A stretch of DNA of 36,078 nt from the NCBI GenBank assembly GCA_903847975.1, contig CAINFC010000103.1, positions 1 to 36,078 of the forward strand. Direction: 5' to 3'. The notes under the pieces are model-generated. The model saw only the letters and a list, made by a program, of their open reading frames with translations. It was not told where the DNA came from and made no database searches. This DNA comes from an uncultured Acidobacteriota bacterium (GTDB lineage Bacteria > Acidobacteriota > UBA6911 > CAINFC01). The translations under genes were made by a program, and so were the position numbers. The number at the start of each line of letters is the position of its first letter. The stretch's first letter is position 1. This document shows positions 1 through 36,078 of the stretch, in pieces.

Positions 1-1
1 G

Positions 2-2095
2 CCCCATCCGGGAGACTGGCTGATTCATCCGCTGCCGGTGCGGTCCGGTGCCTTTCGCGGAACAAAAGACACGGAGCTGGTTCTTGCCAACGGGCTGCTG
101 CGCCGCACGTTCCGCCTGGCCCCGAACGCGGCTACCGTCGGCTTCGACAACCTCATGACCGGCGCCGCGGTGATTCGCGGCGTCAAGCCGGAGGCCCTGC
201 TGACCCTGGATGGCAAGGAATATGCCGTCGGGGGATTGACCGGGCAGCCGGAATACGCCTACCTGCTTCCCTCCTGGGTGGAGGAAATGAAGAGCGACCC
301 GGCCTCCTTCCGGTGCGTCGGCTTTTCCCTCGGAAAGGTGGAGGCGCCTTTCGGCTGGCAGCGCAGGCGCCATGCCCCCGATCTGCCCTGGCCCCCTCCG
401 GGTGTGGCGCTGGACCTCCATTTCCAGCCGCCGGTGATGGAGCTGAGCGGCCTGCGGGTGGTGATCCATTACGAGCTCTATGACGGGCTGCCGCTGCTCG
501 GAAAGCGGCTGACGGTAACCAACGGAACCGGGCGCGCAGTCCGGGTGAACCGCCTGGTCAGCGAAATGCTGGCGGTGGTGGAGGCGGAGTCAGCCGTCGA
601 CGAGCGCCGGGAATGGCGGCGCCCGCTCGTGGATCTTTTCAGCGACTACAGCTTTCACGGCATGGACGCCACGACAGCCAGCCAGACGACGGCCTGGCTG
701 CCGGATCCGCAATACACCAGCCAGGTCAACTACAACCGCAGGACGCCGGCCCTGCTGGTGAGCCGTCCCCCGATGGGGCCGGACGTGCTCCTGCCGTCCG
801 GGGAGGCATTCTCCTCGCACCGGACCTTTGCCGTGCTTTACGATCGGGATGAGCGGGAGAGGCAGGGCCTGATTCTGCGGCGGGCGCTGCGGGCCCTGGC
901 TCCCTGGTCGGCGGAAAATCCGATCATGATGCATGTCCGCAGCGCCGATTCCGGCGTCTTCCGGCAGGCGGTGGACCAGTGCGCCGAGACCGGCTTCGAA
1001 ATGATCATTTACACCTTCGGCAGCGGCCTGAATATGGAAAACGATCAGCCGGAATACATCGCCCGGATCCGGTCCGAGGTGGACTACGCTCATTCGAAAG
1101 GGATCGAAGTCGGGGCCTATTCCCTCCTGGCCAGCCGCCGGGTCAGCGAGGAGGACGACGTGATCCATCCGGCCACCGGCAAGACCGGCGGGGCCATCTT
1201 CGGCAACTCTCCCTGCCTGGGGAGCCGCTGGGCCGGCCGGTACTTCCCGAAGATACGGAGTTTCATCGAGCAGACCGGCCTCGATCTCCTGGAGCACGAC
1301 GGCAGCTACCCGGGAGATGTCTGCGCTTCCGAACGTCATCCGGGGCATCGCGGCCTGGACGATTCGCAGTGGACTCAGTGGCGGACGATTGCCGATTTTT
1401 ATCAGTGGTGCCGAGGGAGGGGCACCTACCTGAATGTTCCCGATTTTTACTTTCTGGCGGGATCGTCCAAAACCGGGATGGGCTACCGGGAATCCAACTG
1501 GTCCCTGCCGAGGGAGCGCCAGATCCTGCTGGGCCGCCAGAATATATACGACGGAACCTGGGACAAGTCGCCCAGCATGGGGTGGATGTTCGTGCCCCTG
1601 GTGGAGTATCACGGCGGCGGGCCGGCGGCCACGCTGGAGCCGCTTGCCGATCACCTGGACGCCTACGAGGCCCACCTGGCCAACAACTTCGGCGCCGGGG
1701 TGCAGGCCTGCTACCGCGGGCCGCGGCTGTATGACACGGAGGTCACCAAAGCGGCGGTAAAAAAGTGGGTGTCCTGGTTCAAGCGCTACCGGGACATTCT
1801 GGAATCGGACCTGATTCATCTGCGGCGCCCCGACGGGCGCGACATCGACTGCTTCCTGCACGTCAATGCCGGTCTCCGGCGCAAGGCGATGGCGGTGGTT
1901 TACAACCCGCTGGACCGGGAAGTGGAGCGGCGGCTGGTTCTTCCTCTTTATTACACGGGGCTGACCGAGGCGGCCTGGATCCGGGAAAGGGAAGAAAGTC
2001 CGAAAAAATACATTCTGGACCGGGAGTACCGGGTTTCCCTTTCTGTCCGGCTTCCCGCCCGGGGGTTCACCTGGTTCGTAGCCGAGCAGCCCTGA
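2..2095 (+). CDS. Glycoside hydrolase, alpha-galactosidase-like (clan GH-D type), 5' end missing
   Basis: The reading frame is open to the left edge. A GTG at 38 could serve as a start, but the codons before it also read as protein, so the true start is probably outside the window. About 690 residues are visible. The N-terminal third looks like the beta-sandwich of large alpha-galactosidases. The middle, from about nt 900, looks like a TIM barrel. LLEHD ends at nt 1300 in the position of the (K/E)xD nucleophile strand of clan GH-D enzymes, so this Asp is the best nucleophile candidate. The C-terminal part resembles a beta-rich accessory domain. No signal peptide can be judged. It probably removes terminal sugars from plant or algal glycans, which would fit the sulfatase downstream. 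The family assignment is from motif and overall look only; another clan member is possible. Confidence 0.6.
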   Translation, partial: PHPGDWLIHPLPVRSGAFRGTKDTELVLANGLLRRTFRLAPNAATVGFDNLMTGAAVIRGVKPEALLTLDGKEYAVGGLTGQPEYAYLLPSWVEEMKSDPASFRCVGFSLGKVEAPFGWQRRRHAPDLPWPPPGVALDLHFQPPVMELSGLRVVIHYELYDGLPLLGKRLTVTNGTGRAVRVNRLVSEMLAVVEAESAVDERREWRRPLVDLFSDYSFHGMDATTASQTTAWLPDPQYTSQVNYNRRTPALLVSRPPMGPDVLLPSGEAFSSHRTFAVLYDRDERERQGLILRRALRALAPWSAENPIMMHVRSADSGVFRQAVDQCAETGFEMIIYTFGSGLNMENDQPEYIARIRSEVDYAHSKGIEVGAYSLLASRRVSEEDDVIHPATGKTGGAIFGNSPCLGSRWAGRYFPKIRSFIEQTGLDLLEHDGSYPGDVCASERHPGHRGLDDSQWTQWRTIADFYQWCRGRGTYLNVPDFYFLAGSSKTGMGYRESNWSLPRERQILLGRQNIYDGTWDKSPSMGWMFVPLVEYHGGGPAATLEPLADHLDAYEAHLANNFGAGVQACYRGPRLYDTEVTKAAVKKWVSWFKRYRDILESDLIHLRRPDGRDIDCFLHVNAGLRRKAMAVVYNPLDREVERRLVLPLYYTGLTEAAWIREREESPKKYILDREYRVSLSVRLPARGFTWFVAEQP

Positions 2096-2176
2096 CGGGA
2101 CTCCTCCCCGTAAACCTGGGGGAAAAAGGCTCACGGGAAGGTAGGAAGAACGGGAGGAAAAGCGCAAGGCCTCTTG

Positions 2177-2272
2177 CCGGAACCCGGATTCCGGCGCACA
2201 GCCCGGGATTGCGCCGCATAGGCGCTGCCCCGGGCTGGCGGATTTGTTTGAAAAACAGCCTGGTAAAGGCTG
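2177..2272. other. Three consecutive inverted repeats in the 408-bp gap after the glycosidase
   Basis: Three perfect or near-perfect hairpins follow one another. CCGGAA/TTCCGG lies at 2177-2194. AGCCCGGG (2200-2207) pairs with CCCGGGCT (2229-2236) and encloses an inner stem GCGCC/GGCGC with loop GCATA. CAGCCT/AGGCTG lies at 2256-2272 with loop GGTAA. No run of T follows, so a classical intrinsic terminator is not obvious. They lie after the glycosidase stop and before the promoter at 2369, so they would be in the 3' UTR or in a separate small RNA. The rest of this gap shows no gene I can support. Confidence 0.4.
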
Positions 2273-2368
2273 CACAAACAGCTGGTATCGCTGGATTCTG
2301 CGCACTCTTTGTCAGGGCATCCGCGGCAACTCGGGATTTTTTTGCGGCGGCATCTTTCCTGCCGGCGC

Positions 2369-2398
2369 TTGACAGAGGCCGCCGCCTGCCCCTAACAT
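2369..2398 (+). promoter_or_regulatory. Sigma-70-type promoter for the first sulfatase
   Basis: TTGACA at 2369-2374 is a perfect -35 box. TAACAT at 2393-2398 is a good -10 box, and the spacer is 18 bp. The predicted start near 2405 gives a leader of about 100 nt before the sulfatase ATG at 2504. Confidence 0.55.
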
Positions 2399-2503
2399 CC
2401 TATTCGTTAGGAGGCTTGCACCGCTTTTCTTCCTGCCGGTTCCTATTTCAGGGAGAAAGCTGCCGAACGAAGAACCAGGCTTATCCGACAGGAGGGCACG
2501 AAA

Positions 2504-3967
2504 ATGAAAATCGAAATAACGCGCCGCAATTTCCTGGGGGCATCCGCCTCGATGGCGACGGCCGCTTCCCTGGGAAACGGCGAGGGGTTGGGGGCCGCGA
2601 CCGCGCAACCTCCGAATGTGGTTTTTGTTTTTGCCGACCAGTGGCGCGCCCAGGATGCCGGCTATGCCGGCAATCCCCAGGTTCGCACCCCGAACCTGGA
2701 CCGCATGGCGGAGCGGAGCGCGGTGTTTGCCAATGCGGTTTCCGGCTGCCCGGTGTGCAGCCCCTACCGGGCCAGCCTGCTGACCGGCCAGTACTGGCAC
2801 CGCCACGGGATTTTCTACAACGATAAGCCGCTGGCTGGAGAAGCCCGATCCATGGGCAAGCTGTTCGCCGAAGCGGGCTACGATACCGCCTATATCGGCA
2901 AGTGGCATCTGAACGGCCATCCTCCCGGCATCGACTACCAGGAAAGCCGCAACGCGCCCGTCCCGCGGGAACGAAGGCAGGGATTTCAATACTGGAAGGC
3001 GCGGGAGTGCACCCACGAGTACAACCAGTCCTACTATTTCGACGAACAGGACCGCCGGTGCCAGTGGGAAGGGTATGACAGCATTGCCCAGACGCGGATG
3101 GCCGTCGAGTACCTGAAAAGCCGCCGGAAGGCCGAAGGGCGGCCGTTTCTGATGGTCCTCTCCTGGGGCCCGCCTCACGACCCCTACCACACCGCCCCGG
3201 AGGAGTTCCGCTCCCTCTACCCGGATCCGGCGAAGATCGCGCTGCGCCCCAACGTGCCGGCGGCTTCCGAATCCGCGGCCCAAAAGGTACTGGCGGGCTA
3301 TTACGCGCATATTGCCGCCCTGGACCGCTGCCTCGGGGAGCTGCAGCAGGCCCTTCAGGAAACCGGGCTGGAGGAGAACACGGTTTTTGTATTTACCTCG
3401 GATCACGGAGACATGCTCTACTCGCAGGGGCAGACCATGAAGCAGAAGCCCTGGGACGAAAGCATCCGGGTGCCCTTTCTGCTGCGCTTTCCGGCCCGGC
3501 TGGGAAACCGGTCGAGGAACGTGCAGGCCCCGATCAATACTCCGGATATCCTGCCGACGCTGCTGGGGCTCTGCCGGCTGCCGATTCCCGCCGCCGTGGA
3601 CGGCCGGGACTACACCCCGTTGCTGGCCGGGGGGCGGGAGACAGGGGAGGAGGCCGCGCTGCTGGCCTGCCTGGTCCCCTTTCACCAGTGGAACTACCGG
3701 AATGGCGGGCGGGAGTACCGCGGGCTGCGCACCGCCCGCTATACCTACGTGCGGGACCTGCGCGGCCCCTGGCTTTTCTACGACAACCGGCAGGATCCAT
3801 TTCAATTGACCAACCTGTGCGGCCGGAAGGAATTCGTCTCCCTGCAGAAAGAGATGGAAAAGCAGCTCGCGCAGCAGCTCCGCCGGGCGGGCGATCGGTT
3901 TCTCCCCGGGCCGGAGTACATGCGCCAGTGGGGGTATACCTGGGACGGGCAGGACCGGCCCTCCTAA
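2504..3967 (+). CDS. Tat-exported sulfatase (type I, formylglycine-dependent)
   Basis: This 487-residue protein hydrolyses sulfate esters, probably on polysaccharides, outside the cytoplasm. The N-terminus has the twin-arginine motif TRRNFLG (residues 6-12) followed by an Ala-rich segment. The active-site signature C85-S-P-Y-R89 precedes ASLLTG; Cys85 is the residue oxidised to formylglycine in this family. The metal-site segments FADQ (about 43-46) and TSDHGD (about 302-307) are present, as is GKWH (about 132-135). AGGAGG lies 8 nt before the ATG, and a strong promoter sits at 2369. The next gene starts 45 bp downstream and is probably co-transcribed. The substrate cannot be told from the sequence. 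No maturation enzyme (FGE or anSME) is in the window, so it must be encoded elsewhere. Confidence 0.93.
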   Translation: MKIEITRRNFLGASASMATAASLGNGEGLGAATAQPPNVVFVFADQWRAQDAGYAGNPQVRTPNLDRMAERSAVFANAVSGCPVCSPYRASLLTGQYWHRHGIFYNDKPLAGEARSMGKLFAEAGYDTAYIGKWHLNGHPPGIDYQESRNAPVPRERRQGFQYWKARECTHEYNQSYYFDEQDRRCQWEGYDSIAQTRMAVEYLKSRRKAEGRPFLMVLSWGPPHDPYHTAPEEFRSLYPDPAKIALRPNVPAASESAAQKVLAGYYAHIAALDRCLGELQQALQETGLEENTVFVFTSDHGDMLYSQGQTMKQKPWDESIRVPFLLRFPARLGNRSRNVQAPINTPDILPTLLGLCRLPIPAAVDGRDYTPLLAGGRETGEEAALLACLVPFHQWNYRNGGREYRGLRTARYTYVRDLRGPWLFYDNRQDPFQLTNLCGRKEFVSLQKEMEKQLAQQLRRAGDRFLPGPEYMRQWGYTWDGQDRPS

Positions 3968-4012
3968 AACCCTGCCGGCCGAAGCCCATACGGAGCCAAG
4001 CGGAGAAAGCCC

Positions 4013-4942
4013 ATGAATCATCACAAAGTCAAGCTGGATGCCGGTTTCGCCGGTTTTGCCGTCGTTCATCCCCTCGGCCCGGTGTGGCCCGGAAACGAAA
4101 AGAGGCTGGAGGAGGATATCGCCGGCGTGCTGGCCCGATATTATTTCCCGGTGGTCAACCTGGTCTATTCGGCGGCCGGGGAGGCCCGGTGCAATCCCAA
4201 GACCGGAAAAATCGAGCTGCCGGATAAACTGAAAAAGATGCTGGTGGAAGGGGAGGTAAAAACCGACGGCGTGGCCGTCGTCAACCTCCAGCCTTCCGGC
4301 ACGGAGGTGTCCGCGGGGGAAAAAAGCGCCTGGGGCGAAGCGGGCTCCTTTCTGACGGAAAGCGGGCGGATTCTGGCCGAGTCGGGAGCCGCAGCTCCCT
4401 TTCTATCGCTGGCGGTCCCCTTTCTTTCCGGCGTGGGGCTGATCCTGCGGACCTTTTTCCCTTCCCGGGAAAAGGGGCTGGTGGTTCCCTACCTGAACGG
4501 AACCCGGGAGTTCGGATGGCGGCGGCAGGAATCGGATGGCGGCGTCCGTCACTGTGAAGGGATTCACTATGCGCAGGTGCTCTGCGTTGTCGATCGCCGG
4601 GAGGGTTCGCCGGAGCCCGGGGCGGAATTCTTTCTGGAAATGAGCCTGCAGTTGCACCTGGAGTGGGAGTCCGCCGGGTTGCAAAGCGTCGCCTGGGAAA
4701 AGGGAGGAGTCCGCTTTCAGGTGCCCCGGCCTCCGAAAACCCCGGAAATCGGCGATCCCGCGGTCATCTACAATACCGATTCGATTCCGCTGACGTTCGG
4801 GGCGGAGGAAGCCGCCCGGATGCTGGGGCTGCCGGGCAGGGAGCTGCCGCCCGGGCTCCAGGAAGTCTTCCGGCCGGTGCCCGGCACGGACCCCCCGCGC
4901 TATACCAAGGGTTCCCTGCTGAAGCTGCTCGGCCTGCGCTGA
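4013..4942 (+). CDS. Unrecognised protein with a hydrophobic middle segment
   Basis: I do not recognise this 309-residue protein. The N-terminal 100 residues are mixed alpha/beta-looking (DAGFAGFAVVHPLGPVWPG, then a stretch ending KTDGVAVVNLQPSG). Residues about 122-145 are hydrophobic and Ala/Leu/Phe-rich, possibly one membrane segment or a buried hairpin. The second half is soluble-looking, with alternating beta patterns and a Pro-rich end. There is no signal peptide and no clear catalytic motif. The start is supported by GGAGAAAG just upstream. It follows the sulfatase by 45 bp in the same direction and ends at a strong terminator, so the pair probably forms one transcript. Coding character is good: its base composition matches its neighbours and the frame is long. 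Confidence 0.8.
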   Translation: MNHHKVKLDAGFAGFAVVHPLGPVWPGNEKRLEEDIAGVLARYYFPVVNLVYSAAGEARCNPKTGKIELPDKLKKMLVEGEVKTDGVAVVNLQPSGTEVSAGEKSAWGEAGSFLTESGRILAESGAAAPFLSLAVPFLSGVGLILRTFFPSREKGLVVPYLNGTREFGWRRQESDGGVRHCEGIHYAQVLCVVDRREGSPEPGAEFFLEMSLQLHLEWESAGLQSVAWEKGGVRFQVPRPPKTPEIGDPAVIYNTDSIPLTFGAEEAARMLGLPGRELPPGLQEVFRPVPGTDPPRYTKGSLLKLLGLR

Positions 4943-4992
4943 GCCGGCCGAGCCCCAGGCGCCTGGAGCGCAGGCCATGGGAGGATTTTTTT
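4931..4992 (+). terminator. Intrinsic terminator after the sulfatase/unknown-gene unit
   Basis: GGCCTGCGC (4931-4939), overlapping the end of the gene, pairs with GCGCAGGCC (4968-4976). The loop contains the perfect palindrome CCAGGCGCCTGG (4955-4966). Seven T follow at 4986-4992. The opposite strand has no matching T tract, so it acts mainly on + strand transcription. Confidence 0.65.
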
Positions 4993-5027
4993 AGGACAGC
5001 TGCAAAGCGGGATCGCGCGCCCCCCTT

Positions 5028-5897
5028 TCACCGTACTCCGTTTTTCAGCTGCCGGAGAAAGCGCTCCGGGGTAATTTGCGGGTCAACCTGGCAAGCCAGA
5101 GCATAGCGGCCCGCCAGGCGTGCAATCCCCCAACTCCCTGCCGCAATCTTGTGGGCCGTATAGGCGCTGGGAGACGCCGGACTGGCAAAAGTAACCGGGC
5201 CGACAGGGGGTACATGCAAGTCCAGGGCGGCAACGAACAACCCCTCCCGTCGCGCTTCCTCAACCGCCTGCAAAAAGGAAGAGCCTCCCCCCACGGAAAG
5301 GGAAAGGGCCCGGATTTTCCGATCGGCAGGAAGACGACGGTTGCATTCCAGAATCCTGCGGATGGCCATGGGCAGGGTTTGTCCGTAATGGATCATGTGG
5401 CGCAAGGCGGTAAACCAGTTGCCCATCGGCTCCCGGCTCCACATCATCCCCACTCCCACGAAATAGAGATCCGCTTCCGGAGCAATGCCGACATTCGATC
5501 CGGCTGCCAGAGAAGCTACCGCCGTGGCGTGCCATCCCGCCGGCTCCGTCGGATCGCAGTCGATCTCGTCATACCAGCGAAGACGTTCCGTATACTCGCG
5601 GTGCTCGACCAGCAGGGGGCGGTCGACGATCGCAATTCCGATGTGGCGTCCTCGAATCCCCTGAGCATGCAGATCCCGGATTTCCTTGTCCGGAAGGAAT
5701 GTCTCGCCGGGCGGAAACTCCGCCATCAGCGGTGGCGGGCGCCGGACCCAGTGGGGCAGATCCTGCGGGATGGGTCCAGCCATCGGGCCGGCCCATCGAA
5801 CGGCTATGCCCCAGGCTCCCACCGGAAGCAGGAAAACCAGCCCTGCCATCACGATCCGCTTCCGAATGGACAGATTCCTTTTTTGCATTGGCTTCAT
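5028..5897 (-). CDS. Membrane-anchored subtilisin-like (S8 family) protein
   Basis: A 289-residue protein with a basic N-terminus (KRNLSIRKR) and one hydrophobic segment at about 15-33, so probably an anchor or uncleaved signal. The S8 landmarks are D92 (IAIVDRP), H123 in GWHATAVASLAAG, and the strand ALSLSVGGG. AGSWGIARLAG near the end places S255 at the usual nucleophile position, where most family members read GTSxAxP. The segment that normally carries the oxyanion-hole Asn (AxGN) reads FVAALDLH, with no Asn. It may be active with an altered oxyanion site, or degenerate. Catalytic-domain length is short for the family. The neighbours give no substrate hint. It has no ribosome binding site; a -10-like box lies 7 nt from the ATG, and tandem repeats lie just upstream. 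Confidence 0.78.
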   Translation of the reverse strand: MKPMQKRNLSIRKRIVMAGLVFLLPVGAWGIAVRWAGPMAGPIPQDLPHWVRRPPPLMAEFPPGETFLPDKEIRDLHAQGIRGRHIGIAIVDRPLLVEHREYTERLRWYDEIDCDPTEPAGWHATAVASLAAGSNVGIAPEADLYFVGVGMMWSREPMGNWFTALRHMIHYGQTLPMAIRRILECNRRLPADRKIRALSLSVGGGSSFLQAVEEARREGLFVAALDLHVPPVGPVTFASPASPSAYTAHKIAAGSWGIARLAGRYALACQVDPQITPERFLRQLKNGVR

Positions 5898-5904
5898 AGA
5901 AATG

Positions 5905-5910
5905 ATTTTA
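5905..5910 (-). promoter_or_regulatory. Possible -10 box giving a leaderless S8-family transcript
   Basis: On the minus strand TAAAAT ends 7 nt before the ATG at 5897, so transcription would begin at or next to the start codon. No Shine-Dalgarno sequence is present. No convincing -35 box is found at 16-19 bp, where short tandem repeats lie instead. Confidence 0.3.
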
Positions 5911-5928
5911 GTAAGTTTTCAGAGTTGG

Positions 5929-6025
5929 AAGGAGTTTTAAGAAGGAGTTTTAAGGACACCCACTTTTCAAGGTTTTAAGCAAGGTTTTAAGGACACCCAC
6001 TTTTCATTGAAAAGAAGAGGTGTTC
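5929..6025. repeat. Tandem repeats joined to two GGACACCCACTTTT elements
   Basis: AAGGAGTTTTAAG occurs twice in tandem (5929-5941, 5942-5954). GGACACCCACTTTT follows at 5954-5967. CAAGGTTTTAAG then occurs twice in tandem (5968-5979, 5980-5991), and a second GGACACCCACTTTT is at 5991-6004. The second copy can fold with CTTTTC/GAAAAG around loop ATT and with the degenerate arm GGTGTTC near 6020-6026. This is the same design as the hairpins at 29705-29740 and 29837-29872. The layout suggests element insertion with local duplication of its flanks. Confidence 0.75.
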
Positions 6026-6046
6026 TGGTACCCGATGGTTTCAGAA

Positions 6047-6133
6047 AGTTACACGGAAACAGCGGATGGGACGGAGGAAGGCCGATCCGATCCGCTTTGA
6101 TCCATACAATCCGCTGTTTCCGCGGAGCCGGAA
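6047..6133. repeat. 87-bp palindromic repeat, copy A
   Basis: It matches copy B (7381-7467) at all but about 5 of 87 positions, in the same orientation. CGGAAACAGCGGA (6054-6066) pairs perfectly with TCCGCTGTTTCCG (6110-6122) across a 43-nt centre that contains the internal direct repeat GATCCGATCC. The right outer end has decayed relative to copy B. Copy A ends exactly at the stop codon of the acyltransferase gene (6134-6136 on the minus strand). Confidence 0.85.
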
Positions 6134-7285
6134 TCAGACTTTGAAAAAGATTCCCTTTTTATAAAGGAAGAGGAGCAGCAGCCATTTTACCGTCAGAATA
6201 CCGCAGGGCAGAATCAGGGGCTCCCAGGTACCGGCATGGGCGGCAACACCGCCCAGAAAAAAAGCGGCGATTTTGTGGAAATCCACAATCTGCTGGGAAA
6301 CGTATATGAAAATGGCGTTCATACCGATGACCGAAAAGAAAAAGGCCCATCGGGTATAGCCTTTCACATCGATGATCCAGTAGAACAGGGCCATCAGCAG
6401 GAAGCACCATCCGCCGGCCCACAGGACGTAGGGGCTGTTCCAGATGTGCTTGTTGATCGGGAAGATCATTCCCCAGAGGTAGCCGCTTCCCAGGCAGGCG
6501 GCGGCACTCAGCAGCAGGCGGTTCATTTTCCAGCGGCTGGTATGCTCCGATTTCAGCCAGGTGCCGGCAAACACGCCGAGCAGCATGGAGCAGGCGGAAG
6601 GGAAGGTTCCCAGCACTCCGGCGCTGTCCCCGAACCCGTAGAACCGCGGCGGAAAACGGCTGTGCATCCACTTTCCGAGAATCTGCTGGTCCACATAGCT
6701 GTGCAGGTTTCCTTCCGGCGTCAAATTGCCTGCTCCGAAGCCGGGAACGGGGACCAGCATCATAGCTGCCCAATACAGCACAAGCGTGGCGGCAAAAAGG
6801 GCAGCCTGGGCTCGCGGCCGGGTGTTCAGCACCAGCAGGGAAACCAGCAGGTAGCAAAGGCCGATCCGCTGCAGAACTCCCGTCCAGCGCAGATTGGAAA
6901 AATCGAAGGCCAATACCCCGCCGACCAGCAGGCCGAGTGCGATCAGAACCAGGGACCGGCGGACGATGTGCAGGTAGAGCCGCATTCGGTTCTGTCCCCG
7001 GTCGGCGCGCCGAAAAAGGGAGAAAGGGAATACCGCACCGATGATGAAAAAGAACAGGGGAAAGATCACATCGTAAAAGGTAAAGCCGTTCCATAGCGGG
7101 TGCTCGAGCTGGCCGGCGACCAGGCGGGTGAAGGGCGTATCGGCCACCTTGGGCAGGCTCCTGCCGATCAGGTCGCCGCCGATGATCCAGAACATGTCGA
7201 ATCCGCGCAGGGCATCCAGGGATCGGATTCTTTCCTTTGTCGGTCGAGGAGGAGTGTCTTCTTCAAGGGGCATAGGCGCATTCAT
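6134..7285 (-). CDS. Polytopic membrane acyltransferase-like protein (DUF5009 / HGSNAT-like, NagX type)
   Basis: This 383-residue protein has about ten or eleven hydrophobic membrane segments. The N-terminal signature RSLDALRGFDMFWIIGGD is typical of the family related to human heparan-alpha-glucosaminide N-acetyltransferase and bacterial NagX. Other family-like segments are TFYDVIFPLFFFIIG, RWTGVLQRIGLCYL and a VLWAGGWCFLLMALFYWIID stretch near residues 285-305. Length is normal. Family members are thought to move acyl groups or amino sugars across the membrane; the substrate here is unknown. It has its own promoter at 7324-7352 and little Shine-Dalgarno signal. Near-identical 87-bp repeats stand on both sides, copy A touching the stop codon. 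A role in glycan use alongside the nearby sulfatases is plausible but is inference. Confidence 0.88.
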   Translation of the reverse strand: MNAPMPLEEDTPPRPTKERIRSLDALRGFDMFWIIGGDLIGRSLPKVADTPFTRLVAGQLEHPLWNGFTFYDVIFPLFFFIIGAVFPFSLFRRADRGQNRMRLYLHIVRRSLVLIALGLLVGGVLAFDFSNLRWTGVLQRIGLCYLLVSLLVLNTRPRAQAALFAATLVLYWAAMMLVPVPGFGAGNLTPEGNLHSYVDQQILGKWMHSRFPPRFYGFGDSAGVLGTFPSACSMLLGVFAGTWLKSEHTSRWKMNRLLLSAAACLGSGYLWGMIFPINKHIWNSPYVLWAGGWCFLLMALFYWIIDVKGYTRWAFFFSVIGMNAIFIYVSQQIVDFHKIAAFFLGGVAAHAGTWEPLILPCGILTVKWLLLLFLYKKGIFFKV

Positions 7286-7323
7286 GACAGGTAATTGGTT
7301 TTTTTTCTTTCTGCCCCTTCGGA

Positions 7324-7352
7324 ATTGTAGGGTGCGATTGCCTCGGAGTCAA
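7324..7352 (-). promoter_or_regulatory. Sigma-70-type promoter for the acyltransferase gene
   Basis: On the minus strand TTGACT (7352-7347), a 17-bp spacer and TACAAT (7329-7324) form a strong promoter. Its start near 7317 gives a leader of about 30 nt before the ATG at 7285. Confidence 0.6.
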
Positions 7353-7380
7353 GAGATGAAGGGGATTGTAAGCAGGAAAG

Positions 7381-7479
7381 AGTTACACGGAAACAGCGGA
7401 AGGGACGGAGGAAGGCCGATCCGATCCGCTGTGATCCAAACAATCCGCTGTTTCCGCGTAACCGGAAAAATGGGTGTCC
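7381..7479. repeat. 87-bp palindromic repeat, copy B, followed by a half element
   Basis: This is the better preserved copy. TTACACGGAAACAGCGGA (7383-7400) pairs with TCCGCTGTTTCCGCGTAA (7444-7461) over 18 bp with one mismatch; the loop is 43 nt. The repeat proper is 7381-7467. It runs straight into AAATGGGTGTCC (7468-7479), the inverted core of the GGACACCCA element found at 5.95 and 29.7 kb. The tandem pair TTTTTCAC follows. Confidence 0.85.
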
Positions 7480-7531
7480 TTTTTTCACTTTTTCACTTTT
7501 TTCCCGCCTGGATTTTTGTCGCTTCTTCATC

Positions 7532-7537
7532 TATAAT
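7532..7537 (+). promoter_or_regulatory. Possible -10 box for the signalling cluster
   Basis: A perfect TATAAT lies about 57 nt before the first gene of the cluster. The hexamer 17 bp upstream (TGGATT, 7509-7514) is a poor -35, so an activator or a different sigma factor may be involved. The rest of the 308-bp gap from 7286 holds the minus-strand promoter and repeat copy B. Confidence 0.38.
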
Positions 7538-7593
7538 CCCCCCTGTCGGTGAGTTAACAGAAAAAGCAGACCGCGGTTCCGTATCCGTTTCCG

Positions 7594-8736
7594 ATGGAAA
7601 AATCCTTGGGTGCAACACCACTGCAATCGAGTGCTGTGACGTCTCTGGTCATGGTTGTGGACGACGACCAGGTTACCACCCGCACCCTGCAGGGAATCAT
7701 GCAGAACGCCGGATTCCGCACGGTTTGCGCCCACGATGTCTCCGGCGCCGCCGCCCTGGCGGAGGCCCAGACCCCGGACCTGATCCTCCTCGACGTGCAC
7801 CTCCCGGACGGCTCCGGGATCGACTTCTGCCGGCGGCTGCACAGCCGGGCCAGCACCTCGGAAATACCGATTCTTTTTATTTCCGCCAACGACGATGTCA
7901 CCCTCAAAATCGCCGGGTTCGATGCCGGGGGAGTGGACTACATCACCAAGCCCCTGGTATCCGTGGAAATTCTGGCCCGGGTGAGGACCCATCTCCGGCT
8001 GCGGCAGGCTTACCAGCGCCTTTCCGAACTGCAGGCCGAGCGCCTGCGCAGCCTGAAGGTTTCCCAGCAGGCCCTGATGCCCCAGCCGCAGGACTACCCG
8101 GAAGCCCGATTCCAGGTGGCGCTGCAGCAGGTTCTTCCCGCCGGCGGGGATTTTTACGATGTGATCTCCGTGGGCGACGGCATCACGGACTACGTGGTGG
8201 CCGATGCCAGCGGGCATGATCTGGGTAGCTCGATCTGGACCGCCACGCTGAAGGCGCTGCTTGCAGAGTACGCCACGCCGCTCAACACCCCGCAGGAGAT
8301 ATGCCGGGCCATCAACAAGGCCCTGCTGCGGATTCTGCCGGAGGGAATTTACTTCACCGCCGTCTACGCGCGCCTCAACCGCCGCCGGAAACAGCTGACC
8401 CTGGTGAATGCCGGCCATCCGCCCGCCTTCTGGATCCTGCAGGGAAAAAGCGAGGTCACCGTTCTGGAGCAGGACGGGGACGTGATCGGAATCTTTCCGG
8501 ATGCGGTCTATAACGTCCTGGAGATGCGGGTGCGCCCCGGGGACTACCTGTTTCTCTATTCCGACGGGCTGGTGGAGCTCGAAGGGCTGGGCCCGGCGGG
8601 AGCCCGGCGCCTGGAGGAAGCCTGTCTCCAGCATCGGAATCTGCCCCTGGAGGAAGCCGTCCCGCGGATTGTGCGGGAGGCATGCGGGGGGGCGGTACCC
8701 TCGGACGACATCGTTTTCCTGGGGATCTGCGTATGA
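7594..8736 (+). CDS. Response regulator with PP2C (SpoIIE/RsbU-type) phosphatase output
   Basis: This 380-residue protein has a receiver domain at about 17-135, with acidic pair D24-D25, phospho-acceptor D67 (LILLDVHLPD) and K119 (ITKP). A short helical linker follows at about 136-165, then a PP2C/SpoIIE domain at about 170-380. Metal-binding residues fall in PAGGDFYD (182-189), VADASGHD (202-209), YSDGLVE (about 325) and SDDIVFLG (370-377). It should dephosphorylate a STAS-domain protein, most likely the one two genes downstream, when its receiver is phosphorylated. The stop codon overlaps the next ATG (ATGA), so translation is coupled. No Shine-Dalgarno sequence is evident before the ATG, and no alternative in-frame start is available upstream. 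CheA is the most likely local phosphodonor, which is inference. Confidence 0.95.
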   Translation: MEKSLGATPLQSSAVTSLVMVVDDDQVTTRTLQGIMQNAGFRTVCAHDVSGAAALAEAQTPDLILLDVHLPDGSGIDFCRRLHSRASTSEIPILFISANDDVTLKIAGFDAGGVDYITKPLVSVEILARVRTHLRLRQAYQRLSELQAERLRSLKVSQQALMPQPQDYPEARFQVALQQVLPAGGDFYDVISVGDGITDYVVADASGHDLGSSIWTATLKALLAEYATPLNTPQEICRAINKALLRILPEGIYFTAVYARLNRRRKQLTLVNAGHPPAFWILQGKSEVTVLEQDGDVIGIFPDAVYNVLEMRVRPGDYLFLYSDGLVELEGLGPAGARRLEEACLQHRNLPLEEAVPRIVREACGGAVPSDDIVFLGICV

Positions 8737-9170
8737 ACCGCGGGGCAGGAGACGCTTCCCTTCGGGAGGCCCGGTGGAGCTGCGAGATTCCTTCCCGGAT
8801 CGATCGGGTCGACGGGATTTGCCGCGAGATGCGGCAGCGGCTCGAAGCGCACCGGCTCTCGGGCCTTTGCTTCGACATGGAGCTGCTGGCCCGCGAATTT
8901 CTGAATAACGCCATTCTGCACGGCAACTCGGGCCAGGCCCGGAAGAAGGTGAGGCTGGAGATGTCCTTCGGCCGACGGTGGATTCGATTGCAGATTACGG
9001 ACCAGGGAGAAGGGTTTTCCTGGCGGAGACGGCTGCGGACGCTGCCGGGCGAAGAGGAGGACGGCGGCCGGGGGATCGGCATCGGCCTTCTTTATTCGGA
9101 CCGGATCCGCTTCAGCCGCAAGGGAAACCAGGTCACCTTGTGGCGCAAACGACAAACAGGCAAGGAGTAG
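8733..9170 (+). CDS. RsbW/SpoIIAB-like serine kinase, anti-sigma-factor type (HATPase_c)
   Basis: A 145-residue GHKL ATPase. The start at 8733 is chosen because its ATG overlaps the upstream TGA (ATGA) and is preceded by GGGGA; a longer frame from 8682 would overlap the phosphatase by 55 bp. The N box is ELLAREFLNNAILHGN, with the Mg-binding Asn. The G1 box is DQGEGF and the G2 box is GRGIGIGLLY. Relatives phosphorylate a STAS antagonist and, when free of it, bind a sigma factor or another partner. The partner STAS gene is 6 bp downstream. No sigma factor gene is in the window, so the final target is unknown. Confidence 0.92.
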   Translation: MNRGAGDASLREARWSCEIPSRIDRVDGICREMRQRLEAHRLSGLCFDMELLAREFLNNAILHGNSGQARKKVRLEMSFGRRWIRLQITDQGEGFSWRRRLRTLPGEEEDGGRGIGIGLLYSDRIRFSRKGNQVTLWRKRQTGKE

Positions 9171-9176
9171 AACCGA

Positions 9177-9494
9177 ATGACGGCTTTCAGGATAGAACGC
9201 AACGGGATGATGGCACGGGTTACTCCCAGGGAAAAGCTGACGGCATCGGAGGTCCCGGGCCTGCAGGAGGCGATTCGGCTGGAACTGGAGGCCGGCGTTC
9301 GGAATTTGATTTTCGATCTTTCCGAAACCGCCATGCTGGATTCCAGCGGCATCGGACTGCTCATCGCTGCAAAAAACAGCCTCAGCGGACTGCAGGGCAG
9401 CCTGAGCGTCGTGCAGGCGACGCCCGAGGTGATGAAGCTGCTGCAGCGCATGCGCCTGGTTCAGCGGCTGCAGGTGATCGGCGGGGAACGCTAG
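9177..9494 (+). CDS. STAS-domain anti-sigma factor antagonist (RsbV/SpoIIAA-like)
   Basis: A 105-residue single-domain protein. The hallmark loop LSETAMLDSSGIGLL contains D55-S56-S57-G58; in SpoIIAA the second Ser of DSSG is the phosphorylated residue, so S57 is the likely acceptor. A good AAGGAG lies before the ATG. In partner switching, the unphosphorylated form binds the RsbW-like kinase encoded just upstream, and the PP2C protein two genes upstream would restore that form. It is followed after 10 bp by cheA, so all three switch genes and the kinase are probably one transcript. Confidence 0.93.
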   Translation: MTAFRIERNGMMARVTPREKLTASEVPGLQEAIRLELEAGVRNLIFDLSETAMLDSSGIGLLIAAKNSLSGLQGSLSVVQATPEVMKLLQRMRLVQRLQVIGGER

Positions 9495-9504
9495 GAGGCA
9501 GCCC

Positions 9505-12500
9505 ATGGACGACGATCTGTTGATTGAATTTGTCAACGAGTCCCGCGAGCACCTGGCTACCATCGAAGCCGATCTTCTGTCGATCGAAGAGAGCGGCGCC
9601 GATATGGATGAAGTGCTGGTCAACAAGGTGTTCCGGGCCGCCCATTCCATCAAGGGCGGCAGCGGCTTCTTCGGCCTCACCCGGGTGAAGGAGCTGGCCC
9701 ACAAGGCGGAAACGGTCCTGGATATGCTCCGCTCCCGCAAAATGATTGCCAATGCCGAAGTGACCAACGTTCTCCTGGCGGCCTTCGACCGTCTGCGCGA
9801 CATGGTGAACCACGCCGCGGAAAGCGAGCAGATGGAAATCGCCGACCTGGTGACCGGCCTTACCCAGCTGGCCTCCTCCTATCTGCCGGCGGCCCAGAAG
9901 CCGGCCCTGGAAGCCCAGGCGGCGCTGACCGCACCCGGGATGTCCGGGACCGTCCTTATTCCGCAGACCGACCTGGACCGGATCCGGCGGTGCGGGCAGT
10001 ACCTCTACTGGGTGGATTGCGATCTGGTGCACGACATTGAGCGCCAGGGGAAGACGGTTCTGAGCCTTTTTCATGACCTGACTACGCAGGGGGAAATTGT
10101 CGACTGCGTCATCGACTACGATGCGGTCGGAACCCTCGACGGTCCGGTGGGCAACCGCCTGCCGCTCCGTCTGCTGTATGCAACGGTGGTGATCCCGGAC
10201 CGCATTTCCGGTCTCTTTGACACCATTCCCCGGGAACGCATCCACCTGGCGGTGGAGCCTTCTCCGGCCGCAGCCGTGCCCTCTGCCGGGGCGGAGGAAA
10301 AGGGGCCGGCTCCGCGCCGCGCGCCGCGGAAAAAGGGGCCGGCCAAGGCAGCTGCTGCGCCGGCGGAGGAACCTCCGGCCGAGGCGGCTGCGGCGGCCCC
10401 GCCGGAAGGCCCGGAGCCGAAGCCGTCCGCCGCTCCGGCGGCTCCGCCGCCCGCCGCCCTCAAAGGCCCGGAGAGCGCGACCCACCCCGCTCCGGCGGAC
10501 GAAACCCTGCGGGTTCACGTCGGCCTTCTGGAAACCCTGATGAACCTGGCGGGAGAGCTGGTCCTGAGCCGCAACCAGCTGCGGGCCGCGGTGCTGCAGA
10601 ACAATCCGCAGTCGCTGGCCGCCGCCGATCAGCGCATCCACCAGGTGACCGGCGAGCTGCAGGATGTCATCATGCAAACCCGGCTGCAGCCGATCGGCAA
10701 CGTTTTTGCCAAGTTTCCCCGGGTGGTTCGCGATCTTTCCATGACCCTGGGCAAGGAAATCCAGCTGGATATTCAGGGCCGGGAAGTCGCCCTGGACAAA
10801 ACGCTGATCGAGGGACTTTCCGATCCCTTGACCCACATGGTCCGCAATGCGGTCGATCACGGCATCGAGTCGGCCGAAGAGCGGATTCGGGCCGGAAAAA
10901 GGCCGGCCGGAGCGGTGCGCATCGAGGCGCGCCATGAGGCCGGACAGGTGGTCGTGGAGATTGCCGACGACGGCAAGGGGATCGATCCCGGGAAGGTGGC
11001 TGCCGCCGCCATATCCAAAGGCCTGATCACCGCCGAAAAAGTGCAGGGGCTTTCCGATCGCGACAGGCAGGCCCTGATTTTTCTGCCGGGGCTTTCCACC
11101 GCCCGGCAGGTCTCGGACATCTCCGGCCGCGGGGTCGGCATGGATGTGGTCAAAACCAACCTGGACCGCCTGGGCGGACAGGTAGAGATCGTTTCCGAAG
11201 TGGGCCGCGGCTCTCTTTTCCGCATCAAGCTCCCGCTGACCCTGGCGATTATTCCCTCCCTCCTGGTATCGGTGGAAGAGGAGCGGTTTGCCATACCGCA
11301 GGCCAACATCGAGGAACTGCTGCGCATCCGCAGCGAGGAGGTCAAGCACCGCATTGAGGTGGTGGGGGACACCGAAGTCCTGCTGCTGCGGGAGCGGATC
11401 CTGCCGCTGATACGGTTTTCGGACCTGCTGGGGCTGATCCCCTCTTATATCGATCCGGCCACCGGTCGGCGGGCCCCGGATCGGCGGGGCAACCTGGCCG
11501 ACCCGCGCTCTCCGCGCCGGGCCCTGCTGAGCCAGGCGGGTGCGGCTTCCGACTCCCAGCCGCAGAAGCATGAGCCGGACCGCCGCCAGTCTTCCGGCCG
11601 GCGGGAAAGCGCCGCCTCTGTGCTGGAAATTGCGGTGGTTACCACCGGAACCATGTCGTACGGGCTGGTGGTCGGGTCCTTTCACGACACGGAAGAGATC
11701 GTGGTCAAGCCGCTGGGCCGCCGGCTCAAGCACCTTCGGGAATACAGCGGGGCGACGATTCTCGGGGACGGCACCGTGGCGCTCATTCTGGACATCGCCG
11801 GCGTGGCCGCCAAGGCAGGCCTGACCTCCATGGCCGGCTCGGCGCGGGCCACCCAGCTGGCCGCCCGGGCCGAAGACGAGAGGCTGCAGGATGTTCTCTC
11901 GCTGCTGACCTTCCACAACGGCTCCGGCCTGCCCTGCGCTCTTTCCCTGGATCTGGTGCAGCGCATCGAGCGCATCGCCCCCGAGCAGATCGAGCGCCTG
12001 GGCGGGAGGCGGACCATGCGCTACCGGGGAGGCTCTCTGCCACTGGTCGCCCTTTCCGATTGCGCCCGGGTTCCCTCCGTGGAGGAGTTCCGGGATCTGG
12101 CGGTGCTGGTTACTTCGGTGAACGGTAGGGAAATCGGTTTGCTGGGAGCCATGCCGGTGGACACCGTCGAAACCAGGGCGGCCATCGACGCCATAACCCA
12201 CTGCCAGCCGGGGATTGCCGGCTCGGCCCAGATTCACAACCGCACCACGCTGATGGTCGATCTGTTCGAACTGGTGGATGTTCTGCATCCCGAATGGAGC
12301 GAAAAGCAAAGCAGTGCGGGGAAAGCTGCCGGCAGCGGGGAATCCCGGGCGGTTCTGCTGGCCGAGGATTCCGATTTCTTTCGGGGCCAGGTGAAGCGTT
12401 TTCTGGAAGAAGGCGGCTTTACGGTCCTGGACGCGCCCGACGGGGAGGCCGCCTGGGAGCTTCTGCTGAAAAATCTGTCCAAGGTGGAAGTGGTGGTCAC

Positions 12501-12711
12501 CGATATCGAAATGCCGCGCCTCAACGGCCTGGAGCTGGCGGCCCGGATCCGCGCCGACCAGCGCACTTCGCGTCTGCCGGTCATCGCGGTCACTTCGCTG
12601 GCGGGTGAGGAGGATGCCGCCAAGGGCCGGTCGGCGGGAATCGACGACTACCAGATCAAGCTGGACCGCGACCGGCTGCTGGCCAGCGTGCGCAGCTACA
12701 TGTCGGCTTAG
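9505..12711 (+). CDS. cheA: Hybrid chemotaxis histidine kinase CheA with two CheW-like domains and a receiver
   Basis: At 1068 residues it is much longer than a standard CheA (about 650). Domains in order: HPt at 1-105 with H47 ([10 protein letters not shown]); a P2-like segment at about 145-253; an Ala/Pro/Glu-rich linker at about 254-332; the P3 dimerisation domain at about 333-400; the P4 kinase with N448 (VRNAVDHG), D488-D489 in DDGKGI, and GRGVGM at 541-546; a CheW-like P5 from about 587, split by a polar low-complexity insert at about 653-705; a second CheW-like domain at about 797-930; and a receiver at about 948-1068 with E954-D955, D1000 and K1052. The Lys is followed by Leu rather than the usual Pro. 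AGGAGG precedes the ATG. It should phosphorylate CheB, its own receiver and perhaps the receiver-PP2C protein. The fused receiver may act as a phosphate sink in place of a missing CheY partner. Confidence 0.95.
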
Positions 12712-12800
12712 GCAAAAGTGAACCAAACAAAGAGAATATTCGACGAGGGCGTCGCCCCGCGGAGAGGTTAGAATGTCCATTGGAGAAAGGAATGGAATCA

Positions 12801-14480
12801 ATGTCCAAGCTTAATGATTATAAAATCGGCACCAAGCTCATGGGGGGGGTCTCCCTGGTCCTGCTTATCGTAATGCTTCTGATCGGAGTCAATTACTATT
12901 ACCTTGGGGTCCTCCGCGATCTGCAAAATACCGGGTATGACCGTGCCCAGGAGGCCATTCGCGCCCAGGAGGTCGAAGGAATGGGCAACAAGCTCGGCCG
13001 GGTGGTCGCCGACCTGGTGATCAACCGGGATCTTACCTCCAGCCGCAGCGCCTGGACGGAGGTGTCGCGGGAGATGGACGCGGACATCGCCGCCCTGGCG
13101 GAAGTGGCCGACACCGCGGAAGAGAAGGCGGCGGTCGAAAACCTCCGCAAGGATGCCGTCGAGTTCGGCCGTATCGTGGAGGCCCTGTTCCGTTCGCTCT
13201 CCGCCTCGACCGCCTCGCCGAACGCCATTACCGAGGAAATCCGGAAGGCGGATGAGGCCATGGACCAGCTGATCCGGAATATTTCCCGAGACGCCGGCAT
13301 AATTGCCGCCAGCCTGGCCAAAGAAAACGAAGAGGCGGACAAGGGATTCGACGCCCGGATGACCGGCATTATCCAGATTTCCATTCTCCTGGGCGTGGTG
13401 GTGGTCGCGGTCAGCCTGCTGCTGGTATCGGCACTGGTCCGGGTCATTGCCAAACCGGTTCGCAGCTGCGTGGAATTGCTGAAAGACATTTCCGAAGGAG
13501 AAGGGGATCTGACCCGTCGTCTGGATGCCTCCGCCAAGGACGAAATCGGGGAGCTGGCTTTATACTTCAACCGGTTTGTGGAAAAGCTGCAGCGGATCGT
13601 CGGCAACATCGCGGGCAATGCCCAGACGGTAGCCTCCTCGGCCACGGAGCTTTCCGCCATCAGCGCCCAGACGGCGCAGAGCGTTCAGACCATGTCCCAG
13701 CGCACCTCCACGGTAGCGGCCGCCGCCGAAGAGTCCAGCGCCAATACCATCTCGGTGGCGGCCAGCATGGAGCAGGCGGCCACCAATTTGGCGTCGGTGG
13801 CCGCCGCCACCGAGGAGATGAGCGCCACCATCGGGGAGATTGCCGCCAACTCGGAGAAGGCCCGGGCCATCAGCGAGCAGGCCGGGGTGCAGGCCACCTC
13901 CGTTTCCGCCCTCATGCACCAGCTGGGGCAGGCGGCGCAGGAAATCGGCAAGGTGACCGAAACCATCACCAACATTTCCTCGCAGACCAACCTTCTGGCG
14001 CTCAATGCCACCATTGAAGCGGCCCGGGCCGGGGCGGCGGGCAAAGGTTTTGCGGTGGTGGCCAACGAAATCAAGGAGCTGGCGCGGCAGACGGCGGCGG
14101 CAACCGAGGATATCAAGGCCCGGATTGCCGGCGTGCAGAGCTCCACCGGCAGCGCCATGAGCGACATCGATAAGATCACCGCGGTCATCCAGGAAGTCGG
14201 ACACATCGTGGCTAGCATCGCCACGGCCATCGAAGAGCAATCCTCGGTAACCCGGGACGTGGCCGGCAACATCGCCCAGGCTTCCACCGGGGTGCGGGAC
14301 GCCAACGAGCGCGTGGCCCAGACCGCGAGCGTCAGCCGGTCGATGGCCCAGGACATTGCCCAGATCAACGCGGCCGCCGGCGAGATTCGCAGCGGCGGGG
14401 CGCAGGTGCAGACCAGCGCCGCCGAATTGTCCCGCCTGGCGGAACAGCTGCGCAGCCTGGTCGGTCAATTCCGGATCTAG
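12801..14480 (+). CDS. Methyl-accepting chemotaxis protein (membrane receptor)
   Basis: A receptor of about 559 residues. TM1 is at about 14-34 and TM2 at about 192-214. Between them is a mostly helical periplasmic part of about 155 residues, like a four-helix-bundle sensor. A HAMP domain follows at about 215-267, then a long coiled-coil signalling domain. The hairpin tip at about 385-415 carries the conserved [19 protein letters not shown] and [14 protein letters not shown] segments that bind CheA and CheW. There is no C-terminal pentapeptide tether for CheR/CheB; the protein ends GQFRI. ATG starts at 12792 and 12801 and a TTG at 12780 are all in frame; GGAGAAAGG at 12782-12790 best fits 12801. 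A 5-bp hairpin (CGACG/CGTCG, 12741-12754) sits in the 89-bp gap after cheA. The ligand is unknown. Confidence 0.94.
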
Positions 14481-14493
14481 GCGGGAGGACACC

Positions 14494-14952
14494 GTGGAAT
14501 GCAAGGATGAGGTAAGCGAAGACCTGCTGGTCACCACCTTCCAGCTGGGAGAAGCGGCGTTCGGGATCGAAGCCCGGCTGGTGCAGGAAGTGGTCAAGGT
14601 GGGCGACATCACCCCGGTGCACAACGCGCCGGAAGAGGTGGTGGGGATTCGGAACCTGCGCGGGCGGATCGTGACCGTGGTCGACCTGGCGGCGGCCCTG
14701 GGGTTGGGTGCCGTGGCCCAGGCGGCCGAGTCCCGATTGCTGATTGTCGAGTGGCAGGGGGAAACCGTAGGATTCCTGGTGGATGCCGTTCACGAAGCGG
14801 TGGCCCTTCCCAGCGCGCAGATCCAGGTTCCTCCCGCCAGCCTGTCGGAGGCCCGGCGGCAGAAGCTGCGGGGCATATGGCGGGAGGAGAGCCGCCTGGT
14901 CGCCATTCTCGAGCCGCGCACCGCCTTTTCCTGGGAGGAAAGCCAGGAATGA
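14494..14952 (+). CDS. cheW: Chemotaxis coupling protein CheW
   Basis: About 152 residues, covering one CheW domain. Family-like segments are TFQLGEAAFGIEARLVQEVV, ITPVHNAPEEVVGIRNLRG and VGFLVDAVHEAV. It links the receptor to CheA in the array. The start is taken as GTG at 14494, which has GGGAGG 5 nt upstream; the frame continues upstream without a stop but would then overlap the receptor gene. It lies 13 bp after the receptor gene and 52 bp before cheB. With the two CheW-like domains in CheA, the cluster encodes three such domains. Confidence 0.93.
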   Translation: MECKDEVSEDLLVTTFQLGEAAFGIEARLVQEVVKVGDITPVHNAPEEVVGIRNLRGRIVTVVDLAAALGLGAVAQAAESRLLIVEWQGETVGFLVDAVHEAVALPSAQIQVPPASLSEARRQKLRGIWREESRLVAILEPRTAFSWEESQE

Positions 14953-15004
14953 GGCTGGGGGCGGCCGTGCATCCGGAATCGGAAAAAAGCAGAGAGGACG
15001 GCGG

Positions 15005-16153
15005 ATGAAAGTTCTGGTGGTGGACGATTCCCTTTTGTTTCGCCGGATCATGCTGGACGCCCTGTCCAGCCTTCCCGATGTGGAAGTGGTCGGGCAGGCC
15101 TCGCATGGGAAATTGGCCTTGCAGCGCCTCCGGGAACTGCGTCCCGATCTGATGACCCTGGATCTGGAGATGCCGGAAATGGCCGGCCTGGCGGTGCTGG
15201 ATGCCATGCGGGAGGCAGGGGATAAAACCGCGGTGATCGTGGTCAGCGCCCTGAGCCGGCAGGGGGCCCGCATCACCATGCAGGCGCTGCAGAAAGGGGC
15301 TTTCGATTTCATCACCAAGCCGGACACCCCCAGCCCGGCGGAAAGCAGGGATTTCCTGCGGTCCGAGCTGGCCCCACGGCTGCGCGCACTCTCCCTGCGC
15401 CTCGGCGTGCGCCACATTCTGCGCAGCGCCTCGGCGCCGGCCGCCGCCGCCACGGCCACGGCGCCCCTCGCTTCCCCGGCCCCGCCGCAAGCGGCTTCCC
15501 CGGCGCCGGCCAAGGCGGCGCCCCTCGACGAGATCCGCAGCCGCATGGACCGCCTGACCAAAACCGCCCGGCCGGAAATGGTGCTGATCGGCGTGTCCAC
15601 CGGCGGGCCCAACGCGCTGGACTGCCTGCTGCCGGCGCTTCCCGGCAACCTGGGGGTCCCGGTGCTGATCGTCCAGCACATGCCCCCGGTATTCACCCAG
15701 TCGCTGGCGGAAAGCCTCGATGCCCGGTGCGCGCTGCGGGTGAGCGAAGCGGCCCCGGGAGAAATCGCCGAGGCCAATCACGTGTACATCGCCCCGGGGG
15801 GGCGGCAGATGCGCCTGGCCGCCGGTCCGCGGGGGGAAAAGATTATTCAGATTACCGACGATCCTCCGGAGAACAACTGCCGTCCGGCGGTGGATTACCT
15901 CTTTCGCTCTGTCTCCCTCCAGTTTGCCGGCCGGGCCATGGCGGTGATTCTGACCGGCATGGGCAGCGACGGTACCCTCGGGCTGCGGCTGCTGAAAAGG
16001 AACGGCTGCCTGGTTCTGGCCCAGGACGAAAGCTCCTGCGTGGTCTACAGCATGCCGAAGGCCGCGGTGGAGGCCGGGGTGGTCGATGTCATCCTGCCGC
16101 TGGAGGCCATCGCCGGCCGGATCGCCGCCGCCATAAGGGGCGGAGGCCTCTGA
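15005..16153 (+). CDS. cheB: Chemotaxis protein-glutamate methylesterase CheB
   Basis: A 382-residue protein of standard architecture. The N-terminal receiver (1-120) has D7-D8, phospho-acceptor D53 (TLDLEMPE) and a Lys in ITKPD. An Ala/Pro-rich linker lies at about 142-176, and the C-terminal methylesterase domain at about 190-382. The catalytic triad is visible: S198 in GVSTGGP, H225 in VQHMPP and D322 in GMGSDG. It removes methyl groups from receptor glutamates, giving adaptation. The start at 15005 fits MKVLVVDDS and has GAGGAC just upstream; longer frames would overlap cheW. The cheR start follows 2 bp after the stop. No cheD is present. Confidence 0.95.
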   Translation: MKVLVVDDSLLFRRIMLDALSSLPDVEVVGQASHGKLALQRLRELRPDLMTLDLEMPEMAGLAVLDAMREAGDKTAVIVVSALSRQGARITMQALQKGAFDFITKPDTPSPAESRDFLRSELAPRLRALSLRLGVRHILRSASAPAAAATATAPLASPAPPQAASPAPAKAAPLDEIRSRMDRLTKTARPEMVLIGVSTGGPNALDCLLPALPGNLGVPVLIVQHMPPVFTQSLAESLDARCALRVSEAAPGEIAEANHVYIAPGGRQMRLAAGPRGEKIIQITDDPPENNCRPAVDYLFRSVSLQFAGRAMAVILTGMGSDGTLGLRLLKRNGCLVLAQDESSCVVYSMPKAAVEAGVVDVILPLEAIAGRIAAAIRGGGL

Positions 16154-16155
16154 GC

Positions 16156-16998
16156 ATGCCCCCGGTGACGCGGGATGAAATGGCTCTCTGGAGCCGCTAC
16201 GTCTATGAAATTTCCGGCATTCATCTGGATGAGACCAAGGGCTACCTGGTGGAAACCCGCCTGGCTCCGCTGCTGCAGGAGACCGGATCCTACGGCTTCC
16301 TGGAGCTGCTGGGCAAGGTGAAAGCGGACCTGAGCCAGGCGCTGCGGCGAAAGGTCATCGATGCCATCACCACCAACGAAACCTCTTTTTTCCGGGACAG
16401 CGCACCCTTCGAGCTGCTGCAGCACAAGCTGATTCCCGAGCTGATCGACCGCCGCAACAAAGCCGGGCGCCGCCCCGTTCCCATCCGCATCTGGAGCGCG
16501 GCCTGCTCCACCGGGCAGGAGGCCTACAGCACGGCCATGGTGCTCAAGTCCCTGCTGGGGGATCTGCGGGGGTACGACATACGCATCCTGGGAACCGATA
16601 TATCCGACAAGGTGGTAAGCCACGCCAGCTATGCCCACTTCAGCCGCCTGGAGCTGGACCGCGGGCTGAGCCCGGACAAGCTCTCCCGCTACTTCGAGGC
16701 GGCCGGCGAGCGCTGGAAGGTGCGCGACGAGCTGCGCGCCCTGGCCACCTTCCGCCGCATGAACCTCCTGGAACCGTTTTCTTTTCCGGAGCCCTTTGAT
16801 ATCATCTTCTGCCGGAACGTGGCGATCTATTTTGCGGAAGCGGATAAAATCCGCTTGTTCCGCGGTTTGAGCCGCTGCCTGGACCGGCAGGGAGCCCTGA
16901 TCATCGGTTCGACCGAATCGATCGCCGGCCTCTGTCCGGAGTTCGTTCCGCAGCGTTATCTGCGAACGGTCTTTTATCAGAGAAAAGAGGAGGTGTGA
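16156..16998 (+). CDS. cheR: Chemotaxis protein methyltransferase CheR
   Basis: A 280-residue S-adenosylmethionine-dependent methyltransferase. The N-terminal helical domain (about 1-75) ends in the NETSFFRD motif. The SAM-binding segment is RIWSAACSTGQEAYS, followed by ILGTDIS and the FDIIFCRNVAIYF strand of the methyltransferase fold. It adds methyl groups to receptor glutamates. The start at 16156 is 2 bp after the cheB stop, with GGAGG about 9 nt upstream. No TPR extension is present. Since the local receptor has no pentapeptide, CheR must reach it through the array without tethering. Confidence 0.95.
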   Translation: MPPVTRDEMALWSRYVYEISGIHLDETKGYLVETRLAPLLQETGSYGFLELLGKVKADLSQALRRKVIDAITTNETSFFRDSAPFELLQHKLIPELIDRRNKAGRRPVPIRIWSAACSTGQEAYSTAMVLKSLLGDLRGYDIRILGTDISDKVVSHASYAHFSRLELDRGLSPDKLSRYFEAAGERWKVRDELRALATFRRMNLLEPFSFPEPFDIIFCRNVAIYFAEADKIRLFRGLSRCLDRQGALIIGSTESIAGLCPEFVPQRYLRTVFYQRKEEV

Positions 16999-17038
16999 TC
17001 CGGCAGAGAGTTTTCCGGATCGGGAAAGGATGGGGCCG

Positions 17039-18115
17039 ATGAACCTCAATGTGGAAGAACAGCTGGCCCGGATTCGCGATCTACGAAAGCGCACTCTCGG
17101 GATTCACCGGAAAGCCGGGGAGAATATGCGGCGGCTCTACGAGCAGCTGCAGGCCGATCCGGCCGGCCTGGATATCGCCGCGCCGATGGAAGTCATCCAG
17201 GAAATCCTGGTCATGGCGGAAAAAAGCGAGAGCTGCTTTTCCTACCAACCCCACGAGATCGAATCCTGCGAAGATTACCTGATCCGTCACTCCATCGGGG
17301 TCTGCACGCTCGGGGCCCAGGTGCTGCGGGTGTTCAACGACCGTTTCGGGCTGGTGGTCAACCAGCATCTGGTGAGTCGCCAGGACCCGGATGTGCCGGT
17401 ATCGGCCTTTCCCTCCTTCCGCCAATACCAGCGCAGCGAGATGCAGGAGATCGTGCTGGGCTTTCTGCTGCACGATATCGGCATGTTTCTGATTCCGGCA
17501 TCCATCACCGAAAAAACGGAGGACCTGACCCCGGAGGAGCTGGACCTGATCCGCTCCCACTCCTTTCAGCAGGGGGCCCAGGTGCTGCGCAAAAACAGAA
17601 CGCTGAATGCCTTTCTTTTCAATATCGTCAGCTATCATCATGCCCCGCTCTTTGAAGGCGAGGATCGCAGCTACCCGACGGACCTCCTGCCTGTCCAGCT
17701 GCCTGCCTACGTGAAGATCTGCAAGCTGGTCGACATATTTAACGCCATGGCCGAGCGCCGCTTCTACCAGGAGGCGGCCAATCCGGTCAGTGCCGTGACG
17801 GAAATCGTCCGCAAGTATTCCTTCCGCGATCCCTTTTTCCAGCTGATCCTGGCGGCCTTCGTCAAGGCGGTCGGCGTCTACCCTCCCGGCAGCGTGGTTT
17901 GCCTGATGAACGGGCAGCAGGCCTTTGTTCTGGACAGCAACGGCCCGATCATCATCCCGATCAGCGACAGCTTCGGAAACCCGCTGCAGCGAAGCTACGA
18001 TCCGGTGGATCTCAGCGACCATCCCAGTGCCCGGAATTACCTGAGCGTCGACCGTCGCAAGCCCCTGCTTTCGCCGCTGGAATACCAGAAAATTCTTCCC
18101 GACTACCTGAAGTAA
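17039..18115 (+). CDS. HD-GYP-like domain protein, candidate c-di-GMP phosphodiesterase with divergent motif
   Basis: About 358 residues. The N-terminal 80 are helical with no recognised domain. An HD-GYP-like core follows: RHSIGV, HDIGM with H145-D146, SHSFQQGAQVL, SYHHAP with H200-H201, EGEDRSYP, and KLVDIFNAM. The C-terminal segment (VYPPGSVVCLMNGQQAFVLD) is typical of the family. The Lys of HDIGK is Met here, and the HHExxDGxGYP region is reshaped to HHAPLFEGEDRSYP, so the metal ligands appear kept but the GYP signature is not. It may still cleave cyclic di-GMP, or it may only bind a ligand. ATGs at 17030 and 17039 are both possible; AAAGGA fits the second. Its place at the end of the che cluster suggests it is an output or a modulator. 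Confidence 0.82.
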   Translation: MNLNVEEQLARIRDLRKRTLGIHRKAGENMRRLYEQLQADPAGLDIAAPMEVIQEILVMAEKSESCFSYQPHEIESCEDYLIRHSIGVCTLGAQVLRVFNDRFGLVVNQHLVSRQDPDVPVSAFPSFRQYQRSEMQEIVLGFLLHDIGMFLIPASITEKTEDLTPEELDLIRSHSFQQGAQVLRKNRTLNAFLFNIVSYHHAPLFEGEDRSYPTDLLPVQLPAYVKICKLVDIFNAMAERRFYQEAANPVSAVTEIVRKYSFRDPFFQLILAAFVKAVGVYPPGSVVCLMNGQQAFVLDSNGPIIIPISDSFGNPLQRSYDPVDLSDHPSARNYLSVDRRKPLLSPLEYQKILPDYLK

Positions 18116-18216
18116 ATCCCGGCGCCATTACGGCGCAACCCCGGACGGTGTTCCTTCCTTGATCAAGGTGTAAAAAAGTCGCACCCGCTGCTATCTCCCC
18201 AAGCAAAATCTGTATG

Positions 18217-18286
18217 GAGTACAAGGTTTCGCCTGCGTGGCACAAGCGGAAACCTGCTTGCCGCGATCAGCCTAAAGGCTGTACTC
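18217..18286 (+). ncRNA. Candidate structured RNA (three-way junction) in the gap before the MarR gene
   Basis: In the 289-bp gap, GAGTAC (18217-18222) pairs with GTACTC (18281-18286) and encloses two hairpins. AGGTTTCGC (18224-18232) pairs with GCGGAAACCT (18246-18255) with one bulged G. AGCC (18269-18272) pairs with GGCT (18277-18280) around TAAA. The closing helix abuts the third helix. It lies upstream of the marR promoter, so it would be a separate transcript or the tail of the che operon. The same gap also holds the palindrome CCTTGATCAAGG (18157-18168) and a weak hairpin GCGCC/GGCGC (18122-18136). Strand is uncertain, and no known riboswitch consensus is recognised. Confidence 0.3.
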
Positions 18287-18369
18287 AAAACGGCTTGCGT
18301 TGGCAGGTTTGTTTTCGGGTGTTTTGGTGAATCCGTTTACCGGAAGCCTCAAAAAAATTTAAATTTGGG

Positions 18370-18398
18370 TTGAATAGGAAAAGTTCCTTTGCTAACAT
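18370..18398 (+). promoter_or_regulatory. Promoter of the MarR gene with an operator-like palindrome
   Basis: TTGAAT (18370-18375), a 17-bp spacer and TAACAT (18393-18398) form a promoter whose start should fall at or next to the ATG at 18405. The transcript would then be leaderless, and indeed no Shine-Dalgarno sequence is present. The palindrome AGGAA-AAG-TTCCT (18376-18388) fills the spacer and is well placed for autorepression by the MarR protein. Confidence 0.58.
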
Positions 18399-18404
18399 TG
18401 TGGC

Positions 18405-18866
18405 ATGAAAGCTAATGCTCAGAAACAAAGTAAAAGTAATCTGTTGTATCGTATGACAATCCTGACCCGGCGGTGGCGCCAGGTAGCAGACGAGGAGTTT
18501 CGCTCCATTGGGCTTACGGACGCCATGTGGCGTCCTTTGTTGAACCTTCAGGTGCTGGGGGAGGGCATCTGCCAGAAGGATCTGGCTGCTTCCATCGGCA
18601 TCGAGGGGCCTTCCCTGGTGCGGATTCTCGATTCTCTCGAGGAGAACGGCTTGATCCGGCGACTGGAGGACAAAAAAGACCGGAGAGCTAAGCGTATTGC
18701 CCTGACGAACCAGGGCCGGGCTACGGTGGAGCGCATACGGAAAATCCTCAACCCCATGGTCAACCGCTTTCTGCGTAAGGTCGAAGCGGAAGACTACGCC
18801 CACCTGGAGCGGATGGTCCTGCTGATGGAATCCAATCTGATGGAGATGCAGGAAGCAAAAAGCTAG
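18405..18866 (+). CDS. MarR/SlyA-family transcription regulator
   Basis: A 153-residue winged-helix regulator. The helix-turn-helix is in GICQKDLAASIGIEGPSLVRILDSLEENG (about 55-83) and the wing is LIRRLEDKKDRRAKRIALT (about 84-102). Dimerisation helices lie at both ends. The closest-looking relatives are of SlyA type, which respond to small aromatic ligands; the ligand here is unknown. The start has no ribosome binding site and sits 6 nt after a -10 box, so it is probably translated from a leaderless mRNA. Its stop codon overlaps the stop of the convergent sulfatase gene within the palindrome CTAG. Confidence 0.93.
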   Translation: MKANAQKQSKSNLLYRMTILTRRWRQVADEEFRSIGLTDAMWRPLLNLQVLGEGICQKDLAASIGIEGPSLVRILDSLEENGLIRRLEDKKDRRAKRIALTNQGRATVERIRKILNPMVNRFLRKVEAEDYAHLERMVLLMESNLMEMQEAKS

Positions 18867-20410
18867 ACGCGGGTGCGCGGGCTTTCCTGTACCTTCTGCA
18901 GCAGGTCCGACAGCTCACGGACTTTAGACGGGTTGGCCGGAGCGAGATTGTTGCGTTCGCCCAGATCCTGTCGCAAATCGTAAAGCTGGGGATCGGAATC
19001 GTTCCCCAGCTCGATTTGAACGTTTCTGTCGATTCGAGGCCCGGGGTGCGGAGCGATGTATTTCCAGCCGCCGCGAAGGATGGAAAGAGCGCCCGAGGCG
19101 GAGTGTTCCACCGCATATTCCCGTCCCTCGTTGGACATGCCGAGGAGAGACGGCAGATGGTTGCGGCTGTCGGGTGCGGCCGCCGGCGGTAAGGACTGCC
19201 CGGCCAGCGCGGCCAGCGAAGCGTAAAGATCCACCTGGCTGAAGAGGGCCGGGCTGGTCCCTTTGCGTACTTTGCCTGGCCAGCGCACCAGGAAAGGAAC
19301 CCGCGTGCCGCCGTCAAAAGCGCTGTATTTGCCGCCGCGCAGCGGACCGGCCGGCTTGTGGTCCTGCAGCAGCTCCACGGAGCGATCCCGGTATCCGTCG
19401 TCGACCACCGGCCCGTTGTCGCTGGAGAGGAGCACCAGGGTGTTGCCGCTGAGCCCCAGACGGTCCAGGGTGTCCAGGATCTGCCCCACGCACCAGTCCA
19501 GCTGCAGGATTACGTCGCCGCGCGCTCCCTGCCCGCTCTTGTCGGCGAAGCGGCTGTGCGGCATGCGCGGCACGTGAATGTCCTGGGTGGCGAAGTAGAG
19601 AAAGAAGGGGCGGTCGGCCTTGGCTTCCATGAAGCGGATGGCCTTCTGCGTGAGGGTGTCGGCGATATCCTCGTCGACCCAGCGGGCGGCCTTTCCGCCG
19701 CTCATGTAGCCGATGCGGCTGACTCCGTTGACGATGGTCTGATCGTGCCCGTGACTGGGATGCATCTTCAGCAGCTCCGGGTGGTCTTTCCCGGTGGGCT
19801 CCGCAAGGATGGGTTTGTCGAAGCTGACGGCGATCGGATCGGCCGGATCCAGTCCGACCACCCGCCGGTTTTCCACGAAGACGCAGGGGACGCGGTCCCC
19901 GGTCGCCGGAATCAGGAAGCTGTAGTCAAAGCCGATGTCTCCCGGACCGGGGGCAATCTCCCCGTCCCAGTTGGGCCCGCCCTGGGGACCCAGCCCGAGG
20001 TGCCACTTGCCGACGGCCGCCGTGGCGTAGCCGGCCTTCTGCAGCGTCGATGCCAGTGTGGGGCGCCCCGGCGGAATCAGGGCGGCGGCATTGCCCCGGG
20101 CAATGCCGGTGTCCTTCCGCCGCCAGGCGTACTCGCCGGTGAGCAGGGAGTAGCGGGAAGGAGTGCAGGTGGCGGAGGTGGCATGGGCATCCGTGAATCG
20201 CAGGCCCCCGGCGGCCAGCCGATCGATATTCGGTGTGGGCGTGCGGCGTGCGCCGTAGCAGCTCAGGTCCCCGAAGCCCAGATCGTCGGCATAAAGCAGC
20301 ACGATGTTCGGAGGCCGGGAAGAGGGGCCGGCCAGGGATGCGGAGCAGGCGCCGGCCAGGGAGGATGCGGTTTGAAACAGGAAATGGCGGCGTGTGGCGG
20401 ATCGGTTCAT
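18863..20410 (-). CDS. Sulfatase (arylsulfatase A-like), probably Tat-exported
   Basis: A 515-residue type I sulfatase. The canonical signature C82-T-P-S-R86 precedes YSLLTG; Cys82 is the formylglycine site. Metal-site residues D42-D43 (YADDLGFGD) and the later SSDNGP segment are present, as is VGKWHLG. The N-terminus has TRRHFLFQT, a Tat-like motif, then an Ala/Ser-rich stretch. The start is placed at 20410 because GGAGGAA lies 8 nt upstream; a longer frame from 20464 would run into pseI. It follows pseI by 31 bp on the same strand, so the two may be co-transcribed, although their functions do not obviously match. It differs clearly from the first sulfatase in its active-site loop and is not a recent duplicate. 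Confidence 0.93.
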   Translation of the reverse strand: MNRSATRRHFLFQTASSLAGACSASLAGPSSRPPNIVLLYADDLGFGDLSCYGARRTPTPNIDRLAAGGLRFTDAHATSATCTPSRYSLLTGEYAWRRKDTGIARGNAAALIPPGRPTLASTLQKAGYATAAVGKWHLGLGPQGGPNWDGEIAPGPGDIGFDYSFLIPATGDRVPCVFVENRRVVGLDPADPIAVSFDKPILAEPTGKDHPELLKMHPSHGHDQTIVNGVSRIGYMSGGKAARWVDEDIADTLTQKAIRFMEAKADRPFFLYFATQDIHVPRMPHSRFADKSGQGARGDVILQLDWCVGQILDTLDRLGLSGNTLVLLSSDNGPVVDDGYRDRSVELLQDHKPAGPLRGGKYSAFDGGTRVPFLVRWPGKVRKGTSPALFSQVDLYASLAALAGQSLPPAAAPDSRNHLPSLLGMSNEGREYAVEHSASGALSILRGGWKYIAPHPGPRIDRNVQIELGNDSDPQLYDLRQDLGERNNLAPANPSKVRELSDLLQKVQESPRTRV

Positions 20411-20441
20411 GGTCGTGGTTCCTCCGGCAATGTCGTTGCGG

Positions 20442-21551
20442 TCATGGTAACTCTTCCTGCCCATCGGAAGGGGATGGGGAAAGCGGGCTCCCGGGATGGG
20501 GCGGTTCGATCATTTCCCATTGCAGCGGGGTGCCCCGCGGAATGTCAATGCAGGCCTTCCGGCCGAGAATTTCCGTGAGATGCCGGGGAGGCAGGCCGTC
20601 GGCCGGCCGGATGGAGCGCACGTTGTCCCGGGTCAGCGGCTCCCCGGCACGGATGTCGGCCACGGCGAACAGGGAGCGGGCGTGGCTTCGGCTGGCGACC
20701 TGTCCGGGGGTGAGTTCGTAGGTGGCGCATCCCAGGGCCTTTTCCACTTCGCGGATTCCCCGGGCCATCGCCCGGAATTCCTCCGGCTCGATGGAAAAGG
20801 CGGCATCCGGTCCGCCCAGGCTTTTTCGAAGAATCAGGTGCTTCTCGACAATGCAGGCCCCCAGGGCCACGGAGGCCACGGCCACGCTGCATCCCAGGGT
20901 ATGGTCGGAAACGCCGACCGGCACGTCGAACCGCGCGGCCATGTCGGCCATGGTCCGCAGGTGAACGCTTTCCAGCGGGGCGGGGTAGGCGGACGTGCAT
21001 TTCAGCAGGGCGATCTGCGGATTGCCGGCGGCGCGGCAGACTTCCATCGCCTCGCCGATCTCTTCTTGGGTGGCGATTCCCGTCGACAGCAGGACCGGCT
21101 TTTTCCGGGAGGCGGCATACCCGATCAGCGGCAGGTCGCCGATCTCGAAAGAAGCTATTTTGTATGCCGGGCACCCCAGCGGCTCCAGGAAATCCACGGA
21201 GGAGGGATCGAATACCGAAGCGAAGCAGACCAGGCCCAGACGGCGGGCTTCGGCGAACAGGCGCTCCTGCCAGTCCCATGGCGTGAAGGCCTGGCGATAA
21301 AGGTCGTACAGGTACATTCCCTTCCAGGGGCTGTCCTGGCGTATGAGGAAGCATTCCCGGCGGCAGTCGAGGGTGATGGTATCCGGCGTATAGGTCTGCA
21401 GCTTGACGGCGTCGGCCCCGCAGTCGGCGGCCGCCCGTATGGTCTGCAGGGCGATTTCGAGGTCCTGCAGGTGATTGGCCGAGAGTTCGGCGATGAGAAA
21501 GGCGGGATGCCCCGGGCCGATCGGTCGATCCTGAATGCGGATGGCGTCCAT
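20442..21551 (-). CDS. pseI: Pseudaminic acid synthase PseI (NeuB family)
   Basis: About 369 residues, slightly longer than typical (about 350) because of a Pro/Ser-rich C-terminal tail. The N-terminal NeuB barrel has FLIAELSANH, GADAVKLQTYTPDTITLDC and WKGMYLYDLYRQAFTPWDW. The YTPDTIT and LYxLYxxAxTPW segments favour PseI over sialic acid or legionaminic acid synthases. A SAF (antifreeze-like) domain covers about 285-345. It condenses phosphoenolpyruvate with 2,4-diacetamido-2,4,6-trideoxy-L-altrose to form pseudaminic acid, used on flagellin or surface glycans. No PseB, C, G or H is in the window. Starts at 21560 and 21551 are both possible; neither has a ribosome binding site, and a -10-like TACAAT lies directly upstream. 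Confidence 0.88.
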   Translation of the reverse strand: MDAIRIQDRPIGPGHPAFLIAELSANHLQDLEIALQTIRAAADCGADAVKLQTYTPDTITLDCRRECFLIRQDSPWKGMYLYDLYRQAFTPWDWQERLFAEARRLGLVCFASVFDPSSVDFLEPLGCPAYKIASFEIGDLPLIGYAASRKKPVLLSTGIATQEEIGEAMEVCRAAGNPQIALLKCTSAYPAPLESVHLRTMADMAARFDVPVGVSDHTLGCSVAVASVALGACIVEKHLILRKSLGGPDAAFSIEPEEFRAMARGIREVEKALGCATYELTPGQVASRSHARSLFAVADIRAGEPLTRDNVRSIRPADGLPPRHLTEILGRKACIDIPRGTPLQWEMIEPPHPGSPLSPSPSDGQEELP

Positions 21552-21560
21552 AACCGACAT

Positions 21561-21566
21561 ATTGTA
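21561..21566 (-). promoter_or_regulatory. Possible -10 box for pseI (near-leaderless)
   Basis: On the minus strand TACAAT lies immediately before the ATG at 21560 and 9 nt before the ATG at 21551. Transcription would begin 2-3 nt before the second ATG. No good -35 box is seen at 16-18 bp. Confidence 0.28.
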
Positions 21567-21608
21567 ACTTAGTAGGCGGGTGGATCGAAGGAAGGAGAAA
21601 CATTTGCC

Positions 21609-22304
21609 GTGAACCAGGCTACCGCAATCCTGCAGGCCCGCATGAAATCCACGCGGCTTCCCGGGAAGGTTCTGATGGAACTGGAGGGGCGTCCGCTGCT
21701 TTGGTACGCGCTGCGCGCCCTGCGGCGCTCTCCCGCCGTCGGCCGGGTCATCCTGGCCACTTCCTTCACCGCGGAAGACGACCCGCTGGAAAAGTGGGCC
21801 CGCGACGAAGATCTGCCGTGCGTTCGCGGGTCGGAGGAGGATGTGCTCGGCCGCTTTTACGAGACCGCCTGCCTCTTTCCGGATGCCTGCTATTTTCGCG
21901 CCACGGGAGACAACCCTTTCCCCGATTCCGGAAACCCGGGGCGAACCCTGGAGGTCCTGCTCGAACAGCGGGCCGACTATGCCTGCGAAACCGGCATGCC
22001 GGTGGGAGCGGTCGTGGAGTGCTTCACCCGGGAAGCGCTGGTTCGCTGCCACCGGGAGGCGGGCGGTGCCGAGGACCGGGAGCATGTGACCCTGTTCATG
22101 CGCCGCAGCGGATCCTTCCGAACCGCCTGTTTTCCCGCCCCGGAGGAGTATCGCTGCGGCGGGATCCGCCTCACCGTCGACTACCCGGAGGATTTCCGCC
22201 GGGCGGCCCGGATTGCCCAGGCTCTGTTCCGGGAGGGGGAACCCGACTTTGGACGGGTGCTCGATTATTGCCGGCGGAATCCGCCGGAGAGCGCTTTCCC
22301 CTGA
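21609..22304 (+). CDS. SpsF-like cytidylyltransferase / nucleotide-sugar synthesis protein
   Basis: A 231-residue protein of the family of spore coat polysaccharide protein SpsF. The signature ILQARMKSTRLPGKVL is a nucleotide-binding N-terminus. RGSEEDVLGRFYETA and RATGDNPFPDSGNP follow, and both are typical. Members are thought to make CMP-activated sugars in surface polysaccharide pathways. The start is GTG at 21609 with a strong AAGGAAGGAG just upstream. It is divergent from pseI, with only about 57 bp between them, and could supply the CMP-activation step normally done by PseF; this is inference. Its last 134 bp overlap the convergent gene on the minus strand. Confidence 0.85.
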   Translation: MNQATAILQARMKSTRLPGKVLMELEGRPLLWYALRALRRSPAVGRVILATSFTAEDDPLEKWARDEDLPCVRGSEEDVLGRFYETACLFPDACYFRATGDNPFPDSGNPGRTLEVLLEQRADYACETGMPVGAVVECFTREALVRCHREAGGAEDREHVTLFMRRSGSFRTACFPAPEEYRCGGIRLTVDYPEDFRRAARIAQALFREGEPDFGRVLDYCRRNPPESAFP

Positions 22305-22776
22305 AAAAGAGCAGGCAGAAAAGCAGCCAGGGAAAAGCCAGCAGGAGGACCGGAGCCGATCCGAGCAGCGCCAGGGTGGAGCAGGCCGCGGCCTGCAGCG
22401 TCCGGCGCAGAATCTCCGCCAGGGAAACCGGCCGGATGGCGGAAGCCAGGTCGCAAAGAAAAACGGAACGCGGGCGGAGCCGCGCCGCCAGCAGGAGGAC
22501 GTTGAGAAATCCGGCGCCGCTGCGGTTGGAAACCGGCACTAGAACCGCCGCGTAGCGCCTCGCCGGCAGGCGGCGCGGCCGGCGCCACGGGGAAAATCCC
22601 TGCGGGGTTTCCGTGGAGAGCACCCGGGCAACGGAGGTGTATTTCCGGCAGAGATCCACGGAGTGCGGGTGGGTCAGCAGGTGCAGCTCGGAGTCCGCAA
22701 AGCGCTCGCGGATGGCCGGCAGGTTTTTATCCAGCTGCTGCAGACTGACCGAGCGGATGATAAGCACCCTGTCCAT
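22171..22776 (-). CDS. Small membrane protein with a heptosyltransferase-like N-terminus
   Basis: About 201 residues. The first 50 (DRVLIIRSVSLQQLDKN, then LHLLTHPHS) resemble the N-terminal Rossmann half of family 9 (heptosyltransferase-like) enzymes, but the catalytic C-terminal half is absent. A strongly hydrophobic stretch at about 138-165 (ALLGSAPVLLLAFPWLLFCL) looks like one or two membrane segments. The last 30 or so residues are low-complexity, Pro/Gly-rich, and encoded antisense to the end of the SpsF-like gene. The start at 22776 follows the upstream glycosyltransferase stop by 11 bp, so the two form an operon. It may be a scaffold or a truncated enzyme; no function is claimed. Confidence 0.6.
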   Translation of the reverse strand: MDRVLIIRSVSLQQLDKNLPAIRERFADSELHLLTHPHSVDLCRKYTSVARVLSTETPQGFSPWRRPRRLPARRYAAVLVPVSNRSGAGFLNVLLLAARLRPRSVFLCDLASAIRPVSLAEILRRTLQAAACSTLALLGSAPVLLLAFPWLLFCLLFFRGKRSPADSAGNNRAPVQSRVPPPGTEPGQSGPPGGNPPGSRR

Positions 22777-22787
22777 GATTCCGCGTT

Positions 22788-23687
22788 TCAGCGATACTGA
22801 ATGAAGGCCAGCTTCCAGGCGATGCGCACCCGCCCGGTGATGTCCGCCCGGAGCGGCATGCGCTTGCGGCCCACGGCGGCCGCCCGGCCGAAGGCGCTGC
22901 CCATGGCCCGCAGGTACACCGTGGTTCGCTGTTCCAGGCAGGAGTACAGGCACTGGTACACCAGCCGGGCAGTGGCTGCCAGGAGCGTCCGCCAGGGAAA
23001 GTACTTCCAGTAGATCCAGAAAAGATTGCGGCAGTAATAGTAAGGGCCCCGGGTGGAATCGCGGTTGGTCGGGGCGAACTTGTGAAAGGCCACGATGCCG
23101 GGGTATTGAACGATGCGGTACCCGGCCTGCAGGATGCGCAGCGAGAGGTCCAGCTCGTTCCAGTAGAGAAAGAATTCCTCGGGGTACCCTCCGACCCGCA
23201 GCAGCAGTTCGCGGCGGACGCCGGCCCCGGCCCCGTTGAAGCCCATGGGGTAGTCCGGCGTGGCCTCCCGGTCGGCCTCGGGAAGAAGTGCGGCCACTTC
23301 GTGGTAATAGCGGTAGCTGCGCACGTCGAAGGCCACCACGCCCGCTTCGGGGTGCGCCCGGAAGACTTCCACCATCCGTTCCAGGGCCCCCCGGGCGGGG
23401 ATGGAGTCGTCGTCCAGGATCAGCACGAATTCTCCCCGGGCGGCCTCGAATCCGCGGTTGTAGGCCGCCACTCCCAGGTTGGCGGGCATTTCCAGCAGCC
23501 GGACCCAGGGATGGTGGCCGCGCACCCAGTCCGCCGTTCCGTCGGTCGAGGCGTTGTCCACCACCACCACTTCCAGACCGGAAAATTCGAGCTGCCGCAG
23601 ATGCCGGAGCCCTTCATCCAGCTCCGTGCGCCGGTTGTAGCTGAGCAGCACGGCGGAAACCAGGGGGGGGGAGAGTGCGGAATTCAT
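22788..23687 (-). CDS. Family 2 glycosyltransferase
   Basis: A 299-residue GT-A enzyme. The N-terminus has VLLSYNRRTELDEGL and VVVVDNASTDGT, with LILDDDS supplying the DxD-type metal site near residue 92. LGVAAYNRGFEAARGEF and FFLYWNELDLSLRI match rhamnosyltransferase-like members. There is no transmembrane segment. It probably adds a sugar to a surface polysaccharide or glycan. It is the first gene of a two-gene minus-strand unit with the small membrane protein at 22171-22776. The donor and acceptor cannot be told from the sequence. Confidence 0.92.
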   Translation of the reverse strand: MNSALSPPLVSAVLLSYNRRTELDEGLRHLRQLEFSGLEVVVVDNASTDGTADWVRGHHPWVRLLEMPANLGVAAYNRGFEAARGEFVLILDDDSIPARGALERMVEVFRAHPEAGVVAFDVRSYRYYHEVAALLPEADREATPDYPMGFNGAGAGVRRELLLRVGGYPEEFFLYWNELDLSLRILQAGYRIVQYPGIVAFHKFAPTNRDSTRGPYYYCRNLFWIYWKYFPWRTLLAATARLVYQCLYSCLEQRTTVYLRAMGSAFGRAAAVGRKRMPLRADITGRVRIAWKLAFIQYR

Positions 23688-23744
23688 GAATGGCCGTTCA
23701 CGGGAGCGCCGGGTTCAGGGCCGGGGTCGCGTACCCTCCCGCCG

Positions 23745-24308
23745 CTACCGGTTGAGATAGGGTTCGTTGGCGCCGTATTTTTTCAGTGCGGTTTCGACGC
23801 CGCGCAGGGCGGAATCGCAGTACTCCAGTCCGTCCTTGGCCATCTTGTAGAGGGTTTCGTCCTTTTTCTCGATGGCTACTTTCTGCATGTTCTGAAAAAA
23901 AGGCTGCAGAGACTTGGCTGCGGCCTTCAGTGCCTTCAGCCCGCCGACCAGCTCCGGGCCGCGGAGATGCCGGTAGGAGATCTGATCCTGGATTTCCACC
24001 ATCGAGGCCCGCAGCGCCTGGAAGCAGCTGTTGGCCATGTCGTTGATGCTGAAAAACTCGAGCGGGTCTCCCGGCTTGGAGCTCTTGCCTGCGAGGCGCT
24101 GCGAGGCGCTTTCGATTCGCAGCTTGATCACTTTCAGGTAAAAGGCGATGCGCTTGTCTCCCCCTTCGGTCTCCCGGAACTGTTCCAGCTCCAGCGGGGT
24201 GAGCCAGTCCTGGGCCAGGGTCCGGGTGGCGGTCAGGATGCCCAGCAGGAAGGCCAAAGTCAGAAAAGCTGCCGGACGGTGTCGGGCATGGGGTGCGCTG
24301 CGCTTCAT
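23745..24308 (-). CDS. Exported helical protein, related to the gene just upstream
   Basis: A 187-residue protein with a signal peptide (hydrophobic core at about 14-28, likely cleavage near TLA|Q at 32-33). The mature part is almost all helical and charged, without recognised domains. The segment LTPLELEQFRETEGGDKRIAFYL aligns with LNPAEQRALQSASTLDQRLKVYL in the adjacent gene, with more weak matches further on, so the two look like diverged paralogues. GAGAAGGAG lies before the ATG and overlaps the end of the preceding gene. It is the third gene of an apparent argS operon. Location should be periplasmic. I do not recognise the family. Confidence 0.82.
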   Translation of the reverse strand: MKRSAPHARHRPAAFLTLAFLLGILTATRTLAQDWLTPLELEQFRETEGGDKRIAFYLKVIKLRIESASQRLAGKSSKPGDPLEFFSINDMANSCFQALRASMVEIQDQISYRHLRGPELVGGLKALKAAAKSLQPFFQNMQKVAIEKKDETLYKMAKDGLEYCDSALRGVETALKKYGANEPYLNR

Positions 24309-24317
24309 GGGCCGGTT

Positions 24318-24797
24318 TCACTCCTTCTCCGGGAGGGCCCCGGTTCCGAAGAAAATCTTCAGCAGCCGGGACCGCAGGCGCTGGGCGGAATCGATCGACT
24401 GCCGGATCGGGTTCTGGTCGGCCAGCTCCGCGCGGGCGGCCAGGTCGTTGAGGTGCTGGATCTGCTTGCGCAGCATGATCTCCAGGTTCTTGGCCTGCCT
24501 GGCCTTCAGAGGCGGATTCCGGTCCATCTGCTCCTGGCAGATGCGCAAAAGACCCTGGTACTGTTCGAACAGGGAAGCGAACGCTTCGGGGCTGGCATGT
24601 TCCCGCGCTTTGGCTGCGGTCTGGATTCGTTCATGGCCCGCATTCAGGTAAACCTTGAGCCGCTGGTCCAGGGTGGAGGCGCTCTGCAGGGCGCGCTGCT
24701 CCGCGGGGTTCAGCAGGTCCGGGCTCTCCCCGGTTTGGGCCAGGGCCGGCGCAGGGGCCGAAAGGGCCAGAAAACAGATGAAGCAAAGCAGGCTCAT
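24318..24797 (-). CDS. Exported helical protein, second gene of the argS unit
   Basis: A 159-residue protein with a clear signal peptide: CFICFLALSAPAPALA then Q, cleavage near residue 20. The mature part is helical and rich in Gln, Leu, Arg and Glu, and resembles the next gene's product over the first 40 mature residues. It begins 5 bp after the argS stop and ends 9 bp before the next gene, so the three are probably one transcript. There is no clear ribosome binding site, which suggests translational coupling to argS. Function unknown; a structural or periplasmic binding role is possible. Confidence 0.82.
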   Translation of the reverse strand: MSLLCFICFLALSAPAPALAQTGESPDLLNPAEQRALQSASTLDQRLKVYLNAGHERIQTAAKAREHASPEAFASLFEQYQGLLRICQEQMDRNPPLKARQAKNLEIMLRKQIQHLNDLAARAELADQNPIRQSIDSAQRLRSRLLKIFFGTGALPEKE

Positions 24798-24802
24798 GGG
24801 TT

Positions 24803-26773
24803 TTACATCCGGTCGGGAACCTCAATGCCCAGAAGTTCCAGGGCTTTGGTCATCTGGCTGCGGAAGAGATCGGCGATCAGCAGCAGGAAGAGGCGGGTTT
24901 CCCGGTCCTTTTCGGAAAGGATGCGATGCCGGTGGTAGAAAAGGTTGAACTTCTGGGCCAGGGTGAAGGCCCAGCGGGCCGGGATCGACAGCTCGAGGTT
25001 GGCCAGCGCCTGCCGGATGGCATCCGGCAGCCGGGAGGCCATCAGGACCATTTCCCATATATCGTCGTTCTTCTGCAGCCAGTCATCCAGGGCAGCCCCG
25101 CCATCCAGGCGGCGGATTTCTTCGAGGGCGCCCGGTTCGGCCTCCTCCAGCTTCCGGAAGATGTTGTTGGCCCGCACCACCGAGTACTGCAGGTAGGGTC
25201 CGGTTTCCCCTTCGAAGCTGAGGGCTTCCTTGAAGTCGAAAGCGATGATGGAGTTCCGGGTGTATTTCAGCAGGAAGTAGCGCAATGCGGAGACGGCGAT
25301 GCGGTGGGCGATGGACGCGGCCTCCTCCCCGGAAAGGGAGTGGCGGGCGCGCACCTCCTCTCCGGCCAGCTGCTCCAGGCGGTGAATCAGGTCGTCCGCC
25401 TTGACTCCCAGCCCTTTGCGGCCGGAGACTTCGACATAGGAGCGCTGCTGGTCCTCCTCCTTCAGCTCGATTCCCAGGTCGGCGCAGCAGCGCGGCGAAA
25501 GGGCCACCATTTCGTAGGAAAAATGAACGGAGTTGTCCGCCTCCAGGTGGAACCCCAGGGCGCGCAGCCCGGCGGCCACGATCTCCTGCAGGTAGCTCTG
25601 ACGCTGGTCAATCACATTGTAAACCCGGCAGGCCTTGCCGAAAGAGGGGGCGGCGGCGGTTTCCTGCGGCTCCGAGCAGCTGGCCCAGAGCGGCTTGCCG
25701 TCGTCGTAGCCCTGGAAGGGGCGATAGTGGAAGTCCATGCCCAGCAGGCCGAACTTCCAGAGCTGGTAGGCAATGTCCTTGCCTACGTAGGTTACCGTTC
25801 CGTTGGAGCGCACGATCACCTTCTCGTCGCCGCTTTCTTCGGGGCCGGAGCCGTCGGTCTTCATGATCCAGCAGCCGGCGTTTTTGCCCTGCCCGATGAA
25901 CTGAATCGCCTCCTTTTCCTTCAGCTGGCGGAAGGCCCAGTTCCAGAAATGAAGATGAAGGATGTCGCTTTCCCGGGGCAGCAGGTCGTAGCGGATGCCC
26001 AGGCGGTTCATGGTCGCCAGGTGGGCGCGGACGTTCTCGGTGGCTACGAGCTCTGCCAGGCGGGCGGTTTCTCCGGTTCCGTGCTCGATTTCCTGAAGGG
26101 CCTGCTGGCGCAGGGCGGTCCGCTCCGGATTTTCCTCGAACCAGCGCGTGGTCCGGGCGTAGAGATCCCAGCAGTAGTAGTCGAAAGGAACCGGACGGCG
26201 TTCGAGGACCTCCTCGGCGGTGATGGCCGAGAGGTTCTGAAAGCCGACCACCACGTCGGCCACCTGTACGCCGGTATTGTCGATGTAGTTCTGGACTTCG
26301 ACCTCCTGCCCCAGAAAGCGCATGACCCGGACGAAGGAATCGCCGATCACCGCATTGCGCAGGTGACCGATGTGGGCTGCTTTGTTGGGGTTGATGTTGG
26401 TGTGCTCCACAATCACCTTGCCCGGAAAGGGGGGCGGGCCCGGAAACAGGCCGTATTCCCCGCCGAGGATGCTGCGGTAAAGTTCCGTCAGCCATCGGCC
26501 GCGCCGGAGCTTCAGATTCAGGTAGCCGGCGCCGGCTACCTCCGCCTTGTCGATCCAGGGAATCTCCCGCAGAGCCTCCGCCAGGGTTTCCGCGATGGCT
26601 TTGGGGGCCTTTTTCAGACGCTTGGCTAAGGTAAAGGCTGCCGGCAGGGCCAGATCCCCCAGTTGCACCGAGGGGGGTGTTTCCACCACGATATCGGGTA
26701 TGGGCTGGCCGTCCGTCTGCGGCACCGCCCCGGCGACCGCCTGCTTAATTTCCTGGCAAAGTTGTTGAAGCAT
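24803..26773 (-). CDS. argS: Arginyl-tRNA synthetase
   Basis: A 656-residue class I synthetase charging tRNA-Arg. The N-terminal additional domain (1-110) is followed by the catalytic core with H134-I-G-H137 in NPNKAAHIGHLRNA. A KMSKS-like loop is seen as SGRKGLGVKADDL. The C-terminal DALR anticodon-binding domain ends the protein (FNLFYHRHRIL). It is longer than the E. coli enzyme (577), mainly through insertions in the catalytic core. AAGGA precedes the ATG closely, and a promoter lies about 110 bp upstream. Two exported proteins follow on the same transcript, an unusual pairing for this gene. Confidence 0.97.
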   Translation of the reverse strand: MLQQLCQEIKQAVAGAVPQTDGQPIPDIVVETPPSVQLGDLALPAAFTLAKRLKKAPKAIAETLAEALREIPWIDKAEVAGAGYLNLKLRRGRWLTELYRSILGGEYGLFPGPPPFPGKVIVEHTNINPNKAAHIGHLRNAVIGDSFVRVMRFLGQEVEVQNYIDNTGVQVADVVVGFQNLSAITAEEVLERRPVPFDYYCWDLYARTTRWFEENPERTALRQQALQEIEHGTGETARLAELVATENVRAHLATMNRLGIRYDLLPRESDILHLHFWNWAFRQLKEKEAIQFIGQGKNAGCWIMKTDGSGPEESGDEKVIVRSNGTVTYVGKDIAYQLWKFGLLGMDFHYRPFQGYDDGKPLWASCSEPQETAAAPSFGKACRVYNVIDQRQSYLQEIVAAGLRALGFHLEADNSVHFSYEMVALSPRCCADLGIELKEEDQQRSYVEVSGRKGLGVKADDLIHRLEQLAGEEVRARHSLSGEEAASIAHRIAVSALRYFLLKYTRNSIIAFDFKEALSFEGETGPYLQYSVVRANNIFRKLEEAEPGALEEIRRLDGGAALDDWLQKNDDIWEMVLMASRLPDAIRQALANLELSIPARWAFTLAQKFNLFYHRHRILSEKDRETRLFLLLIADLFRSQMTKALELLGIEVPDRM

Positions 26774-26886
26774 GTTCCTTTATGTGACTTTCCGTTATTT
26801 CGCAAAGGTCCTTTCGCCAGGCACCAAGACCATCTCTGCCTTGCAAAGTGGGACAAATACAGTCAAAATCCATGATTTCATAATGA

Positions 26887-26915
26887 ATGTTAAAGTATCG
26901 ACGTTAAATTGGCAA
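26887..26915 (-). promoter_or_regulatory. Sigma-70-type promoter for argS
   Basis: On the minus strand TTGCCA (26915-26910), a 17-bp spacer and TAACAT (26892-26887) precede argS. The start near 26880 gives a leader of about 107 nt. Confidence 0.5.
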
Positions 26916-26971
26916 TGTCTTCTTCTCGGGCGGCAGGAACACGGCAGGGAGGAGGACGGAAGGAATAAAAA

Positions 26972-27385
26972 ATGTCGGAACATACGGTAAATCCAACAGA
27001 AACGGGCGAAGGCCGGGCGGTAGAGGCGGCCCCGGCGGCGGCTCCGGCGCCGGCCCGGGAGGATCGCCTGTCCATCGAGGAGTTTGCCCGCGTGGACCTG
27101 CGCTGCGCCCAGGTCCTGGAGGCGGAGCGGGTTCCCAAGTCCAAGAAGCTGATCCGCATGCAGATCGATCTCGGTGCCGAAAAGAGGCAGATTGTGGCCG
27201 GGATCGGCCTGAAGTACACGCCGGAATCTCTGGTCGGCAGAAAAATCATCGTGGTTGCCAACTTGCAGCCGGCCCGCCTGATGGGGGTGGAATCGAACGG
27301 CATGTTGCTGGCGGCCATTTCAGGAGAGGATCCGATTCTCGCCGGGTTTCACGAGGATGTGCCCTGCGGAGCGAAGCTGCGCTGA
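26972..27385 (+). CDS. Stand-alone tRNA-binding domain protein (methionyl-tRNA synthetase beta / CsaA-like)
   Basis: A 137-residue protein. An Ala/Pro-rich N-terminal tail of about 30 residues precedes an OB-fold tRNA-binding domain: FARVDLRCAQVLEAERVPKS, then QIVAGIG, VVANLQPARLMGVESNGM and GAKLR. This matches the C-terminal domain that many MetRS enzymes carry for dimerisation and tRNA binding. The catalytic MetRS is not in the window, so it must be separate. In many genomes a complete metG sits next to tatD; here only the beta domain does. A GGAAGGA ribosome site lies upstream of the ATG. TatD follows after 10 bp. Confidence 0.9.
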   Translation: MSEHTVNPTETGEGRAVEAAPAAAPAPAREDRLSIEEFARVDLRCAQVLEAERVPKSKKLIRMQIDLGAEKRQIVAGIGLKYTPESLVGRKIIVVANLQPARLMGVESNGMLLAAISGEDPILAGFHEDVPCGAKLR

Positions 27386-27395
27386 AGGGGCGGGC

Positions 27396-28193
27396 ATGTA
27401 TTTGGATTCCCATGCCCACCTGGAGGAGCAGCATTTCGGATCGGAAGTCGACGCGGTACTCGGGCGCGCCCGGGAGGCCGGGCTGGCGGTTGTCCTGGCC
27501 ATTGGCAACGGCTCCCGGAAGAGCGGCGGGCACCGGGAGGCGCAGCGGCTGGCCGCCCGGTACGATTTTGTCTTTGCGACGGTCGGTGTTCATCCGCACG
27601 AGGCGCAGGAGAGCGACGCGCGGTTCCTGGAGGAGCTGGCGGACCTGGCCCGGAGCGACGCCCGCATCGTTGCCTGGGGGGAAATCGGTCTGGACTACCA
27701 TTACGACTTCTCCCCCAGGGAAACGCAGCGCGCGGTTTTTGCCGACCAGCTGAAAATGGCGCGGGAGCTGGACCTGCCGGTGGTGATACACAGTCGGGAA
27801 GCGGAAGAGGACACCCTCACGCTGCTGCGCCCCTGGGCCCGGGAAAAGCCATGGGGGGTTCTGCACTGTTTTACCGGGAGCCGGCGGCTGGCGGAAGAAG
27901 GGCTGGCCATGGGTCTGGCGATTTCCTTCTCGGGAATCCTTACCTTTCCCAAAGCGGGCGATTTGAGGGAAATTGCCGGGGCGGTTCCCTCCGACCGGAT
28001 CCTGGTGGAGTCGGATTGTCCCTACCTGGCTCCCGTGCCTCATCGGGGGCGGCGGAACGAGCCGGCCTGGGTGGTTTCGACCTTCGAGAAACTGGCGGAA
28101 ATCCGGGGCGACGCGCCGGCGGAGCTCCAGAAACAACTCTTGGGTAACTTTTCCACCCTGTTCAATGTTAATATTGATTGTTTGGGAAGGTAA
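27396..28193 (+). CDS. tatD: TatD-family metal-dependent hydrolase (deoxyribonuclease)
   Basis: About 265 residues, normal for the family. Metal-binding motifs are all visible: DSHAHLE at the N-terminus, GEIGLDYHYD, VVIHSREAEEDT, LHCFTG and VESDCPYLAPVPHRGRRNEP. Family members act as 3'-5' exonucleases or general phosphodiesterases in the cytoplasm. The start at 27396 is chosen because MYLDSHAHLE matches the usual N-terminus; the frame extends 13 codons upstream into the preceding gene. YajQ follows 2 bp after the stop. Confidence 0.94.
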   Translation: MYLDSHAHLEEQHFGSEVDAVLGRAREAGLAVVLAIGNGSRKSGGHREAQRLAARYDFVFATVGVHPHEAQESDARFLEELADLARSDARIVAWGEIGLDYHYDFSPRETQRAVFADQLKMARELDLPVVIHSREAEEDTLTLLRPWAREKPWGVLHCFTGSRRLAEEGLAMGLAISFSGILTFPKAGDLREIAGAVPSDRILVESDCPYLAPVPHRGRRNEPAWVVSTFEKLAEIRGDAPAELQKQLLGNFSTLFNVNIDCLGR

Positions 28194-28195
28194 CG

Positions 28196-28693
28196 ATGGC
28201 TACGCAGAACAGTTTTGATATTGTCTCCAAAGTGGACATGCAGGAAGTGCGCAATGCCGTGCAGAATGCCATGAAAGAGGTGCAAACCCGTTTCGACTTC
28301 AAGGGCAGCCACAGCGACATCGAGGTGGGGGAGGACTACCTGCAGCTGAAGTCCAACGAGGAGTTCCTGCTCAAGAGCCTGGTGCAGCTGCTGGAAGAGA
28401 AGCTGGTGAAGCGCAAGGTATCCCTGAAAGCGCTGACCTACGGTGCCGTCGAGAAGGCTCTGGGTTCCACGGTGCGCCAGCGGATCAGCCTGCAGCAGGG
28501 AATACCGACGGAAAAATCGAGGGAAATCGTCAAGCTGATTAAAAACTCCAAGCTGAAAGTGCAGGCGGCCATTCAGGCCGATACCGTGCGGGTCAGCGGG
28601 CGCGATCGGGACGAACTGCAGAAGGTCATCCAGCTGCTGCGGGAAAAGGACATGGGGATTCACATGGAGTTTACCAATTACCGGACAAATTGA
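28196..28693 (+). CDS. yajQ: YajQ-family nucleotide-binding protein
   Basis: A 165-residue protein, the normal length for this family. Typical segments are SFDIVSKVDMQEVRNAV, RFDFKGS and the C-terminal RDELQKVIQLLREKD. In Xanthomonas a YajQ protein binds cyclic di-GMP and affects gene expression; whether that holds here is unknown. The start at 28196 is supported by MATQNSFDIVS and a GGAAGG just upstream, which lies within the end of tatD. A c-di-GMP link with the HD-GYP-like gene at 17 kb is possible but not shown. Confidence 0.94.
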   Translation: MATQNSFDIVSKVDMQEVRNAVQNAMKEVQTRFDFKGSHSDIEVGEDYLQLKSNEEFLLKSLVQLLEEKLVKRKVSLKALTYGAVEKALGSTVRQRISLQQGIPTEKSREIVKLIKNSKLKVQAAIQADTVRVSGRDRDELQKVIQLLREKDMGIHMEFTNYRTN

Positions 28694-28709
28694 GGTTCGA
28701 GGGCCGACA

Positions 28710-29684
28710 TTGAACATCCAGGATATTTTTAATTTAGTAGCCCCGCAGATCCGGGAAGTGGAAGAAGAGCTGCGGCGGCAGGCCGGATCCCATGTCTTTC
28801 TGATCCGCAGGATCGGGGAGTATCTGCAGTCCGGCGGAGGAAAGCGGCTGCGGCCGGTGGTGATGGTTCTTTCCTCGCGCCTGTGCGGCTTTGAGGGCCC
28901 CGAAGTCATCCGCCTGGCGGCGGTGGTGGAGCTGATTCACACCGCCACGCTGGTGCACGACGATATCATTGACAATGCCGATTTGCGCCGGGGGCGCCCC
29001 TCGGTCAACGCCAGCTGGGGCAACGGGATTACGGTGCTGATGGGCGACTGGCTGTTCATGACCTCCATTGGCCTGGCGCTTTCGCAGCGCGATTTTCGTA
29101 TTCTGGAGGTGCTGACCAACGTCACCCGGAACATGGTTGAAGGGGAGCTCCTGCAGATGGAGCTGCACGGGAAAATGGACATCACCGAGTCCCAGCACCT
29201 GGAAATTTCCGAGTATAAAACCGCCCGGCTGTTTTCCGCCTGCTCCGGAATGGGGGCCATTCTCAGCGAAGCCGATCCGCAGCGCGTGGAGGATCTGGAA
29301 AGCTATGGACGCAACCTGGGCATGGCCTTCCAGCTGGCCGACGATCTGCTGGATTTCACCTCGCGCCCCGAGGTTCTGGGCAAGCCGGTCATCCACGACC
29401 TGAGAGAAGGGAAAGTTACCCTGCCGATCATTTATCTCCTGGAGGATGGGTGCCCTTCCTACCTGGATAAGGTGAATGCCGCCATCCAGGAGAATGGACG
29501 CGAGGATCTGGCCAAGCAGGATCTGCTGCGGCTGATTGCCGAAACCCGAACCCTGGACCGGGCCCGGGCCCGGGCGATCGGTTTTTCCGAGAAGGCCAAA
29601 GAATCCCTTGCCGGGTTCCCGGACAGCGTGGCCAAAAAAGCCCTCCTCGGCCTGGCCGACTTTGTTGTCTCCCGCAACAGCTAA
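28710..29684 (+). CDS. ispB: Long-chain polyprenyl diphosphate synthase
   Basis: A 324-residue trans-prenyltransferase. The first Asp-rich motif is D84-D-I-I-D88 in LVHDDIIDNADLRRGRPS. The second is D211-D-L-L-D215 in FQLADDLLD. GGGKRLRP for substrate binding is at about 47-54. It makes the octaprenyl-like or similar side chain of respiratory quinones; the exact chain length cannot be read with confidence. The start is a TTG at 28710, 16 bp after the yajQ stop. The stop codon TAA lies within GCTAAAAAAG, the first unit of the repeat array that fills the gap to the convergent smr gene. Confidence 0.93.
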   Translation: MNIQDIFNLVAPQIREVEEELRRQAGSHVFLIRRIGEYLQSGGGKRLRPVVMVLSSRLCGFEGPEVIRLAAVVELIHTATLVHDDIIDNADLRRGRPSVNASWGNGITVLMGDWLFMTSIGLALSQRDFRILEVLTNVTRNMVEGELLQMELHGKMDITESQHLEISEYKTARLFSACSGMGAILSEADPQRVEDLESYGRNLGMAFQLADDLLDFTSRPEVLGKPVIHDLREGKVTLPIIYLLEDGCPSYLDKVNAAIQENGREDLAKQDLLRLIAETRTLDRARARAIGFSEKAKESLAGFPDSVAKKALLGLADFVVSRNS

Positions 29685-29695
29685 AAAAGCAGCCA

Positions 29696-29935
29696 GCTAA
29701 AAAAGGACACCCACTTTTCCAACGGAAAAAATGGGTGTCCTGAATCATTGTTCCTGAATCATTCGTTCGAAGAAAAAAAGTGGGTGTCCTGAACCTAAAA
29801 AAGGACACCCACTTTCCCAAAGAAGAACCTAAAAAAGGACACCCACTTTCCCAACGAAAAAAATGGGTGTCCTGAATCAGGAAGAAAAAAAGTGGGTGTC
29901 CTGATTCATGATTCACTCATTCACTGAATCAGGAC
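29696..29935. repeat. Array of seven GGACACCCACTTT elements in two orientations
   Basis: Forward cores begin at 29705, 29803 and 29837. Inverted cores (TGGGTGTCC) lie at 29732-29740, 29781-29789, 29864-29872 and 29893-29901. Two pairs form near-identical 36-nt hairpins (29705-29740, 29837-29872) with a 9-bp outer stem and a T/A-rich inner stem closing on AAC or AACG. Forward units are preceded by CTAAAAAA, and most inverted units are followed by CTGAATCA or a similar tail. The array fills the gap between convergent genes ispB and smr; the smr stop codon falls in the last CTGAATCAGGA tail. Related units lie at 5954, 5991 and 7471. Confidence 0.9.
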
Positions 29936-30633
29936 CAGGGGAGCGGGAAACGGGAGTGGCTCCGGGACGGCGCTTTCTTCCTTTTTTTATGGCGGCCGGG
30001 CTGCTCGGTGCTCTTTTTCAACCCTCCGCGGAGCAGAACATAGACCGCACCGAATCCGCCATCATTGGGACGTGCTGAGGAGTAGGCCAGCACGTTCCGG
30101 CTGATGCGCCTCGTAGCCAGCCACTGCTGCAGAAGCTGCTTGAGAATCGCCCGGTTTTCCTTGGAGTTGTGCCCCCGGCCGTGGATGATCTTGACGCACC
30201 CTTTGCGCATTTGAACCGCATGCAGCAGAAAGGTTTCCACCTGGCGGCGGGCCTGATCGCGATCCATGCCGTGCAGGTCCAGGGTGTCCTCAACCGAAAA
30301 ATCCCCGCGCCGCAGCCGGCGCAGCAGCGGACGAGCTGCGGGAGTCACCGCCGATTCTATATACTCCTCCGAAAAGGTCAGGTCGAAAGCTCCCTCCCCG
30401 TGGACCAGGGATTGCAATACCTTCAGGGCGTCCTCCTCGTCGTCGTGCCGCGGGCCCGTCGGGGGGGTGGGTCGGTCAAGGGACACCCCTTCGTCCCGAT
30501 GGGGCAGCGGGCGGACATCCCGCATGGCCCAGGCAAAGAGCTCCGCCTCGGAGATCTCATCGGGGATCTCGATGCGCGGGGGTTCCCACTTTTCCTGTCC
30601 TTTCAGGGGTTGCTTGTCTGCTGGTGAAGCCAT
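29929..30633 (-). CDS. Smr-domain protein
   Basis: A 234-residue protein. The N-terminal 120 residues are polar and probably flexible. The Smr (small MutS-related) domain covers about 121-205, with TLDLHGMDRDQAR, IIHGRGHNS and GAVYVLL. Smr domains bind or nick nucleic acids; some act on RNA in ribosome rescue. The C-terminal 30 residues are very basic (KKRKKAPSRSHSR) and run into the repeat array, whose edge supplies the stop codon, so this tail may have been changed by the insertion. The start at 30633 is supported by AGGA about 9 nt upstream; a longer frame from 31629 crosses the divergent genes and is rejected. Confidence 0.88.
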   Translation of the reverse strand: MASPADKQPLKGQEKWEPPRIEIPDEISEAELFAWAMRDVRPLPHRDEGVSLDRPTPPTGPRHDDEEDALKVLQSLVHGEGAFDLTFSEEYIESAVTPAARPLLRRLRRGDFSVEDTLDLHGMDRDQARRQVETFLLHAVQMRKGCVKIIHGRGHNSKENRAILKQLLQQWLATRRISRNVLAYSSARPNDGGFGAVYVLLRGGLKKSTEQPGRHKKRKKAPSRSHSRFPLPWS

Positions 30634-30676
30634 AGAAAGTTGTCCTGATTTCCGGCATTCCGGACCTCTCCCTGGG

Positions 30677-30682
30677 ATTATA
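30677..30682 (-). promoter_or_regulatory. -10 box for smr
   Basis: A perfect TATAAT on the minus strand lies about 43 nt before the smr start. The -35 region 17 bp upstream (CCGAAA) is weak. Confidence 0.38.
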
Positions 30683-30749
30683 ACAATTCTGAACAGGGCT
30701 TTCGGTCCGGTTCTTGCCGCCGGCCGGGATGGCATCCCTCCGGCAGGGT

Positions 30750-30778
30750 TTGCAGAATCAGCCGCGGCACGATAAAAT
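30750..30778 (+). promoter_or_regulatory. Promoter for the unknown gene at 30868 and probably mrp
   Basis: TTGCAG (30750-30755), a 17-bp spacer and TAAAAT (30773-30778) form a moderate promoter. The start near 30785 gives a leader of about 80 nt. Confidence 0.42.
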
Positions 30779-30867
30779 ACCTCGTTCCGCCCAGCGGCAG
30801 GCACAGGCCTGACGATCGCAGGCGGATAGTATCGTGGGCGGATCAATCGTTTACCAAGGAAAATTCC

Positions 30868-31251
30868 ATGGACGAAGCAAAGCTTAGAAAGGATCTGGCA
30901 GCCGAGGTTGCCTTTGTTGAGGATTACCAGGTGCAATGGAAGCCCCTGGCGGAGCTGGACAAGGAACGCCAGCTCCTGGACGTGGAAGAATATGGCATTA
31001 CCTCCACCTGCCGTATCCGCGAGCGCCTTTTTGCCGTGGACCGGGCGGAAAAATGCCGGGAAATTCAGATTCCATGCCACGTGGTGCGAAAAAAGCATTA
31101 CGGCGAAGAAGTGCCGACCGAAACCCCGGGAGAGCCCCTCGGTAAATTCTGCAGCGGGGAGGATCAGGCTGTTTTGATCGTCCATTCCTCCTTCCTGACC
31201 CAGCCGCACGGCCCGCACCAGTTCACCAAGAAAATCGAAGCCTATTGCTAG
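30868..31251 (+). CDS. Unrecognised small soluble protein upstream of mrp
   Basis: A 127-residue protein I do not recognise. It is polar, with no signal peptide or membrane segment. The first 60 residues look helical (AKLRKDLAAEVAFVEDYQVQ), then come CRIRERLFAVDRAEKC and a beta-looking C-terminal part with SGEDQAVLIVHSSFLTQPHG. Five Cys residues are scattered without a clear metal-binding pattern. CAAGGAA precedes the ATG. It starts a transcript that continues after 19 bp into mrp, so a link to Fe-S metabolism is possible but only inferred. Confidence 0.78.
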   Translation: MDEAKLRKDLAAEVAFVEDYQVQWKPLAELDKERQLLDVEEYGITSTCRIRERLFAVDRAEKCREIQIPCHVVRKKHYGEEVPTETPGEPLGKFCSGEDQAVLIVHSSFLTQPHGPHQFTKKIEAYC

Positions 31252-31270
31252 GAGAAAACCGGGCGGATTT

Positions 31271-32365
31271 ATGGGCCACCGCATTACAGAACCACAGATC
31301 CTGGAAGCGCTCAGCCGCGTGAAGGATCCCGACCTGGGCCAGGACGTGGTCCGGCTTGGCTTTATCAAGGACCTGGCCATCGAAGGCGACCAGGTTTCCT
31401 TTACCCTGCAGCTGACTACCCCGGCGTGCCCCATGCGCGACCTGATGACCGCCCAGGTTCGGGAGGCGGCCCTGTCAGTTCCCGGGGTTAAAAAGGTCCA
31501 GGTGCGCACCACCGCCCGGGTGCCTTCCTGCAGCCATACCCAAACGCACAATCCCATGCCTGGGGTGCGCAACATTGTCGCCATCACCAGCGGCAAAGGG
31601 GGAGTCGGCAAATCCACCGTGGCCGCCAACCTGGCGGTGTCTCTCGCCCTTTGCGGAGCCCGCGTCGGATTGATGGATACCGACTTTTACGGTCCCAGCA
31701 TCCCTATCCTCCTCGGATCGGACACCCCGCCGGAGTCGGTCTCCGAGACCCGGATCGCCCCGGCCGAAAAATACGGAATCAAGGTCGTATCCATGGCCTA
31801 TTTTCTTCCCCGGGACAAGGCGGTCATCTGGCGCGGGCCGATGCTCCACCGCATGATCCGGCAGTTCTCCGAGAACGTCGACTGGGGCGAGCTGGACTAC
31901 CTGATCGTCGACCTGCCCCCCGGGACGGGCGACGTGCAGCTGTCGCTCTGCCAGACCATCCCGGTCACTGGGGCGGTGGTGGTGACCACTCCGCAGGATC
32001 TGGCCCTGACGGTGGCCGCCAAGGCGATCTCCCTTTTTACCGAGCTGAAGATCCCCATTCTGGGAATCGTGGAAAACATGAGCTTTTATACCTGCCCGCA
32101 CTGCGGCCAGCGGGACGACATCTTCGGCCACGGGGGAGCCGAGCGCCTCTGCGGGGAGATGAGCTACCCGTTCCTGGGAGCCATTCCGCTTTCTGCCGAG
32201 GTGCGGGAGCAGAGCGACCGGGGACAGCCGGCAGCCCTGCGGGACGAAACCTCTTCCCTGGCCGAGAATTACCGGCGGGTAGCCAGAGAGCTGGCGGCCC
32301 GAATCAGTGTGGTGCGGATCCAGGGAGGCACCTCGTCCGGGCCATCGACCGGCACGACCTCCTGA
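31271..32365 (+). CDS. mrp: Mrp/ApbC-type iron-sulfur cluster carrier ATPase
   Basis: A 364-residue protein. The N-terminal MIP18/DUF59 domain (about 5-85) has the conserved Cys in TTPAC53PM. The P-loop ATPase domain follows, with deviant Walker A G108-K-G-G-V-G-K-S-T116, [10 protein letters not shown], and VDLPPGTGD as the Walker B region. CPHCG near residue 276 is the cluster-binding CxxC. Such proteins assemble and hand over Fe-S clusters in the cytoplasm. It lies 19 bp after the small unknown gene and 61 bp before the aldolase gene. Confidence 0.95.
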
Positions 32366-32426
32366 GGCGGAGAGGCAGACGTTTCCCTTATACCCTTTAA
32401 CATTAATAAAACCAAGGAGATTCCAC

Positions 32427-33491
32427 ATGCCTTTAGTATCTATGCGTCAGCTGCTGGACCACGCCGCGGAAAACGGCTACGGGCTTCCGGCTTTTAACGT
32501 CAACAACCTCGAGCAGGTCCGGGCCATCATGCAGGCGGCCGACGAAACGGACAGCCCGGTGATCATGCAGGGTTCGGCCGGCGCCCGGAAGTATGCCGGG
32601 GAGCATTTCCTGCGCTACCTGATCACCGCGGCCGTGGAGGCTTATCCCCACATTCCGGTGGTGATGCACCAGGACCACGGCGCTTCGCCGGCGGTCTGCA
32701 TTCAGTCGATCCGCTCCGGTTTTTCCAGCGTGATGATGGACGGCTCGTTGAAGGCCGACGGGAAGACCCCCTCCACCTTCGAATACAACTGCGAGGTGAC
32801 CCGCAAAGTGGTGGAAATCGCCCATTCCATCGGGGTTTCCGTGGAGGGGGAGCTGGGGACTCTGGGCTCGCTGGAAACCGGCCGGGGCGACAAGGAAGAC
32901 GGCCACGGCGCGGAAGGGACCCTGTCGCGCGACCAGATGCTGACCGACCCGGAGCAGGCCGCCGAGTTCGTCAAGCAGACCAAGGTGGACGCCCTGGCCA
33001 TCGCCATCGGAACCTCCCACGGAGCCTATAAGTTCAGCCGCAAGCCTACGGGCGATATCCTGGCGATCTGGCGGATCAAGGAAATTCATGCCCGGATTCC
33101 CAATACCCACCTGGTCATGCACGGCTCCTCCAGCGTGCCGCAGGAGCTCCTGGACATCATCCGCGAATACGGCGGGGACATGAAGGAAACCTATGGCGTT
33201 CCGGTGGAGGAAATCCAGGAAGGGATCAAGCACGGGGTGCGCAAGGTCAACATCGACACCGATATCCGCCTGGCCATGACCGGGGCCATCCGCAAGCACT
33301 TCGCCGTGCACAAGGGCGAGTTCGACCCCCGCAAGTACCTGGCCGACGCCCAGGCGGCGGCCAAAGCCGTCTGCAAGCTGCGGCTCGAAGCGTTCGGCTG
33401 TGCCGGCATGGCCGGCAAGATCAAGCCCATCGCTCTGGACCAGATGGCATCCCGCTATACCAAGGGCGATCTGGATCCGATCATCCGGTAA
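32427..33491 (+). CDS. fba: Class II fructose-1,6-bisphosphate aldolase
   Basis: A 354-residue zinc enzyme of glycolysis, gluconeogenesis or the Calvin cycle. The catalytic Asp and a zinc His lie in M80-H-Q-D83-H84-[10 protein letters not shown] and [11 protein letters not shown] supply further zinc and phosphate ligands, and [10 protein letters not shown] is the C-terminal phosphate-binding strand. The ATG at 32427 has AAGGAG 7 nt upstream; the longer frame from 32307 overlaps mrp and lacks support. The overall form resembles CbbA-like class IIB enzymes. No other central-carbon gene is nearby. Confidence 0.96.
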
Positions 33492-33572
33492 TTTCGTTTC
33501 CGCGTGGCGGCCGATACGGGTCGACGGCAGAATCGCTGCCGCGCCCTCCCGGTCGGCCGCCCCGATGCCGCT

Positions 33573-34523
33573 ATGCAGCCTGAGTCCCCCGAAAAACAGA
33601 CGCTGTTCAGCGTCATTATTCCCACCTATAACCGGGCGGAGGTCCTGCAGCGCTGCCTGCAGGACCTGGCCCGCCAGACGCTGGATCCAAGCCGGTTCGA
33701 GACCATCGTGGTCGACGACGGTTCCACGGACCGCACCCCGGCGCTGCTGGAAGCCTGGCAGCGCGAGAGTCCGTATGCGTTTCAATACCACCGCCAGGAA
33801 AATCAGAAGCAGGGGGCGGCCCGCAATCGCGGGGCTTCGTTGGCCCGGGGGCACTACCTGATTTTCCTGGGGGACGACATCCTGGCCGCTCCGGCGCTGC
33901 TGGAAGAGCACCTGGCCTTTCACCGGCAGCACGGTGCCTCGGGAAACACGGCGGTTCTGGGGTATATACGCTGGGCGGAGGAAATCCGCGTCACCGCGTT
34001 CATGCAGTGGATCGGGGAGATGGGCTGGCAGTTCGGCTTTTCGCTGATCGAGGATCCGCTGGATCTGCCCTTCAACTTTTTTTACACTTCCAACATCTCT
34101 CTGCCGGCCGAGAGGTTCCGGGAGTGCGGAGGCTTCGACCTGCAGTTCCGGGAATACGGCTGGGAGGACATCGAGCTCAGCTTCCGGCTCAAGGACCGCG
34201 GCATGCGCCTGGTCTACAATCCCAAGGCGCTGGCCTTTCACCACCACCCGACGACGGTGGCTTCCTTTTGCCTTCGCCAGGAAAAGGTGGGCTATTCGGC
34301 GGTGCGCTTCTACCGCAGCCAGCCGCACCTGAAGCGATTCCTGGGCATCGGTGCCATGCCCCGCTATGGGTGCCGGAAGCGCTTTCTTCTCCGCTGGATC
34401 CGCACTCTCACGGAATGGTCGGAGCGGCATCCCTGGATCGACACCTCCCGCTACTACCAGGACCTGATGAGCTTCTATTATTTTCAGGGAATGCAGAAGG
34501 CCCTGCGCGATGAGCCGCTGTGA
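33573..34523 (+). CDS. Family 2 glycosyltransferase
   Basis: A 316-residue GT-A enzyme. FSVIIPTYNRAEVL and IVVDDGSTDRT form the nucleotide-sugar site, FLGDDI is the metal-binding region, and GWEDIELSFRLKDRG is the acceptor-side motif with the catalytic ED. No transmembrane segment is clear. The start is uncertain: an ATG at 33573 and a GTG at 33504 are in frame, and neither has a strong ribosome site. It overlaps the next glycosyltransferase gene by 14 bp, so the two are translationally coupled. It is the first of three GT2 genes running to the right edge. Confidence 0.91.
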   Translation: MQPESPEKQTLFSVIIPTYNRAEVLQRCLQDLARQTLDPSRFETIVVDDGSTDRTPALLEAWQRESPYAFQYHRQENQKQGAARNRGASLARGHYLIFLGDDILAAPALLEEHLAFHRQHGASGNTAVLGYIRWAEEIRVTAFMQWIGEMGWQFGFSLIEDPLDLPFNFFYTSNISLPAERFRECGGFDLQFREYGWEDIELSFRLKDRGMRLVYNPKALAFHHHPTTVASFCLRQEKVGYSAVRFYRSQPHLKRFLGIGAMPRYGCRKRFLLRWIRTLTEWSERHPWIDTSRYYQDLMSFYYFQGMQKALRDEPL

Positions 34524-35511
34524 AGACCCGCAGGTGGCGGTGGTCATCCCCAACTGGAACGGGGCGCGGTTCCTGCGCACCTGCCTGATGGCGCTGCGGG
34601 CCCAGGAGGGCGTGCGGCTGCAGGCCTGGCTGGTGGACAACGGCTCGACGGACGATTCCCTGGCGCTGGTGCGGGAGGAGTTTCCCGAGGTGGCCATCCT
34701 GGCCCTGGACAGCAACCGCGGCTTCAGCGCCGCGGTGAACGCCGGGATCAGTGCCTCGCAGGCCCCGTTCGTCGCCCTGCTCAACAACGACACGGAGGCG
34801 GATCCCCGCTGGCTGGCCTGCGCCCTGCGGACCCTGGAGCGCCACCCCGCAGCCGGTTATGTCGCCTCGCGGATCATGAACTTCCACCAGCGGGGGCTGC
34901 TGGATTCGGCCGGCGACTTTCTGACCCGGACCGGGCTACCCCTCAAGCGGGGCGCAGACCAGGATGCCCGGGGGGAGTGGCTGCAGGAGCGCCGGGTGAT
35001 GGGGGCTTCCGCCGGGGCGGCCGTTTATCGCCGCTCGGCATTCGCCCGGGTCGGGCTGTTCGACGAAGAATATTTTCTCTACCTGGAGGATGTGGACTGG
35101 TGTTTGCGGGCCGGCCTCCTGGGGCTGCCATGCGTGTACGCCCCGGATGCGGTGGTCTATCACGTCGAAGGCGGAAGCGACCCCGAGCGCCAGGGATTTC
35201 TGGACCGGGGCGAAAGCGCCCGGCGAAACCTGCACACCCCCCAGCGGACTTACTGGATCACCCGCAACCGGGTCCGGCTGCTCTGCAAAAACTTTCCGGC
35301 AGCGCTGGCCGTGCGGCTGGCGCCCTGGGTCCTGTACGGCTTTGCCCGCAGCTTCCTGTTCCATGCGCTGAAAAGCGGCCTGGCGGCCTCCTTCCTGCGC
35401 GGCTTATGGCACGGCCTGGCCGGCATTCCGCGCTGCCTGGAACTGCGGCGCGAAATCCAGCGGCGGCGGACGGTTTCCCCGGGCCAGCTGGCCCGCATCT
35501 GGTTTGCGTGA
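34510..35511 (+). CDS. Family 2 glycosyltransferase, rhamnosyltransferase-like
   Basis: A 333-residue GT-A enzyme. VAVVIPNWNGARFLRTCL, WLVDNGSTDDS and LALDSNRGFSAAVNAG match dTDP-rhamnosyltransferase-like members. LLNNDTE carries the metal-site Asp, and FFLYLEDVDWCLRA style motifs (here YFLYLEDVDWCLRA) are at about 190-205. The C-terminal 90 residues are helical and basic, with a hydrophobic stretch (LAPWVLYGFARSFLFHAL) that may lie on the membrane. The start overlaps the previous gene by 14 bp. It probably builds a surface polysaccharide with its neighbours. Confidence 0.92.
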   Translation: MSRCEDPQVAVVIPNWNGARFLRTCLMALRAQEGVRLQAWLVDNGSTDDSLALVREEFPEVAILALDSNRGFSAAVNAGISASQAPFVALLNNDTEADPRWLACALRTLERHPAAGYVASRIMNFHQRGLLDSAGDFLTRTGLPLKRGADQDARGEWLQERRVMGASAGAAVYRRSAFARVGLFDEEYFLYLEDVDWCLRAGLLGLPCVYAPDAVVYHVEGGSDPERQGFLDRGESARRNLHTPQRTYWITRNRVRLLCKNFPAALAVRLAPWVLYGFARSFLFHALKSGLAASFLRGLWHGLAGIPRCLELRREIQRRRTVSPGQLARIWFA

Positions 35512-35521
35512 AGGAGCGGCG

Positions 35522-36078
35522 ATGCCTCCCCGGGTGCTGGCGCTGATTGTGAACTGGAACGGTGCGGAGGTGCTGGAGAAAACCGTCCGCAGCCTGAAGG
35601 AAAGCGATTACCCGCAGCTGCAGATCACGGTTGTGGACAACGCTTCGGCCGACGCTTCCGCCGACGAGGTTCAGTCCCGCTACCCGGAAGTACGCGTGCT
35701 GCGCCTGGCGGAAAACCGCGGATTTGCCGGCGGGCACAATGCCGGCCTGGCCCTGGCGCTTGCGGAAGGCTTCGACTACGCCCTGCTATTAAATAATGAT
35801 GTGCTCCTGGAAAGGGAGGCCCTCACCCGGCTGGTGGACTGCGCCGAAGTCGGCCCGCGGGCCGCGGTGCTCGCTCCTGCCTTGCGCTGCGCCGATTCGC
35901 CGGCCCTGCTGGATAGCGCCTGGGGGCAGATCCTGTATCACCACGTCATCGTGCGGACCCTCGGGGTCCGGCAGCAGCCCGCGGGGCGCTACCGGAAGGA
36001 GAGGGCGGTCGATTGCGTCTTCGGGGCGGTGCTGCTGCTGCGCTGCCGGACTCTTCCCGAAACCGGGCTCCTGGACGA
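35522..36078 (+). CDS. Family 2 glycosyltransferase, 3' end beyond the window
   Basis: About 185 residues are visible before the right edge. VLALIVNWNGAEVLEKTV, ITVVDNASADAS, LRLAENRGFAGGHNAG and LLLNNDV are rhamnosyltransferase-like GT2 motifs, and the pattern closely follows the preceding gene. The ATG at 35522 is 10 bp after the previous stop and has AAGGAG just upstream. The reading frame is open to the end, so the gene is cut by the window. Confidence 0.9.
   Translation, partial: MPPRVLALIVNWNGAEVLEKTVRSLKESDYPQLQITVVDNASADASADEVQSRYPEVRVLRLAENRGFAGGHNAGLALALAEGFDYALLLNNDVLLEREALTRLVDCAEVGPRAAVLAPALRCADSPALLDSAWGQILYHHVIVRTLGVRQQPAGRYRKERAVDCVFGAVLLLRCRTLPETGLLD

Follow-up and report, generated by a model that had tools for sequence, protein, structure and literature searches.

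The window (the whole 36,078-nt stretch of DNA analysed here, from an uncultured Acidobacteriota bacterium) carries a dense array of short palindromic sequences between a polyprenyl synthetase gene and an Smr-domain gene, which converge on the array as a sequence-only reading had claimed (Table 1). The gene calls are our own and are based on codon usage, by which the start of smr was also picked. The array between 29705 and 29901 consists of seven copies of the 14-mer GGACACCCAYTTT with 0 to 1 mismatch, three forward and four reverse, and four more are found elsewhere in the window. When up to two mismatches are allowed, the window contains 12 matches against 0.13 expected, a number reached in 0 of 100 shuffles, and the dense hairpin array described from the letters is therefore real. 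It includes the two nearly identical 36-nt hairpins of that description, which match at 34 of 36 positions. Folded as single-stranded DNA, hairpin 1 has an energy of -15 kcal/mol (z = -7.3) and hairpin 2 a z-score of -5.0; together with these two, a third inverted pair at 29776-29816 also folds far better than shuffled sequences. Rfam and tRNA searches of the window gave no matches. An exact copy of the 14-mer at 1761-1774, within a long ORF where it reads KKWVS, has unrepeated flanks and is probably due to chance.

Table 1. Genes, half-sites, hairpins and private flanks of the repeat family in the window
Feature	Position	Strand	Remark
Polyprenyl synthetase gene (ispB-like)	28710..29684	+	PF00348, 241.5 bits; TAA stop 29682-29684
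Left private flank, source, CAGCTAAAAAA	29678-29688	+	Last bases of the polyprenyl synthetase gene, including the TAA stop
Left private flank, second copy, CAGCTAAAAAA	29694..29704	+	
Hairpin 1	29705..29740		GGACACCC half-site (+) 29705-29718 pairs with half-site (-) 29727-29740
Right private flank, TGAATCA	29741-29747, 29755-29761		
Half-site	29776..29789	-	
Shorter left-flank copies, CTAAAAAA	29795-29802, 29829-29836		
Half-site	29803..29816	+	Pairing with 29776-29789 across flanks possible
Hairpin 2	29837..29872		Half-sites (+) 29837-29850 and (-) 29859-29872
Half-site	29888..29901	-	Then two near-copies of the right flank, TGATTCA, 29902-29908 and 29909-29915
TGAATCA spanning the smr stop codon	29925..29931		Likely source of the right private flank
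Smr-domain gene (smr)	29929..30633	-	PF01713, 86.4 bits; TGA stop is the complement of 29929-29931
Array half-site starts	29705, 29803, 29837	+	
Array half-site starts	29727, 29776, 29859, 29888	-	
Two extra half-sites	5941..6004	+	5954-5967 and 5991-6004; private flanks locally repeated (GAAGGAGTTTTAA; CAAGGTTTTAA)
Extra half-site	7466..7479	-	Beside TTACACGG-type repeat

The sequences adjoining the copies had been taken for shared flanks. Both CTAAAAAA and CTGAATCA do recur in the array, but they are not parts of the element, because they are the copied 3' ends of the two neighbouring genes, and other loci carry other flanks.

A second dispersed palindromic family, TTACACGGAAACRGCGGA...TCCGCTGTTTCCGYGTAA, is present in the window at 6049-6120 and 7383-7461. 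Its arm has 66 copies in the genome with at most one mismatch, against 0 for the control, and the family often adjoins or sits within a GGACACCC half-site (loci L039, L043, L044 and L051).

A dispersed half-site family with private flanks

Throughout the 8.13-Mb draft genome, which is 99% complete, the exact 14-mer occurs 86 times versus 0 for the reversed control, and 128 times versus 9 when one mismatch is allowed, so that the motif is dispersed and not limited to the sites in the window. It is likewise not common in coding regions: 82 of the 86 exact copies are outside called ORFs and 4 are inside, where the coding share of the DNA examined is 72%. The variant GGACATCCAYTTT has 30 copies against 1 in the control. 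A near inverted partner is present for 43 of the 86 exact copies, and the unit of the family is the half-site GGACAYCCAYTTTT, found singly or as an inverted pair capable of forming a hairpin. A text search for the motif in open-licence PMC papers found unrelated matches only.

The sequence outside GGACACCC varies between loci but recurs within each locus. For 50 of the 86 copies, at least 7 nt of the copy's own 5' flank is perfectly repeated no more than 60 nt upstream, compared with about 0.9% of control positions, and in other genomes flank repeats accompany 27 of 92 sites versus 1.2% for the control. The repeated 5' flanks are mostly 7-13 nt long, and the repeated unit mostly includes either 0-6 nt of the element (G, GG, GGA) or its whole arm (17-26 nt). 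Assembly error is an unlikely cause, because sequencing reads greatly exceed the units in length and several other genomes show the same pattern.

The sequence-only reading compared the array to REP/BIME elements. The family is REP-like in being intergenic, dispersed, palindromic and present in many copies, and it possesses the trait of REPtrons and RAYTs, a Y1 gene that has inverted copies of one repeat around it, in the gene on contig C18 and in a set of 32 genes described below. It is not a classical REP/BIME. One end of a classical REP bears GTAG or CGTC (PMC3733652), whereas here neither tetranucleotide is present and the foot of the palindrome is GGACACCC, preceded by locus-private sequence. 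The linkers of BIMEs are conserved genome-wide, a trait absent here: each locus has its own sequence between copies, and in the window the linkers are the ends of the two neighbouring genes. There is a close likeness to the REP/BIME/REPIN elements associated with RAYT (TnpA_REP) groups 2 and 3, which are also short, dispersed intergenic palindromes, clustered near an HUH-Y1 gene and inverted around it; the unit here differs in being a half-site, often with no near partner, and the transposase differs in fitting subclass 2.3 and in being missed by Pfam Y1_Tnp.

Half-sites flank subclass 2.3-like transposase genes

No transposase is encoded in the window, as had been noted before, and a search of the genome with Pfam Y1_Tnp (PF01797) recovered only a broken IS200-type TnpA. 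That fragment (G000:C107:12941-13150; loci L031 and L032) covers about 70 of the 121 model positions and has a TTACACGG-type repeat approximately 200 bp upstream. The NCBIfam RAYT model NF047646 found further genes, including three intact HUH-tyrosine paralogs of 351-372 amino acids missed by Pfam Y1_Tnp (C18:22827, C142:20764 and C117:10426, the latter two 50-52% identical to the first). The view that the genome has no RAYT was thereby overturned, the PF01797 negative being due to a limit of the model. The comparison with repeats spread by a RAYT is right in that the genome does encode RAYT-type (HUH-Y1) transposases with this motif on their flanks, outside the window. Further RAYT-like genes of other kinds are encoded by the same genome at G000:C213:3248-3646 (L139) and G000:C46:41648-41926 (L140), with scores of 85 and 68 bits against NF047646.

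The C18 gene has a dense GGACACCC array upstream and inverted copies downstream. Three GGACATCC copies lie upstream of the C117 gene, with five more about 1.5 kb away on the other side, and one copy lies upstream of the C142 gene. The three contigs make up 2.1% of the genome and contain 10 of the 45 GGACACCC clusters, counted by hand (0.9 expected, P ~2e-8). Because the exact GGACACCC core adjoins only the C18 gene among the three, and there with ATTA-type tails, we can only infer which enzyme serves the AYTTTT copies.

The three transposases fit the little-studied TnpA_Y1 subclass 2.3, an assignment made from features and from 35-40% identity rather than from the published tree. The identity is to Alteromonadales and Vibrionales proteins and extends over 86-100% of the length. 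The spacing from HuH to Y is 108-113 residues in all 20 genes measured, and H71, H73, W163-E164 and Y184 are invariant. Together with a YVDLN motif, the protein length, the several diverged copies per genome and the occurrence in Alteromonadales, these features match subclass 2.3 as described, in which the HuH-Y spacing is likewise about 110, the proteins are about 325 amino acids long and have WE and YVDLNP motifs, and there are several diverged copies per genome, with occurrence in the Alteromonadales (PMC6006769). A profile search for a solved relative found none.

The motif was then sought around such genes in other genomes. Among 21 loci of the subclass 2.3-like gene, from the Acidobacteriota phylum and two gammaproteobacterial genomes, GGACAYCCA is found within 400 bp in 16 (72 copies versus 0.22 expected), and six times it stands 76-78 bp ahead of the start codon; the strict core is absent nearby in the other 5. 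Eleven further genes come from plasmids or secondary replicons of Pseudoalteromonas, Shewanella, Catenovulum, Aeromonas, Photobacterium and other gammaproteobacteria, and there the core is often GACACCCA, with a variable first base. Around the 32 genes there are 101 copies of GACAYCCA against ~1.5 expected, oriented 47:12 upstream and 38:4 downstream, which is the pattern of terminal inverted repeats, and for 14 of the 32 genes the inverted arrangement is present on both sides. In the control regions, 84 kb near other Y1_Tnp genes contained 4 copies and 49 kb near weak matches none, compared with 85 in 74 kb. A strong match to the gene (>100 bits) was obtained in 10 of 60 genomes, and at least two motifs were present in those same 10 and in no others; within one family the figures are 9 of 9 versus 0 of 6. 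In two distant bacterial groups, subclass 2.3-like genes and the repeats occur together, with the repeats flanking the genes in inverted orientation.

Other repeat arrangements were encountered in the course of these searches. On plasmid p1 of Pseudoalteromonas shioyasakiensis (L197, ~1225-1440), a block of three AGACAYCC half-sites is tandemly duplicated upstream of the transposase gene WP_217877055.1. An Omnitrophica genome has clean GGACACCCATTT hairpins without flank repeats (MHFI01000036.1, L081, at 1116-1148, 2832-3503 and 7189-7221, and L109); a different RAYT-like gene is located there between two copies of one hairpin subtype, and other copies adjoin what looks like a tRNA gene.

A survey of 2018, using automatic and manual searches, found no REP-like sequences for TnpA_Y1 subclasses 2.1 and 2.3 (PMC6006769), in contrast to the inverted GACAYCCA repeats that flank most of the genes examined here. 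The TIRYT genes of TIRtrons are also Y1 genes with flanking inverted repeats; theirs are G-rich (GGGGWSAS) and in some cases repeated in the genome, and one defined TIRYT group is from Acidobacteria (PMC3733652). Our family differs in that the common core is GACAYCCA and the preceding letters vary by locus, with GGGG ahead of ACA only at loci whose private flank has GG as its last letters. The enzyme also fits subclass 2.3, whereas 20 of the 26 published TIRYTs belong to subclass 2.1.

Copying of the flanks and alternative explanations

We consider it likely, with a probability of roughly 80%, that the array is composed of REP-like non-autonomous elements, the cognate repeats of subclass 2.3 RAYT-like transposases, which have been moved and locally amplified by cutting and rejoining. 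The repeated units start 7-13 nt outside the half-site and end just inside it or at the end of the arm, as would be expected if a cut were made outside the half-site and the end were then extended a little or transferred to another copy. The transposase would recognise the half-site on single-stranded DNA and cut about 7-13 nt beyond its 5' border, and the free 3' end would be extended or joined to the 5' end of another copy. As a result, the element would move, and the private host flank would be repeated locally with the first 0-6 nt of the element or with the whole arm; in the window, an element between the convergent genes would have repeated their 3' ends along with itself. The RAYTs of Escherichia coli and other bacteria make cuts in single-stranded REP DNA on both the 5' and the 3' side of the hairpin and carry out strand transfer (PMC8266576), and priming of synthesis by the free 3' end was proposed by Nunvar and colleagues (PMC2817692). 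No cleavage dinucleotide like CT stands out.

It is also conceivable, at less than even odds, that a RAYT dispersed the elements but took no part in array growth and flank copying, which would then be generic outcomes of polymerase slippage or template switching at hairpins. Paired copies do fold strongly, the unit ends cluster at the hairpin foot (0-6 nt) or near its tip (17-26 nt), and in other systems REPs are known to have been reiterated in tandem together with the DNA beside them. However, flank repeats are about equally frequent in the absence of an inverted partner, accompanying 27 of 43 copies with a near partner, 16 of 28 with only a distant or degenerate one and 7 of 15 with none. 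Microhomology at the flank-repeat junctions is close to chance (mean 1.28 versus 0.71), and the inner side of the same 14-mer is repeated in 4 of 86 copies, by a slightly different test from that used for the outer flank. Hairpin-dependent slippage as the sole cause can be rejected from the slight dependence on a partner and the near-chance microhomology; local amplification by cleavage just outside the half-site and rejoining is probable.

The elements might instead be retained mainly as transcription terminators or stabilisers of mRNA 3' ends, and have spread by selection for such use, but this is improbable. The array lies in a convergent setting, and two strong terminator-like stems with T-runs are present on the minus strand just downstream of smr (29741-29704 and 29873-29836), that of hairpin 1 comprising 17 pairs followed by TTTTT. 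No strong stem-plus-T-run site formed by the array was found on the plus strand, and the two-way terminator that had been envisaged is for that reason unsupported. Furthermore, of the clusters across the genome, 12 have a convergent setting, 13 a tandem one and 7 a divergent one, 3 are located within ORFs and 11 border the end of the stretch read, and many copies are lone half-sites; the inverted copies around transposase genes would be left unexplained. From their sequence, the array elements could be one-way, minus-strand intrinsic terminators of smr, as a by-product. Repair by fill-in and NHEJ of staggered double-strand breaks at the element would account for the blunt-like junctions and for units of mostly 10-14 nt, as 5'-overhang fill-in would leave, but this is very improbable, Ku not having been found in the 99%-complete genome.

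Implications for subclass 2.3 and its repeats

Growth of an array together with its flanks is not new in itself, since reiteration of REPs with flanking DNA and capture of rayt gene ends between copies are already on record for REPs with RAYTs (PMC2817692, PMC3116915, PMC3733652). We found no description in the open-licence PMC literature of a short, one-sided, private flank unit that is independent of a partner. A more specific and rather unlikely interpretation of cutting and rejoining is that subclass 2.3 enzymes are half-site nickases that copy about ten bases of adjoining host DNA. Such an enzyme would nick approximately one helical turn outside the half-site, add a few bases that reach into the element or past it, and rejoin, with no need for a hairpin, sequence homology or Ku. 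Each element would in this way build up a tandem record of the place where it inserted, parts of adjacent genes included, which is private to it and keeps growing.

The GACAYCCA motif is a candidate cognate repeat for subclass 2.3 in two distant bacterial groups, and it may have been overlooked because it lacks a GTAG foot and in many cases forms no hairpin. From the private flank repeats the position of the cut can be predicted, which makes the multiplication of REPs by RAYTs testable with one protein and one oligonucleotide, and these repeats suggest a route by which small elements may copy the ends of neighbouring genes.
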